Shown here: positions 1-64,000 of the stretch, one piece after another
Position numbering within the stretch: position 1 is the stretch's first letter
Layout of the letters: each line of letters starts with the position of its first letter
Source of the DNA: Clostridium sp.
GTDB taxonomy: Bacteria; Bacillota; Clostridia; Oscillospirales; Acutalibacteraceae
Direction: 5' to 3'
DNA: 64,000 nucleotides
NCBI GenBank assembly: GCA_031272895.1
Contig: JAISSW010000008.1
Location: 51,474 to 115,473 of the forward strand
Position numbers and translations under genes: made by a program
Notes under the pieces: generated by a model
The model's input: the letters and a program-made list of their open reading frames with translations, nothing else
Databases searched by the model: none
Told to the model about the DNA's origin: nothing

Positions 1-1
1 G

Positions 2-385
2 CTGCTTGCCGGCAACTCCGGCGTGGGGAAATCCACACTGCTGAACAGGCTGCTGCCGGGCTTGGACAGGCAGACAGCGGAAATCAGCCGCAAGCTTGGG
101 CGCGGGCGCCACACCACCCGCCAAACGGAATTCTTTCGCGCGGGCGATATGTTGCTGGGCGACAGCCCCGGCTTTTCCGCCTTGGAGCTTGTTAAACAGG
201 GCGTGAGCAGAGCCGAGCTTGCCGGTGCATTCAGGGAATTTGAAGAGTATATAGGCAAGTGCCATTTCCCCGATTGCGCCCACCTGCAGGAGCCGGGCTG
301 CGCAATCCGCGCCGCGGTTGAGGACGGAGAAATACGAGAAGAGCGCTATTGCAACTATGTGCGCTTTATGGAGGTCTTGCGTTGA
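2..385 (+). CDS. rsgA: Ribosome small subunit-dependent GTPase A, C-terminal part (5' end outside window)
   Basis: LLAGNSGVGKSTLLNRLLP P-loop, circularly permuted GTPase, DSPGF, C-terminal Cys/His zinc motif CHFPDCAH..PGC. Confidence 0.93.
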   Translation: MLAGNSGVGKSTLLNRLLPGLDRQTAEISRKLGRGRHTTRQTEFFRAGDMLLGDSPGFSALELVKQGVSRAELAGAFREFEEYIGKCHFPDCAHLQEPGCAIRAAVEDGEIREERYCNYVRFMEVLR

Positions 386-972
386 GTGCCGTGGACACTG
401 ACAAAAAAAGCGCGCCGAGCTTGGCTCAGCTGTTTTTTGCGTCGCTGCGGCTTAGCGCATTTACCTTTGGCGGCGGCTATGTTATTGTGCCTCTAATGGA
501 GCGGCAATTCAGCAAAAAATACGGCTGGCTCAGCGAGGAGGAAATCCGTAACCAAATCGCAATTGCTCAAAGCGCACCGGGGGCGCTGGCGGTCAACGCC
601 TCGCTTATGGCGGGCTTTTGCCTGCGCGGCTTGCCGGGGGCGCTATGCTGCCTTGCGGGTACGGTTTTGCCGCCATTCACAATAATCCTCTGCGTCTATT
701 TTGCCTATGCGCGCTTCGCCGCCAACCAATGGGTCCGCCTTGTGTTAAACGGTATGGCGATTGGTGCCGCAGCGGTGCTTGCCGATGCTTTAATAGGGCT
801 TGTAGGCGGAATAATAAAACAGAAAAACCTATTCTCCGCGGCGATAATGCTTTTAGCGTTCGCCGCTATTTTCCTTTTGCATTTGCCCGTATGGCTGCCG
901 CTGCTGTGTGCCGCCGCCGCCGGCTTGCTTTATTGCGGCTTGCGCAGCAGACGCGGCAAAGACACCTTGTGA
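382..972 (+). CDS. Chromate transporter (ChrA half-protein)
   Basis: FTFGGGYVIVPLMERQF and IAIAQSAPGALAVNASLMAGF motifs, multiple TM segments; start probably TTG 382 or GTG 391. Confidence 0.85.
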   Translation: MSAVDTDKKSAPSLAQLFFASLRLSAFTFGGGYVIVPLMERQFSKKYGWLSEEEIRNQIAIAQSAPGALAVNASLMAGFCLRGLPGALCCLAGTVLPPFTIILCVYFAYARFAANQWVRLVLNGMAIGAAAVLADALIGLVGGIIKQKNLFSAAIMLLAFAAIFLLHLPVWLPLLCAAAAGLLYCGLRSRRGKDTL

Positions 973-975
973 AAA

Positions 976-2331
976 TCAGACGGCGCTGCCCGCCGTGCGA
1001 GGATACGGCAGCACGTCGCGGATATTGCCTATGCCGGTTAAATACATAACCAGACGCTCAAAGCCAAGCCCAAAGCCGCAGTGACGGCAGCCGCCCCAAC
1101 GCCGCAAATCAAGGTAACGGGCGTAGTCGTCCGTGCACATACCCAAGGCTCGTATCCGCTCTTCAAGCAGCCCAAGGCGCTCCTCACGCTGGCTGCCGCC
1201 TATAATTTCACCCACGCCCGGCACAAGGCAATCCATGGCGGCCACTGTTTTGCCGTCCTCATTCATGCGCATATAAAACGCCTTTATTTCCGCGGGGTAA
1301 TCCGTTACAAAAACCGGGGATTTGAATATTTTTTCGGTCAAAAAGCGCTCATGCTCGGTCTGCAGGTCCGCCCCCCAAGCAACCGGGTACGCAAAATCCG
1401 CGTTGTGCGGCTCCAAAAGGGCGACCGCCTGAGTGTAGCTGACACGCGCAAACGGCGACTCACAAACGGCTTTCAGACGCTCCGTCAGTTCGTTATCGTA
1501 AAATTTGCAAAGGAATTCAAGCTCTGCGCCGCACTGCGCCATTACACTGCCTATTACGCTTTTAAGCATAGCCTCGGCAAGGGCCATGTCGTCATTAAGG
1601 TCGGCAAAAGCCATTTCCGGCTCAATCATCCAAAACTCCGCGGCGTGGCGCGCTGTGTGGCTGTCCTCCGCGCGGAAGGTTGGCCCGAAGGTATAAATCT
1701 TGCCAAGCGACATTGCCAGCGCCTCACCCTCAAGCTGCCCCGAAACCGTAAGATACACGGGCTTGCCGAAGAAATCACCGCCGCCCTCGGTTGTGGCTTT
1801 TACTTCAAACTGTTCGCCGGCGCCCTCCGCGTCGCCTGTGGAGATTATCGGTGTGTGGACATAGAAGAAGCCTTGTTCCCTAAAAAAGGAGTGTATTGCC
1901 TGAGCTGCCGCCGCCCGCACCCTGAACACCGCCTGCAGTGTGTTTGTCCTTCCCCTAAGGTGCGGCATTGTGCGCAAGAATTCCAGTGTGTGGCGCTTTT
2001 TTTGCAGCGGGTACTCCCCGTCGCTTGCTCCCTCAAGCAGTACGCTGCTTGCCCTAAGCTCGCAGGGCTGCGCCGCGTTCGGCGTGAGCGAAAGCACCCC
2101 GCTGACGCAAACCGCCGCGCCTACGTTCAGCCGCAGCACGTCGTCAAAATCAGCCAGCTCCTCGGGCGTCAGCAAAACCTGCAGGGAGTTAAAGCTGCTG
2201 CCGTCGTGCAGGGCAAGGAATGCTATTTTGCCCGAAGAGCGCAGCGTGCGCACCCAACCGCAAACAGTCAGCTCCTGCCCGGCAAAAGCCGCTGGGGCTT
2301 GCAGAATTTTTGAAATTTCGACTCTTTCCAT
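976..2331 (-). CDS. asnS: Asparaginyl-tRNA synthetase
   Basis: Class II aaRS; OB-fold N-term, FRAEDSHTARHAAEFWMIEPE, GFGLGFERLVMYLTGIGNIRDVLPYPR. Confidence 0.95.
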   Translation of the reverse strand: MERVEISKILQAPAAFAGQELTVCGWVRTLRSSGKIAFLALHDGSSFNSLQVLLTPEELADFDDVLRLNVGAAVCVSGVLSLTPNAAQPCELRASSVLLEGASDGEYPLQKKRHTLEFLRTMPHLRGRTNTLQAVFRVRAAAAQAIHSFFREQGFFYVHTPIISTGDAEGAGEQFEVKATTEGGGDFFGKPVYLTVSGQLEGEALAMSLGKIYTFGPTFRAEDSHTARHAAEFWMIEPEMAFADLNDDMALAEAMLKSVIGSVMAQCGAELEFLCKFYDNELTERLKAVCESPFARVSYTQAVALLEPHNADFAYPVAWGADLQTEHERFLTEKIFKSPVFVTDYPAEIKAFYMRMNEDGKTVAAMDCLVPGVGEIIGGSQREERLGLLEERIRALGMCTDDYARYLDLRRWGGCRHCGFGLGFERLVMYLTGIGNIRDVLPYPRTAGSAV

Positions 2332-2348
2332 GTTTTCCTCCGCAATAA

Positions 2349-2882
2349 TTAAAGCAGCGCGGCGGTTATTGTTTCTAACAGCTCGCCCGGCTCGGTCAGG
2401 AAGCGGTTGCGCATAGCCCTTGCCTGCCTTTCGTCCGCAACAAATAGTCGCAGGGAGAGCATTATATCCTCCCCCTCTTTAATTTCAAGGGAGAGGGTAC
2501 AGCCGTCCTTGGCGGGCAGTATTTCCGCCGAATTTGCCGCCAAGCCCCGCCTGAGGCTCTGCAGCCGCAGCGCCGCCCTTAGTGTTTCTTCAATAACGGA
2601 GCGCGGCAGCTTGTTAACTAAAACCACAAACGTCGCCTGTCCCAGCTCGGTAATGTGCAGGGGGGCGTCGTCACCTAAGCCCTCGGAACGCAGGATTCCG
2701 CGGTTAACCAAGTTGAAGATGCACTGCGCCGCCTGCATATAATTTGCCGTACCCGCCGCGGAAATAGCCTCCAGCAGCTGCGTTTTGCTCAGTCCGTCCA
2801 TTTTTTCAATTAGATAGACTATAAGCAAATCAATATCCGCGGGGGTTTGCAGCTCGCCGCCGTTGATTTCTCCGTATTTCAA
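2349..2882 (-). CDS. DUF4364-like protein
   Basis: Length and motif pattern (DIDLLIVYLIEKMDGLSKTQLLEAI...) of DUF4364 family. Confidence 0.75.
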   Translation of the reverse strand: MKYGEINGGELQTPADIDLLIVYLIEKMDGLSKTQLLEAISAAGTANYMQAAQCIFNLVNRGILRSEGLGDDAPLHITELGQATFVVLVNKLPRSVIEETLRAALRLQSLRRGLAANSAEILPAKDGCTLSLEIKEGEDIMLSLRLFVADERQARAMRNRFLTEPGELLETITAALL

Positions 2883-3382
2883 TTCAGCGCCTCCTGTGCG
2901 TCCTTAAAGGGCTTATCGTAATTTCCTCGCAAAAGCATTTCTTTTTCTTTAAACTGCAGCTTGCTCGCCCGGCGCCCAAGGTGATTAGCCCAACCCTCGG
3001 TGTAAAGCCAATAATAGGAATGTCCCGTTTTTGCCCGCCATTTTATTATTGGCTTCAAGTTGCACCAGACGAATGACGGCAGCCCTATTACCGGCAGAAA
3101 CAGCCAGCCGAGAATCATGGTTTGAATAGTGTGTCCATATTCATGGATATGGGCATCATACACCCAATCCTGATTGTGGTGGGCGGGCGTTGGATTGAGG
3201 AAAATGAACATACCTAAGCTTACGCCGCCAAAGGGCTTTTCTGTGGGAATGTAGGTGACGACGGCTTGACAAAACGCCTTGTGCTCATATTTTTTGCGCA
3301 GAGCCAAAAAGGCAACAAGCCCAATCAGGTTTTGCGGCAGTCCCCAGGTGAATTGCCAAAGCAGAAACAAAAAGTGCTTCAT
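2879..3382 (-). CDS. Small membrane protein with HEYGH (HExxH-type) motif
   Basis: TM segments, IHEYGHTIQTMILGWLFLPVIGLPS; 4-nt overlap with the upstream ORF. Confidence 0.6.
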   Translation of the reverse strand: MKHFLFLLWQFTWGLPQNLIGLVAFLALRKKYEHKAFCQAVVTYIPTEKPFGGVSLGMFIFLNPTPAHHNQDWVYDAHIHEYGHTIQTMILGWLFLPVIGLPSFVWCNLKPIIKWRAKTGHSYYWLYTEGWANHLGRRASKLQFKEKEMLLRGNYDKPFKDAQEALN

Positions 3383-4413
3383 GCGGGTTCCTCCTGTGTG
3401 TCAAAATCGCCGATGGCATAGAAGCTAATGCCGTCCGCGTTAAGCTGCGCAATAATTCCGCCCGTTTCGCCTGTTACAAAGTATTCGCTGCGGGCAAAAA
3501 TTGCGTAGTTGGAAAGGTTAATGAGATGTGCCTTTTTGCTTGTTACCACGAGGTATTGCGGGGAAAGCCCCTTGCCAAAATAGACTGAACCGGAGCCGAA
3601 GTGGCTATGGTGCCCCGCCTTAACTATATCCACCTCCCCTATTTCCTTGGAAATGCGCTTTTCGTCGCCGCTCCAGTTATTTATGTCCGCCGCAAGGAAA
3701 ACCCGCTTGCCGTTGACTTCAACCAAGGTGCCGACGGAGTTATCGTTTTCACCGCCGCTGATTGCCTTGCGGTCCTCTGTGTTATAAAAGCTGACAAGCA
3801 TATTACCCAAGGTAACAGAGCGTGAGCCAATATCCTGCACAAGCTTAAAGCCGCGGGTATTGACCGCCTCAAGCATTTGGTTATATACCTCAAGGTTATC
3901 CCAACTTAGCTCGGTAGAGTTCTTGTTCTCCGTGCTGTAGGCCTTTAAGTAAACCGTGCCTACGCTGACGGCCGGGTCAAGCAGAATAGTGTCAAAGCCG
4001 CCGATGTGGTCGGAATGGCAGTGGGTGCCAAGGACAAAATCCAACACAACCTTGCCGTCGGCATTGCTTGCGTGTTCCTTAAGGTAGCCCAGAACATACT
4101 GCTCGTAGCCCTCCAGCGCAAGGTTTTCCTTGCCTGTGGGGTTGTCTGTGTCCTCGCCGCTGTCCACAAGGGCAAAGTGTCCGTCGCTCTCAAGCAAAAT
4201 AGCGTCGGAGGAGCCGGTATTGAGGAAATGGATTTTGTCGCCGCTTACACCCTCCGCGGGCAGTTCAAGCAGGTCGCGCTCAACCGCCGCGCGGTTTTGC
4301 TTTGCGTAAACGCCCTCAAGCCAGTAGTAATAGCCCGCAAAGGCAACGGCAAACACCAGCAGCATAATAACAAGGATTCTCAGTGTCTTTTTTAGGCTTG
4401 CTTGCTTTTTCAT
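3379..4413 (-). CDS. MBL-fold hydrolase, ComEC/Rec2 C-terminal-like, membrane anchored
   Basis: LGTHCHSDHIGGFD metal motif, N-terminal TM; start set at MKKQASLKKT because the longer ORF overlaps pyrE. Confidence 0.85.
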   Translation of the reverse strand: MKKQASLKKTLRILVIMLLVFAVAFAGYYYWLEGVYAKQNRAAVERDLLELPAEGVSGDKIHFLNTGSSDAILLESDGHFALVDSGEDTDNPTGKENLALEGYEQYVLGYLKEHASNADGKVVLDFVLGTHCHSDHIGGFDTILLDPAVSVGTVYLKAYSTENKNSTELSWDNLEVYNQMLEAVNTRGFKLVQDIGSRSVTLGNMLVSFYNTEDRKAISGGENDNSVGTLVEVNGKRVFLAADINNWSGDEKRISKEIGEVDIVKAGHHSHFGSGSVYFGKGLSPQYLVVTSKKAHLINLSNYAIFARSEYFVTGETGGIIAQLNADGISFYAIGDFDTQEEPA

Positions 4414-4423
4414 CTTTCTCTCC

Positions 4424-5086
4424 TTACTGCACACAATGCTCCGCGCGGTATTTCTCCATTCTCTCCAGCAAAGCGGCGTCGGCGTTTTGACCGTGCAGGT
4501 ATTCAAACAGGTCTGCAATTGTAACAACAGCCCGCACCTCAATGCCAAACTCTTTTTTGACCTGCTGCACAGCGGAAAGACCTTCGTCGCCCGTTTTTTC
4601 CATGCGGTCCACAGCAATGAACATATGCGTCACGCTCACGTCTGCGGCGGCTTGGAGCACAGGCAGAACCTTGCGCAGGGCAGTGCCTGCCGTTATAACG
4701 TCCTCTGTGATAATAAGCTTGTCGCCGTCCTGCGGTTGGTAGCCGACAACAACGCCGCCCTCGCCGTGGTCCTTTGCCTCCTTGCGGTCAAAGCAATAGG
4801 GCTTGTCTATGCCAAATTCACGGTAAAGCGCCGCGGAGGTCACAGCCGCAAGGGGGATTCCCTTATAGGCGGGACCGAAAACAGCGGCGAAGTCGTCGCC
4901 GACAGCCTGCTTAACTTGGGCAGCGTATGCCTTGCCGAGGGCATCTAACTGGGAGCCCGTGCGGAAGTTGCCGGTGTTGATGAAGTAGGGCGACTTGCGT
5001 CCGCTTTTAAGGGTAAAATCCCCGAACAACAGAACGCCCGCCTGCTCCATGAGCCTGATGAAATCAGTTTTTTGTTGGGTTAGCAT
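4424..5086 (-). CDS. pyrE: Orotate phosphoribosyltransferase
   Basis: FGDFTLKSGRKSPYFINTG, PRPP motif LIITEDVITAGTALRK. Confidence 0.95.
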   Translation of the reverse strand: MLTQQKTDFIRLMEQAGVLLFGDFTLKSGRKSPYFINTGNFRTGSQLDALGKAYAAQVKQAVGDDFAAVFGPAYKGIPLAAVTSAALYREFGIDKPYCFDRKEAKDHGEGGVVVGYQPQDGDKLIITEDVITAGTALRKVLPVLQAAADVSVTHMFIAVDRMEKTGDEGLSAVQQVKKEFGIEVRAVVTIADLFEYLHGQNADAALLERMEKYRAEHCVQ

Positions 5087-5184
5087 TACTTTATCTCCTT
5101 TTGTTTTTAGTACACGAGTTCGTGCGGCGCGTCAATCAGCCTAATGACTGCAGGATGGAACGGGACCCCTACTGTTTCTCACAC

Positions 5185-5871
5185 TCAGGGGTGCGGCAGG
5201 CCCTTTCTGTATGCGTCCATAATTCCCTTAAACACCTCTCCGTTGGACGGCGGAGTCCAGGTTATGCAGTTTGCCCCTGCCGCCACCGTTGCGCGTATGC
5301 TCTCCGGGGTAGGTCCGCCGGTGGCTATTATTGGCGCGTCGGGATACCTTTGCCTCACCGCAGCAACAACCTGCGGAGTTTTTGCCGCCGCCGAGATATT
5401 CAGTATATCCGCCCCGGCATGAAAGCGGGCGTCAATGTCCTCCGTTTCGCTCAGCACTGTAACAACCACGGGGACGTCCACAGTACCTTTAAGCTCACGA
5501 ATAACCTCGTTGCTTGTCGGCGCGTTGACTACCACGCCGCACGCTCCCTGGAATTCCGCATGGAGCGCAAGGTTGATTACCCGCAGCCCTTGGGTAAGTC
5601 CGCCGCCCACGCCCACAAACACCGGCACCCCGGCGACCTTCATAACCGCCTCCGTAATAACCGGCTGCGGAGTGAACGGATAGACGGCAATAACCGCGTC
5701 CGCGTTTGAGTTTGCTATAATACAGGCGTCCGTTGAAAAAAGCACCGAGCGAATCAGTCTGCCGAAGATTCGAATGCCGGAGCAGGCGTAAATCTCCTGC
5801 GGCACGGCAAGGCGAAAGGCTCGCAGCGTACCGGTCACCTCAGGAATATTAGGATTTTGTGTGTTTGCCAT
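5185..5871 (-). CDS. Beta/alpha-barrel domain protein (TIM-barrel, function uncertain)
   Basis: GGLTQGLRVINLALHAEFQGACGVVVNAPT, ATGGPTPESIRATVAAGANCITWTPPS; SD upstream of MANTQNPN. Confidence 0.65.
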   Translation of the reverse strand: MANTQNPNIPEVTGTLRAFRLAVPQEIYACSGIRIFGRLIRSVLFSTDACIIANSNADAVIAVYPFTPQPVITEAVMKVAGVPVFVGVGGGLTQGLRVINLALHAEFQGACGVVVNAPTSNEVIRELKGTVDVPVVVTVLSETEDIDARFHAGADILNISAAAKTPQVVAAVRQRYPDAPIIATGGPTPESIRATVAAGANCITWTPPSNGEVFKGIMDAYRKGLPHP

Positions 5872-5989
5872 ATTTCCCTCCCTGCGGAAGCATAATCCCC
5901 GTGGAATATTATAGCATATAAAAATGAACAATTAAAGTACCTTGGGCAAGAAAAGTTTTGCTTCGCGCAGGCAGGCGAATAAAAAGCGC

Positions 5990-6019
5990 AAGGCTCCCCC
6001 GCGCGGAGGGAGCCTTTTT
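5990..6019. terminator. Intrinsic terminator
   Basis: AAGGCTCCC/GGGAGCCTT stem followed by T-run, at 3' end of the 6036-7313 gene. Confidence 0.75.
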
Positions 6020-6035
6020 CGTTAGCTTGTTTTGC

Positions 6036-7313
6036 TTAGAGGCTGACGCCGAAGTAGCCCAGAACCACGTCCAGCTTGACTATGCGCAGGAACCAAAGCA
6101 GTACCTGATACAGCCAGTTGAGCGGATTGCGCGACTCAATGTTAGCGAAGCTTGCCGGTTCTGCGGAGCCAACCTGACGCGTCACAAAGCCATTGACAGG
6201 CAGCGCGTTGGGACGGATAAGGTTCATGACAGTTTTAGCAATTCCCTTGGCCTCAACAGCGTCAAGGAAGAGGTTGCCCGGCAAGGACGGAGAATCAATA
6301 ATCGCGAAGTTGTCCGCGTCCAAAACCTGAACCGATGCCGCGAAACGGAAGTGTGAGCCCAGCGCAAACAGATAGGAGTCATAGCTTTCTAACTGCTTTG
6401 CGGCATGAGGTCCTGTTACCACCGCCGTGCTGCCCTGGATTTCTACCTTGTAAAGTGATGCTGCGTCCTCATAATCCATGCCGCTCTCGCCAATCAAATC
6501 CGCGACAACACCGGGCAGGGTCAGGCGGCTGGCAAGAATAAACATCCATGCGTTGCCGTCAACGTCGCTGACCAAGGCTTCGTTGTTAACACCCCAGTCC
6601 ATTTCGGTATAGTTATCCGGCTCGTCAAACTCGCAGGGCTCAATGCCGGAGGTGTCTGTTGTAAGGCGGATAATGCTGTCGCCCTGTTGCGGCGGCAGAG
6701 TGATGATACCGAAGTTGTAGCTGTAATCTCCGCAAAGCAGCGCGGGTTGACCTTGGTATTCAACATAGGTCAGCGCTGTGGAGCCGGAGCCAATGCCGTT
6801 GTGGGCATAAACCGCCAGCGGCACACCCGTGGGCATTTCACCGCTCTTAAGCGGGCTGAGGTCATAAAGGAATTTGCCGTTGTCCGCGGGAACAATGAGG
6901 TAGTCGCCGGCAATACCAATGCCGCCAACATGGCTGCCCGCGCCTTCCATCTCCCAATAGCCAAGCAGCTTAGTGGAGGAATAGACCATAACCCAGCCGT
7001 TGGGGTGGTTGTCCGGGTCGGAGTTGACGTCGATAATAGTGTATTCACCATAGCGAGCCAAGCCCTGAATGTGGTTTTTGTTGACTGTGATAAATTCCTC
7101 CGGGAAAGCTGTGCTGTCCGGGGCGGCAAACTCCACGCCGAAGGTCCCCAAGCGTGAGAACGCCTCAACAGGGTCGTTGAGCGCGATAAAGCTTGTGTCC
7201 TTGCTGACGCGGCTTGCGCTTGCGGCTGCAGCGCCGAAAGCGGCTGCCGCAAAGACGCTGAACGCCATCATTGCTGCAAGCAACAGCGCCAAAGTTTTGC
7301 GAAGGTGTTTCAT
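6036..7313 (-). CDS. Secreted hypothetical protein
   Basis: Clear signal peptide MKHLRKTLALLLAAMMAFSVFAAAAFGAAA; C-terminal hydrophobic segment NWLYQVLLWFLRIVKLDVVLGYFGVSL. Confidence 0.75.
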   Translation of the reverse strand: MKHLRKTLALLLAAMMAFSVFAAAAFGAAAASASRVSKDTSFIALNDPVEAFSRLGTFGVEFAAPDSTAFPEEFITVNKNHIQGLARYGEYTIIDVNSDPDNHPNGWVMVYSSTKLLGYWEMEGAGSHVGGIGIAGDYLIVPADNGKFLYDLSPLKSGEMPTGVPLAVYAHNGIGSGSTALTYVEYQGQPALLCGDYSYNFGIITLPPQQGDSIIRLTTDTSGIEPCEFDEPDNYTEMDWGVNNEALVSDVDGNAWMFILASRLTLPGVVADLIGESGMDYEDAASLYKVEIQGSTAVVTGPHAAKQLESYDSYLFALGSHFRFAASVQVLDADNFAIIDSPSLPGNLFLDAVEAKGIAKTVMNLIRPNALPVNGFVTRQVGSAEPASFANIESRNPLNWLYQVLLWFLRIVKLDVVLGYFGVSL

Positions 7314-7426
7314 GTTCTTGCTCCTTATTGATTGTTTTTTCCCTTGTGCGGGAATCTCAAATTAATTATAGTATTTTTGACGAAAAAATGCAAGCCTTTT
7401 TGTATTTTTTTACGGATTTGACCACA

Positions 7427-7473
7427 AATAAGCGACGCCGCCCGTAATTAAACGGGCAGCGCCGCCGCTTATT
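7427..7473 (-). terminator. Hairpin downstream of the oxidoreductase gene
   Basis: AATAAGCG...CGCTTATT long imperfect inverted repeat. Confidence 0.55.
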
Positions 7474-7495
7474 ACCTTATTGTGGCATCATTAGC

Positions 7496-8989
7496 TTATT
7501 TTGAGGCAGTCTGCGCAGCCTTGCGTGCCTCAAGCTTTTCAACCACGTCAGCCATGTTGCCGGTCTTTGTCCAAAGCGCCTCGGCTTTTTTGCACCAGGC
7601 TTCGTAGCCCGCCGTGGTTTTGGGGAACTTTTTGTAGTGTCCCTTAAGCGACGCCCCGCAAAGCACACCCTTAAGCAGGTTCTTAAGGCTGGAAAAGCTG
7701 ATGTTACCCGTCACCAAGCCGCCGACTACCTTGCAAACAAGGGCTATCGCGTCCGGCACAGGGATATCGGCGCTGAAGGTGCGGTTGGTGAGCGTAAGCA
7801 GCTTGCCCGTAAAGACTATGCCTTTCTTGAACTCATATTCGTTTTCCTCCGCGGTGCAGTCAACAGCGTTGACCAGCGTTGCGGTGACGTTGGCGAAGTC
7901 CGCCCCTTGGGAGGTGTTGTAGCGCACGTTGTATTCCCACAGCGCGTCCTCGGTCGGGTACGCACCGTCGCGCATGGCTTTTCCGCAAACCTCGGCAGCC
8001 ATCTTAACGCCAACCCAACCGCTGCTTATGCCCTCTCCGCTGAAAGGCTTGGTCATGCAGGCGGTGTCGCCAAGGCAAACAAAGCCGCTGTCCACCATTG
8101 AATACGGCGCGCGGTGATAGGGCGTAACGCCTTTTTCCCAGCGTCCCTTGCGCCCGAAGCTTTTGCCTATTTCGTTGTCCTCGCACTCTTCATAAGGCAG
8201 AGCCTTGATGATTGAACGGAACTCGTCGTGGCACTTAAGGGCATATTCATAGGAAAGGTTAGCGCCTGTGCCGAACAAATAGCCGTCCGGCTCCTCCGTG
8301 GAGCCAACCCATGATTTATACTGCGCATAGCCAGTCGGGTAATTGACAATGCCGTCGGGATACTGCTCGCTCAGCGGAATATCCGCCGGGAAAGGCTTAC
8401 CGGGATTCTGCAGCTTAACATAGTGCAAAATAACATAGAACATATCCCTTGGGGTAATGGGGAAGGTTTCTACGCGGCTGTTTTGCATTTTGCGCCGCGC
8501 AACAGAGGGTATTCCGGAGCAGTCCGCCACAAGGCGCGCGCCCACGCTTATGCTCTGACCGCCCATATTTATTACAGCACCGCGCACCTCGCCGTTTTCG
8601 CCGCGCACAAAGTCCTCGAAGCTCGCCTCAAAGAAAAAGCTGACCTTTGCGGTTTCGCTCGCCCAGCTGCGGATTCTTTTGAGGAAAGGCTTAAACTTAA
8701 GGACAAGGAACGGGTAGTCCGCTCGCTGCGGGTAATGGTCGAAAGCGGATTTGGTTATGCCAAAATCAAAACGCCCAACCCAATCCTCGTCGCCCGGCTG
8801 CGGAATCGGCACACCATAGGGTTCAAAATGCTCTAAGTCAGTGTGAAAAACACCCAAGCGCTCACCCTGGCGCTCCTCGCTCAGCCTGTCAAACACGGCG
8901 ACGCTGTAGCCCTGCATACCCATGCGTTGGGCAAACAGAATACCCGCCGTCCCCGCACCAATGACGACGACATCATAATTTGTTTCCAT
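7496..8989 (-). CDS. NAD(P)/FAD-dependent oxidoreductase (geranylgeranyl-reductase/halogenase-like)
   Basis: N-terminal VVVIGAGTAGILFA Rossmann motif, GFVCLGDTACMTKPFSGEGISSG FAD motif. Confidence 0.8.
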   Translation of the reverse strand: METNYDVVVIGAGTAGILFAQRMGMQGYSVAVFDRLSEERQGERLGVFHTDLEHFEPYGVPIPQPGDEDWVGRFDFGITKSAFDHYPQRADYPFLVLKFKPFLKRIRSWASETAKVSFFFEASFEDFVRGENGEVRGAVINMGGQSISVGARLVADCSGIPSVARRKMQNSRVETFPITPRDMFYVILHYVKLQNPGKPFPADIPLSEQYPDGIVNYPTGYAQYKSWVGSTEEPDGYLFGTGANLSYEYALKCHDEFRSIIKALPYEECEDNEIGKSFGRKGRWEKGVTPYHRAPYSMVDSGFVCLGDTACMTKPFSGEGISSGWVGVKMAAEVCGKAMRDGAYPTEDALWEYNVRYNTSQGADFANVTATLVNAVDCTAEENEYEFKKGIVFTGKLLTLTNRTFSADIPVPDAIALVCKVVGGLVTGNISFSSLKNLLKGVLCGASLKGHYKKFPKTTAGYEAWCKKAEALWTKTGNMADVVEKLEARKAAQTASK

Positions 8990-9102
8990 TGTAACTCCTC
9001 CAAGTGTTTAATTTTGGGGCAGGGCGCGCCATGCGCACAAGCCGCCTTTTCACATATATAATACAGCAAACGGCAAAAAAATGCAAGTTTTTTGAAGAAA
9101 TA

Positions 9103-9132
9103 TTGACAAGCCAAGCGCAAAGGGAGTAAAAT
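9103..9132 (+). promoter_or_regulatory. Sigma-A promoter of era
   Basis: TTGACA - 18 nt - TAAAAT. Confidence 0.7.
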
Positions 9133-9157
9133 ATAAGCACAAAAACACTGAGAGGTA

Positions 9158-10042
9158 ATGATGACAAAGAATATTTTCGCCGCCCTTGTGGGCTGCCCGA
9201 ATGTTGGCAAAAGCTCAATACTCAACCGCCTGCTTGGGCGCAAGCTGGCAATTGTTTCCCCAAAGCCGCAAACCACACGCTCAAAGATAATGGGGATTTT
9301 AACGCGCGGGGAAACGCAGTTTGTTTTTACGGATACCCCGGGCATACACAAACCGCGCACCCTGCTTGGCGAAAGCATGGTTAAGGCCGCGGGCGAGGGA
9401 ATGGAGGGCGGCGACCTTGCGATTTTGGTCACAGAGCCAAAGGGAGAGCCGCGCCCGGCGGAGCTTGACTTGCTCGCCCGCTGCAAGAAGCTGCGGCTGC
9501 CAGTTATTTTAGCGGTGAACAAAATAGACACGCTTGAAAGCAAAGCGCTGGTGCTGGAGCGCTTTGCCGCCTTTGCTCCGCTTTATGATTTTGCGGCGCT
9601 GCTGCCGGTTAGCGCAACCAAAAACGACGGCATTGAAGAGCTGCTGACTGAGCTTGAAAAACACGCCGTAGAGGGCGCTCACCTTTTCCCGGACGACGCG
9701 CTGACGGACCAGCCCGAAAGACTTCTTGCGGCGGAAATTATACGCGAAAAGCTGCTGCTTAATTTGCAGCAGGAAATCCCGCACGAAACCGCCGTTGTTG
9801 TTGAGGAGTGGGTTGAGCGCGACGACGGGCTGCTATCAATCGGCGCGGCAATTTACTGCGGCAAGGCTCGCCACAAGGGTATGATTTTGGGCAAAGGCGG
9901 AGCCGTGCTAAAGAAAATATCGGCGGCGGCGCGGGAGGACATGGAGCGCTTTTTTGGCTGCAAAATATTTCTGCGCTGCTTTGTCAAATCCCGTGAGGGC
10001 TGGCAAAACAGCGCAGGCTTGCTTAAGGAATTGGGGCTATGA
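9158..10042 (+). CDS. era: GTPase Era
   Basis: GCPNVGKSSILNRLLG, DTPGIHKP, NKID, KH domain KGMILGKGGAVLKKISAAAREDME. Confidence 0.96.
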   Translation: MMTKNIFAALVGCPNVGKSSILNRLLGRKLAIVSPKPQTTRSKIMGILTRGETQFVFTDTPGIHKPRTLLGESMVKAAGEGMEGGDLAILVTEPKGEPRPAELDLLARCKKLRLPVILAVNKIDTLESKALVLERFAAFAPLYDFAALLPVSATKNDGIEELLTELEKHAVEGAHLFPDDALTDQPERLLAAEIIREKLLLNLQQEIPHETAVVVEEWVERDDGLLSIGAAIYCGKARHKGMILGKGGAVLKKISAAAREDMERFFGCKIFLRCFVKSREGWQNSAGLLKELGL

Positions 10043-10573
10043 AATCCAAGTCATCTTGGTTTTAAGAAGCGTCCAGCTTCCGTCGCTGTGCACCAAGCTG
10101 CTCTCAAAGCCGTTTGCTCCGCAAGCGCCACGGTATTTTGACCCGCTGACTGACATCAGCACACCAAGCACCACGGGCTTTTTATCCAAGCTAAGCAGCA
10201 GCCCGTTTGGTATTGACTGCAACTCATCATCAAACAAGCCCTGCTCCTTTAAGCCGCCAATGCCCATCCAAATCAGCTGTACGCCAAGGCTTTTTGCATA
10301 ATGCGCCGTCATAAGCTCCCTATCCCGCGCACTCAAGTCCGGCAGATTTTGCGGGTCAATTGCAACAAAGCTGATGCCTGTGTTCAGCGCCGTATCCTGT
10401 TCCAAATAGGAGTCGAACACCAGCATGAGCGCCCGGGCGTTTTCGCTCGCGGTCAGCGTGTCCTCCGTCGGCGTCTGCCCGGTCTGCGCAAGCGCCGCCG
10501 CGCCCTGTGCGAGCAACAACGAAAGCGCAACGAACAGCGCAAGCGCCACACAAAAATGCCTGAAAAGCTTCAT
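10037..10573 (-). CDS. Secreted hypothetical protein
   Basis: Signal peptide MKLFRHFCVALALFVALSLLLAQGAAA; convergent 6-nt overlap with era. Confidence 0.65.
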   Translation of the reverse strand: MKLFRHFCVALALFVALSLLLAQGAAALAQTGQTPTEDTLTASENARALMLVFDSYLEQDTALNTGISFVAIDPQNLPDLSARDRELMTAHYAKSLGVQLIWMGIGGLKEQGLFDDELQSIPNGLLLSLDKKPVVLGVLMSVSGSKYRGACGANGFESSLVHSDGSWTLLKTKMTWIS

Positions 10574-10677
10574 GATAACTACCTCACTTTCTCTATTGAC
10601 AGCGGACTTTAGGTCAGCCGTACATAACAATAGAGTGTGTTAAGGGGCGGTTTTGTTGCACTTGGCGCATTTTTTGC

Positions 10678-11421
10678 TTAAGGGGTTACCTCAAGCCATT
10701 TTGAGCCGTCATATTTCAGCGCGTAATCTATTTCAGTTAATCCGCTGTTGAAGTCGCTGTAAAACCCGCTGAAGGCGCAGTATTCCCCCGGCTCATATTC
10801 GGAAAGCTCAAGACGCAAAAAGCCGTGTCCCTCCGTCAGGACGTTGCCCTCCTCGTCTATATAGCCATCGTCGTAAGCTTCCTCTTGGGTTGACGCAATA
10901 ACCACACATTCAAAGCCGGAGCCAAGTATGTGGCTAAGCTCTGTAATATCGGCGCTGCTTAAATCAAGCGCGGAAGCGTCCAGAAACAGTTCCTTGGCTG
11001 TAGAATATTTTTGGAGATAGCTTTTGCCGGCAAGCGACGCCAGCTCCACTTTTTCGGTGTCGTATTGGTTTGTTTCTACTGTTAAAACCGTGTATGTCTC
11101 GCTTATATCGTAGTCGTTCGCCGCGAAGAGGCCTTTGCCTGCCCAAACGGCAAGGAAAACAATAGCCGGCAGTATTTTCAGCAGCAGCCTGCCTCCCCTA
11201 AGCGCACGCTGCGTTGTAGCTTTCCTTTGCTGCGGTGTGCTGTAGTATTGCGGCGTTTGCGGCAAGGGCATTGGCGTTTGGCTTGTGATTCGCACCGGAG
11301 CCGCTTTTTCCGGCATTCTCCCTTCGGTTTGCTTCGCGCTTGCGCCACCGTCCATTGAACGGCCGCAGTTAGGGCAGATTTTTTCCTTGCTCGGCAAGCC
11401 GCAAAAGCCACAGGTTTTCAT
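10678..11421 (-). CDS. Zinc-ribbon membrane protein
   Basis: CGFCGLPSKEKICPNCGRS zinc ribbon followed by a TM helix and extracytoplasmic domain. Confidence 0.7.
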   Translation of the reverse strand: MKTCGFCGLPSKEKICPNCGRSMDGGASAKQTEGRMPEKAAPVRITSQTPMPLPQTPQYYSTPQQRKATTQRALRGGRLLLKILPAIVFLAVWAGKGLFAANDYDISETYTVLTVETNQYDTEKVELASLAGKSYLQKYSTAKELFLDASALDLSSADITELSHILGSGFECVVIASTQEEAYDDGYIDEEGNVLTEGHGFLRLELSEYEPGEYCAFSGFYSDFNSGLTEIDYALKYDGSKWLEVTP

Positions 11422-11423
11422 AC

Positions 11424-12332
11424 CTATCCCTCCATAAGCATGACCATAACCGCCTTTTGAGCGTGCAGGCGATTTTCAGCCTCGTCAAAGATTTCGGCGG
11501 CATGGGCTTCAAACACCTCTGCGGTGATTTCCTCGCCCTTGTGCGCCGGCAAGCAGTGCAGCACCATGGCGTCGCTGTTGGCTGCGGCAAGCAGCTCCGC
11601 GCTGATTTGGTATTTGCCCGCAAAGGCTGCCTCACGCTGCTTTTTTTCGCCCTCCTGCCCCATTGACGCCCAAACATCAGTCACCAATATATCGGCTCCG
11701 GCGGCCGCATCAAGCGGCTCTGTGGTCAGGGTAAAATCAGGGTTCGGGACGGCAAAATCCAGCACCTCTTTCCACGGCTCATAGCCCTTTGGGGTCGCGC
11801 AGGCAACCTTCATGCCGGTCTTTAGCCCGCCGACTATAAGGGAATTTGCCATGTTATTGCCGTCGCCGACGTAGCACAGCTTAAGCCCGCTCAGCAAGCC
11901 CTTGCGCTCACGGATTGTCATAAGGTCAGCAAGCACCTGGCAGGGGTGGCAAAAATCCGTCAAGCCGTTGATGATGGGTATGTTGCCGTACTCGGCAAGC
12001 GCTTCCACCTCCGCTTGCGCAAAGGTGCGTATCATTATGCCGTCAAGGTAACGCGAAAGCACCCGCGCCGTGTCCTCCACAGGCTCGCCGCGGTTAATTT
12101 GCAGGTCGGAGGAGCTCAGAAACAACGCCTGCCCACCCAACTGGAACATGCCCGACTCAAAGGAAATACGGGTGCGCGTGCTTGCCTTTGCAAACACCAT
12201 GCCAAGGCTTTTACCCTCCAGACGGCGATGCGGGATATTGTGTGCCTTTTGGTATTTGAGCTTATCCGCAAGGTCAAGGATTTCCACAATTTCCTGATTG
12301 TTCAGGTCAAGCAGCTTAAGCAAATGCTTCAT
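11424..12332 (-). CDS. argF: Ornithine carbamoyltransferase
   Basis: FAKASTRTRISFESGMFQLGG, FCHPCQVLADLMT, HCLPAHKGEEI; start MKHLLKLLDL. Confidence 0.95.
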   Translation of the reverse strand: MKHLLKLLDLNNQEIVEILDLADKLKYQKAHNIPHRRLEGKSLGMVFAKASTRTRISFESGMFQLGGQALFLSSSDLQINRGEPVEDTARVLSRYLDGIMIRTFAQAEVEALAEYGNIPIINGLTDFCHPCQVLADLMTIRERKGLLSGLKLCYVGDGNNMANSLIVGGLKTGMKVACATPKGYEPWKEVLDFAVPNPDFTLTTEPLDAAAGADILVTDVWASMGQEGEKKQREAAFAGKYQISAELLAAANSDAMVLHCLPAHKGEEITAEVFEAHAAEIFDEAENRLHAQKAVMVMLMEG

Positions 12333-12429
12333 AAAAATGCCTCCAAAACGGTTGTTTGAATAATTGTACACCATTCCTGAATAAATATCAATCTTTTGTG
12401 AAAAATTTGTTTTTGCCCTGTCCAAACCC

Positions 12430-12458
12430 TTGTTTTTATTCTTACGATATGCTATAAT
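12430..12458 (+). promoter_or_regulatory. Sigma-A promoter
   Basis: TTGTTT - 17 nt - TATAAT upstream of PHP gene. Confidence 0.55.
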
Positions 12459-12508
12459 AGTTAGGGATATTATAGGCAGAAATATTTTTTTTGCAGGAGG
12501 AGAGACTT

Positions 12509-13327
12509 GTGACAGGCGATTTACATTGCCACACTCGGTTGTCGGACAGCTCGGTGGGCTTGGAGGAGCTTTTGGAAATGGCGCATCAGCTTGGGCTTGA
12601 TGCTATTTCCATTACCGACCATGATTGCCAGACCGCTGACGTGCGGGCAAAGAACATTGGCAGGCGCCGCGGAATTACCGTCATTCCGGGTGTTCAGCTT
12701 TCGGCTACACACGGCGCAAGCGGGCGCCGTACGGATATTCTGTGCTACGCGGCAAAAAAGCCGGACAGGCTTGAGGGGCTTTGCCACCGCCACACGCAAA
12801 TCCGCAAAAGGGCGGGCGAGCTTATTGCCGCGAAGGTGTCAAAGCGCTATCGCCTTTCAAGGGAGGTTCTGCGGCGCTGCTGCCAGGGCTCGGTTTGCAT
12901 GGATTGGCGGCACATTATGCACGCGCTGATTGAAAGCGGCAGTGCCCACGAATTCGGCGGTGCGCTGTGGCGCAGCTTGTTTTCACCCGCAAGCAGCGAG
13001 AATGTGCTTGTGCGCGTCCATTATTCCGAACCCGCCGACGTAATAGCGGCAATACATGAGGCTGACGGCAAGGCAATCCTTGCACGCCCGTCCGAGGGCA
13101 ACGACATGGATTTGATAGAGGAGCTGCTGAAGCTCGGTCTTGACGGCATTGAGGTCTGGAACCCGGACAACACGCCGGAGGAAACCGGGCAGTTAGAGTG
13201 CTTTGCGCGTGAGCGCGGCATACTAATGACCGGCGGAAGCAACTTCCACGGAATGTACAGCGAGCAGCCGCGCACGGTTGGCGCCGCCACCACCCCGGAC
13301 GAGTATATCCAGGCGCTGCTTAAATAG
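12509..13327 (+). CDS. PHP-domain phosphoesterase
   Basis: GDLHCHTRLSDSS, SITDHD, GGSNFHG motifs; GTG start after AGGAGG SD. Confidence 0.85.
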   Translation: MTGDLHCHTRLSDSSVGLEELLEMAHQLGLDAISITDHDCQTADVRAKNIGRRRGITVIPGVQLSATHGASGRRTDILCYAAKKPDRLEGLCHRHTQIRKRAGELIAAKVSKRYRLSREVLRRCCQGSVCMDWRHIMHALIESGSAHEFGGALWRSLFSPASSENVLVRVHYSEPADVIAAIHEADGKAILARPSEGNDMDLIEELLKLGLDGIEVWNPDNTPEETGQLECFARERGILMTGGSNFHGMYSEQPRTVGAATTPDEYIQALLK

Positions 13328-13340
13328 TTTTCACAAAATA

Positions 13341-13380
13341 AACAGGGCGGCTCACAGCAAGCCGCCCTGTTTTTATTTTT
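13341..13380. terminator. Bidirectional intrinsic terminator
   Basis: AACAGGGCGGCT-CACAGCA-AGCCGCCCTGTT then TTTATTTTT. Confidence 0.9.
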
Positions 13381-13774
13381 CGCCGCGCCAGGTCAGGTAA
13401 TCCAAATCTCCGCTGCTGAGCGAGTGGATTATCGGCTCCGCGGTTGAAATATTCGTTGCCACGGGGATATTGTTCATGTCGCACATACGCAGCATATGCG
13501 ATTCATACTGGGCGCGGGCGGCGTTGTCGTTCGGGTCACGGAAGAACAGCAGCAGGTCAACCTCTCCGCAGGAAACCCGCGAGGTAATCTGCTGGTCGCC
13601 CCCAAGCTCACGTGGCAGCAGGCGCGCAATCTTAAGCCCCGTCGCCTCGCTGACAAGCTTGCCGGTAAGGTCCGTTGCGCAAAGGTTGTGGCGGCTGAGT
13701 ACGCCAACATAGGCAATACAAAACTCAATCATCAGCTCGTGCTTCGCTTCGTGCGAGATTAAGGCGATATTCAT
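13373..13774 (-). CDS. mgsA: Methylglyoxal synthase
   Basis: IALISHEAKHELMIEFC, GDQQITSRVSCGEVDLLLFFRDP, PVATNISTAE. Confidence 0.93.
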   Translation of the reverse strand: MNIALISHEAKHELMIEFCIAYVGVLSRHNLCATDLTGKLVSEATGLKIARLLPRELGGDQQITSRVSCGEVDLLLFFRDPNDNAARAQYESHMLRMCDMNNIPVATNISTAEPIIHSLSSGDLDYLTWRGEK

Positions 13775-13889
13775 TTAATTCTCTCCCCCATGGTTATTGT
13801 GACGGAATGGCGCTCCTCAAATTCTGCCGATACTCCCTTTATATAATAATAGCAGATTACGGCATTTTTTTCAAGCCTTTTGCGATATT

Positions 13890-13918
13890 TTGCCAAGTGC
13901 GCTCTTTTATGCTATAAT
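13890..13918 (+). promoter_or_regulatory. Sigma-A promoter of rmuC
   Basis: TTGCCA - 17 nt - TATAAT. Confidence 0.65.
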
Positions 13919-13953
13919 TTAGCGGAGCATATATAAAAATAAGGAGAGCGGAA

Positions 13954-15213
13954 ATGGAAGATTTTGTAACAATGATTTTGACCGCGGGCTGTTTGGTGCT
14001 GTTGGTAATCCTGCTGCTCAGGAACAGACAGGGCAGCGGCGCTGAAAAGCAGCTTGAGGCACTTGCAAGGCAGCTGAGCGTAGAGTTCTCTCAATCCCGC
14101 CAAGAGAACGCCGAGGCGCAGTCCCTTTCCCGTAAGGAGCAGTCCGAGGCGCTTGCGGCAATGCGGCTTGAGCTTACACGAGAGCTGGATACGGTTAAGG
14201 CGGGGCTGAATAAGGCGCTGGAAACACTGTTCACCCAAGCGCGTGAGCAGGCGGACGCGCAGGCTCGCAGCGTGCGTGAGAGCGTACGCCAAATGCAGGA
14301 GAGCAACGAAAAAAAGCTGGAGCAAATGCGTGCCACCGTTGACGAAAAGCTCAGCGCCACGCTTAATGAGCGCTTGGGCAGCTCCTTTAAGCAGGTCAGC
14401 GAGCAGCTTACAAACGTCTACACCGCGCTGGGTGAAATGAAAACAGTCGGCGAGGGGGTAAACGGCTTACAACGGCTGCTGACGAACGTAAGCGTTCGCG
14501 GAGCTTGGGCGGAAACCCAGTTAGAGAACATACTTAACCAGACCATACCCGGTCATTTTGAGCGTCAGCTTGCCCTTGAGCCAAACAGCTCCCTGAGGGT
14601 GGATTTTGCCGTGCGTATCCCCTCTTCGGACGGAGAGGCGATTTACTTGCCCATTGACTCCAAATTCCCAAGGGAGGATTACGAGGGGCTTTGCCGTGAA
14701 AGTGAGCTTGGGAACCCCGCCGGGGTCGAGCAATACCGTAAACGCTTAGTGGCGCGTGTTCGGACCGAGGCACAAAGCATTGCCGATAAATACATACGCC
14801 CGCCGGTTACGACACCATATGCTATACTTTACCTGCCGACGGAGGGCTTGTTTGCCGAGCTTTGCCGCTCAGGGGCAATGGATGAAATACAGGACAGCTG
14901 CCATGTGCTTTTGGCGGGTCCAACGACAATAACGGCTCTGCTTAACGCCGTTTCCGCCGGCTTCCGCGCCGTTGCAATCAACCAAAAGGCAAACGAAATC
15001 CAAAGGGTGCTGGCGGCGGCAAAGCTGCAGTTCGGCAAGTTCGGCGAAATTTTGGAGCGCGCCGAAAAACAAATCCGCACAGCCGGGGACACGCTGTATT
15101 CCGCCCGCACAACCCGCCTTAACGCCGTTAACCGCGAGCTGCGCGGCATAGAGCAGCTTGACGGAGCCGAGTCTGCGGAGCTGCTTGGGCTTGATAGCGG
15201 CGAGGACGAATAA
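13954..15213 (+). CDS. rmuC: DNA recombination protein RmuC
   Basis: N-terminal TM, coiled coil, RGAWAETQLENIL, LPIDSKFPREDYEGL, AILYLPTEGLFAE. Confidence 0.93.
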   Translation: MEDFVTMILTAGCLVLLVILLLRNRQGSGAEKQLEALARQLSVEFSQSRQENAEAQSLSRKEQSEALAAMRLELTRELDTVKAGLNKALETLFTQAREQADAQARSVRESVRQMQESNEKKLEQMRATVDEKLSATLNERLGSSFKQVSEQLTNVYTALGEMKTVGEGVNGLQRLLTNVSVRGAWAETQLENILNQTIPGHFERQLALEPNSSLRVDFAVRIPSSDGEAIYLPIDSKFPREDYEGLCRESELGNPAGVEQYRKRLVARVRTEAQSIADKYIRPPVTTPYAILYLPTEGLFAELCRSGAMDEIQDSCHVLLAGPTTITALLNAVSAGFRAVAINQKANEIQRVLAAAKLQFGKFGEILERAEKQIRTAGDTLYSARTTRLNAVNRELRGIEQLDGAESAELLGLDSGEDE

Positions 15214-15243
15214 AACACGCGCCCGCGTTGGAGGAACGCGGGC
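15211..15243 (-). terminator. Terminator on minus strand, downstream of the 29-aa ORF
   Basis: GCCCGCGTT-GGAGG-AACGCGGGC; on the minus strand the stem is followed by GCGTGTTTTA. Confidence 0.6.
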
Positions 15244-15278
15244 ACGCAAAATGGGGGTATGGAGGAAAGGATAAGGTC

Positions 15279-15368
15279 TTACTGTGTGCTTTCGGCGCGG
15301 CGGGACAATACCCCCGCCGTGATTGAGAACACCAAAGCCAGCGCAATAACATATGCAAAAGCGGACAT
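15279..15368 (-). CDS. Small membrane peptide, 29 aa (MSAFAYVIALALVFSITAGVLSRRAESTQ)
   Basis: Absent from ORF track (too short); SD GGAGGAAGAAGAGA-ATG, one predicted TM helix, terminator downstream. Confidence 0.6.
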   Translation of the reverse strand: MSAFAYVIALALVFSITAGVLSRRAESTQ

Positions 15369-15481
15369 TCTCTTCTTCCTCCCTTTCTCGCGGTCCTAAG
15401 CCGCAGTATTTTTCTCTCTCTCACAATCAAATTATAGCGCAGTAACTACAGAAAATTCACAACAAATTACCTACAGTTTGG

Positions 15482-15526
15482 TTACAGGCTTGTAATGTTA
15501 CATGGAATTTTATTACAAAATTGTAA
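15482..15526. promoter_or_regulatory. Paired palindromic operator-like sites TTACA-N4-TGTAA (15482-15495 and 15513-15526)
   Basis: TTACAGGCTTGTAA and TTACAAAATTGTAA, starts 31 bp apart. Confidence 0.55.
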
Positions 15527-15674
15527 CTATTTGCCCGTAAGCTGCCGCATTATTCGGCAATTAATGCCAAGCACTTGATTTTTTGGCACAAATAAGCTAA
15601 AATATACGCAACATCGAGTTGTAGGATACTTTGCTGGGAGGCTGTTCGAGCAACCGAACGTGTGTGTGTAATTT

Positions 15675-16766
15675 ATGGCGGAGAGTTCGTTCAAATCAAC
15701 AATCCTCAAAAAGCTGGCGATTGCCGGAGCGATTGTTTGTGTCCCCGCGCTTTTTTGGGCAGTGGCAGCGTTCTTTAACGGCTTGCAATGGTATGTTTTT
15801 TACCCCGTCCTATTACTCAACGCGGCGGGGCTTGTTTATGTTTTTTGCCTGCTGCGGGACGACATGGTTCAGCCCTTCCATCGAATACGCAAAAAGGCGG
15901 GTGCTTTGATTGCACAGTGCGGCGGCGCTTACCCCGGCGCGGACGACGACGATTTTACGGTTGTGCTTGACTGCATGAATCAGGTTAAGGATTACCTGCA
16001 GACGGCGGCGGAGGAACGCCACGCCTACGAGGAAAACCGCAAGGACATTATTGCCGGCATTAGCCACGACATAGGTACCCCGCTTGCGTCTATTATGGGC
16101 TGCGCGGAGGCTTTGCTGGAGGGTATTCCCCAAACGCAGGAGAAAAGGCAGCTTTACTTACAAACGATTTACCAAAAGGCAAGCGAATTGAGCGAGCTTT
16201 CCAAGAACTTCTATATGTATTCCTGCCTTGACATGGAGAACCTGCCGCTCCACTTTGAGGACGTGAGCTTTGAGGATTTTTGGAATCCCCTTGTTGAGGA
16301 GCTGCGCGAGAGCTTCGCGAAAAACGACATTGGGTTTGAGGAGCTTACCCGCGGCTTCTATGCCAAAAAACCGCCGCTGCTCAGCATGGACACAATTCAG
16401 CTTAAGCGTGTTTTCCAAAACCTGACCAACAACTGCATCAAATACATTCAGCGCCGCCCGGACACCGCACCGCTTGCGCGCCTGAGCGCCGAATACCTAC
16501 CCGACGAGCGCCTGCGCTTTACGCTTGAAAGCAACGGCGTGCCCGTCAGCCATGAGGATTGCGGGAGGATTTTTACGCCTTACTTCCGCACAAACGGCGC
16601 TAAATCCAGCGCCGTTAACGGCAGCGGCGTTGGGCTTATGGTGTGCAAGCAGTTAGTTAATCTGCACAAGGCAACAATCTGTGCGCGGCAGTCCGCCTTG
16701 GGCGGGCTGGCAATCGAGGTAACCTTCCCGGTTGTTCAACCGCTTTCATTATACAATAATTGTTGA
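15675..16766 (+). CDS. Sensor histidine kinase
   Basis: Two TM helices, HAMP-like linker, H-box DIIAGISHDIGTPLASIMG, N-box, GVGLMVCKQLV. Confidence 0.9.
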   Translation: MAESSFKSTILKKLAIAGAIVCVPALFWAVAAFFNGLQWYVFYPVLLLNAAGLVYVFCLLRDDMVQPFHRIRKKAGALIAQCGGAYPGADDDDFTVVLDCMNQVKDYLQTAAEERHAYEENRKDIIAGISHDIGTPLASIMGCAEALLEGIPQTQEKRQLYLQTIYQKASELSELSKNFYMYSCLDMENLPLHFEDVSFEDFWNPLVEELRESFAKNDIGFEELTRGFYAKKPPLLSMDTIQLKRVFQNLTNNCIKYIQRRPDTAPLARLSAEYLPDERLRFTLESNGVPVSHEDCGRIFTPYFRTNGAKSSAVNGSGVGLMVCKQLVNLHKATICARQSALGGLAIEVTFPVVQPLSLYNNC

Positions 16767-16776
16767 GGAGAGAAAG

Positions 16777-17484
16777 ATGGCTACCGAGGGCAAGATACTG
16801 ATTATTGAGGACGACAAAAGCATCGCCATGCTGGAGCGTGACTACCTTGAGGCAAACGGCTATGAGGTTATTATCACACCCGACGGCACACAGGGCTTGC
16901 ACGTTCTGGAGGAGGACGAGCCGGACCTTGTGTTGCTGGACCTTATGCTGCCCGGCTTTGACGGCTTTGAGCTTTGCCGCCGCATTCGCAAGGAAAGGGA
17001 AATTCCTATCATCATTGTGTCCGCAAGGCAGGACGACATAGACCAAATACGCGGGCTTGGGCTTGGCGCTGACGACTATGTAACAAAGCCGTTCTCCCCC
17101 GCTCAACTGGTGGCAAGGGTAAAGGCACACATCGCGCGCTATTCCCGCCTTATGGAGATGAACAAAAACAGCGGCTCACCTGTTGAATTTTGTGTGCGCG
17201 AAATAAAAATTGATTGCGCCGCAAGGAAAATGTGGTGCCGCGGCAAGGAAATTTCGCTGACGAACAAGGAATTTGAGTTGCTGGTGTTTTTGGTGGCAAA
17301 CCCCAACGTGGTTTTCAGCAAAAGCGAGCTGTTCGATAAGATTTGGGGCGTCGCCTCCTACGGGGAAACCTCAACGGTAACGGTGCATATTAACCGAATC
17401 CGTGACAAAATAGAGTTAGACACAACAAAGCCGGATTACATTGAAACGGTTTGGGGCGTCGGCTACAGGTTCAGAGGGGAATAA
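16777..17484 (+). CDS. OmpR-family response regulator
   Basis: ILIIEDDKSIAMLERDYL, LLDLMLPGFDGFELC, winged-helix C-term. Confidence 0.94.
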   Translation: MATEGKILIIEDDKSIAMLERDYLEANGYEVIITPDGTQGLHVLEEDEPDLVLLDLMLPGFDGFELCRRIRKEREIPIIIVSARQDDIDQIRGLGLGADDYVTKPFSPAQLVARVKAHIARYSRLMEMNKNSGSPVEFCVREIKIDCAARKMWCRGKEISLTNKEFELLVFLVANPNVVFSKSELFDKIWGVASYGETSTVTVHINRIRDKIELDTTKPDYIETVWGVGYRFRGE

Positions 17485-17485
17485 T

Positions 17486-18898
17486 ATGCGCGAAGCGGGT
17501 GTTTTGCTGCATTTAACGGCCTTGCCCGGACCGTATGGCTGCGGCACAATGGGAAGGTACGCCATACGCTTTGCCGAAGCGCTGGCAGGTTGCGGCTTTA
17601 GGGTGTGGCAAATGCTGCCGGTCAACCCTGTGGGCGACGGTAACTCGCCGTATAGCTCCCCTGCTGCCTTTGCGGGTAATTTGTTTTTGATTGACCCGGA
17701 GCAGCTTGTTGATATGGGACTTTTGGGCGAGCGAGAGTTGTCCTCCTGGGAATGTGACAGCCCGCACAGGGTAGATTTTGATTTTTTGCGCAGCACAAGG
17801 ATAAAGCTGCTGCGCGCCGTGTTTGAACAAGCCGGCTCCTTGTTTTTGCCGGAGAGAGCCGCATTTTCTGAGCGGGAAAGCTTTTGGCTTGAGGACTATG
17901 CCCGCTACCAAACGGAAAACAAGGGCGAATGCCCTGAATTTTGGCGCTTTGCGCAATGGCTTTTTGACGAGCAGTGGCGCGTCTTTAAGGCGGCGGTAAA
18001 CAAAACGGGACTTGAAATACTTGGGGATATGCCAATATATGTGGCGGCAAGCAGCGCGGATTTTGCCGCGAACCCACAGCTTTTTTTGCGTGACGAAAAG
18101 GGACTCCCCTCCCCTGTTGCCGCTGTGCCGCCGGATTATTTTTCTCCCCTGGGACAGCTTTGGGGCAACCCGCTTTATGATTGGCAAGCCCACCGAGCGC
18201 AGGGCTTTGCCTGGTGGAGGGCGAGGGCGGCGCGTGTGCTTAGCCTGTTTGACAGGGTTAGGCTCGACCATTTCCGCGGGCTTTCCGCCTACTATGCCGT
18301 GCCGCGCGGCGCTGTTGACGCAACAAAGGGAGCTTGGTGCAAGGGGCCGGGCATGGAACTGCTGGGCGCGCTGTTTTCCGATTTTGGGGCTGAGCGCTGG
18401 CTTGCCGAAGACCTGGGCGAGCTTGACGATGATGTGCGCCGCCTGCTGCGCGAGAGCGGTCTGCCCGGAATGAGGGTGCTGCAATTTGCTTTTGACGGCA
18501 ACGGAGAAAATCCGCACTTGCCCCACAATTACACACAAGGCTGCGCGGCGTACACAGGGACGCACGATAACAATACACTAATCGGCTACCTTTGGGAGGC
18601 AAGCGAGTCTGAGCGCGAGCGGGCTCTTGCCTACCTTGAGCCTTGCGGAGATTGGGGGCAGGGCGGCGCGGCTGCTCCGGCTGTTTGGGCTGCGCTGCGA
18701 ACGCTTTGGCAGTCGCCGGCAAGCAACTGCATTGTTCCCCTGCAGGATTTACTGGGCTACGGAGCGGACACGCGCATGAATACCCCCGGCATTGCCGAAG
18801 GGAACTGGGGCTTCCGTGTTACGCAGGAGCAGCTTGAGCAATTGGACACAGCTCGGCTGCGGGCGCTTAACCTGCGCTACGGCAGGCTTGCCCTGTGA
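17486..18898 (+). CDS. malQ: 4-alpha-glucanotransferase
   Basis: WQMLPVNPVGDGNSPYSSPAAFAGN, RLDHFRGL, AEDLGELDDDV, YTGTHDNNTL. Confidence 0.95.
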   Translation: MREAGVLLHLTALPGPYGCGTMGRYAIRFAEALAGCGFRVWQMLPVNPVGDGNSPYSSPAAFAGNLFLIDPEQLVDMGLLGERELSSWECDSPHRVDFDFLRSTRIKLLRAVFEQAGSLFLPERAAFSERESFWLEDYARYQTENKGECPEFWRFAQWLFDEQWRVFKAAVNKTGLEILGDMPIYVAASSADFAANPQLFLRDEKGLPSPVAAVPPDYFSPLGQLWGNPLYDWQAHRAQGFAWWRARAARVLSLFDRVRLDHFRGLSAYYAVPRGAVDATKGAWCKGPGMELLGALFSDFGAERWLAEDLGELDDDVRRLLRESGLPGMRVLQFAFDGNGENPHLPHNYTQGCAAYTGTHDNNTLIGYLWEASESERERALAYLEPCGDWGQGGAAAPAVWAALRTLWQSPASNCIVPLQDLLGYGADTRMNTPGIAEGNWGFRVTQEQLEQLDTARLRALNLRYGRLAL

Positions 18899-18923
18899 GT
18901 TTTTTTGTGATATACTTTAAGGG

Positions 18924-19526
18924 ATGAGCCATTATTTTATTGACGACCCGCAGCTTGCGCCCGACGAGCGCAGCTTTAACTACTATGCGGGCAGCATACG
19001 CCTGAGCCTCACAAGTGACGCGGGGCTGTTCAGTCATGGGCACATGGACACCGCAACCGGGCTGCTTTTGGATGTAATCCTGCCTCTGCTGAGCGAAGAA
19101 AAAGCCACACTGTTAGACTTGGGCTGCGGCTGGGGCGCAGTGGGCGTCGTGCTTGGCAAATGCCGTCCGGCGCTGCGAATTTGCTTTGTTGACGTGAACC
19201 CAAAGGCTTTGCGCTACGCGGAAAAAAACGCCCATGCTAACGGAGTTGACGGCGAATTCATACTTTCCGACGCGTATGACGTCATAGCAAAGCGACGCTT
19301 TGATTACATTGCCGTTAACCCTCCCATACACGCGGGAAGAGAGCTTTGCCGCAGAATGCTGTTGGACTCCGCAGAGCATTTGACGCCAAACGGAGAACTG
19401 TTTGCGGTAATAAACAAAAAACACGGCGGTCAATCGCTGTTGGGCGAGGCGGCGGACGGTTATGCCGTAGAAATCCTGCGCAAGGAAAAAGGCGTGCTTG
19501 TGGCAAGGCTTCGTCCCGTAAAATAA
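18924..19526 (+). CDS. Class I SAM methyltransferase, RsmC-like
   Basis: LLDLGCGWGAVGVVLGK, NPPIHAGRE (NPPfH motif). Confidence 0.88.
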   Translation: MSHYFIDDPQLAPDERSFNYYAGSIRLSLTSDAGLFSHGHMDTATGLLLDVILPLLSEEKATLLDLGCGWGAVGVVLGKCRPALRICFVDVNPKALRYAEKNAHANGVDGEFILSDAYDVIAKRRFDYIAVNPPIHAGRELCRRMLLDSAEHLTPNGELFAVINKKHGGQSLLGEAADGYAVEILRKEKGVLVARLRPVK

Positions 19527-19559
19527 AAAAGCACACGAGCTGCTGCCCGCGTGCTTTTT
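19526..19559. terminator. Bidirectional terminator
   Basis: AAAAAGCAC...GTGCTTTTT. Confidence 0.7.
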
Positions 19560-19571
19560 GTTTGCTTGGAA

Positions 19572-19733
19572 TCAGACGTCCTTGTTGACGATGCTGGAAA
19601 CAAGCCCTTGGATAATTGTCCAAAGGTTTGCAAGCAGACTGCCCTCACTCGTGTCTACATCAATGTTAAAGGCGTCGCGCAGGTAATCGAGCAGGCCCTG
19701 AAAAAGGTTTTGGATTGAAGTGGTATCCAACAT
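19572..19733 (-). CDS. Small protein, 53 aa (MLDTTSIQNLFQGLLDYLRDAFNIDVDTSEGSLLANLWTIIQGLVSSIVNKDV)
   Basis: Not in ORF track (<60 aa); SD GGAGGT 8 nt before ATG; terminator directly downstream. Confidence 0.7.
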   Translation of the reverse strand: MLDTTSIQNLFQGLLDYLRDAFNIDVDTSEGSLLANLWTIIQGLVSSIVNKDV

Positions 19734-19808
19734 AATAATGACCTCCGTTTATTTAGGATGAAAATAGTATACTACATTTGCAGGCATTTATTGTTCTAAT
19801 ATAGAAAA

Positions 19809-20762
19809 TTACAAAACTGATATATCGCTAAGCTTTTCTGCAAGTGTTTCCGCCAGCCCTTGGCGTACGCAAAGCTCCGCCTGCCTTACGGCGTTACAGA
19901 TTGCCACCGAGTCCGACGCACCATGCGCCTTAATCACCGTTTTTGTGAAGCCGAGCAAAGGCGCACCGCCGTACTGCTTATAATCTAGCTTGTTTTTTAG
20001 CGCAAGCATCTGTTTTTTTATCAGCAGCGACGAAAGCATTGCCGCCGGAGTTGCCCTAAACACTTGCTTTAAGCTTAAAAAAAGTGCCGCCGCCGTACCC
20101 TCATAGCTTTTAAGAAAAACATTACCGCTAAAGCCGTCCGCAACAACAACGTCACACACGCCGAACGGCAGTTCCCTTGCCTCCGCGTTGCCTATAAATT
20201 CGTAGCTCACGCTTTCCTTACTAAGCAGCGCAAAGGCCTCTCGGTGCAGGGAATCGCCCTTGCTTGCCTCTGCGCCGATGTTGAGCATGGCTACACGGGG
20301 CTTCTGAGTGCCGAAAACAGCCCTTGAATACTCCGCGCCCATCAGCGCAAATTGTTCCAGTGTCTGCGGAACACAGTTGAGGTTTGCTCCGCTGTCAATC
20401 AGGATAAACGGTGAGCCAAGGCTTGGCAGCACCGCGGCAATTGCCGCCCGCTTAATACCGGCGAGCCGACCGATGTGCTTATCGGCAAGCAGAACAAGCT
20501 TTCCTGTTTCGCCCGCGCTGACAAAGGCTCCGCCGCCCGCCGCCAAGGCCGCAAGTCCCGCTTCCATGCCGTCCCTCTCCCCTGCCGCAAGCAAGCGGCA
20601 GCCGTCAAGGGAAATATTATTTTCGTCCGCACAGGCAAGGATTTGCTTTTCGTCGCCCGCGAGGCTTGTTTTTATGCCGTAGTCGGCATACGCCGCCGCG
20701 CAGCCCCGCAAAACCGAAAGCGGAGCCTTGTCGCCGCCAAAGGCGTCCACGATTATGTTCAT
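19809..20762 (-). CDS. plsX: Phosphate acyltransferase PlsX
   Basis: IIVDAFGGDKAP, SAGETGKLV, DSGANLNCVPQ, ADGFSGNVFLK. Confidence 0.9.
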   Translation of the reverse strand: MNIIVDAFGGDKAPLSVLRGCAAAYADYGIKTSLAGDEKQILACADENNISLDGCRLLAAGERDGMEAGLAALAAGGGAFVSAGETGKLVLLADKHIGRLAGIKRAAIAAVLPSLGSPFILIDSGANLNCVPQTLEQFALMGAEYSRAVFGTQKPRVAMLNIGAEASKGDSLHREAFALLSKESVSYEFIGNAEARELPFGVCDVVVADGFSGNVFLKSYEGTAAALFLSLKQVFRATPAAMLSSLLIKKQMLALKNKLDYKQYGGAPLLGFTKTVIKAHGASDSVAICNAVRQAELCVRQGLAETLAEKLSDISVL

Positions 20763-21610
20763 CAGCTATCCTGTTTGACGCTGTGCGCAAGCCTTGACGG
20801 ACTGCGCTCAAGCTCCCTGCGGTGGAAGGGCTGCGGCACCGCCGGGTTACGCTCTAAGGCTACCCTAACCATGCCGGACATCATATTGATTTCAGTTACG
20901 GTTCCGCCGCCCTGGGGTGTGCGCACCCTCTCCCCAACAGCGGGTGTTACACGCCGCAGGTGGTTGTAGGCCTCCTCCTCATAGCTAAGGCAGCACATAA
21001 GCCTGCCGCAGGAACCGCTGATTTTTTCGGAATTAAGGGACAGATTCTGTGCCTTTGCCAGCTTAAGCGTTATCTTCGGGAACTCCGAAAGATGTGAAGA
21101 GCAGCAGAACGGGCGCCCGCAAAGCCCCAAGCCCCCAAACATTTGCGCCTCGCTGCGGGCATTGATTTGCATCAGCTCCACACGGAAACGGAATACCTGC
21201 GAAAGGTCCTTGACAAGCTCGCGGAAGTCCACACGGTTTTCCGCAAGGAAATAGAACACCATTTTTTTGCCGTCAAAGGTGGAGCGCGCCTTAATCGGCT
21301 CCATGGGCAGCCCATGCTCCTCCACCTTTTGGGTGAACAGCCTAAAGGCGCTTTTCTCCTTTTGCTCGTAGTGCGCCATGGTGTCCAAATCCGCTTGCGT
21401 CGCCTTGCGGATTATTGACTTAAGCGGCTTGAGCAGGCTTTTGCGCTCAACCTCCTTGTTGCCGAACACAACACGAGCTATGTCGATGTTATGTTCGGAT
21501 TCCACGATGACGATGTCGCCCGGTGAGTATTCGCCACCCCGCGGGTCAAAAGAATAAACACGCCCCGCGCCGTCGAACCGAACGCCTACAATAGTGACGT
21601 TTTCCTCCAT
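20762..21610 (-). CDS. ricT: PSP1-domain protein RicT/YaaT
   Basis: VDFRELVKDLSQVFRFRVELMQINARSEAQMFGGLGLCGRPFCC, SGSCGRLMCCLSYE. Confidence 0.92.
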   Translation of the reverse strand: MEENVTIVGVRFDGAGRVYSFDPRGGEYSPGDIVIVESEHNIDIARVVFGNKEVERKSLLKPLKSIIRKATQADLDTMAHYEQKEKSAFRLFTQKVEEHGLPMEPIKARSTFDGKKMVFYFLAENRVDFRELVKDLSQVFRFRVELMQINARSEAQMFGGLGLCGRPFCCSSHLSEFPKITLKLAKAQNLSLNSEKISGSCGRLMCCLSYEEEAYNHLRRVTPAVGERVRTPQGGGTVTEINMMSGMVRVALERNPAVPQPFHRRELERSPSRLAHSVKQDS

Positions 21611-21631
21611 GATTTGCAGTCCTCTCTTATG

Positions 21632-22465
21632 TTAAAACATTGTTGCCGGGATTCTCGCGCAGCTGAGCGCCAAATTGGCGTTTCGCTCCAAATCCCTCTC
21701 CAATGACTGTACGCTTTCCAGTAAACACACAAGGCGCCCGGTTCCAAGTGCCTGCAGCCTTTTGCCTATTTCAGGCTCCGCACCGCCTTGCGCAAGCTCG
21801 GGCGTTTCTCCGGCAAAAAGCAAGCCTGTGCGCAGGATTTCCTTAACGGCGGCAAGGCTCTCCAGCATTAGCGCTTTGTTTTTGTCCAACGGGGCGCTTG
21901 CCGCCATAACCGCCCACTCGTCGTTTTCCGCAAGTGCCTCGGCTATTTTCTTTGCAATCTCCAGCGCCTCGGCAGAATATTCCTCCGCGGCACCCGGCAA
22001 GGCAAACGCCGTCACACGGGAAATTATTGTTGGCAGCAGTTCCTTTTTGCTTGGGCAAAGCAGCAAAAAGCATACCGCCGATGGAGGCTCTTCTATGCAC
22101 TTAAGTAAGGCGTTTTGCCCCTGCACCGTGAGCCTGTGGGCGTTTTCAACAACAAAAACACGCCTCTGCGCCTCGCTCGGTTTGACTATAGCCTGCTCAA
22201 GCAGCGCCCTAACCGAATCCACCGGAATTTGCTTGCCCTCTTCGTCCGACAAAATGGTTACATCCGGGTGCTTTGCGGCAAGCGCCTTGCGGCAGTGCCT
22301 GCACTCCCCGCAGGGCGGTTCGCTGCCCTCGCACAGCCAAGCGGCGCATATTTCAGCCGCGGTTTGCCGCCTTTGTTCGGCGTCTCCGCCCTCAAGAAGC
22401 ACCGCGTGGGAACCCCTGCCCGCTCTCAGCGACTCAAAAAACGCCGCCTGCGGCTGACCCGGCAT
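21632..22465 (-). CDS. holB: DNA polymerase III delta' subunit
   Basis: CRHCRKALAAKHPDV zinc motif, NAHRLTVQGQNALLKCIEEPP. Confidence 0.88.
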   Translation of the reverse strand: MPGQPQAAFFESLRAGRGSHAVLLEGGDAEQRRQTAAEICAAWLCEGSEPPCGECRHCRKALAAKHPDVTILSDEEGKQIPVDSVRALLEQAIVKPSEAQRRVFVVENAHRLTVQGQNALLKCIEEPPSAVCFLLLCPSKKELLPTIISRVTAFALPGAAEEYSAEALEIAKKIAEALAENDEWAVMAASAPLDKNKALMLESLAAVKEILRTGLLFAGETPELAQGGAEPEIGKRLQALGTGRLVCLLESVQSLERDLERNANLALSCARIPATMF

Positions 22466-22562
22466 ACAGTAACCTCCCGTGAAAGCAATGCTTTGCTCAA
22501 CCCCGCCCGGAGCCGTGCGTCTTAATTATATCACATTTTTATTCAATTAACAAGCCCATTTA

Positions 22563-23384
22563 CTACGCTTTCCGTAGGGGAATAGGTATTGACGCGCCGC
22601 TTGTTATAATTTGGCGCGCCCAAAATGCCCTGCGCTGCCTTGCGTATGGGATTATCCACAGCAGCGGCAGCACGAGTATGGCAAGGGGTATTATTGGCAG
22701 CAGCCGCAGACTAAAGCAAATGGATTGCCAATGTTTGCCGTCCATAAGGCGCGCACTGACGGAAATTGCCTTTTTTGTGCGTATTTTTGGGTAATGCACC
22801 GCAAGCCAGAGCACTATGGCATAGCGCTGTATAACCCAGACCCATTCGATAAAACCGCAGAGCAAAAGCGCCGCCGCACCCAAAAGCAGCACCCAAAGCA
22901 GGCGGCTTTCCAGCCCCTGTGTGAATGATATATACAGTGTTCCGCAGGCAAGCAAGCCGCCGGGCAAGAGCAAGGCAATTGCCCAGGTCATTTTACGCAC
23001 CGCAAGGCTTATATACAGGCGGGCTGCGCGCAGCAGCTGCGCCGGGTTGAACCAAAAGCCTATCCAACGTAGCCGGCGTTTTGTCCTTATGGTTCCGCCG
23101 TAGTGCCATGCCCCTCCGCCAAGCTTAAGGGGCGCAATAACACAAACGGCGGCAAGCAGCATTGTCAGCGCAAGGCAGGCGGAAACAAGCCCCGGCAGGG
23201 CTTTCCACAAGGAAAACAGCGCACCCGAAACCTGCGGGCGCTCAAAGAAAGCAAGCACCGCCCCGTTTAAGAAGCCAAAGCTCAAAAGGACGGAAACGCT
23301 TGCCATACAGAGCATAGCCCCTCCTCCCCACGCGCCGCGTTGGCTGCGCAGGCTGATTTTGCCAATTTCCCGCATTGAAAGCAA
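22563..23384 (-). CDS. Polytopic membrane protein, function unknown
   Basis: Multiple TM helices. Confidence 0.6.
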   Translation of the reverse strand: MLSMREIGKISLRSQRGAWGGGAMLCMASVSVLLSFGFLNGAVLAFFERPQVSGALFSLWKALPGLVSACLALTMLLAAVCVIAPLKLGGGAWHYGGTIRTKRRLRWIGFWFNPAQLLRAARLYISLAVRKMTWAIALLLPGGLLACGTLYISFTQGLESRLLWVLLLGAAALLLCGFIEWVWVIQRYAIVLWLAVHYPKIRTKKAISVSARLMDGKHWQSICFSLRLLPIIPLAILVLPLLWIIPYARQRRAFWARQIITSGASIPIPLRKA

Positions 23385-23566
23385 GTCGCTGCCCTCCTGC
23401 CTTTAGTTCTGCTTTTATAGCCTTTGCGCATGGTAAGATTTTTATGCGTAATATCTTGTTGCATATCACTTTTTTGGTAAAGGTACTTCCATTTTTTTGT
23501 GGAATGTGTTATACTGTTGTTGAAATAAACCGCGCCGGGAGGGCGGTCTGAGAGGATGGAAGGAAA

Positions 23567-24094
23567 ATGAAAATTGAGCTTATAGGAAAGAAATGTACGC
23601 CAAGGGAGTCTTTTAAGGAGCGTGCGGAGAAAAAGCTTGAAAAGGTAGAGCGACTGTTTGGCAGCGACACCAGCGCAAAAATCACGGCGGCGGTTGAAAA
23701 AACAAGCAAAAGCGTTGAGATAACCCTGCAAAAGCACGGCATTATCTTCCGCGCGCAGGAACGTGCGCAGGAGCTTGACGCCGCGTTGGACAAGGCTGTG
23801 GATTCCTTGGTACGCCAAATCCGCAAGAATAAAACACGCTTAGAGAAAAGGCTGCACAACGCCTCAATCAGCGAGGTATTTGAGGACGACGCTCCGGAGG
23901 AGGAAAGCGCACCGGAGGTTGTTCGCACAAAGTCAATCAGCCTTAAGCCGGAGAGCGTGGACGAAGCAATTCTGCAAATGGATTTGCTTGGGCATTCGTT
24001 CTATTTGTTCCTGAACGCAGAGAGCGGGCAAACAAATTTGGTTTACCGCAGGGCTGACGGCGGTTACGGATTGTTGGTGCCGGAAGTTGCGTAA
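23567..24094 (+). CDS. hpf: Ribosome hibernation-promoting factor, long form
   Basis: RaiA fold N-term; C-term VRTKSISLKPESVDEAILQMDLLGHSFYLFLNAESGQTNLVYRRADGGYGLL. Confidence 0.95.
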   Translation: MKIELIGKKCTPRESFKERAEKKLEKVERLFGSDTSAKITAAVEKTSKSVEITLQKHGIIFRAQERAQELDAALDKAVDSLVRQIRKNKTRLEKRLHNASISEVFEDDAPEEESAPEVVRTKSISLKPESVDEAILQMDLLGHSFYLFLNAESGQTNLVYRRADGGYGLLVPEVA

Positions 24095-25208
24095 AATAGC
24101 TTTTTCCGTCCCATGCCTGTTGGGCATGGAGGGCTTTATAGCCGATGAGCTGCGCTCACTCGAGGCGGAGGACGTGCGTGCCGAAAACGGGCGCGTGCTG
24201 TTCCGCGGCGGGGAGGAAATGCTTGCGCGCGTTAATATTTGCAGCCGCTTTAGCGAGCGTGTGCTGATTCTAATCGGTGAATTTGAGGCGCACAGCTTTG
24301 AGGAGCTTTTTCATGGTGCGCGCGCCCTGCCTTGGGAGGAATGGATTGGGCGCGAGGATGCCTTCCCCGTTAAGGGCTACAGCCTTAAAAGCGATTTGTT
24401 CAGTGTGCGTGACTGCCAGTCAATAATTAAAAAGGCTGTTGTGGAGCGGCTTAAGGGCAAATATTCCATAGAGTGGTTTGAGGAAAGCGGAGCCGTGCGG
24501 CAAATTCAGTTTGCGATTATGCAAAACCGGGTTTCGCTGTTCATTGACACCACAGGAGCGGGGCTGCACAAGCGCGGCTATCGCCCGGAAGCAAAGGAAG
24601 CGCCGATAAAGGAAACCTTAGCGGCGGCGCTTTGCGCGGCAAGCAAGCTGCGTCCCTACCACACGCTCTATGACCCCATGTGCGGCAGCGGAACCATTGC
24701 AATCGAGGGTGCGCTTATGGCAAGGAACATCGCCCCGGGGCTGCGCAGAAGCTTCGCCGCTGAGCGCTGGGAGCAAATACCGCGGGAGCTTTGGCGGCTT
24801 GAACGCGAGCGTGCCAAGGACTTGGAGCGCCCGGCGTCCGACTTCGCGGCCTTTGGCAGCGACATAAGCCCGGAGGCTGTGACCCTTGCGAGGGAGACGG
24901 CGGCAAGGGCGGGCGTGGGCGACTGCGTGAGCTTTGAGCTGCGAGCCTTGGAGGATTTCTCCCCCAGCACGGAAAGGGGTACGGTTATTTGCAACCCGCC
25001 CTACGGCGAACGGCTGCTTGACCTGGAGCAGGCACGCGAGCTTTGCCGTGTTATGGGTAGGGTTTTCCCTCAAAGGCGTGGCTGGAGTTACTCTGTCATT
25101 ACGCCGGACGCCGATTTTGAAAAGGACTTTGGGCGCAAGGCGGACAAGCGCCGCAAGCTGTATAACGGTATGATTCCCTGCACGGTTTATATGTACTATA
25201 AGGCATGA
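24087..25208 (+). CDS. THUMP-domain class I RNA methyltransferase (RlmL N-term-like)
   Basis: LHKRGYRPEAKEAPIKETLAAAL, DPMCGSGTIAIEGA, CNPPYGERL. Confidence 0.92.
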   Translation: MRKIAFSVPCLLGMEGFIADELRSLEAEDVRAENGRVLFRGGEEMLARVNICSRFSERVLILIGEFEAHSFEELFHGARALPWEEWIGREDAFPVKGYSLKSDLFSVRDCQSIIKKAVVERLKGKYSIEWFEESGAVRQIQFAIMQNRVSLFIDTTGAGLHKRGYRPEAKEAPIKETLAAALCAASKLRPYHTLYDPMCGSGTIAIEGALMARNIAPGLRRSFAAERWEQIPRELWRLERERAKDLERPASDFAAFGSDISPEAVTLARETAARAGVGDCVSFELRALEDFSPSTERGTVICNPPYGERLLDLEQARELCRVMGRVFPQRRGWSYSVITPDADFEKDFGRKADKRRKLYNGMIPCTVYMYYKA

Positions 25209-25219
25209 GAGGAGCTTTC

Positions 25220-25321
25220 ATGGGACCGGAGCATTCCACGCCGTTTGGCGAAACGAGGCACGCGCGCCGCGTCTTTTTGCCCCGTAGCCACTCAGGCAAA
25301 AATGGTAAAATCATGCCTTAG
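25220..25321 (+). CDS. Possible small basic peptide, 33 aa (MGPEHSTPFGETRHARRVFLPRSHSGKNGKIMP)
   Basis: GAGAGGAG SD before ATG, 11 nt after preceding stop; no homology judged. Confidence 0.35.
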   Translation: MGPEHSTPFGETRHARRVFLPRSHSGKNGKIMP

Positions 25322-25352
25322 CGGGCAGGTAAAATATTAAGGAGGAAGAACA

Positions 25353-26366
25353 GTGAAACACGTTTTCATCATCAATCCAAAGGCGGGCAAGGGCAAGGCG
25401 GCGGAAACCATGCGCCCGCAGCTTAAGGAAATCGGCGCAAGGCTTGGCGTAGATTGGGAAATGCACGTCACCAGCCGTGCCTACGAGGCGATTGAATTCA
25501 TCAAGGAGCGGGCGGCGAGAGAGCCTGACGAATATTTCCGCTTTTATGCCTGCGGCGGTGACGGAACGGTATTTGAGGTTGCCAACGGCGTCTACGGTGT
25601 GCCAAACGCCGAGTTTGCCGTAATCCCGCTTGGAAGCGGCAATGACTTTATACGTCTGTTCGGCGGCAAAAGCGTGTTTTTGGAGCTTGAAAACGTAATT
25701 TTGGGCGAGTCTGTCCCGATTGACGTGATTGACTGCGGCAACGGGCAGATTGCGGTTAACCAATGCTCCATGGGCTTTGACGCCGAGGCGTGCGCTATGC
25801 AGATAAAATACAAGCGCAGCCCGCTGTTTACCGGGGAAACCGCCTACATTGCGGCAATGTTCAATCGCTTTTTAACCCGCATGGGAGAGGTCTTTGAGGT
25901 AAGCCTTGACGGCGTACCCTACGACGACGAGGGGCGGAGGTATTTGCTTTGCGCCGTCGCAAACTCACGTTGGTACGGCGGCGGCTTTATGGTCGCCCCG
26001 CGCGCCATGCCTGACGACGGCTACCTTGACTGTATGATTATCCGCATGAGGGAGAACAAATTCCAAATGCTGCCTGTGGCGACACAGATGCGCAAGGGTG
26101 AGCATTTGGGCTTCCCCCACTCGGAGTACATACGCTGCAAAAAGGTGGAGATACTCGCTCACCGTGATTCGGCGGTTAACGTGGACGGGGAGATGTCCAC
26201 GGTGCGAAAATCCTGCTTCGAAATACGGGAAAAGGCTCTTAAATTCGTGCTGCCGGTTGGGCATACTTACGACACGGTCCGTGCCCAATGGGAGGAGGAC
26301 GAAAAGACGAATCCCGTACAATTCGGCGTGCACGAAAGCAAAATAAAAGTTAAAAAAGAGGCTTAA
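25353..26366 (+). CDS. Diacylglycerol kinase-family lipid kinase
   Basis: IINPKAGKGKA, YACGGDGTVFEVANG, IPLGSGNDFIRL. Confidence 0.92.
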   Translation: MKHVFIINPKAGKGKAAETMRPQLKEIGARLGVDWEMHVTSRAYEAIEFIKERAAREPDEYFRFYACGGDGTVFEVANGVYGVPNAEFAVIPLGSGNDFIRLFGGKSVFLELENVILGESVPIDVIDCGNGQIAVNQCSMGFDAEACAMQIKYKRSPLFTGETAYIAAMFNRFLTRMGEVFEVSLDGVPYDDEGRRYLLCAVANSRWYGGGFMVAPRAMPDDGYLDCMIIRMRENKFQMLPVATQMRKGEHLGFPHSEYIRCKKVEILAHRDSAVNVDGEMSTVRKSCFEIREKALKFVLPVGHTYDTVRAQWEEDEKTNPVQFGVHESKIKVKKEA

Positions 26367-26439
26367 CAGCTTTGCGATTACGCGAGGTTTCCGCCGTCGG
26401 CAACGGCACTATACATATATTATTGAGCGAGGTGCGACA

Positions 26440-27915
26440 ATGACTTTCAACGAGCTTTTGCAGGATTTTGCGTGTAAAATTGTGCGCGGCGACGGCGGGG
26501 CGGAAATAAGCGACTTACAATATGACTCCCGCAGGTGTAAGCCCGGCGGCTGCTTTGTTTGCGTCCCCGGCTTTGACAGCGACGGGCATTCATATGCCCT
26601 TGGAGCATACCAAAACGGGGCAAGGTTCTTCCTTTGCGGGCATATACCCGACGGCATTGCGGACAAGCCCGACTGCACAATCGCGCTGACAGAGGACACA
26701 CGCAAGGGTCTTGCCTTGACCGCGGCTCGTTGGTTCGGCTTCCCCGCAAAGCGGCTGCGCCTGATTGGAATAACCGGGACAAAGGGGAAAACCAGCATAA
26801 CTCTGCTGCTTAAAAACGCGCTGGAGGCGGCGGGTCACAGCGTAGGCTACATTGGCAGTATGGGGGCGCACTTTGCCGGCAAAGAGGTTCCCAGCATGAA
26901 CACCACGCCGGAGAGCTTTGAGATACACGCCCTGCTGCGCGAAATGGCGGACACGGGGATTGAATACTGCGTTATGGAGGCAAGCAGCCAGGGCTTTTTG
27001 TTAGACAGAACCTACGGCTTACGCTTTGACGCGGCGGTATTCACAAATATTTCCGCAGACCATATAAGCAAAACCGAACACAAGGATTTTGAGGAATATC
27101 TTGAGTGTAAAAAGCAGATTTTCGAGCAGAGCGCCGTAACCTTTGTTAACCGCGACGCGGAAAAGTACCGCGACATTATCCGCGGGGTAACAGCCCCCAC
27201 CCAAACCTACGGCTTTGGGGCAAACGCGGATTACCGCGCAAGGAACGTGCGCTGCTGCAGCGGCGGAGGCAAGCTGGGCGTCAGGTTTACGGTTGTTTCC
27301 CCCTTTGGTGAGTTTCCCATGCAGGTCAACCAGCCGGGCAAGTTTTCGGCGTCAAACGCAATGGCGGCAATTTGTGTTGCGCTGTATTTCGGCATTCCCG
27401 CCGCGGCAATCAAATCGGGTATGCGCGACACTGTGGTCTGCGGGCGCATGGAGCAGCTACACATACCCGCGCCTTATTCCTTAGTGATTGACTTTGCCCA
27501 CAACCGCCTTAGCGTACAGAATATGATAGAAACGGCAAGGCAATACAAGCCGCGCAGGGTTATTTGTGTTTTTGGTCTGGAGGGAGAGCGTGCTAAGGTT
27601 CGCAGGCTTGACAGCGGCGAGCTTTTGGGCAAGGGCGTGGATTACACCATACTTGCAAACGCCAGTCCGCGCCGCACAGACCCCATGGAGATAATCAACG
27701 ATATTGCCGGGGCAATTGACGAGGTAGGCGGCGAATATACCGTAATCCCGGACCGCGGCGAGGCAATACGCTTTTCCCTGAACATGGCGCAGGAGGGCGA
27801 TTTGGTGCTGTTAGTCGGTAAGGGCGACAAGCGCTACGAGGAAGTGTACGGCGAAAAAATCCCCTTTGACGAGCGCGAGGTTGTAGCCGAATATTTCTCC
27901 GCCAAGGAGGAGTAG
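26440..27915 (+). CDS. murE: UDP-N-acetylmuramoyl-tripeptide synthetase (MurE)
   Basis: GITGTKGKTSITLLLKNAL, YCVMEASSQGFLLDRTYGL, mur ligase C-domain. Confidence 0.93.
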   Translation: MTFNELLQDFACKIVRGDGGAEISDLQYDSRRCKPGGCFVCVPGFDSDGHSYALGAYQNGARFFLCGHIPDGIADKPDCTIALTEDTRKGLALTAARWFGFPAKRLRLIGITGTKGKTSITLLLKNALEAAGHSVGYIGSMGAHFAGKEVPSMNTTPESFEIHALLREMADTGIEYCVMEASSQGFLLDRTYGLRFDAAVFTNISADHISKTEHKDFEEYLECKKQIFEQSAVTFVNRDAEKYRDIIRGVTAPTQTYGFGANADYRARNVRCCSGGGKLGVRFTVVSPFGEFPMQVNQPGKFSASNAMAAICVALYFGIPAAAIKSGMRDTVVCGRMEQLHIPAPYSLVIDFAHNRLSVQNMIETARQYKPRRVICVFGLEGERAKVRRLDSGELLGKGVDYTILANASPRRTDPMEIINDIAGAIDEVGGEYTVIPDRGEAIRFSLNMAQEGDLVLLVGKGDKRYEEVYGEKIPFDEREVVAEYFSAKEE

Positions 27916-28068
27916 CAGTTATCCTCCCCGCAGCGGCGGGCTTGGCTTCCTTATGCGCGCGGGGTCAATAGCGTAACTGTCACAAAGCACAAGGGCGTTG
28001 CACTCCTTAAGCAGCGCCCATTCTATGGTATCGCCGCTGCGTTTGTCAATAACGCGGCGAAATTCTGC

Positions 28069-29388
28069 TTAGTTGCCGATTACGTCACCTATGGCCGCAA
28101 GCAGCTTTTCTTGGTCCGCCTTTCCGTGATATTTGACGGACAGCACTATTTTTCCGTGGCGCGCCACAACGTAATACTCCCCGTAGGCGTTGGTGTAGGC
28201 TCGCAGCTGGTCGGTCTGCCCTCCCCCGTCAACCGCAAAGCTTTGCTCCCAGCCCGCGGGCGCTTTGGCAATTTCCTTGAACAGCTCCTTTGCGGAGAAC
28301 AGGAACAGACAGCTTATTGACTCGCTTTCCATAACCGGGTGGTAGCTCTTGTCCGGCGCCTCGTTACACTGCCGAGCCGAATATTGCCGCGGGGCGATTG
28401 GGTTTGCGCTCTGAGAAATAAAATTATTTGTGTCGTACTGCGCCTGCAGGTTGGTTGATGGCACGCGGGACATCTCCCCGTCAACCTCCTCCAGCCACGG
28501 CAGCGGCGCGCGGGTGCTTTGCGGGGCAAACGGCAGGGTTTCTGTGTTGGTGCTTATCCTTTGCCACGCGACCGAAAACACCGTAAAAGCAAACAGCGTC
28601 AGGCACAGCGCCGCCACAAAATAGGAAAAGCTGCGTGAGCGCTGCCAGTTGGGCTTTTTCTCCTCCTGACGGGTTTTGTAAAGGTAATGTATTCTGCGCA
28701 GGCGCAGGTTTTCCGCCGTAACGAACGCAGCGGAAACCGCCAGCACAGCCGTCGCCAAAAAGTAACCAAAGCCACCGACAAGAAAGCCATGCCAGCTGAA
28801 CTGAACCAAGCCGCCCAATGCCACAAAGCCGACTGTAGCCGTCAGCAGCCCAAGCGCCCACAGCAGCAAAGAAAGCGCCCCGATTATTTTGCGCTGCACG
28901 TTAATTGAGGCGAAGCGCTTGCGCGGGTCAAAGGAAAACGGCGGCGCCTGAGGGGCTTCCTCCGCCTTATCCTCAGGGGCTTTTTTTGCGGGCGCGGATT
29001 TTTTGCCGCCAAACGCTTCACCGACCAGTTCCGCTACAACGTCAACCGCGTCCGGCGCGGGCTTAGGCTTCTTTTTTTTGACCGGCGCACCCTCAAGCTC
29101 CGCACGGTAAACGAAGGCATCGTCGCGGCGGCAAACAAAGCTCCAGCCGTTGTGTGCGGGCGGCGTGCTTGGCACCCCGTTAACCTTTTCGCACAAATCA
29201 ATGCGGTAGACATAGTTCCTTGGCTTGCGGCGCGCAAACCTGCTGAACCACAGCCCCCAAGATAAAAGGTGCTTGCCTTGGGCGGACATATCCGTGAACC
29301 AGCTTTCATAAAGCGGCAGCTCGGCGCAATTGCCGAAGTTTGCGCACAAAAGGTTACGCTCCCCGCCCAGTTTGCCGTCCTTTTCCAT
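28069..29388 (-). CDS. DUF2812-like membrane protein
   Basis: N-terminal cytoplasmic YESWFTDMSAQGKHLLSWGLWFSRF domain, two TM segments; start MEKDGKLGG. Confidence 0.55.
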   Translation of the reverse strand: MEKDGKLGGERNLLCANFGNCAELPLYESWFTDMSAQGKHLLSWGLWFSRFARRKPRNYVYRIDLCEKVNGVPSTPPAHNGWSFVCRRDDAFVYRAELEGAPVKKKKPKPAPDAVDVVAELVGEAFGGKKSAPAKKAPEDKAEEAPQAPPFSFDPRKRFASINVQRKIIGALSLLLWALGLLTATVGFVALGGLVQFSWHGFLVGGFGYFLATAVLAVSAAFVTAENLRLRRIHYLYKTRQEEKKPNWQRSRSFSYFVAALCLTLFAFTVFSVAWQRISTNTETLPFAPQSTRAPLPWLEEVDGEMSRVPSTNLQAQYDTNNFISQSANPIAPRQYSARQCNEAPDKSYHPVMESESISCLFLFSAKELFKEIAKAPAGWEQSFAVDGGGQTDQLRAYTNAYGEYYVVARHGKIVLSVKYHGKADQEKLLAAIGDVIGN

Positions 29389-29527
29389 AGTGACTCCGTT
29401 TCCCGTTTTTTTGTCTTTACAGCATAGTATAACTTTTTTGCTCCGCCGCGTCAAGGGCGAATTGAAAAACAAGAAGAATTTTTACCGGCAGTTTGCAAAC
29501 CGTAAACATTTTGGGGCGGCGCCTTAC

Positions 29528-29556
29528 TTGCAGTTTTAGCGTATTTGTGGTATAAT
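29528..29556 (+). promoter_or_regulatory. Sigma-A promoter
   Basis: TTGCAG - 17 nt - TATAAT. Confidence 0.65.
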
Positions 29557-29590
29557 TATCTGAATAAACGTGTGATTAGGAGTATCCATT

Positions 29591-30469
29591 ATGACAGACC
29601 GTAAGCAGCTGTTGAATAATGTAGTTTCCGCCATGGGCGACGCGCTGAAAAAGAACGATTTTTTTGCGGAGGATGCCACCGTTGCGGACGAGGACGGCGA
29701 GGTTTTTATCGTTATCCCCGGCAAGACGGATAGTCTGCGTGTTGACAGCACCGGCGTTAAGCTTATTTTAAGCTCCGTTGACGAGGACGGCAAGCAAAAA
29801 GCCCTGCTGACCACCCTGCTGGACCCGGAAACGGCGGACAAAAAGGATTGCCAATCCGCGGCAAGGGAATGCGCCGAGGTTCTGCGTGAGCGCTACGGCA
29901 AAAATGACGGCGAAGCAAAGCAGAGCAAAAACAAAACAGTTTCTACCGCGCAGGCAAAGGCGGGACTTGCGGCGTTTGACCCCAATACGCTTGCCAATAA
30001 GCTCTCGGCGCTGTTCCCTGAGCTGAGGGCAGCCTACCAAGAGAATTTAGACAGGCACGGCGAGTTTTTCAGCGAGGAATTCTTTAAGAAGCAGCACGGA
30101 GCCGAGCCGATTTTGGCGGTTATCCGCAGGCGCGACAACCAAAGGGTAAAAAAGCTCTTCAGCCTCCTCAACGACATCTACGAAAACGGCACCAGCGAGG
30201 TGCAATCGGTTATTGTTGTAAGCATATTGGGGCAGCTGAATAACGACGAGGAGCTTATCGCCTACCTGCTGGACTATATGTGCGACGATATGCAGGCGCC
30301 GGTTATTCATGTCAACCGCCTGCTGGCGACAGCTAAGGGCAAGCGCTTGCTGAAGAAAATGGAAAACCCGCCAAAATACAAGCCGCCGAAGAAGAAAAAA
30401 TCCTTCATGAGCGACCTTATGGCGCAATCAGCCGCCCAGGGCGGCGCGCAAACGCCAATGCCGTTTTAA
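29591..30469 (+). CDS. Conserved hypothetical protein
   Basis: ORF with promoter and SD; Lys-rich C-term; no confident family assignment. Confidence 0.65.
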   Translation: MTDRKQLLNNVVSAMGDALKKNDFFAEDATVADEDGEVFIVIPGKTDSLRVDSTGVKLILSSVDEDGKQKALLTTLLDPETADKKDCQSAARECAEVLRERYGKNDGEAKQSKNKTVSTAQAKAGLAAFDPNTLANKLSALFPELRAAYQENLDRHGEFFSEEFFKKQHGAEPILAVIRRRDNQRVKKLFSLLNDIYENGTSEVQSVIVVSILGQLNNDEELIAYLLDYMCDDMQAPVIHVNRLLATAKGKRLLKKMENPPKYKPPKKKKSFMSDLMAQSAAQGGAQTPMPF

Positions 30470-30474
30470 TTTAA

Positions 30475-33270
<2,796 letters not shown>

Positions 33271-33274
<4 letters not shown>

Positions 33275-34137
33275 AAGACACGATTTATATTCGCGGACTG
33301 CGGCTATTTGCCTATCACGGCGTTAACGAGGACGAAAAGCGCCTTGGGCAGGATTTTTTGATTGATATAAGCGCAAAAACAGATTTTTCTGCTGCCTGCC
33401 GGAGCGACAGCCTTGCGGACACGGTCAGCTACGCGGCGATGATAAAAACCGTGCGCAGGGTGTTCACAGCGCAAAAGCATGAGCTGCTGGAGCGTGCGGC
33501 GCAGCTGCTTGCGGATGCCATTTTTGAAGAATTCCCGGCGCTGCGCAGGCTTAAGATACGCATAAGCAAGCCCGATGCCCCCATTGCCGCGGACTTTGAA
33601 GCGGTGGGGGTTGAAATCACACGGACGGCGGCAAAGACTGCCGCGCCTAAGCTTGCCGTTGTGGGGCTTGGCGCAAACTTAGGGGAGGCGACAAGCACTA
33701 TCTTACTTGCACGCGACGCCCTCAAGCTGCTGCCGAAAACGCAGCTTAAGGCGTTTTCAAGGCTATACAAAACCGCGCCGCAGGGCTGCCAAAGCCCTCA
33801 GCCGGACTACATTAACGCCTGTGCGTTGGTACAAACGGGGCTTTCGCCGCGGGCGCTTTTGGGTGCACTGTTTGGCATTGAGGCTGCCTTTGGACGGCAA
33901 CGCCCCTACCCCAACGCGGCCCGCACATTGGACTTGGATTTGCTGTTGTATGAGGGCGCGGCGCTCTCCTCGGAGGAGCTAACGCTGCCGCACCCGCGCA
34001 TGGGCGAACGGGCGTTTGTTTTGGTGCCTCTCGGCGATTTATTCCCAAACGGCAATGCTTTGGGATACAAATTCAACCCAAAGCTACCACCTGACGGCGT
34101 AACGCTGTTGGATGAGCACACGTTGAATCCGGCGTGA
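33271..34137 (+). CDS. folK: Bifunctional dihydroneopterin aldolase / HPPK (FolB-FolK)
   Basis: LRLFAYHGVNEDEKRLGQDF (FolB); GLGANLGEA and RTLDLDLLLY, HPRMGERAFVLVPL (FolK). Confidence 0.92.
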
Positions 34138-34164
34138 CACTAATCGCAGTGCAGCATCTCATTA

Positions 34165-34710
34165 CTATTGTTGGACGTACTTATAAAGCACCTCGTCAAG
34201 CGGCACCCTTGCCACCGTGTTGAACAAATTTGTAGCCGTCATAATGCCGGCAAAGGCTATCAGCAGGGTTTGCTGCTCCGCCGTGAAGTTTGCCTGCAGA
34301 TAATCATAAAGCTCCTGCGGAATGGCGTGCGGATTTTTTGTGTACGCCTGCCCAAAGTCCATTAGGAATTTTTCTTGCTCGCTGAGCTGAGGGTGTTCGG
34401 GGTCGTCGCCGCTGTCCACAAGGATTTTGCGGAAGAACATACTGCAGATGAGGCAGTCGTTACCGCTGGAAATGGCGTAGCTGAACAGGCTAAGCGCCCT
34501 CTCCCCTATGAACGGCACAATCAAGTCCTTAAGCGCGTACCACTCCATGTAGACATCGAAGCTCTTTGGGCTTTGCAATAATGTGCGCTTCATATTGGTA
34601 ATGCGGCCATGCTTGGCAATTTGGTCATCATAACGCGCCCGAACCTCGTCGCTTGCGCCCTCATATTCGGTCATTGGGATAACAGGCTTTACATTCTTCT
34701 TAAATTCCAT
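34165..34710 (-). CDS. AhpD/carboxymuconolactone-decarboxylase-like protein
   Basis: CLICSMFF CxxC motif in all-helical context. Confidence 0.65.
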   Translation of the reverse strand: MEFKKNVKPVIPMTEYEGASDEVRARYDDQIAKHGRITNMKRTLLQSPKSFDVYMEWYALKDLIVPFIGERALSLFSYAISSGNDCLICSMFFRKILVDSGDDPEHPQLSEQEKFLMDFGQAYTKNPHAIPQELYDYLQANFTAEQQTLLIAFAGIMTATNLFNTVARVPLDEVLYKYVQQ

Positions 34711-34803
34711 TTTCGTCCTCCGTGGCTGTAATTGCTGCACCGCAAAAAGCGGCTATACCAATAGTATAACAAAAACCGGCAAGTGATTTCAAGTATTGCC
34801 GCC

Positions 34804-35664
34804 TCAGGCATTCTGCGGCTCAGCGTCGGCCGCCAGAAGCTTTTCAACCGCCGCGCGCCCGTCAGCAAGCCCCACGGCATAGAATTCATCAATCAGTTGT
34901 TTATCCCGGCAGGTCAGGGTTACGCCCACTTCACTGCTGGGGGCAACGACTATTGCCTTGCCCTGTGCCTCCAGCGTGTCAACATAGGCTATCGTTCTGT
35001 TGTAATTCTCGTGACGGTTTTCCACCGCCTTGCATATGCGCGGGAATTTTCGCAGCTGGAAGTGATAGATAAGGCTGAGGTTTTGGGGCGGCATTCTAAA
35101 GCCCCTTTGGCGTGAGAGCACCACAACGACCCTTTCGCAGCCCTTGCTCAGCGCCCGCACAACGGGTATTGAGTCCACCACGCCGCCGTCAAAGTAAAGC
35201 CCTTCACCAACACGCACGGGCTTGCAATAGCCCGGCACCGCGCAGGAGGCAGTCAGTGCGCTGCAATCGCTTGGGTTTATGTCCTGCATGGTGAAGTAAT
35301 GCGGGGCGGCAGTGTAAGCCTCCGCCGCCGCAAACTCAGCCTCATTCGGGTAGGCTGCAAGGGCATCAAAATCCACGGGGTCAAGCTCCAGCGAAAGCTT
35401 GCCGTAAATGTAATCGAAGTTAAAGTAATTGCCATGGCGCACAACGTTGCGCAAGCCCATATATTCGGGGTCGAAGCTATGCTCAGCATAAAAGCGGTAA
35501 TTCCTGCCCCTTTGCCCGGACGCAAAGCTGACAACGTTTGCCGCCCCCGCGGAGGTACCCACGGCGTACTCAAAGCTCAGCCCCGCGTCCAAAAACGCGT
35601 CCAGAACACCGGTGCCGTAAACTCCGCGCATTCCGCCGCCCTCAACAACCAAGCCCGTCTTCAT
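34804..35664 (-). CDS. Patatin-like phospholipase
   Basis: VVEGGGMRGVYGTGVLDAF, GTSAGAAN (GxSxG), DGGVVDSIPV. Confidence 0.92.
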   Translation of the reverse strand: MKTGLVVEGGGMRGVYGTGVLDAFLDAGLSFEYAVGTSAGAANVVSFASGQRGRNYRFYAEHSFDPEYMGLRNVVRHGNYFNFDYIYGKLSLELDPVDFDALAAYPNEAEFAAAEAYTAAPHYFTMQDINPSDCSALTASCAVPGYCKPVRVGEGLYFDGGVVDSIPVVRALSKGCERVVVVLSRQRGFRMPPQNLSLIYHFQLRKFPRICKAVENRHENYNRTIAYVDTLEAQGKAIVVAPSSEVGVTLTCRDKQLIDEFYAVGLADGRAAVEKLLAADAEPQNA

Positions 35665-35690
35665 TTTTTACCAACCCCAATTGTTATTTT

Positions 35691-38600
35691 TCACACCTCA
35701 ACCGGCTGTTCCTCAAGCGTACTGCCGCCGGAAACTGCGGTGGCGCCAAACAGCAGGATTTCACCCTCCGCAGGCTTGCTTGGCAGCAGCAACGACGCGC
35801 CGCCCTCCGGCACGGCAAGGCTGTAACGGAAGATATAGCACTGCTGCGCAATAACGTCGCCTTTAGCCGTGTGCATATGGGTTGCGTTCCACGCAAGGCT
35901 TGCGGGCTTAAGCCGTGCCTTATCCCCAAGCGCGGGCAAATCCCAAGCGCCAATACGCTCGGTCGCACTCTGCACCGTCAGCTCGCGAAGCACGCCGCCG
36001 ACAGCTGCCTGCGTGGTGACATCTCCGCCCGTGCTTGCCAACAGAAGCTGCACCGTGCTTGTCCCCTGCGGCAGCACAAGGCTCTGCCCGTTGCAGGCAA
36101 GCGCCTTGGTATTCAGCTTATGGCATACTCCGCCGCTTGCTACGCTTGCGGGGTACAGCTCAGCGGGGATGGTCATTCCGCCAATTGCGCCGTCCTTTGG
36201 CTCCGCCTGTGTTGATGTGATTTCCGTATCGCCCTCGAATTCAAGCGCCGTTGCGCTTACGGGTACTGCGGTCGTTTTGGGCTCCGCAAGGCGCAGGGCA
36301 AAGCTGCGCGGCTCATATTTTGCAAGGGAGAAAACCAACGCCCCGTCCTCTATTTTGAGCGTGGGCAGCTGCTCGTCCTTGTTCTTCGGCTCTTCAGATG
36401 CCCAAACCTCGCGCGCATCGATTATCTCCGCGCCAAGCTTAAGGCTAAGCTCGTAGTGGCTTTCGCCGGCAATCTCCTGCACACGAACGATTATTTCGTC
36501 GCTGTTTTGCGCCTTTTTAACGCAGCGTATTGCGGCTCCCTTATCACTCAGCTCGCCAAAGCCCCACACCGCCGGCAGGCTTGCCTTGGCGGCAGACGGC
36601 ACCTTAGCGACGAACGCACTGAGCGGCTGATTGAAGCAAAGCGCCGCCCTCTGGCTGCCCTCAAGCCCCGCGCCGGGGTGTCCGTAAACACCAAAGGCAT
36701 AAATGTTGCGCCCAAGGTCCAGCTCATGCTGGTGGCTATCCGGCAGGAAGGGCATTAGCGGGGTATGTATACCCGTAAGGCGCAGGGTGTTCTTATCGGG
36801 GTGGTCCCAGCCGTATTTGCAGTCGCTGAGCAGGCTGACACCGTATTCCGTTGAGGAAATATCCGCAAAGTTTTGCGCAGGAACCTCATAAAGCTTTTTG
36901 GTGCTTGTTCCGCGCTTGGCAATCCCCACACCCACGTCATAGGACGCAAGCTCCTGCGCCACGGAGAGCGGGAATGAGGTTTTAAGCAGGCGGCATTTGC
37001 TTTGCCAATCAATATCGTTATCCACACGCAAAACGTCGCTGTCCGCGTCCAAGCTGAGCGTTTGGGTAAAGGTACTGCCCTCCGCCGTGCGTGTTATTTT
37101 AAGAGCAACCCGCACCGGTCCTTGAGCAACAACCTCAATCACCGGGCTTGCCGCATAGCTGGCGGGAGCCTTCATTTGCTCCTTATAGCGCAGCTCCCAA
37201 GCGGGGTATTGCCTGGAGCCGTGGTACTTAAACAGTTCCATGCGGATTGGCGCGCTGAGCAGCTGGCGCTTGCTTTGCTTATCAAAAATCCCGCAGATAT
37301 CGCCGTTTGCGTCAATGTTGACGCGCAGCCTTGTGTTCTCCAGCCCGTCCGCACCGACTGAAAGCCCCTCGCCTACATAGGCGCTTTCTGACTCCCGGAC
37401 ATCAAACAGGGCTATGCCGTTTGCGGGTACGGCCGCTTCAAAGCAGATTTTCAGCTTGCCGCCCTCACGCCCAAGCGGCTGTGACGGCACTTCCTTGCCG
37501 TTGCTGTCATACACACGGGCATAGTCGCCGTTAAGCTCAACAAGCGCGGTGGCAAGCTCGCGGCGCTCATACGCCGTGGGGTTTGCAACGGCAACGCAGA
37601 TTCCCTGAACAAAGCCTGCGTCCATCTGTGAAGTGATTGCCCCTACGGCGGCGGTGTATGCCTGCTGCAGCTGATTGAGGGAAAGGGCATAGTCGTTCCA
37701 GCTGCGCTGATAAACCCTTGCAAGGCTGGTGCCGGTCAGGTCGTCATGGAACTGGTGCGCAATCAGGCGTTTCCAGGCTGTATCTAACAGCTCCTGCGGG
37801 TATTCCTGTGCGCCAAGCCAAGCCGCGGCAACGGCAAAGCGCTCGGCGGCGTCCGCAAGCCATTCGCCTTTCTTGTTCCAACGCTTGCCGATTGCGCGGG
37901 AGGTGTAGCAGCCAACGCCGTGGTTTGTGGAAATCAGCTCGCCCGTGAACAGTGGCAGCTTTGACAGCTTTTCCGGCGTAAGGCAAGACTCAAAATCGCG
38001 GAACACCCTATCAGCCGATGAAGAAATAACCTCAATCTCCTTGGAATTATTCTCGGCAAGCTCCTCCTGCAGCGCCGCAACGCAGTATTCCTTAGGCGCT
38101 CCGCCTATGTCGCCGGTGCCGTAAAACAAATATGTTGCGGGCAGACCGTATTTTGCCATGTTTTCCTTTAGCTTTTTAAGCGCCTTTTTGTGCTTGCGGA
38201 ACTTTTTTGGGCGTCCGACATAGCTCAGCGCATTGAGCGAGGCGAAGATTTCCTTGCCGTCAACGCCCTGCCAGCGTCCCAGGTCAAAGGGAATACCCAC
38301 AGAGCTTGACCATGTGAGCTTTTGCGTTGTGAACCCGTTGAGGTTTGCGTGCGCCGCTATAGTCGGCAGCTGAGTGCCAAAACCGAAGCAGTCAGGCAGA
38401 AAAATATCCTTGCTGCGCTTGCCGAATTTTTTATCGAAGTAATCGTTACCGTAAAGAATATTGCGGAACATTGCCTCCGCAGAGGGAATATTGACGTCGC
38501 CGTTCTCGTAGCTGGAGCCGGTCACATTCCAGCGCCCCGTTGCAACATATTCCTTTAGCTTTTCAAACAGCTCCGGGTAATACTCCTCCATCAGCTCGTA

Positions 38601-38780
38601 GCGATAGCTGCCCTCGAAGCTAAAGGTATAATCCGGGTATTTTTCAAACAGCCTGAAGTTATCCTGCAGGGTGTTGAGTATATACTCCCTGATTGTGGTT
38701 TCAAAATCCCAGTTCCACACGGTGTCAAGGTGGGCGGTGGCCACGGCATATATGCCCGGCTTTTCGAAAGGCTTCTGCAT
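35691..38780 (-). CDS. Alpha-mannosidase, GH38 family
   Basis: ATAHLDTVWNWDFETTIREYI, DIFLPDCFGFG, AHQFHDDLTGTS. Confidence 0.9.
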   Translation of the reverse strand: MQKPFEKPGIYAVATAHLDTVWNWDFETTIREYILNTLQDNFRLFEKYPDYTFSFEGSYRYELMEEYYPELFEKLKEYVATGRWNVTGSSYENGDVNIPSAEAMFRNILYGNDYFDKKFGKRSKDIFLPDCFGFGTQLPTIAAHANLNGFTTQKLTWSSSVGIPFDLGRWQGVDGKEIFASLNALSYVGRPKKFRKHKKALKKLKENMAKYGLPATYLFYGTGDIGGAPKEYCVAALQEELAENNSKEIEVISSSADRVFRDFESCLTPEKLSKLPLFTGELISTNHGVGCYTSRAIGKRWNKKGEWLADAAERFAVAAAWLGAQEYPQELLDTAWKRLIAHQFHDDLTGTSLARVYQRSWNDYALSLNQLQQAYTAAVGAITSQMDAGFVQGICVAVANPTAYERRELATALVELNGDYARVYDSNGKEVPSQPLGREGGKLKICFEAAVPANGIALFDVRESESAYVGEGLSVGADGLENTRLRVNIDANGDICGIFDKQSKRQLLSAPIRMELFKYHGSRQYPAWELRYKEQMKAPASYAASPVIEVVAQGPVRVALKITRTAEGSTFTQTLSLDADSDVLRVDNDIDWQSKCRLLKTSFPLSVAQELASYDVGVGIAKRGTSTKKLYEVPAQNFADISSTEYGVSLLSDCKYGWDHPDKNTLRLTGIHTPLMPFLPDSHQHELDLGRNIYAFGVYGHPGAGLEGSQRAALCFNQPLSAFVAKVPSAAKASLPAVWGFGELSDKGAAIRCVKKAQNSDEIIVRVQEIAGESHYELSLKLGAEIIDAREVWASEEPKNKDEQLPTLKIEDGALVFSLAKYEPRSFALRLAEPKTTAVPVSATALEFEGDTEITSTQAEPKDGAIGGMTIPAELYPASVASGGVCHKLNTKALACNGQSLVLPQGTSTVQLLLASTGGDVTTQAAVGGVLRELTVQSATERIGAWDLPALGDKARLKPASLAWNATHMHTAKGDVIAQQCYIFRYSLAVPEGGASLLLPSKPAEGEILLFGATAVSGGSTLEEQPVEV

Positions 38781-38898
38781 TTTTTGTCCCCCAATGTGAT
38801 TGTTATTGCTCGTCCGAAATTGTTATTAGTTGGTATTTTAGCACATACCGAAGAAAATTACAACATTTTCAGCCACTTTTGCCACCAAAGGCGCCAAT

Positions 38899-38927
38899 TT
38901 GCAAAATCCGCCCATTTGTAGTATAAT
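38899..38927 (+). promoter_or_regulatory. Sigma-A promoter of smc
   Basis: TTGCAA - 17 nt - TATAAT. Confidence 0.65.
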
Positions 38928-38964
38928 ATTTTGTCTTTATTATCAATCACGGCAAGGAGAAGCT

Positions 38965-41900
38965 ATGACCCTAACAGGGCTGGATTTACAGGGCTTTAAG
39001 TCCTTCCCCGACCGCACCTCGCTGCGCTTTGGGGAGGGAATTACCGGCGTTGTCGGTCCAAACGGCTCCGGCAAAAGCAATATTGCCGACGCGGTGCGCT
39101 GGGTGCTTGGCGAGCAATCAACAAAGTCCCTGCGCGGCGCCAGAATGGAGGACGTTATCTTCAGCGGCACGGACGCAAGGCGGGCGCAGGGCTTTGCCCA
39201 GGTTACGCTGCATTTAGATAACCGCTCCCGCACCCTGCCCCGCGACGAGGACGAGGTAAGCGTAACACGCAAGTACTACCGCTCCGGCGAAAGCGAATAC
39301 CTGCTGGGCGGCGAAACAGTGCGCCTGAAGGATATACACGAGCTGTTTATGGACACCGGGCTTGGCCGCGGCGGCTACTCGATGGTCAGCCAGGGGCGCG
39401 TTGCGGATTTGGTTTCCTCCCGCAGCAGGGAGCGCCGCGAAATGCTGGAGGAGGCCGCGGGCATCTCCCACTTCCGTTCTCGGCGGCAGGACGCCGAGCG
39501 CCGCCTTGCACAAACAGAGGAGAACCTAATTCGCCTGCGGGATATTCTGGCGGAGCTTGAGGCTCGGGTGGGACCGCTTAAGGCCCAAAGCGAAAAAGCA
39601 AGGCAATACCTTGCGCTGGCTGAAAAGAAAAAAGCGTTGGAGATTGCCATTTGGCTCTACGGCATAGATAAAAACCGCGTTAAGCTGAAGGAGCAGGAGC
39701 ATAAGCTGCACCTTGCAGGGCTGCAATATGCGGACTTAGAACAGGAACTTAACGAGCTTGCCGCCAAGATTGAGGGAGCGCTTGGCGAAACACAGTCAAT
39801 TACCGCGCGGATTGAGCATTTACAATCCGGCGCGGCGCGGCGAGAGGAAGAGGCGCTGGGGCTTGAGGCTCAGGTTTCCGTTGCGGAAAACTCAATCGCC
39901 CACCACAGGGCCGCGATCGCGCGCTTGGAGCAGGACAAGGCACAGGCGGCGGACACCTTGGCGGAGCTTGCGGGGCAAGCCGCAGCCTTAGAGGCTGAAA
40001 TTGCCGCCATGGACGAGAACCTTGCCGCGGGCGAAAAAGAGCTTGCGGCGCTGACGGAGAACACAGAGGCCCTGCGGCGGGAGAGGGAAAAGCTTTTTGA
40101 CGAGGACAAGGAGCTTGCCGACACAATTGCCTCAGAACAGGAAAAATCCCACGCCATAGAGCTTGAGCGCACCCGTGTGCACTCCGCGCAGGACGAAACA
40201 CGGGAGCGGCTTGCACTGTTGGAAAGCGACGCGGACGAACGCGACGGCAAAATCCTTGCGCTGGAGGAGGAAGAAAAGCAGGCGGCAGAGCTGTTAACCG
40301 CCGCGCGGGAAAAAGCGCAGGGCTGCGGGAACGCAATCGCCGGGCATGAAATGCTGCTGCAAAGCAAGCAGAAGAAAGCGGAAAGGCTGCGTGCCGCGCT
40401 TGAAACCCTTGCCATGGAGGCGCAAAAAAAGCAAAGCCGCCTGCACCTTTTGGAGGAGCTTGAGCGCAACATGGAGGGCTACGGCGGTGCCGTAAGAGCT
40501 ATACTTCAGGCGGGCAAGCATGGCACGCTGCGCGGGGTACACGGGACGCTCAGCCAGCTAATCAGCGTGGAAGAAAAATATACCCTTGCAATAGAAACTG
40601 CCCTTGGCGCGGCAATGCAGTTTGTTGTGCTGGATTCCGACGAGGACGCAAAGCGGGCGGTACGTTTGCTGCAGGAGAACAGGGCGGGGCGCGCCACCTT
40701 CCTGCCGCTTAACACAATACGCGGGCGGGAGCTTAACGAGCGCGGCATTGAGGACACGGCAGGCTACATTGCCCACGCACACCGGCTGACGAAAGCAGAT
40801 AAACGCTACGACGAAATACTTTTGGCGCAGCTTGGGCGCACCATTGTTTGTGACACGATTGAAAACGCGCTTGCAATGGCACGAAGGTTCTCCCACAGGT
40901 TCAGGATTGTAACCTTGGACGGGCAGGTGCTTAACGCCGGCGGAAGCATTACAGGCGGCTCAAAGATACAGGGCGCGGGCTTTTTAACCCGTCAGGCGGA
41001 AATAAGCGCCCTGCGGCGGGAGCTTACGGCGGGTGAGGCTGAGCTTAACAAGGCGCAGGGCGAACACAGCGCCGCCCAAAGCGAAGCAGCCGCCGCCCTT
41101 GCGGCCCTTGACGGCGCAAAAGCGGATTGGCAAAACGCCACAGAGGAACAGCTCCGCCACGAAAGCTCCCACAGGCTTGCCGCCGAGCGCCTGCAAAGCG
41201 CAAAGAGCGCCCGTGACAACATGGAGCGTGAGCGCGAGAGCGCCACTCTTCGCCTTGAGGAGCTTGCAGTCCAAGACAGGGAGCTTGCCGCGGCGCTTGA
41301 CGCCCAAGAGGCTGTGGTGGACTCTCTGACCCAAAAGAGGTACGCCCTTGAGGACAACCGCTCCGAGGCACTGGACAGGCTTGAGGACGCCGCTCACACA
41401 GAGCAGGCGCTGCGCCTTCGCTTGGCGGAGGGACACAAGGAGCTTGACGCAAAGGGTGAGGCGCTTGAGCAGCTGCGTCTGCGCGCCGCCTCACACAACA
41501 AGCGTACCGAGGGCTTGGACGCGGAAATTGCCGGCATTGAGGCGAGCATTGACGAAGCTAAGGGGGTTATTTCCGCCCTGAGCGAGCAAATAGCAGCCCT
41601 GCGCAACGACAGCGGCGGCAGCAAGGACGAGATTGCCGCGCTGCTGGAGGAGCGCTCCGGCAAGGAGGCACAGGGAATACGCCTGCGCGCAAGGGAAAGG
41701 GAGCTTAGCTCCTCCAGAGAGGGCTTGGGCGGTGAAATCGCACGCCTTGAGGAGCGCCGTAACGCCCTGCAAAATACGATAAACGAAACGCAAAACAAGC
41801 TCTTTGACGAATATCAGCTGACTGAGCGCGAGGCACAAGGCGTCAACGCCAATGGTCTGCCCGAAAGCCTGCTTGGCATGGACAAAGCTGAGCTTGCCCG

Positions 41901-42591
41901 CAAAACCCCGGCGGAGCAAAACGCTCTGGCGCAAAGGCTGTTGGATTCAGTGAAGCAGAAGATTAGGGGCCTGGGCAGCGTCAATCTCTCGGCGGTGGAG
42001 GAATACAAGGAGGTCAGCGAACGCTATGAATTCATGACGGCGCAGTGCGCGGACGTTGAGGAATCGCGGCAGGAGCTGGGGCGGCTGATACGGGAGCTTA
42101 CAGGCAAAATGAGCGAGCGCTTCCGCGAACAATTCCACAGGGTTCAGGACACCTTTTCACAAACCTTTGCGGAGCTTTTCGGCGGCGGCAGAGCGGAGCT
42201 TGAGCTTGACGACCCGCTTGACCCCCTGGAGTGTGAAGTGCTGCTTAAGGTTCAACCTCCCGGCAAAAATGTGCAGAACATAGACCTTCTCTCCGGCGGG
42301 GAAAAGGGGCTTGCCGCAATTGCGCTGCTGTTTGCCATATTAAAAATCAACCCGGCGCCATTCTGCATTTTTGACGAGGTTGAGGCGGCGCTTGACGATG
42401 TTAATGTAACACGCTACGCAAAATATGTGCGCAAAATGTGCGGCGCAACACAGTTTATCCTCATCACGCACCGGCGCGGCACCATGGAAGAGGCGGACGT
42501 GCTTTACGGCGTCACAATGCAGGAGGAAGGAGTTTCCAAGCTGCTTGAGATGCACACAACGGAGCTTGCCAAGGAGCTTGGCATAGAATAA
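38965..42591 (+). CDS. smc: Chromosome segregation protein SMC
   Basis: GPNGSGKSNIADAVRWVLGEQS, long coiled coils, hinge, LLSGGEKGLAAIALLFAI, FDEVEAALDDVN. Confidence 0.97.
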   Translation: MTLTGLDLQGFKSFPDRTSLRFGEGITGVVGPNGSGKSNIADAVRWVLGEQSTKSLRGARMEDVIFSGTDARRAQGFAQVTLHLDNRSRTLPRDEDEVSVTRKYYRSGESEYLLGGETVRLKDIHELFMDTGLGRGGYSMVSQGRVADLVSSRSRERREMLEEAAGISHFRSRRQDAERRLAQTEENLIRLRDILAELEARVGPLKAQSEKARQYLALAEKKKALEIAIWLYGIDKNRVKLKEQEHKLHLAGLQYADLEQELNELAAKIEGALGETQSITARIEHLQSGAARREEEALGLEAQVSVAENSIAHHRAAIARLEQDKAQAADTLAELAGQAAALEAEIAAMDENLAAGEKELAALTENTEALRREREKLFDEDKELADTIASEQEKSHAIELERTRVHSAQDETRERLALLESDADERDGKILALEEEEKQAAELLTAAREKAQGCGNAIAGHEMLLQSKQKKAERLRAALETLAMEAQKKQSRLHLLEELERNMEGYGGAVRAILQAGKHGTLRGVHGTLSQLISVEEKYTLAIETALGAAMQFVVLDSDEDAKRAVRLLQENRAGRATFLPLNTIRGRELNERGIEDTAGYIAHAHRLTKADKRYDEILLAQLGRTIVCDTIENALAMARRFSHRFRIVTLDGQVLNAGGSITGGSKIQGAGFLTRQAEISALRRELTAGEAELNKAQGEHSAAQSEAAAALAALDGAKADWQNATEEQLRHESSHRLAAERLQSAKSARDNMERERESATLRLEELAVQDRELAAALDAQEAVVDSLTQKRYALEDNRSEALDRLEDAAHTEQALRLRLAEGHKELDAKGEALEQLRLRAASHNKRTEGLDAEIAGIEASIDEAKGVISALSEQIAALRNDSGGSKDEIAALLEERSGKEAQGIRLRARERELSSSREGLGGEIARLEERRNALQNTINETQNKLFDEYQLTEREAQGVNANGLPESLLGMDKAELARKTPAEQNALAQRLLDSVKQKIRGLGSVNLSAVEEYKEVSERYEFMTAQCADVEESRQELGRLIRELTGKMSERFREQFHRVQDTFSQTFAELFGGGRAELELDDPLDPLECEVLLKVQPPGKNVQNIDLLSGGEKGLAAIALLFAILKINPAPFCIFDEVEAALDDVNVTRYAKYVRKMCGATQFILITHRRGTMEEADVLYGVTMQEEGVSKLLEMHTTELAKELGIE

Positions 42592-42626
42592 CAAGGCTTT
42601 TTTACCACGCAAAGGAGTAAACAATT

Positions 42627-44441
42627 TTGAACCGTAACCTTAGAAACATTGCAATCATAGCCCACGTTGACCACGGCAAAACCACGCTTGTTGACAAAAT
42701 GCTTGCCCAAAGCGGCATATTCCGCGCCAACGAGAATGTGCGCGAGCGTGTTATGGACTCCAACGATTTGGAACGTGAGCGCGGAATAACTATACTGTCA
42801 AAGAATACAGCCGTGCGCTATGGCGACATTAAAATAAACATCGTCGACACTCCCGGTCACGCTGACTTCGGCGGCGAGGTTGAGCGGATACTGATGATGG
42901 TGGACGGTGTGCTGCTGCTGGTTGACGCCTTTGAGGGCTGTATGCCGCAGACCCGCTTTGTGCTGAAAAAGGCGCTGGGGCTGCAAAAAAAGGTGTTGGT
43001 GGTAATAAACAAGATTGACCGCCCTAACGCCCGCCCCGCCGAGGTACTGGACGAGGTCTTGGAGCTTTTCATTGACCTTGGGGCTGACGATGAGCAGTTG
43101 GACTTCCCTGTGGTATATGCCTCTGCAAGGGAGGGCTATGCCTCTCTTGACCCGGAAGCACGCGGGGGCGATATACGCCCGCTGCTTGATGCGATTGTGG
43201 AGCATATGCCGCCGCCCCAAAACAGCGCGGAGGGTGCTGCGCAAATCCTGATTTCCTCCTTGGAATATGACGACTATGTGGGCAGAATCGGCATTGGGCG
43301 CGTTGAGCGCGGCACAGTTAAGCGCGGGCAAGGACTTATACTCTGCCGCGGCGACGGCAGCACGAGCGCAGTGAAGCTTTCGCGCCTTTATTGCTTTGAG
43401 GGGCTGCGCCGTGAGGAAACAGAAGAGGCTGAGGCGGGCGAGCTGGTTTGCATTGCGGGCATTGAGGACATAGGCATAGGCGAAACACTCTGTGACCCGG
43501 ATTGTGTTGAGCCGCTGCCGTTTATCCGCATTGACGAGCCGACGATTGCAATGAATTTTGTGGTCAACAACAGCCCTTTTGCGGGACGTGAGGGCAAGTT
43601 TGTTACCAGCCGCAATATACGCGACAGACTCTTCAAGGAGGTTGAAACGAATGTTTCCATGAGGGTTGAGGAAACGGACAGCACCGACACCTTCAAGGTC
43701 AGCGGGCGCGGCGAGCTGCACCTTTCCATTTTGATTGAAACAATGCGGCGGCAGGGCTACGAATTCGCCGTCAGCCGCCCGCGGGTTATCTATAAGGAAG
43801 AAAACGGGGTGCGCTTGGAGCCGATTGAGCTGCTGATTGTGGAGGTTCCCGAGGAGTACACCGGGGTTGTGATAGAAAAGCTCAGCGCGCGCAAGGCAGA
43901 GCTTGAGGATATGAGCCCGCGTGAGGGCGGCAGCACCCACCTGGAGTTCAGAATACCGAGCCGCGGGCTTATCGGCTACCGCAGCGAATTTTTGACGGAC
44001 ACAAACGGCAACGGCGTTATGAATCAGCTTTTCCATGGCTATGAGCCGTATAAGGGCGAAATACGCTCCCGCGAGCATGGCAGTATTGTTGCGCACGAAA
44101 CCGGCACTGCCACCGCATACGGGCTGTTTAACACTCAAACACGCGGGCGGCTGTTCATTGGCGCGGGCACGGAGGTGTATGAGGGCATGATTGTGGGAGA
44201 AAACGCCAAGGACGAGGACTTAGTGTGCAATGTTTGCAAGCTTAAGCATTTGACGAACACCCGTGCCTCCGGGTCTGACGACGCGCTTCGCCTTACCCCG
44301 CCGAGCATACTAAGCCTTGAGCAAAGCATGGAGTTCCTTGGCGACGACGAGCTGCTGGAGGTTACTCCGCAAAGCCTGCGCCTGCGCAAAAAATACCTGA
44401 CGAAGGAACAGCGTGTAAAGGCGGCAAACAAGGCAAAATAA
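42627..44441 (+). CDS. typA: Translational GTPase TypA/BipA
   Basis: [43 protein letters not shown]-term AANKAK. Confidence 0.96.
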
Positions 44442-44453
44442 AGCCGACAGCTT

Positions 44454-45620
44454 TCAGTCGCGGCCAAACAGGTCGCGGCTGTATATTTTATGCGCAACGT
44501 CATCAAGTGCGCCGTCATTGCGGTTAACAAGAATAAGGTCGCTCAGGCGCTTGAATTCCTCCAAATCCCGCAGTACCCGCGAGCGGAAGAACTCCTCCTC
44601 CCGCAGTGTGGGTTCAAATACCACCACCTCAATTCCCCTGCCCTTGAGCCGTTTCATAACCCCTTGTATTGCCGATTGGCGAAAATTATCGCTGCCCGTC
44701 TTCATCGTCAGGCGGTAAATGCCCACTACCCGCGGTGCCTTGGCTATAATGCGCTCCGCGATATGGTCCTTACGCGTACGGTTCGCGTCAACAATGGCTT
44801 GAATCAGGTTGGCGGGTACTCCCTCAAAGTTGGCGCGCAGCTGCTTTGTGTCCTTTGGAAGGCAATAGCCGCCGTAGCCAAAGGAGGGGTTATTGTAGTG
44901 CGAGCCTATGCGCCCGTCAAGGCAAACACCATCAATAATCTGGCGGGTGTTAAGCCCGCGCAGCTCCGCATAGGTGTCCAACTCGTTAAAAAATGCCACA
45001 CGCAAAGCAAGGTAGGTGTTTGCAAACAGCTTGATTGCCTCCGCCTCGGAACTGCCTGTGAGCAATATAGGCACATCCCCCTTAAGCGAGGCTAAACGCA
45101 GAATTTCCGCAAAGGCGGCAGCTTTTTCGCACTGCCCGCCAACTATTATCCGTGAGGGGTATAAATTATCGTGCAGTGCCCTCCCCTCCCGCAAAAATTC
45201 AGGGCTGAAAAACAAGCTTCCCATATTAAATTTTTTCTGCATTGCGGCAGTGAACCCAACCGGTACCGTGGATTTGATTACTACCGCCGCCTGCGGAGCA
45301 AATTTCGCCGCCTTTGCTATACTCCTCTCCACAGTGAGCGTATCAAAAGCATTCCTTTCGGGGTCGTAGTCCGTGGGGGTTGCGATTATTACATAATCCG
45401 CGCCGTTAAACGCAGTGACGTCGTCAAGCGTAGCCACAAGCTCCAGCTCCTCTTCGGCAAGGTATTTCTCAAGCTCCGGCTCGTTTATTGGCGAAAGACG
45501 GCGATTGACCATATCCACCTTTTTCTCAGCTATATCCAAGCAGCATACGCTGTGGCGCCGCGCCAGTAATGCGGCTAAGGAAAGCCCGACATAGCCCATT
45601 CCCACAACAGTAATCTTCAT
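44454..45620 (-). CDS. UDP-glucose/nucleotide-sugar dehydrogenase
   Basis: [54 protein letters not shown]. Confidence 0.94.
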
Positions 45621-45738
45621 TGCGCCGCTCCCCTGCTTTTTTGTTTAGGATATGCACAGCTCGGGCGTTTTAGCCGCGCATTTTTTTGCCGCCCGGGGCA
45701 TAGCCTTTTGTGAATAATAAAGCTACAGGGGGTGCCTT

Positions 45739-46635
45739 GTGCCCGAGGAAGATATTGTTCTGCAGGACGAAGCAGAAACGGACGAATTGGCGCTTGTGCG
45801 CGAAAGGCGGCGGCAGCGGGAGGAATATGAAGCCGAATATGGGAACGAAAAAGGGACGGAAAATTGGTTTAGTTCCCTTATTATAAAGCAGCTTTGCGCC
45901 GTGGCAGTTCTGCTTGGGCTTTTCTTTGGGTTAAGGCTGCTTGCCCCAAAGCCCTTTGAGGAGCTGCGGCAGGCTTACCGCTCGGTTATGGGCGAAAGTA
46001 TGGAATGGGCGGAAATTTGGGCGCAGATAGTAATGGCGGCGCAAAACGTCGCCGCGCCCGTAAAAGAGGAGCCGGAGGAAAGCAGCAGTCTCAAGGACGA
46101 AAAAAAGGAAACAACAACCGAACCCACCGATAACAGTGAGTCTGCAAGCTCTGCACCGAGAAGCACGGCGCAGGCCTCTGCCGTCGGCGGGGCAAGCCTG
46201 CCCAAGAATGAGTCGCTTGCTTTTTCACCGCTTTGGGTCAGCGTCAGGGCGGCTTCGCCCGTTGACGGAAGCGTCAGCTCCGGCTTTGGGCTGAGGGTTA
46301 ACCCTGTAACCGGCGAGCTTGGCTGGCACGCAGGAATTGACATTGCCGCCAAGGAGGGAAGCGAGATTTTTGCTCTCTACCCCGGCAGAGTTAAAAGCGT
46401 TTCATATGATTCCGTGAGCGGAAATTATATTCTGCTTGACCACGGCGGCGGCTTGATAAGCTCCTACTGCCACGCCTCAAAAATACTTGTGGAGGAGGGG
46501 CAGAGGGTTGCTTCCGGGCAAAAAATCGCGCTTGTGGGGCAGACAGGGCAGGCTACCGGTCCGCACCTGCACTTGGAGCTGCGCCTAAACGGGCTGTGCT
46601 ATAATCCACTGCCTCTGCTGCGGTACGGCGAATGA
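45739..46635 (+). CDS. Membrane-anchored M23/LytM peptidase (SpoIVFA/SpoIIQ-like)
   Basis: Single TM; WHAGIDIAA and GPHLHLEL; 4-nt overlap with M50 gene. Confidence 0.85.
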   Translation: MPEEDIVLQDEAETDELALVRERRRQREEYEAEYGNEKGTENWFSSLIIKQLCAVAVLLGLFFGLRLLAPKPFEELRQAYRSVMGESMEWAEIWAQIVMAAQNVAAPVKEEPEESSSLKDEKKETTTEPTDNSESASSAPRSTAQASAVGGASLPKNESLAFSPLWVSVRAASPVDGSVSSGFGLRVNPVTGELGWHAGIDIAAKEGSEIFALYPGRVKSVSYDSVSGNYILLDHGGGLISSYCHASKILVEEGQRVASGQKIALVGQTGQATGPHLHLELRLNGLCYNPLPLLRYGE

Positions 46636-47234
46636 GGGTAAAAGTAAGCCGCTGCACGGTTGATTTGCAGTTTTTGTTTGCCGCAGCCGTAACACTGATG
46701 CTGATTTTTGACACCGGTGGCACAGCGGCGCTCGGTTTGGCAAGCTGCGTTGCCCATGAGCTTGGTCACTTAGTGTGCCTGCTGTATTTTGGCGAGCAGC
46801 CGCGCAGTGTGCGCCTTGGCGCCTTTGGTATGCGCATTGAGCGCACGGGCGCGGTGATGTTAAATCTGCGGCAGGAATGTGCCCTGGCGCTTGCCGGTCC
46901 CGGCGTTAACCTTTTATTGGCGCTGATTTTCGCCGTCATAAGGGGAGAGAATGCTCAGGCATTCCGTCAGGCGGCGCTTGTTAACCTTGGAATTGCCCTG
47001 TTCAACCTTCTGCCTATTGAGTCCTTGGACGGCGGCAGGGCGCTGTATTATCTTCTGTGTGCCGGAAAAGCAGACGAAGAAAAGGCGCGGAAAATCTGCT
47101 CCGTCCTGTCGGTCATTGTGCTGCTGCCGCTGATTTGCCTTGGGGTCGCGCTGCTTGTTGCAAGCGGCTATAACTTCACGCTACTGTTAGTCAGCGTGTA
47201 CCTTTTTGCCCTGCTTTGGTTTAAGGGCAGGTAA
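46632..47234 (+). CDS. Site-2 protease (M50), SpoIVFB-like
   Basis: VAHELGHLVCLLYFG HExxH, NLLPIESLDGGRALYYLL NPxDGG-like motif. Confidence 0.9.
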   Translation: MRVKVSRCTVDLQFLFAAAVTLMLIFDTGGTAALGLASCVAHELGHLVCLLYFGEQPRSVRLGAFGMRIERTGAVMLNLRQECALALAGPGVNLLLALIFAVIRGENAQAFRQAALVNLGIALFNLLPIESLDGGRALYYLLCAGKADEEKARKICSVLSVIVLLPLICLGVALLVASGYNFTLLLVSVYLFALLWFKGR

Positions 47235-47241
47235 GAATAAC

Positions 47242-47274
47242 AAAAACACCTTGCCGCCCAAACAAGGTGTTTTT
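47242..47274 (+). terminator. Intrinsic terminator
   Basis: AAAAACACCTTG...CAAGGTGTTTTTA. Confidence 0.9.
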
Positions 47275-47291
47275 ATGAAGTGGTCATTTTT

Positions 47292-47313
47292 TTTTGAAAG
47301 TTAACTTTCAAAA
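47292..47313. repeat. 22-bp perfect palindrome TTTTGAAAGTTAACTTTCAAAA
   Basis: Direct reading. Confidence 0.9.
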
Positions 47314-47571
47314 TTAAACTATTTTAGGAGCTGCTCCGTCGTTGTAAATATACCAGTATAACAACGCTTCTTTTTTTCTTTTTTCTGTGAGTTCGCTTAG
47401 CACTTCACCTTCCACCAAAGTGAATACCTCAAATGCGGGAAGATTTTGCCAAGCGGAATGAGGAATGAATTTACCTATTTCGTAACGTCGGCCAACCTCT
47501 TTCCCTCTTTCAATCCTTTGTTGGAATTGTTTGGTTTCTAAAAGAATTTTTTTTGCCTCTCGTTCGGTCAT
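47314..47571 (-). CDS. Small hypothetical protein (85 aa) in AT-rich patch
   Basis: ORF with coherent composition; no family recognised. Confidence 0.55.
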   Translation of the reverse strand: MTEREAKKILLETKQFQQRIERGKEVGRRYEIGKFIPHSAWQNLPAFEVFTLVEGEVLSELTEKRKKEALLYWYIYNDGAAPKIV

Positions 47572-47635
47572 GTTACTGCGCCTCCATTGCGTCTAAAATT
47601 GTTGAGTAATTATCCGTTCTGAATCGGTTTCCCTT

Positions 47636-48670
47636 TCATTCCGTGTAACCAAGCAGCTCCTCGCGGCTGCGGTATTGGTGTCCGTTGCGGATTAGCACGT
47701 CAATGTTCTTAAGCGCCTTGCCTGTGCCAAGCACAACACAATAGCGCGGATTGGTCGCCACACGAACAGGGGTTTTAAGGTCGTGCAGCAGCATATCGTC
47801 AAGCCCGCGCAGCAGAGCTCCCCCGCCCGTCAGTATAATTCCGTTTTTGGAAATATCCCCCGCAAGCTCCGGCGGCGTGGAAAGCAAAACCTCCCGTATT
47901 GCCTCGCTAATGCGGAAAAGCTTATCGTGCATTGCCTCATATATGTCGTCAGACGAGAGGACAACGCACTTTGGCTGCCCGGTTACGCTGTCCTTGCCGC
48001 CAACCGGCATTTGTACAACCCTTTTTAGCGGCAGCGCATAACCAATAAGCTTTTTGACCCTTTCGGCTGTGCCTGCGCCGATAACAAGCCGCTTGTTGCG
48101 CCTGCACCAACGCATTATGGCACTATCCAGCGCGTTGCCGGCCTGCTTGACCGAGCGGGAAAGCGAAACCTGCCCCATGGTCAGCACGGCGATATCTGTT
48201 GTGCCGCCGCCTATATCAACAACCATGCAGCCGCCGGGCTTGTCAAAATCTATCCCCGCGCCCAGCGCCGCGGCAAGCGGTTCCTCAATCAGGCAGACCT
48301 TTGCCGCTCCCGCCACTGTGACCAAATCAAGTATGGTGCGCTGCTCAAGCAGTGTAACGCTTGAGGGTACACACACGACTATGTTCGGCTTAAAGAGCAT
48401 ATTTTTGCAAAGCCGCTCAAGGTAAACCCGCAAAATATGGCTGATAACGTCAAAGTCCTCCACAACGCCGCCGCCCATTGGCTTAACCACGCGGATTTTG
48501 CGCGGAGCCTTGCCGTACATTGCAAGCGCCGCGTTGCCGATTGCAAGCAGCTCGCCTTCCTCTGCGTCATAAGCCGCGATTGAGGGCTCATCAATAACAA
48601 CGCCGCGCCCCTGAACAAAAAACTGCACGGAGGTCGTCCCCAAATCAATCCCTATGTTTTTAGACAGCAT
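47636..48670 (-). CDS. mreB: MreB/Mbl-family actin homologue
   Basis: NIGIDLGTTSVQFFVQGRGVVIDEPSIAAY, DIGGGTTDIAVLTMG, ILTGGGALLRGLDDML. Confidence 0.93.
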   Translation of the reverse strand: MLSKNIGIDLGTTSVQFFVQGRGVVIDEPSIAAYDAEEGELLAIGNAALAMYGKAPRKIRVVKPMGGGVVEDFDVISHILRVYLERLCKNMLFKPNIVVCVPSSVTLLEQRTILDLVTVAGAAKVCLIEEPLAAALGAGIDFDKPGGCMVVDIGGGTTDIAVLTMGQVSLSRSVKQAGNALDSAIMRWCRRNKRLVIGAGTAERVKKLIGYALPLKRVVQMPVGGKDSVTGQPKCVVLSSDDIYEAMHDKLFRISEAIREVLLSTPPELAGDISKNGIILTGGGALLRGLDDMLLHDLKTPVRVATNPRYCVVLGTGKALKNIDVLIRNGHQYRSREELLGYTE

Positions 48671-48933
48671 AGCAAGCCTTTCTTAAAGTGAGCATTGGCG
48701 CAAGCCCGCCGTATAGTTTACCACGAAATGCCCGGAATTTCAAGTAAAATTGCGTCTTGTGGGATTTTTTCCCAAATTTACCGTATTTCAGCCTCAAAAA
48801 ACTGCCACTTATCGCTTTTTTGTGTACAAACACAGCTTTTTGTGTTATAATAAGCACCTCAAACCCCTGTGGGGGCTTGATTGCTTTGTTATATGCGGCA
48901 TCGCTCTTGGCCGCAGTCTTGGGAGGAGAAACA

Positions 48934-49587
48934 ATGCAGGTAACAGACGAGATTCCGGTAGGCGCACCGATCGATTTAAGAGCCCTTTTCGAGGGGGCCG
49001 GCGAAGCCTATCCCTTTGAGGACGAACCGACGCCGCAGCCCGAAGCCCCCCCTGCTGAGGATGCATCCTTTATCCCATCCCCCGCCGAGCCCGAAGAGGC
49101 AAGCGATATCCCCGACGGCGCTTTCCCGGAGTTCGCCGACTTGGACAGCTTTGACATAGGTATGGCTGCTCCGCAGGACGAGGCCGCAGCTGTCTATCCC
49201 TCGTCTATCCTTGAGCATTACAGCCTGCCCCCCGAGCCTCCCTCCCCCGCCGCTGAGGAGATTCAGGAAATTCCCTATGTCGAAGAGCCTTTGCCCGAAG
49301 CTCCGACCGATAAAGCCGCGCAGCCCGGCGGCAGCTTCGATAACGACATTATGTTTGACCTGCGTCTGAGGGGTTATGACCGCCGTCAGGTAGACGAATA
49401 CCTTGACGCCATAACTGAGGATTACAATAAAATTTGCGCCCGCTGCGCAGAGCTGAGCGAGGAAAACGCCCGCCTGCAAAACGGTATTGACACGCTTGCA
49501 AACGCCCGTGAGCTTGCGGAACGTATTATTGCCGACGCAAGGCGCAAGGCAGAGGAACTCTCCCCGGAGGGAATAGTATGGGGCTGA
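48934..49587 (+). CDS. DivIVA-domain protein with long acidic/Pro-rich N-terminal extension
   Basis: FDLRLRGYDRRQVDEYLDAITEDYNKI; SD GGAGGAGAAACA-ATG. Confidence 0.8.
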   Translation: MQVTDEIPVGAPIDLRALFEGAGEAYPFEDEPTPQPEAPPAEDASFIPSPAEPEEASDIPDGAFPEFADLDSFDIGMAAPQDEAAAVYPSSILEHYSLPPEPPSPAAEEIQEIPYVEEPLPEAPTDKAAQPGGSFDNDIMFDLRLRGYDRRQVDEYLDAITEDYNKICARCAELSEENARLQNGIDTLANARELAERIIADARRKAEELSPEGIVWG

Positions 49588-50249
49588 GCAATAGAAACAT
49601 AACCGACTTCAACAGGGAGTACGAATTCAAGCTCTGGCTGCGCGAGGAGGAGGAACTGCGAAAGCCGCGCAAGGGCGCCGTGGTAAAAAGCATTCTTTTC
49701 TATGGCTTCCTGCTTGCAATGGTAACGGCGGCGTTCTTTTTCTCCAACACGCAAGGCGGTAAGCAAATCGGACCCTTTGCCTACAATAATGTGTTGTCGG
49801 AATCCATGCAGTCGGTCTACCCCAAGGGCTCCCTTGTGGTTTCATGGGCAGTTAAAAGCGTTGACGAGCTAAGCGCGGGGCTTGCGGACGGCACGGACAT
49901 TGTTTTCCTTAAGGAGGACGGGCAGATAGTAGTCCACAGGATAATTGAGATTATGGACAACTACGAGGACAGTGGGCTGACGGCGTTCCGCACTCAGGGC
50001 GTTGAAAATGACCTGCCCGACAGTTGGGTCACCTATGCGGGCAATGTTGTAGGCAAGGTGATTTGGCACCTGCCCTACCTTGGCGGTGTGCTGGCGTTTA
50101 TTGCGGATAACCTGCTTTGGGTTATACTAAGCATAGTCGTTATTTTTTCAATAATAGCCCTGCTGAGGTTTGTTTTCGGCAAGGAGGACACACCGCAGAG
50201 TGCGGACGGAATCGTCAATAATCAGCAAGCTGAAAGGGAGAAACAATGA
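49578..50249 (+). CDS. sipW: SipW-type (S26B) signal peptidase I
   Basis: VLSESMQSVYPKGSLVV catalytic Ser box, IVVHRIIEI catalytic His, two TMs. Confidence 0.88.
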   Translation: MGLSNRNITDFNREYEFKLWLREEEELRKPRKGAVVKSILFYGFLLAMVTAAFFFSNTQGGKQIGPFAYNNVLSESMQSVYPKGSLVVSWAVKSVDELSAGLADGTDIVFLKEDGQIVVHRIIEIMDNYEDSGLTAFRTQGVENDLPDSWVTYAGNVVGKVIWHLPYLGGVLAFIADNLLWVILSIVVIFSIIALLRFVFGKEDTPQSADGIVNNQQAEREKQ

Positions 50250-51385
50250 ATCGCAAAAGGGTTTTTACGGCGGTCCTAACCGTTATTATGGCAATGATTT
50301 TGGTGCTGTCCTTGGTCAATTTCGGCAGCGCGTGGTATGATTTTACCCAAAGCCGCACAAATGACTTCAGCGGCATTGTTGAAAACCCGCCGGAAGATTA
50401 CGACAGCATCTATGTGGAAATCGAGAAGAAGCTTGCCGGCGACGAGCCAACGCAAGACGCATACTTCAGCTTCACCCTGCTGGGGCTTGGCGACGTTCCA
50501 ATGCCCCAGGGCAGCTCCGATATGGTCAAAACGGCTACCGTGCTTGGCGAGGGCAAGGCGAGCTTTGGGCGCATTATCTTTACCGAACCCGGAACATACG
50601 TTTATACCATAAAGGAGCAAAGCGGCACTACGGCGGGCTATGGCTACGATTCCTCGGTGTTTACGCTCAGCGTTGAGGTTGGCTATGTGCCGGAGGACGA
50701 CGAAAGCAGCACCCTGCCGGAAGAAGCAGCAACCGCAGCTGAAACGGATAGCACAAGCGAAGAAACAAGCGTCAACACCACAGCGGAAAGCACTGACACG
50801 ACCGAAAGTGAGGAAAGCGCAACCATAAACGCTGAGCCGAGTGATACGACGACAAGCACAACAACAGCCGCAAGCACGACTGCTGCAACCCGCGGCAAGC
50901 TTAAGGTTCTCTCCAAAACCCTGACCAAAGACGGCAAAGCATTTGAAGGTGAATGGGCTGTTTTCATCAACAGCTATGTTGTACCAAGCATAACAACAAC
51001 CACAACAACAACTACTGCGCCAAGCATAACAACAACCACAACAACTACTGCACCAAGCACTTCGACCACTGACTCAACTACGCCAAGTACGTCGACCACA
51101 AGCCCGACTAACACAACGAATACTACAGGCACCACAAGCCCCACGGGTACAACAGGCCCCACGGACAGCACTGCGCCCCCAAGTGTGCCGCAAACCGGCG
51201 GAACAACAAGCCCGGTTGTGCCAAGCACAACGGCACCGGACAGTGGAAAGCCCGACACCGGCGACACCGTGCGTATGTTCCTGTGGCTTGCCCTAATGCT
51301 CGGCAGCTTAGTGTGCCTGCTTGTGCTTGGGCTCTGGCAATACCACGCCGCGAGGGGCTACACCGGCAAACATCAAAAGGGTTGA
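50246..51385 (+). CDS. Cell-surface pilin-like protein (Spy0128/FctA-like domain, Thr-rich stalk, sorting-like C-term)
   Basis: Signal sequence; TVLGEGKASFGRIIFTEPGTYVYTIKEQSG...YDSSVFTLSVEV and WAVFINSYV; KPDTGD + TM + basic tail. Confidence 0.8.
   Translation: MNRKRVFTAVLTVIMAMILVLSLVNFGSAWYDFTQSRTNDFSGIVENPPEDYDSIYVEIEKKLAGDEPTQDAYFSFTLLGLGDVPMPQGSSDMVKTATVLGEGKASFGRIIFTEPGTYVYTIKEQSGTTAGYGYDSSVFTLSVEVGYVPEDDESSTLPEEAATAAETDSTSEETSVNTTAESTDTTESEESATINAEPSDTTTSTTTAASTTAATRGKLKVLSKTLTKDGKAFEGEWAVFINSYVVPSITTTTTTTTAPSITTTTTTTAPSTSTTDSTTPSTSTTSPTNTTNTTGTTSPTGTTGPTDSTAPPSVPQTGGTTSPVVPSTTAPDSGKPDTGDTVRMFLWLALMLGSLVCLLVLGLWQYHAARGYTGKHQKG
50984..51052 (+). repeat. Tandem repeat (36 + 33 bp) encoding PSITTTTTTTTA/PSITTTTTTTA
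   Basis: CCAAGCATAACAACAACCACAACAACAACTACTGCG and a copy lacking 3 bp. Confidence 0.85.
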
Positions 51386-51398
51386 TGAAATAACAAGG

Positions 51399-51432
51399 TG
51401 TTCTCCGCTTGTATACGGCGGAGAACATTTTT
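51399..51432 (+). terminator. Intrinsic terminator after pilin gene
   Basis: TGTTCTCCGC...GCGGAGAACA TTTTT. Confidence 0.85.
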
Positions 51433-51514
51433 ATAGCTTGAAGTTTATTGGCGTTTATGATAAAATTAAGGTGGGCAGCCGCTCATTACTACGCGCAGAT
51501 GTGGAGGAGAAATT

Positions 51515-52792
51515 TTGAAGACCGGATTCAAAGCTTTTTTGATGGACATACTCAGGCGCTTCCCGTCCTTGCGGCTTGCCGTCCGCTTTTTTCGCGCAAG
51601 GCTTGGTAGGGCGGAATACTTTTTGCGGTATTCGCTTTGGGCAAAAACAAATCCTAAGCTGATAATTTTTGAGAGCTTTTACGGACGCAGCTATAACGAC
51701 AACCCGCGGGCGGTTTATGAACGCCTGCTTGGCGACCCGCGCTTTGCGGATTACAGCTTTGTGTGGGTGTTTTTGGACACTGAGAAAAAGCTTGCCGAGT
51801 TCCCCGCCTTAGAGAGGGCAAGGCTTGTTAGCTTTGGTTCTTCGGCCTACTACAAGGCATACGCACAGGCGGGCGTGTGGGTAACAAACAGCCGCCTGAA
51901 AGAAAAGCTGAAGCTGAAAAAAGACCAGGAGTATATTCAAACATGGCACGGCACACCGCTCAAGCGCCTTGCGCACGACATACAGGTGGACGGCGACAAC
52001 GCTCTGCACAGCAAAAAAGAGCTGTGCAAGCAATACGACATAAACACACGGCAATACACCGCAATGGTCACTTCCTCACCGTTTATGACGGAGAAATGCA
52101 GAAGCGCCTTTAACTTGGACGCGCTCGGTAAGGCTAGCATTATTTTGGAATACGGCTACCCGCGCAACGATATTTTGGCCCGTAACGCCGCGACACCCTC
52201 GGCGGAATGGAAAAAGCGCATAGGCATTGACCCCGATAAAAAGGTTATACTCTACGCCCCAACCTGGCGTGATAATCAGTACAGCTCGAAGCTTGGGTAC
52301 ACATACCAAACGCAGCTGGATTTTAACGCCCTGAGAAACGCGCTGGGCGACGAATATGTGGTACTGTTCAGGGCACATTATTTTATTGCAAACAGCTTTG
52401 ATTTTGCGGCATATGACGGCTTCGTCGTCGATGTATCCAAGAATGACGAGATTGCGGAGCTATATCTTGCAAGTGATGTGCTTGTGACGGATTATTCCAG
52501 CGTATTTTTTGATTACGCAATTTTGAACCGCCCGATTATTTTTTATATGTATGACCTGGAGCAATACCAAAACGAGCTGCGCGGCTTTTATATCCCGCTT
52601 GAGGATTTACCGGGTCCAATAAGCGTAACACAGGACGAGCTGCACTCCGCTCTGCTGAGTACGCAGGAGCTTGCTCCGGAGCTAAAGGAAAAACGCGACG
52701 CTTTCCGCAAGCGCTTTAACAGCCTTGAGGACGGCGACGCGTCAGCCCGCGTTGCGGATTACATTTTGCAAAAAACTGCGGGTTCAGACTAA
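51515..52792 (+). CDS. CDP-glycerol glycerophosphotransferase family (TagB/TagF-like)
   Basis: TWHGTPLKRLAHDI, LYAPTWRDNQY, DVLVTDYSSVFFDYAILNRPIIFYMYD. Confidence 0.93.
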   Translation: MKTGFKAFLMDILRRFPSLRLAVRFFRARLGRAEYFLRYSLWAKTNPKLIIFESFYGRSYNDNPRAVYERLLGDPRFADYSFVWVFLDTEKKLAEFPALERARLVSFGSSAYYKAYAQAGVWVTNSRLKEKLKLKKDQEYIQTWHGTPLKRLAHDIQVDGDNALHSKKELCKQYDINTRQYTAMVTSSPFMTEKCRSAFNLDALGKASIILEYGYPRNDILARNAATPSAEWKKRIGIDPDKKVILYAPTWRDNQYSSKLGYTYQTQLDFNALRNALGDEYVVLFRAHYFIANSFDFAAYDGFVVDVSKNDEIAELYLASDVLVTDYSSVFFDYAILNRPIIFYMYDLEQYQNELRGFYIPLEDLPGPISVTQDELHSALLSTQELAPELKEKRDAFRKRFNSLEDGDASARVADYILQKTAGSD

Positions 52793-53191
52793 GTCGGAAC
52801 GTGCGCTCAGCTCCTGCTTAATTTTTGTGGTGGAAACCCCATCGGTGCGTTCCAGATAAATAAGCTCACAGCAATCCTTCAAGTAATCAAAGCGGCTGCT
52901 GCCCTGCCAATCGCCGCCCATAACTACTGCGTCAACATGGTATTCGCGCACATCGTCGCGCTTTTGCTCCCATGATTCCTCTGGAATAACCAAATCAACA
53001 TAGCGGATAGCCTCAAGCATTTCCTTGCGGGTTTCAAAGTCGTGGAAGGATTTTTTGCCTTTCTGCTCGTTGAATTCGTCCGTAGAAAGGGCGACAATCA
53101 GGTAATCCCCCAAGGCGCGCGCGCGTTTGAGCAGACGTATATGCCCGTAGTGCAGCATATCAAACGTGCCGTAGGTTAGTATTCGCTTCAT
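52784..53191 (-). CDS. tagD: Glycerol-3-phosphate cytidylyltransferase
   Basis: TYGTFDMLHYGHIRLLKRA, GGDWQGS, RTDGVSTTKIK. Confidence 0.95.
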   Translation of the reverse strand: MKRILTYGTFDMLHYGHIRLLKRARALGDYLIVALSTDEFNEQKGKKSFHDFETRKEMLEAIRYVDLVIPEESWEQKRDDVREYHVDAVVMGGDWQGSSRFDYLKDCCELIYLERTDGVSTTKIKQELSARSDLV

Positions 53192-53217
53192 TTTGCCGCC
53201 TCCCCTTGTGCCAAGGC

Positions 53218-55407
53218 TTAAACGCCAAGGCTTTTTTGCAGCCATTGTATGCTTTCCGCACGATACTCCGCCAGTTTTTTGTCAACCTCGTCCCAATCTA
53301 TTGACAAATTTTCGGATAGAGTAGCTACGTCAGCGCCTTCTACTATTATGCGATTTTGAATGCCCAGCATATCCAGTAATTCTGTCATTCTCGCAATTCC
53401 GCGAGCCTTATTTGCAAAAACGAAAAATGGGGTGTGATTAATTATTGAAAAGACCATCCCGTGAAATGAATCTGTTATGACAAGACGGGAATCTCGAAAA
53501 CCTTTTAGCCATATTTCCGGCGGCGGCAATGGTTTGCCATTATTGGGGAAAATTCCATCTTTATCTAATTGCATAGTTTCACTATAATAGTCAATAATTT
53601 TTTCTTTGTATTTATTCGTGTCAAGTATGTAGAAGAACAATGGCGCGGTACGTTTTTTACTAAACTTAGAATTATCCACAAGCGCTGAATATTTTTTCGC
53701 ATCAAGCAACAATGTTGGGTCAAGCACGCGAACAGCCGAACCGCCTAACTGTTTAACTAAACTTGTTCCGGATTGTTCGCGAACAGAAATTGAGTTAAAC
53801 TTTTTTACAAGTGGTCGTATTTTCTTTTCTTTTGCCGCGTCTATATTTGCGCCAGCGAGGGTGTCAGTGCCAAAGCTAATTGCATATCCAATTCTTTTTA
53901 CGCTTTTCCCCTTAACAAAATTAAGAAAAAATCTTCCGAATTTATTCCAGTCATTATTGAAGAAATCTCGCCATACTTGGTCAGACCCGACAATATAGGC
54001 CTTATAAAACTTTGAAAAATGCGGGTTAAAGGTTTCTTTATCAAGGTGTTTGTTCACAAACTTCGCAACATTGGCTCTGTCGCCGGTTTTTTTGCTCATA
54101 GCAAGCATAAACTTAAAGTCCATGAGCTTAAACTTATATCCGCAAGACTTTAAAGTTTTCTGCAAAGCCCAGCGCTGCATAACGCTGCCATAGTTATAGT
54201 TACCAGTCAATGTCACAATGGCACCATCATAAAAAATACGCGAAAATAGGTGTGATTTTATCTGAAATGGTAAAAGAATCGGACGAACAAGTTTATTAAA
54301 CTGTTTGCTTCTAACAACTTTCTTAACGATTTCTTTTGTAGGGACATTTTTCTTTTTCATTCTATACAGTTTCTTAGCAATATTATACAGTACCAAACGT
54401 AGATTTGCAAAGTACGCAAACGTTATTTTATCCAACTTTTTTTCACGTTCTTTGTTTATTGCAGCATACCTCGGAGCCTTGGAAAAGTTGGCAAGCTCAA
54501 TACGCAAGCCCTCTCGCAGGGGCATAAAGTCCTCCTGCCGCATTCCCGCCGCGGCAAGTGCCTTGCTGTTGTCAATTATGCGGTTCAGCATTCGGTCATA
54601 CTTAATTTGCCACGGGCGACCGATAACCCGGCGATAGGTGTCCAAATCCACAATCTTCACGCGGACACCCAAAAGCTCCTTGTAGTAAGCCACAATCTCT
54701 TTCCATGTATGGTGTTCAGCTGTGGATACAGTAAAAAACTCGCCCATAGCGTTGGGATTGAGCGTGAGCTTTGCAATAAGCTTTGCAACGTCGCCCGCCC
54801 AAGACATTGTGGCTTGCTTGCCAAGCATTTGACGCGGGAAGATAATAGGCTTGCCGCGCAATGCCCTGTAGAGGAACTCATTTGCCTCCATTGTGCCAAG
54901 CTGAAAGCGGTCCTTTGAGTAGGTTATAGCCGGGCGCAGGACAGTCCAGTTTTTTTTCGCCGCCCCCGCAAGGATATTCTCCTGCCGCGCCTTTGTTAGC
55001 CCGTATTCATCGGTCGCAAGATACTTTTCGTCCTTGACGCTATCCAGCAGCCTCGGGGCTTCCTCTGTGATTGGCTTGCGCCCATTATCCCCATACACAC
55101 GGTAAGAGGACAAAAACAGATAATGCTCCGTGTTGGCTAACAGGCGCTCGTAGCGCTCGGCGAACTCGTCGGTATGGTACACCATGAAGTCCACAATGGC
55201 ATCATACTTGCTCTCAAGCAGCTCGTCAAGGAACGCCAAATCCTTCGCGTTGCCCTTGATGTAGTGTATACCGCGCTCAGCCGCCGTCCTTGCGCTACGG
55301 GACGTTATATAAACCTCATAGCCCAAGCGCAGCAGCTCCGGCGCAAGGTAGACCCCCATTGCTCCGGTTCCGCCCAACAGCAGGACTCTTTTTTTTGCAC
55401 TATCCAA
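53218..55407 (-). CDS. Fusion: NAD-dependent epimerase/reductase (N) + polysaccharide pyruvyl transferase (C)
   Basis: N: VLLLGGTGAMGVYLAPELLRLGY, SSYRVYGDNG; C: TGNYNYGSVMQRWALQKTLKSCGY, YIVGSDQVWR, ITDSFHGMVFSI. Confidence 0.9.
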   Translation of the reverse strand: MDSAKKRVLLLGGTGAMGVYLAPELLRLGYEVYITSRSARTAAERGIHYIKGNAKDLAFLDELLESKYDAIVDFMVYHTDEFAERYERLLANTEHYLFLSSYRVYGDNGRKPITEEAPRLLDSVKDEKYLATDEYGLTKARQENILAGAAKKNWTVLRPAITYSKDRFQLGTMEANEFLYRALRGKPIIFPRQMLGKQATMSWAGDVAKLIAKLTLNPNAMGEFFTVSTAEHHTWKEIVAYYKELLGVRVKIVDLDTYRRVIGRPWQIKYDRMLNRIIDNSKALAAAGMRQEDFMPLREGLRIELANFSKAPRYAAINKEREKKLDKITFAYFANLRLVLYNIAKKLYRMKKKNVPTKEIVKKVVRSKQFNKLVRPILLPFQIKSHLFSRIFYDGAIVTLTGNYNYGSVMQRWALQKTLKSCGYKFKLMDFKFMLAMSKKTGDRANVAKFVNKHLDKETFNPHFSKFYKAYIVGSDQVWRDFFNNDWNKFGRFFLNFVKGKSVKRIGYAISFGTDTLAGANIDAAKEKKIRPLVKKFNSISVREQSGTSLVKQLGGSAVRVLDPTLLLDAKKYSALVDNSKFSKKRTAPLFFYILDTNKYKEKIIDYYSETMQLDKDGIFPNNGKPLPPPEIWLKGFRDSRLVITDSFHGMVFSIINHTPFFVFANKARGIARMTELLDMLGIQNRIIVEGADVATLSENLSIDWDEVDKKLAEYRAESIQWLQKSLGV

Positions 55408-55410
55408 GCC

Positions 55411-57081
55411 TTATACCCCTCCGAAAGTCGCTTTTTTTATGGGTTGATTAAAACTGCGAATGTGGTCCAATGCCTGCTGCTCGTCCGCAACATCGGTGAA
55501 CACCTCGAAAACCACAGGCGCGCCGAACGCGTCGACGTCCTTGCTGCAAAACTTAGGCATAAGGGCATCAAGCTCGTCCTTTGTCTTTGCCGTTAAATAC
55601 GCAAAGCCCATGGATTCCGCCCAGCCCTTGCAGCTGCCAAAGTGACCCTTTGCCGCTATTAAGTCATCCGTGTCAGAACCCCACTGGCTTTCCAAACGCT
55701 TGTTCAGCCTAAACTCCACACCCAAGCCGTTGTTAATCATCAATATACGCACATTCTTCCCAACATGGCGTATTCCAAGCGCGTTCATGTCATAAAAGAA
55801 TGCTAAATCCCCAAGCAAGGCGAACGCCAAGCGCTTTGTGTTTGCCATAGACTGACCCACAAGCGTGGAAAGCGCACCGTCAATGCCAAAGCCCCCCACA
55901 TTGCAGCTTGTTGTAATGCTCTCGTCCAACTCAAAGAAATCCATGCTGCGCAGGCTGTTCAAAATACCCATATGCAAAATGCTATTTTTAGGTATGCTTT
56001 GAGAAAGCCTTGAGCATATATAAATATTTGACAGCGGCAGCTTCGGCACTCCCACCGCAGCGACTTCCTTTTGAAGCGTACGGTAATAGGCTTTCCCGCT
56101 TCCTTCGGCAAGCTGTTCAAAGAAGAATGCCTCGGAGCAACCGAAAACCTTGCGCAAATCCACCGCATTATAGCGGTTATGCTCTTGTCCATCCTCGGAA
56201 ATCCGCCAAGTGACTATGCCCTTAAACAAGCGCGAAGCACTGTAATCGCCGCAGATTGAACCCATGTCAATCAAAATATCCGGCAGGTTTTTTGTTTGCA
56301 GCAATCCGCCGGCAACCGACGTCAGCACACGGTTAGCCCCCGTGTAGCTTGAAGTGTGGTCATAAAACACGGGTGCGTCATATGCCTCGGCAAAGGCACT
56401 GACTGCCTCCAATGTTCTTTTATCAAACGGCTTGTGGGCGCCGATGAAGATGGCAACTTTTTTGTTGCGCAGCTCCTTGCACAGCTCTTTTGCCGGGAAA
56501 TTTTCCGCGTCATAGTGCTCTATCTTGGGAATATCCGGCAGCTCCTTGGTTGTGAACGAATAAGCGGGCGAAACAGGCAGGTTGATGTGAACGGGTCCGC
56601 CGCCCTTTGCCGTAGCAGTATAAAGCGCCTTGTTTACAAGCTGTACGCAGGTCTTGTAGTCCTCCGCGTCCTTAACAAACGGGAGCAACGCCGCAAAGCG
56701 TTTGACGTCATTTTGTGATGTGCTGCGGTCAGTCAGCTGCGGCACCAAGTCGCTGTAATTTGAGCTGTGGTGCTGTGAGGTCAGGGCGATAACAGGCAGC
56801 TTCCTGTAATATGCCTCAGTCAGACCGGAAAGGTAGTTCCTTGAAGCGGTTGCGCCCGTGCAGGAGATAACAACGGGTTCGCCGGAAGCAAACGCCAAGC
56901 CTCCCGCAAAATATGCCGCGCCGCGCTCGTCCACCACAGAATACACCTCAAAAAAAGGGTCAAAGCGCACGGAACGCGCTATTGGCACATTCGTCGTCCC
57001 CGGCGAAATGACCATTTTTTTTATGCCGTACTTTTTGAGTAAGGCCAAAACAATTTGCGCGTTTTTATCATCGGTGTACAT
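55411..57081 (-). CDS. Thiamine-diphosphate enzyme, MenD-like
   Basis: ISPGTTNVPIARSV, DERGAAYFAGGLAFASGEPVVISCTGATASRNYLSGLTEAYY, LLGDLAFFYDMNALGI. Confidence 0.85.
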   Translation of the reverse strand: MYTDDKNAQIVLALLKKYGIKKMVISPGTTNVPIARSVRFDPFFEVYSVVDERGAAYFAGGLAFASGEPVVISCTGATASRNYLSGLTEAYYRKLPVIALTSQHHSSNYSDLVPQLTDRSTSQNDVKRFAALLPFVKDAEDYKTCVQLVNKALYTATAKGGGPVHINLPVSPAYSFTTKELPDIPKIEHYDAENFPAKELCKELRNKKVAIFIGAHKPFDKRTLEAVSAFAEAYDAPVFYDHTSSYTGANRVLTSVAGGLLQTKNLPDILIDMGSICGDYSASRLFKGIVTWRISEDGQEHNRYNAVDLRKVFGCSEAFFFEQLAEGSGKAYYRTLQKEVAAVGVPKLPLSNIYICSRLSQSIPKNSILHMGILNSLRSMDFFELDESITTSCNVGGFGIDGALSTLVGQSMANTKRLAFALLGDLAFFYDMNALGIRHVGKNVRILMINNGLGVEFRLNKRLESQWGSDTDDLIAAKGHFGSCKGWAESMGFAYLTAKTKDELDALMPKFCSKDVDAFGAPVVFEVFTDVADEQQALDHIRSFNQPIKKATFGGV

Positions 57082-58655
57082 TATTTCTTTCTCCCTTTGA
57101 TAAGTTTAGTTGCATACTGCTTGATTTTTGCGCGGTTAGCCTTCTTTTTGAGCAGGCGCGATATGCTCACAAACAGCTTTGCCACACTGACAGGCGTAAT
57201 CGCCAAAATTTCAAGCCTGCGCTTGGAACGTCTTATTATCCTGCCGCCGCGCACTTGAATCGGCGAGTGCACATGGTCTATGTTGCCGATTCTGGAAATG
57301 CCTAGCCTATTTATAACGTGCTCAACGCCGTTTATCTCGTAGGCGAAATCGATTTTTACACTCTTGTCCAACGGGACAGCCACCGAAAAGGCGCTGTGCT
57401 TATATGCCTTGTGTTCCAAGGGAAAGGCTGTTGCGTCCACGCTTTCAATTTCCACCTTGGTTTCCAGCGGTTCGCCGTTGGCTCTTGCGTACACCTTAAT
57501 TTCACCGTCAACAAAGCCAAGGAAGTAGCCCTCAACGAAAGCCTGCTTTTTGCTTATTATTATATCCGACAAGTTGACGTTCAGGTTTTTCTCCGTGTTG
57601 AAGAGAACATAGCCGTTCCAAACAAGCTCTCCGCTATCCTCAAAACGGGCTTCCTCAAGTATATTCTTTTTGTGCTTCATGTTGAGCAAATACACTTTTT
57701 GCCAGAAGTTATAGAGGTTATAAGTAAGAATGGCCTCGTCGCTGATTTTGGCAAGGATTTTGTCGTTCAGCTCACAATAGCTTGCATATTCCTCCGCAGA
57801 CAAAAACTGTGACGCTTGGACCTTGTTGTAGAAGGTTCTCCACCTCATTTCGGAAAGCGCGACATACTGGAAATAAAGCGGCGCCTCCGTTCCGTAATCC
57901 CGCGACAGAAGATAGAGAGAAACCTTTTCCGGCGTTTCCAAATAAAACCTTTTATTTTTTGCCGCGCCAATCGTCAGCGAGGTCGCCTCATCGCTCTCGT
58001 TGGGGTAACGCCTGTAGTAATACACACCCTCGTGAACAACGCCAAGGCGCATTTTTTCGGCAAGCACCTCATTGATGAACTTTGCGTCCTCGAAGAAGGT
58101 GACTGTTTTGTCAAAGCTGTGCCGTTTGACCGTTTCCGCAAGGAAAAACGCGTGCCCAACGCGGGTACACACATCGAACCATTTTGGCTCACGCAAATCA
58201 AGCGTCTGTGTCCCCGCTTTGAATTTTCCGTTGGAATAGTGCGGAGCGTTCCTTGCCCCAAAGTTCAGCACCTTTATAACTGCCACGTCCGCGATTTCGT
58301 GAGCGATACGAAAATATTTCCAAATCGCAGCAACTGCATTGCGTGAAAGAAAGTCGTCAGCGTCGATAAAGCCTATAATCTTGCCGGTCGCCAATTCCAA
58401 GCCCTTGTTACGCGCCGCAGAAACACCCCCGTTGGGCTGTTCGTAATATATCACATTTTCCGGATACTTAGCGGCATAGCTCTCACATATTTCCCCGGAG
58501 CCATCGCTGCTGCCGTCATTAACGAGTACCAGCTCTATGTTTTTCTCAAAGCTCAGGGTTTGTCCGATAACGCTGTTGATGCACTTGTTAAGGTACTTCT
58601 CTGCATTGTAGACCGGCACGATGATGCTGACCAACAACTGATTCTCCATACGCAT
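57081..58655 (-). CDS. Glycosyltransferase family 2
   Basis: VSIIVPVYNAEKYLNKCINSVIGQTL, LVNDGSSDGSGEICESYA, GFIDADDF. Confidence 0.95.
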   Translation of the reverse strand: MRMENQLLVSIIVPVYNAEKYLNKCINSVIGQTLSFEKNIELVLVNDGSSDGSGEICESYAAKYPENVIYYEQPNGGVSAARNKGLELATGKIIGFIDADDFLSRNAVAAIWKYFRIAHEIADVAVIKVLNFGARNAPHYSNGKFKAGTQTLDLREPKWFDVCTRVGHAFFLAETVKRHSFDKTVTFFEDAKFINEVLAEKMRLGVVHEGVYYYRRYPNESDEATSLTIGAAKNKRFYLETPEKVSLYLLSRDYGTEAPLYFQYVALSEMRWRTFYNKVQASQFLSAEEYASYCELNDKILAKISDEAILTYNLYNFWQKVYLLNMKHKKNILEEARFEDSGELVWNGYVLFNTEKNLNVNLSDIIISKKQAFVEGYFLGFVDGEIKVYARANGEPLETKVEIESVDATAFPLEHKAYKHSAFSVAVPLDKSVKIDFAYEINGVEHVINRLGISRIGNIDHVHSPIQVRGGRIIRRSKRRLEILAITPVSVAKLFVSISRLLKKKANRAKIKQYATKLIKGRKK

Positions 58656-58837
58656 TATATCCTTTCAGATGTGCAACAAAATTGGTTCGTCGTGCCCATA
58701 GGACACGGCCTAAAACGTGCACTCATTTTATCCGGTGCATTGTACCACATTTTTGCACAAAAGTCAAGGCGGTTTGCGACGACCACCGAAGCACAGATTA
58801 CGAGAAAGCCGACAACGAAAACGGCAATTTGCGGGGA

Positions 58838-58866
58838 TTGACAGCAAGCTTGTATTGTGATATAAT
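58838..58866 (+). promoter_or_regulatory. Perfect-consensus sigma-A promoter
   Basis: TTGACA - 17 nt - TATAAT. Confidence 0.85.
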
Positions 58867-58869
58867 GCT

Positions 58870-58890
58870 TTGTGACAAGGGGCGTCACAA
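58870..58890. promoter_or_regulatory. Operator-like inverted repeat TTGTGAC-N7-GTCACAA
   Basis: Perfect 7-bp arms just downstream of the -10 box. Confidence 0.6.
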
Positions 58891-58953
58891 CATGATGTTT
58901 GTATAATACCCCTAAAACGACGGCTATTTTGACATGAGAAAGGGCTGAGGACA

Positions 58954-60418
58954 ATGCTGGTTAAATTTACACAGAAATTCTCGGGGGGGGAAACTATTAG
59001 CTAAACCGCTTAGTGTGTTAATGATTGTTGCAATATTGTTTGCTATTTGTGTCTTTCCTGCGTCCGCAACAGTTGAGCCGGAAAGCACCGGTACGCCCCG
59101 CCTCGACATCGTCTTTGACGACAGCGGCATGACTCCTATGCTGCTTGACCATGAGGAATACTCCCCCGCAACGGTGCAAATTTCAAACGCGGGCGAGTAT
59201 GACCTCAGCGCGACGGTTGCGGGTATTCGTCTGCGTGGTAATAGGACGGCGGAGTTTCCAAAAAAGCCCATGCGCATTAAATTTGACAAAAAACAATCGC
59301 TCTTTGGACGCGAAAAAGCCAAGAGCTGGGTTTTGCTCGCCAACTTCTGCGACAGTTCCGCCTTGCGTAATTACTTGGCGTATCGCCTTTACGCACACCT
59401 CGCAACCCCGGGTAACTACGCCGCGTTTACGCAGTTTGTAGAGGTGTTTGTCAACGGCGATTACTATGGGCTGTATCTGCTGACCGACCAGATAGAAACG
59501 GGCAACGGACGCGTTGAAGCCGCTGAGCTGGACGAAGCCTCGCCCGAAAACACAGGCTACCTGCTGGAGAATGACTGGGGCGCGTCCGGCGAGGGAGCGG
59601 AGGGCATCGCTTGGTTCAGCGTTACCGGCTTTGAGGGTCAGCCTTTCGCCGTCAAATCACCCGACCCGGACGACGGCATACCCACGGGTCACGTCGCGTA
59701 TATCAAGGACTATGTGACGCAGTGCTATGCCGCCGCAAAAGCGGGCGATTGGGCACTGGTGCAGGAACTGATTGATACGGAGAGCGCGATAAATTACTAC
59801 ATGGTTCACGACATTTTCCAGAATACAGACACGGGCTATGGCAATGTGTATATGTCCAAGAACGCGGGCGGCAAGCTCAAATTCGGTCCCATTTGGGACT
59901 TTGACCTTACAGCGGGCAACCAAAGCAACGCATTCGGACCATATGGCTGGGACCCGGAGCGTTATTTCAACGCCGAGCGGCGCGACTATTTCTTCGCGGC
60001 ACTCATGAAAATCCCCGAGTTTTATAACCAATACCGCACGGCATATGTGTCTCGCGCCGAGGAAATCAAGCAGTTCCTACATGATGAAACTGATGCCGCC
60101 GTCGCCGCCTATGGTTCTTCTTTCGCGCGGGATTTTGCAAAATGGGAAATATCGCGTCAGCTCAACGACCCCTGCTATCTGCCTTCCGTCCGCGTTTATC
60201 TTACGCCGCAAGCACAGCGAACATATATGCTCAACTGGCTTGACACGCACATTGACTGGCAGGCGAAGCTCTACCCAACCCGTGCAATCGGCGATGTCGC
60301 CCCCGTGCAGGATTTAACCTTGCCCGGTCTTACCTGGAAAAAGACCTTCCTCAACTGGCTGCTCTACTATTTTTGCTTTGGCTTTATTTGGATGAAGAAT
60401 GTTTCGCCCATTCTGTAG
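58954..60418 (+). CDS. CotH-kinase-family secreted protein; 5' frame interrupted at G8 tract 58983-58990
   Basis: IRLRGNRTAEFPKKPMRIKFDKKQ, WVLLANFCDSSALRNYLAYRL, VFVNGDYYGLYLLTDQIE, KFGPIWDFDLTAGN. Confidence 0.85.
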
Positions 60419-60552
60419 AGGGAACAGGCCGCACTATTCAGGAAGTTAAAAACGCAAAAAACTTATCGTTGACCCTCCAATTACAAGGTTCAATAGATCT
60501 TGCACGTGCACAGGGTAAAATATTGCAACTGTTTATTCGGCCGACCACAAAA
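60415..60552 (+). pseudogene. Fragment resembling a polymorphic-toxin REase-fold tail (Tox-REase-7-like)
   Basis: VEGTGRTIQEVKNAKNLSLTLQLQGSIDLARAQGKILQLFIRPTTK. Confidence 0.5.
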
Positions 60553-60970
60553 CAAACAGTGTTTCCCTCGGCAAGAAGTTTCTTTATTTTGCGTAGCACA
60601 AGGCCGATTTCACTCTGTGCATATTTTGACTGGCGGATTTTCGTGAGGTCGTCCTCAGTAGCGCCAATCATATGAAAAATCATATTATCCTCGTCATAGC
60701 TTGCACCGACAAAGTAAAATCCCCCGTTATCGGGCAGAAGCTTAGGCTTTTTCAGCAGTGTCCGCACAATTTCGGAAAAAGCTCCGCCTGATGTACTGTA
60801 GTAGCGCGTAGTCTCGTCACGGGACCAGCAGGCATATATTTTGGGGCTTTCATAGCGAGCCAACTGTTTTGCTTGTCCCGTCTGTGCCTGTTTAACAGGA
60901 CAAACGCGCTCACAAAGACCGCAATCAACACAAGCCTTCCCGTCAATCACGGGGAACTGGAACCCCTTGT
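60540..60970 (-). pseudogene. Fragment of coenzyme F420 hydrogenase/dehydrogenase beta-subunit family
   Basis: EDKGFQFPVIDGKACVDCGLCERVCPVKQ; ACWSRDETTRYYSTSGGAFSEIVRTLL; IRQSKYAQSEIGLVLRKIKKLLAEGNTVCFV then loss of homology. Confidence 0.75.
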
Positions 60971-62146
60971 CTTCAGCCCGCGCGTTATGCGGCTCAGCTC
61001 CTGCGCGCGGGTGACGTCGCCGCGCTGCGGGCTTTTGTCCTCCATTAAGCCCAGATAGTCCACGATTACCAGGCACGGCCCGGAGCAATGTCGCGGATGA
61101 TGCTCTAAAAACCCGGAACCCGTTGTCGCGATTCCGGTGTTCTCGCGGGCTTGACAGTTTGGAGTTTCATCAGACTTTTTCTGCGCGTCATTTGCAGCGG
61201 GCCATGCCCGACGGATTTTCGCCCGCAGCTTGCCCACCGTCAACGCGCCCTCGTCGTCAATCAGCAGGCGCGAGCCGGGCTTGTTGAGCGTATTCAGACT
61301 ATCCGCAAGGCGTGCGAATTCGTCCGCGTTGGGTGTGCCGCGGCGGAACAGACTTCCCGACACCTGCGACTCGCCCGCCATCGCCCGGGCGACCAGCTGC
61401 TCCGCGCTCATCTCAAGGCTGAAAAACAGCGTCCTGTGTCCGCTCCGCGCGGCGTTCATGGCGATTTGCAGCGCAAAACTCGTCTTTCCCGCGCCGGGGC
61501 GCGCGCCGATTATCACAAAATCCCCCGCGTGCAGACCGCCAAGCAGCCTGTCCAGCCGCCTAAAGCCCGTCATCAGCCCCGGTTGTTCACCGTTTTGCAC
61601 GCGCTGAGCAAGGGCGGAATAAAGCTCTGCGGCCACGCTGTTGAACACGCGCGGCTCATCCGATTTGTCGCCCTGACGGAGCTTGTACAGCTCTTGCTCG
61701 GCTTGCTCTATCAGCTCGCCCGGCTCGGCAGCCTGTGCCGCCGCGTCCTGCCGCAGGGCAGCGCCCAGGGCCATCAGCTCGCGCCGCAGTGCGTCCTTGC
61801 GCACCATAGCCGCGTAGCTCATCACGTTGGCGGTGGACGGCACAGACTGAGCCAGCTCGAACAGATACTTGCGACCTGCGGCGTCGTCAAAGCTCTTTTC
61901 GGCGACGAGCGCCCGGAGCACAACCAGCGGGTCAATCGGCGCGGTGCCGGGGGAAGAGGGCGCGGCTCTCAGCTCGGCAATCACCCTGAATATCGCCTTG
62001 TGCTGCGGCAGGTAGAAGTCCTCCGGCTTGAGGAAAGCCAGCAGCTTATCGGCGCAAGCGGGCTCGCGCAGAATGCTTCCCAGCACCGCCTGCTCCGCCG
62101 AAGTATTGCTCGGCGCCGTCAGCTCCGCGAAAATGCCGTCACTCAT
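60947..62146 (-). CDS. dnaB: Replicative DNA helicase DnaB, C-terminally truncated
   Basis: SAEQAVLGSILREP, GARPGAGKTSFALQIAMNAA, FFSLEMSAEQLVARAMA, VIVDYLGLM; ends at RITRGLK + 7 unrelated residues. Confidence 0.85.
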   Translation of the reverse strand: MSDGIFAELTAPSNTSAEQAVLGSILREPACADKLLAFLKPEDFYLPQHKAIFRVIAELRAAPSSPGTAPIDPLVVLRALVAEKSFDDAAGRKYLFELAQSVPSTANVMSYAAMVRKDALRRELMALGAALRQDAAAQAAEPGELIEQAEQELYKLRQGDKSDEPRVFNSVAAELYSALAQRVQNGEQPGLMTGFRRLDRLLGGLHAGDFVIIGARPGAGKTSFALQIAMNAARSGHRTLFFSLEMSAEQLVARAMAGESQVSGSLFRRGTPNADEFARLADSLNTLNKPGSRLLIDDEGALTVGKLRAKIRRAWPAANDAQKKSDETPNCQARENTGIATTGSGFLEHHPRHCSGPCLVIVDYLGLMEDKSPQRGDVTRAQELSRITRGLKTRGSSSP

Positions 62147-62342
62147 AAAATCACCTCTATGTATAGCGTAAAAAGCGGGGAAAACCAACCCAAAGTGGTC
62201 GCGCGTGGCTGAATTTGCGATGAAATTCGTCACTTTTCAAGGGCTGAAGAGCCCCTGTCGCTCCACTCCGCGCCGGCGGTCAAACCCAAAGCCTTAAGCA
62301 CTCGGTCGCCCAGCTCGCTGCTATAGGCGCGACTCCTTTTGA

Positions 62343-62370
62343 CAAAAATCAAAGCCCGAAAGGCTTTGAT
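62343..62370 (-). terminator. Terminator-like hairpin, minus orientation
   Basis: ATCAAAGCC-CGAAA-GGCTTTGAT with T-run on the minus strand. Confidence 0.55.
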
Positions 62371-62425
62371 ACCTTTCAAGCTTAATTACAGAACTTGCCG
62401 ACACCCTCTTTACGTCAATTTCGGC

Positions 62426-62454
62426 TTGACAAACAATATACGATGTGTTATAAT
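62426..62454 (+). promoter_or_regulatory. Perfect-consensus sigma-A promoter of tRNA-Pro
   Basis: TTGACA - 17 nt - TATAAT, ~36 nt before tRNA. Confidence 0.85.
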
Positions 62455-62490
62455 TACCAACGCTGAAAACTGCGGTTTTTAGTTGTATAT

Positions 62491-62566
62491 CCGGGTGTGG
62501 CGCAGTTGGTAGCGCGCTTGACTGGGGGTCAAGAGGCCGTGGGTTCAAGTCCCGCCACTCGGACCA
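62491..62566 (+). tRNA. tRNA-Pro (anticodon GGG), CCA encoded
   Basis: CCGGGTG/CACTCGG acceptor, GCGC D-stem, CTTGA-CTGGGGG-TCAAG anticodon arm, TTCAAGT T-loop, ACCA end. Confidence 0.95.
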
Positions 62567-62581
62567 GCGTGACCGCCTCAT

Positions 62582-62657
62582 ACGAATAGCGTATGGGACG
62601 GGTTTTGGGTAAAGCGCACAAGGTGCGGCTGGGATAGCGGGCGATGTGGCGGCAGGG
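62582..62657. repeat. 76-bp direct repeat, copy 1
   Basis: ACGAATAGCGTATGGGACGGGTTTTGGGTAAAGCGCACAAGGTGCGGCTGGGATAGCGGGCGATGTGGCGGCAGGG. Confidence 0.95.
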
Positions 62658-62740
62658 TGCCGAGGGGATGGACAGGCCCGGTGGTTGCGTACGGGTCGGA
62701 CGACCGGGGGTGACCGGGGGAGTACAGCTTGGTTCCAATC

Positions 62741-62768
62741 TTGACCGAATAGTCAAGTGGGATATAAT
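62741..62768 (+). promoter_or_regulatory. Sigma-A promoter of the DUF6273-like gene
   Basis: TTGACC - 16 nt - TATAAT. Confidence 0.75.
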
Positions 62769-62800
62769 CAATCGAATATGATGTAAAGGCGGCGAAAGAG

Positions 62801-63319
62801 ATGACCGAGTATAAGATTGGGGACATAGTGCGTTTCGGACCGTATGACTGGCGGGTGCTGGCTGTGGAGAACGGACAGGCCTTACTTATTACCAAGAATT
62901 GCTTGCCGAATCACCGAGCGTATCACAACAAGTGGAAGAATATAACCTGGGCGCATTGCGACCTGCGTAAATGGCTCAACGGCGAGTTCTATGATTCTTT
63001 CGGCGCAGAAAAAGGTCGAATTTTGCAAACACATCTTGACAACCCGCATAATTGGGAGTATCATACCAAGGGAGGCAAACCAACCGACGATTACATCTTC
63101 TGCCTCTCGATTGACGAAGCGAAGAGGTATTTCAAGGACGGCTCTGACAAAGTAGCGCAATACCGCGGTAAAATGGGCTGGTGGTGGTTGCGCTCGCCTG
63201 GTAGCGGTCAGAACCTCGCCGCGAGCGTCTACAGAGATGGCCCTGTCGACACCTGTGGCTTCCTTGTCTACTTGAAGGCCTCGGTTGCGGTCCGCCCTGC
63301 TTTGTGGCTGAATCTATAA
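62801..63319 (+). CDS. DUF6273-like protein; C-terminus resembles a C-type-lectin-fold DGR variable region
   Basis: FGPYDWRVLAVENGQALLITKN, WAHCDLRKWLNGEFYDSF, WWWLRSPG...AA.V...G.V...G..V.....AVRPALWLNL. Confidence 0.8.
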   Translation: MTEYKIGDIVRFGPYDWRVLAVENGQALLITKNCLPNHRAYHNKWKNITWAHCDLRKWLNGEFYDSFGAEKGRILQTHLDNPHNWEYHTKGGKPTDDYIFCLSIDEAKRYFKDGSDKVAQYRGKMGWWWLRSPGSGQNLAASVYRDGPVDTCGFLVYLKASVAVRPALWLNL

Positions 63320-63340
63320 TCGAACATATCTTCGAATCAA

Positions 63341-63416
63341 ACGAATAGCGTATGGGGCGGGTTTTGGGTAAAGCGCACAAGGTGCGGCTGGGATAGCGGG
63401 CGATGTGGCGGCAGGG
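63341..63416. repeat. 76-bp direct repeat, copy 2 (75/76 identical to copy 1)
   Basis: Same as copy 1 except A62598 -> G63357. Confidence 0.95.
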
Positions 63417-63424
63417 AAAGCGGC

Positions 63425-64000
63425 TCACCCGCGTTGCCCTTGACAACGTTTGTCAGGCGGCGTTTTTTGCTGATGCCGCGCCTGCACTTTTTCCCAATCG
63501 GAGCGACTGACAATCGCCTCGTGAACGTCTTTGAAAACCGCCATGTTTTCGGGGTTGTTTTGGATGCGCCGCTTGAGCTTGAAGGACTTTGAGTAGGTCT
63601 TGAAGTTGATAACGTCGCCGCAGCATTCCTGCAAACTCAGGATTTTTGAAACCGTGGAGCTGTTCCAATGATTTGGCAATTCTCTGTTTTGCTTACCTCC
63701 TCTCGCCAACCCCTTGCTTTCCCAGTAGTTCATAGGAGTCATGACATTTTCACTTTCCAGCGCAGCGGCAATTTGCTCTATACCCAAGCCTTCAAGTGAC
63801 AGGCGGTAAATCCGGCGCACAACGGCTGCTGCCTCATCGTCTGCAATCCAGCGTTTGGGATTGTTTGGGTCTTTCCTATGCCCGTCCGCACATTCGGCGG
63901 GTGTATCATTATCCCCAAAATGCCGTGACGAAATTGAGCCGTCAATTTCTGCAAAAACGTGTGTATCGCTCGGCCGAAAGTACAATTTTCGGGTCATGGC
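63425..64000 (-). pseudogene. Large serine recombinase fragment (recombinase domain only; runs to window edge)
   Basis: RKDPNNPKRWIADDEAAAVVRRIYRLSLEGLGIEQIAAALESENVMTPMNYWESKGLA, HWNSSTVSKILSLQE, FKDVHEAIVSRSDWEKVQ; C-terminal domain missing. Confidence 0.7.

Follow-up and report, generated by a model that had tools for sequence, protein, structure and literature searches.

The DUF6273 gene and its surroundings

The window, which is the whole 64,000-nucleotide stretch that was analysed (G000:C10:51474-115473), belongs to a 1.3 Mb assembly that consists of 16 contigs and is 86% complete. An intact open reading frame (ORF; positions 62801-63319, + strand) near the right end of the window runs from ATG to TAA and encodes a 172-residue protein. 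The protein is a single-domain DUF6273 protein that matches the Pfam profile PF19789 above its gathering score (E-value of 2.3e-25; 89.8 bits versus a cut-off of 23.5), and the match covers 1-171 of 172, which is the full domain. The gene is flanked by two copies of an 80-bp direct repeat (62578-62657 and 63337-63416, both on the + strand) that are 98% identical, each of which holds a CGCAC-AAG-GTGCG hairpin. The left copy begins 11 bp after a tRNA-Pro (GGG) gene, which was identified by ARAGORN and Rfam 234 bp 5' of the DUF6273 gene (62491-62566, + strand). The right copy ends 8 bp before a large serine recombinase fragment (63425-64000, - strand; PF07508, E-value of 1.2e-20). The recombinase gene is cut at the contig end, which coincides with the right end of the window 680 bp past the DUF6273 gene, and the sequence beyond is therefore unreadable.

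Several further features are observed around the gene. A small hairpin, TCGAA-CATATC-TTCGA (63320-63335, + strand), lies directly 3' of the stop codon and was considered as a possible analogue of the target hairpin of a diversity-generating retroelement (DGR), but its fold (z of -1.04) is no better than that of shuffled sequence and it was set aside. Upstream of the tRNA gene, a dnaB-like helicase ORF (60947-62233, - strand) covers, in its best stretch, no more than roughly half of the DnaB_C profile, and the ORF runs into an overlapping 4Fe-4S/FrhB-N ORF (60438-61088, - strand); on these two grounds, the dnaB-like gene looks truncated by rearrangement. Genes that belong to a DGR or carry a DGR-like variable region (VR) are also found beside tRNA genes elsewhere, with a tRNA-Pro (CGG) gene located about 110 bp from the reverse transcriptase (RT) gene in the congeneric genome G002 (L108:4729-4805) and a tRNA-Cys gene located 72 bp from such a gene in the genome G003 (L112:549-622). 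The arrangement hints that the DGR/VR genes of the genus may be carried by genomic islands that insert next to tRNA genes.

The paired repeats would also fit a different origin of diversity: they may delimit a small mobile cassette made up of the gene, which would then vary through recombination with other copies rather than through reverse transcription. The tRNA-Pro gene on one side, the recombinase fragment on the other and the tRNA neighbours in G002 and G003 agree with such a cassette. However, the 80-bp repeat occurs only twice in the own genome and is absent from four congeners, and DNA and exact-pattern searches of IMG/VR, phage records and plasmids with the repeat or the gene returned nothing. 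An Rfam search of the repeat likewise gave nothing over threshold except the tRNA. Moreover, recombination among copies alone would not keep third codon positions while changing the first two. A cassette of this kind is a very improbable source of the gene's diversity.

The window protein is confidently predicted to adopt a C-type-lectin-like fold. Its AlphaFold2 model, for which an alignment of 23 DUF6273 proteins served as input, has a mean pLDDT of 93.8. The best solved structure for the model in a PDB comparison is 9qa6 (Z-score of 17.8 over 167 residues), the N-terminal DUF6273 domain from the IgA peptidase of Thomasclavelia ramosa. The predicted model and 9qa6 have the same fold, but their sequence identity is 24% and 9qa6 is an accessory domain of a protease. 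The PDB matches that follow are mostly C-type lectin domains with Z-scores of 5.6-7.6, and the BPP-1 tropism determinant Mtd (1yu4) is present among the matches with a Z-score of 5.9. The C-type-lectin-like assignment is sound because these middling lower matches agree with one another and with the DALI result already published for phage DUF6273 domains (PMC10743442). As modelled, the window protein thus has the C-type-lectin fold that is asked of a DGR target.

Codon footprints in the candidate variable region

The original prediction described the C-terminus of the protein as a DGR variable region, and the ORF ends exactly with the residues that were quoted. The candidate VR (WWWLRSPG...VRPAL; 63179-63304, + strand) aligns with the template repeat (TR) and the VR of a DGR in G002 and bears footprints in third codon positions and in synonymous codons. 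In a codon alignment with nine homologous VRs, 29 codons of the candidate VR (63203-63289, + strand) are resolved into variable spacers and a fixed AA/V/G scaffold. The proposed scaffold, RSPG-x5-AA-x-V-x3-G-x-V-x3-G-x2-V-...-VRPALW, is found again in homologues with other spacers. The 3' end of the VR contains a 34-nucleotide stretch that reads directly as adenine-free (63277-63310, + strand), at the place where an IMH-like boundary would be expected. An equivalent adenine-free GGCGGTGTGCGCCCTGCT is common to the TR and VR of G002, and divergence starts right after it. The window VR is longer than the G002 VR by one codon.

The third positions of the spacer codons are biased as proposed. The claimed tally of 21 spacer codons (15 ending in C or T, five in G and one in A) is close to a strict recount, which gives 15, four and one, respectively, of 20. 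From RSPG to VRP, 22 of the 29 codons end in C or T, whereas random stretches of the own genome's genes have a mean of 15.4 and reach 22 in 1.9% of cases. The excess goes beyond codon usage, which the original prediction had named as a source of a similar bias. Two spacer codons (CAG and AAG) and one AGA are misfits to a pure AAY template.

A complete, textbook DGR with a DUF6273 target is present in G002, a member of the same genus. Contig C11 of G002 (locus L108) carries, in this order and in one direction, a gene for an 861-residue YobI-ATPase-DUF6273 target, an Avd gene (phrog_3206 'Avd protein of DGR', E-value of 3e-24), a 128-nt TR and an RT gene with the motifs LGNQTSQ and YMDD. In a codon alignment with its own TR, the G002 VR is changed at 14 of 27 template adenines and at 0 of 72 non-adenine sites. 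A second YobI-ATPase-DUF6273 gene of G002 (L109:2969-5443) contains a VR that differs from the G002 TR at 13 of 72 non-adenine sites and is therefore not currently templated by it. This gene may exemplify how a target drifts off a DGR within one genome.

The footprint of the window VR was analysed in codon alignments with 16 homologues. By a plain mismatch count, the window VR is changed at 18 of 27 adenines of the G002 TR and at 29 of 100 other sites; this count was set aside as proof because adenine-rich codons coincide precisely with the sites at which the protein tolerates variation. It was replaced by codon-level tests, which are not confounded with protein constraint in this manner. At residues that differ between the window protein and its homologues from G002 (two genes), G003 and G458, third positions are identical in 37 of 77 cases in the VR (0.48), compared with 0.29 in the gene body. 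Synonymous resampling with the own codon usage gives an expectation of 22.0 for the 37 observed matches (P = 0.0036), and column permutation gives P = 0.004 for the excess of the VR over the body. The test was run on three reference sets and yielded P values of 0.0036 (G002, G003 and G458), 0.20 (genus g37 alone) and 0.018 (the third set). The third-position signal of the window VR is weaker than that of a true cis VR and more diluted than those of other DGR-like VRs.

Residues that agree between the window protein and its homologues provide a second footprint. Whole codons at these residues are identical in 30 of 35 cases in the VR (0.86) and in 74 of 191 cases in the body (0.39; P = 1.5e-4), and this difference, along with the adenine-free 3' stretch, indicates that the scaffold is kept at the DNA level. 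In distant DUF6273 genes, the codon identity at shared residues reaches at most 0.54 in the VR, with little or no rise over the body, and a paralogue in the own genome lacks both footprints (codon identity at shared residues: VR, 0.24; body, 0.44). A within-codon adenine test, the strictest of those used, was also applied; it compares the adenine and non-adenine sites of the same adenine-bearing codons in the G002 TR. With this TR, the only one known, the window VR is changed at 18-20 of 27 adenines and 11-12 of 21 non-adenines, and the difference is not significant (P = 0.10-0.26, depending on gap placement), whereas the test is significant for G002's own VR (P = 4e-5). The signal of the window VR is therefore genuine, although diluted; a cognate TR unlike that of G002, or a rewriting process that ended a while ago, would have this effect.

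Retention of third positions and of whole codons is predicted by DGR copying but not by ordinary protein evolution. In an account by ordinary mutation, selection would act on lectin-like binding loops, the W, G, V and RP residues would hold the fold, and the NNY codons would follow from composition. The failure of the strict adenine test in the window VR is in line with this account, as are the distant homologues, in which the scaffold recurs at the protein level but codon footprints are missing. DUF6273 is also common where an RT is not found, being present in 35 of 98 relatives, while the DGR-type RT motif occurs in only about 3 of the 98. Nevertheless, ordinary evolution leaves unpredicted both the 86% codon identity of the VR at shared residues, against 39% in the body, and the third positions that are kept at differing residues beyond codon usage, and it is unlikely to be the explanation.

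Reverse transcriptases, template repeats and DUF6273 genes in related genomes

The own assembly contains neither an RVT_1 profile match nor a match to the G002 RT. A TR-shaped pattern, TR-like DNA and a second copy of VR-like DNA are likewise absent from the assembly, and the genome has four matches to DUF6273, none of which is a TR-like fragment. The original prediction correctly stated that the window lacks an RT and a template repeat, and the same is true of the whole available assembly. It had also proposed a genome search for both elements and named their absence as one half of what would speak against a DGR origin; the search was run and this half was observed. Because the assembly is 86% complete, the absence of the TR and RT is not final.

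A search of the family with the G002 RT identified relatives in 30 of 398 genomes. Twenty of these RT loci were fetched, and 13 contain a nearby repeat pair in which at least 85% of the mismatches concern a single base (A, or T as its complement); the method therefore recognizes DGRs when they are present. Among the 398 family genomes, the TR-shaped pattern occurs only in G002.

An RT and a TR that the bin does not include, or that are carried by a phage, a plasmid or a genomic island, could still reside in the cell and be diversifying the window VR today. The intact ORF is consistent with such present-day activity, as are the incompleteness of the assembly and the end of the contig inside the recombinase gene so close to the target, and trans diversification of orphan targets has been documented in Thiohalocapsa (PMC10907252). 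However, the own assembly yields zero RT candidates, and the dilution of the window footprint relative to other DGR-like VRs is as expected once rewriting ends. Ongoing diversification in trans, a stronger form of the orphan-target explanation that we favour, is thus doubtful.

The clearest apparent DGR scars, judged by codon patterns, are those of TIR-DUF6273 fusion genes in the genus g37 (L164:6448-7914, L165:2948-4018, L163:4510-6693 and L166:1183-2814). The set includes two genes in G413, one gene with two DUF6273 domains in G225 and a gene in G040. Across four of their VRs, the scaffold codons GCC GCG, GTG, GGC, ATC, GGT and GTC are invariant, and the spacer codons differ in their first two positions but mostly share the third. 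One CNG slot (CGG, CAG, CTG and CAG) varies only in its middle base, the presumed template adenine. Where residues differ, third positions agree at a rate of 0.74 in these VRs versus 0.45 in the bodies. G413 and G040 are each 98% complete and yielded no RT, and G225 has a single RT match. A DGR in G454, also from genus g37, was considered as the source of these VRs and rejected; it has another target, and its TR does not match them.

DUF6273 genes with variable ends are observed in other genomes as well. RUG13580 and RUG13696 (loci L033, L042 and L039) each contain several short DUF6273 genes with variable ends rich in Y, S, D, N, V and I, and no RT was found in either genome. A protein kinase-DUF6273 fusion in G405 (L168:101-2122) has a variable C-terminus rich in Y, D, S and V, in a genome where an RT was not found. 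Viral DUF6273 relatives are distant: two records of uncultured phages show 26% identity, and IMG/VR contains one partial relative.

A probable orphan DGR target and its relation to known systems

The window gene is best explained as one that encodes a DUF6273 lectin-like domain, had its loops rewritten by a DGR from the lineage of G002 and is now an orphan target (probability of roughly 0.7). In that lineage, an adenine-rich template RNA is reverse-transcribed with errors at adenines, and the cDNA replaces the VR. AAY codons therefore change in their first two positions, while the third position and the adenine-free scaffold codons stay. The DGR would thereby have written the C-terminal, ligand-facing loops, through which the window domain may bind a variable ligand. 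The RT and TR of the own genome may have been lost, may lie in the unassembled 14% or may act in trans from a mobile element. Most probably, the gene is a DGR target of the past or one that is served remotely, and it is not demonstrably active; present activity is unproven because the genome shows no RT, TR or TR/VR-like DNA and the strict adenine test is not significant. The predicted variable region thus gains a known target domain, a DGR in a congener, codon footprints and a predicted C-type-lectin-like fold, and is weakened by the missing RT and TR and by the adenine test.

In relatives, DUF6273 forms the C-terminal end of YobI-ATPase, TIR or kinase proteins and is probably their sensing end. 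It is conceivable, albeit unlikely, that the stand-alone, TIR-, YobI-ATPase- and kinase-fused DUF6273 sensors represent a pool of DGR-written genes shared in the family and kept without an RT of their own, so that transient or mobile DGRs would supply diversity in trans across strains and species and the sensors would outlive their mutator. The window gene illustrates that codon patterns can disclose past DGR action when only a homologous DGR elsewhere is available and the genome yields neither RT nor TR. If this proves general, surveys that require an RT and a TR would miss many diversified sensor genes, and the TIR-DUF6273 genes in particular would be immune sensors subject to hypermutation that today's DGR finders overlook.

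One of the closest systems is the DGR on contig C11 of G002, which shares with the window gene a homologous VR, scaffold codons and the adenine-free 3' end. It differs in acting in cis on its 861-residue YobI-ATPase-DUF6273 target, whereas the window gene encodes a bare 172-residue domain without Avd, TR or RT. DGRs with DUF6273 targets have been published in phages (PMC10743442 and PMC11792537). The tentaclins (PMC10743442) and the Faecalibacterium prophages (PMC11792537) likewise carry the VR in a C-type-lectin-like DUF6273 domain, and DUF6273-only targets exist among them; in the Faecalibacterium phages the VR occupies the DUF6273 C-terminus, as in the window gene. These phage targets are receptor-binding or decoration proteins with the RT and TR alongside, whereas the window gene sits beside a tRNA gene and a recombinase fragment and is matched by no phage record at the DNA level.

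Cellular DGRs with conflict-system targets have also been described (Dore et al. 2024, PMC10907252), and the YobI-ATPase-, TIR- and kinase-DUF6273 proteins resemble the hypermutated sensors of those systems by analogy. The likenesses are CLec targets joined to an NTPase, TIR or kinase domain, short CLec-only targets, variation in the first two codon positions, which the DUF6273 genes appear to share, and incomplete or remote loci, which are served in trans there and may be here. The systems of Dore et al. combine an RT and a TR in the same genome and display diversity in reads, whereas the window assembly is without RT and TR; in addition, the target domain of the window is DUF6273, unlike theirs. 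Separate publications already describe DGRs that target DUF6273, CLec targets that are orphan or remote, and TIR or NTPase proteins diversified by DGRs. Relative to the open-access literature, what may be new here is the persistence of DGR scars, readable from codon patterns alone, in genomes without a detected RT or TR.
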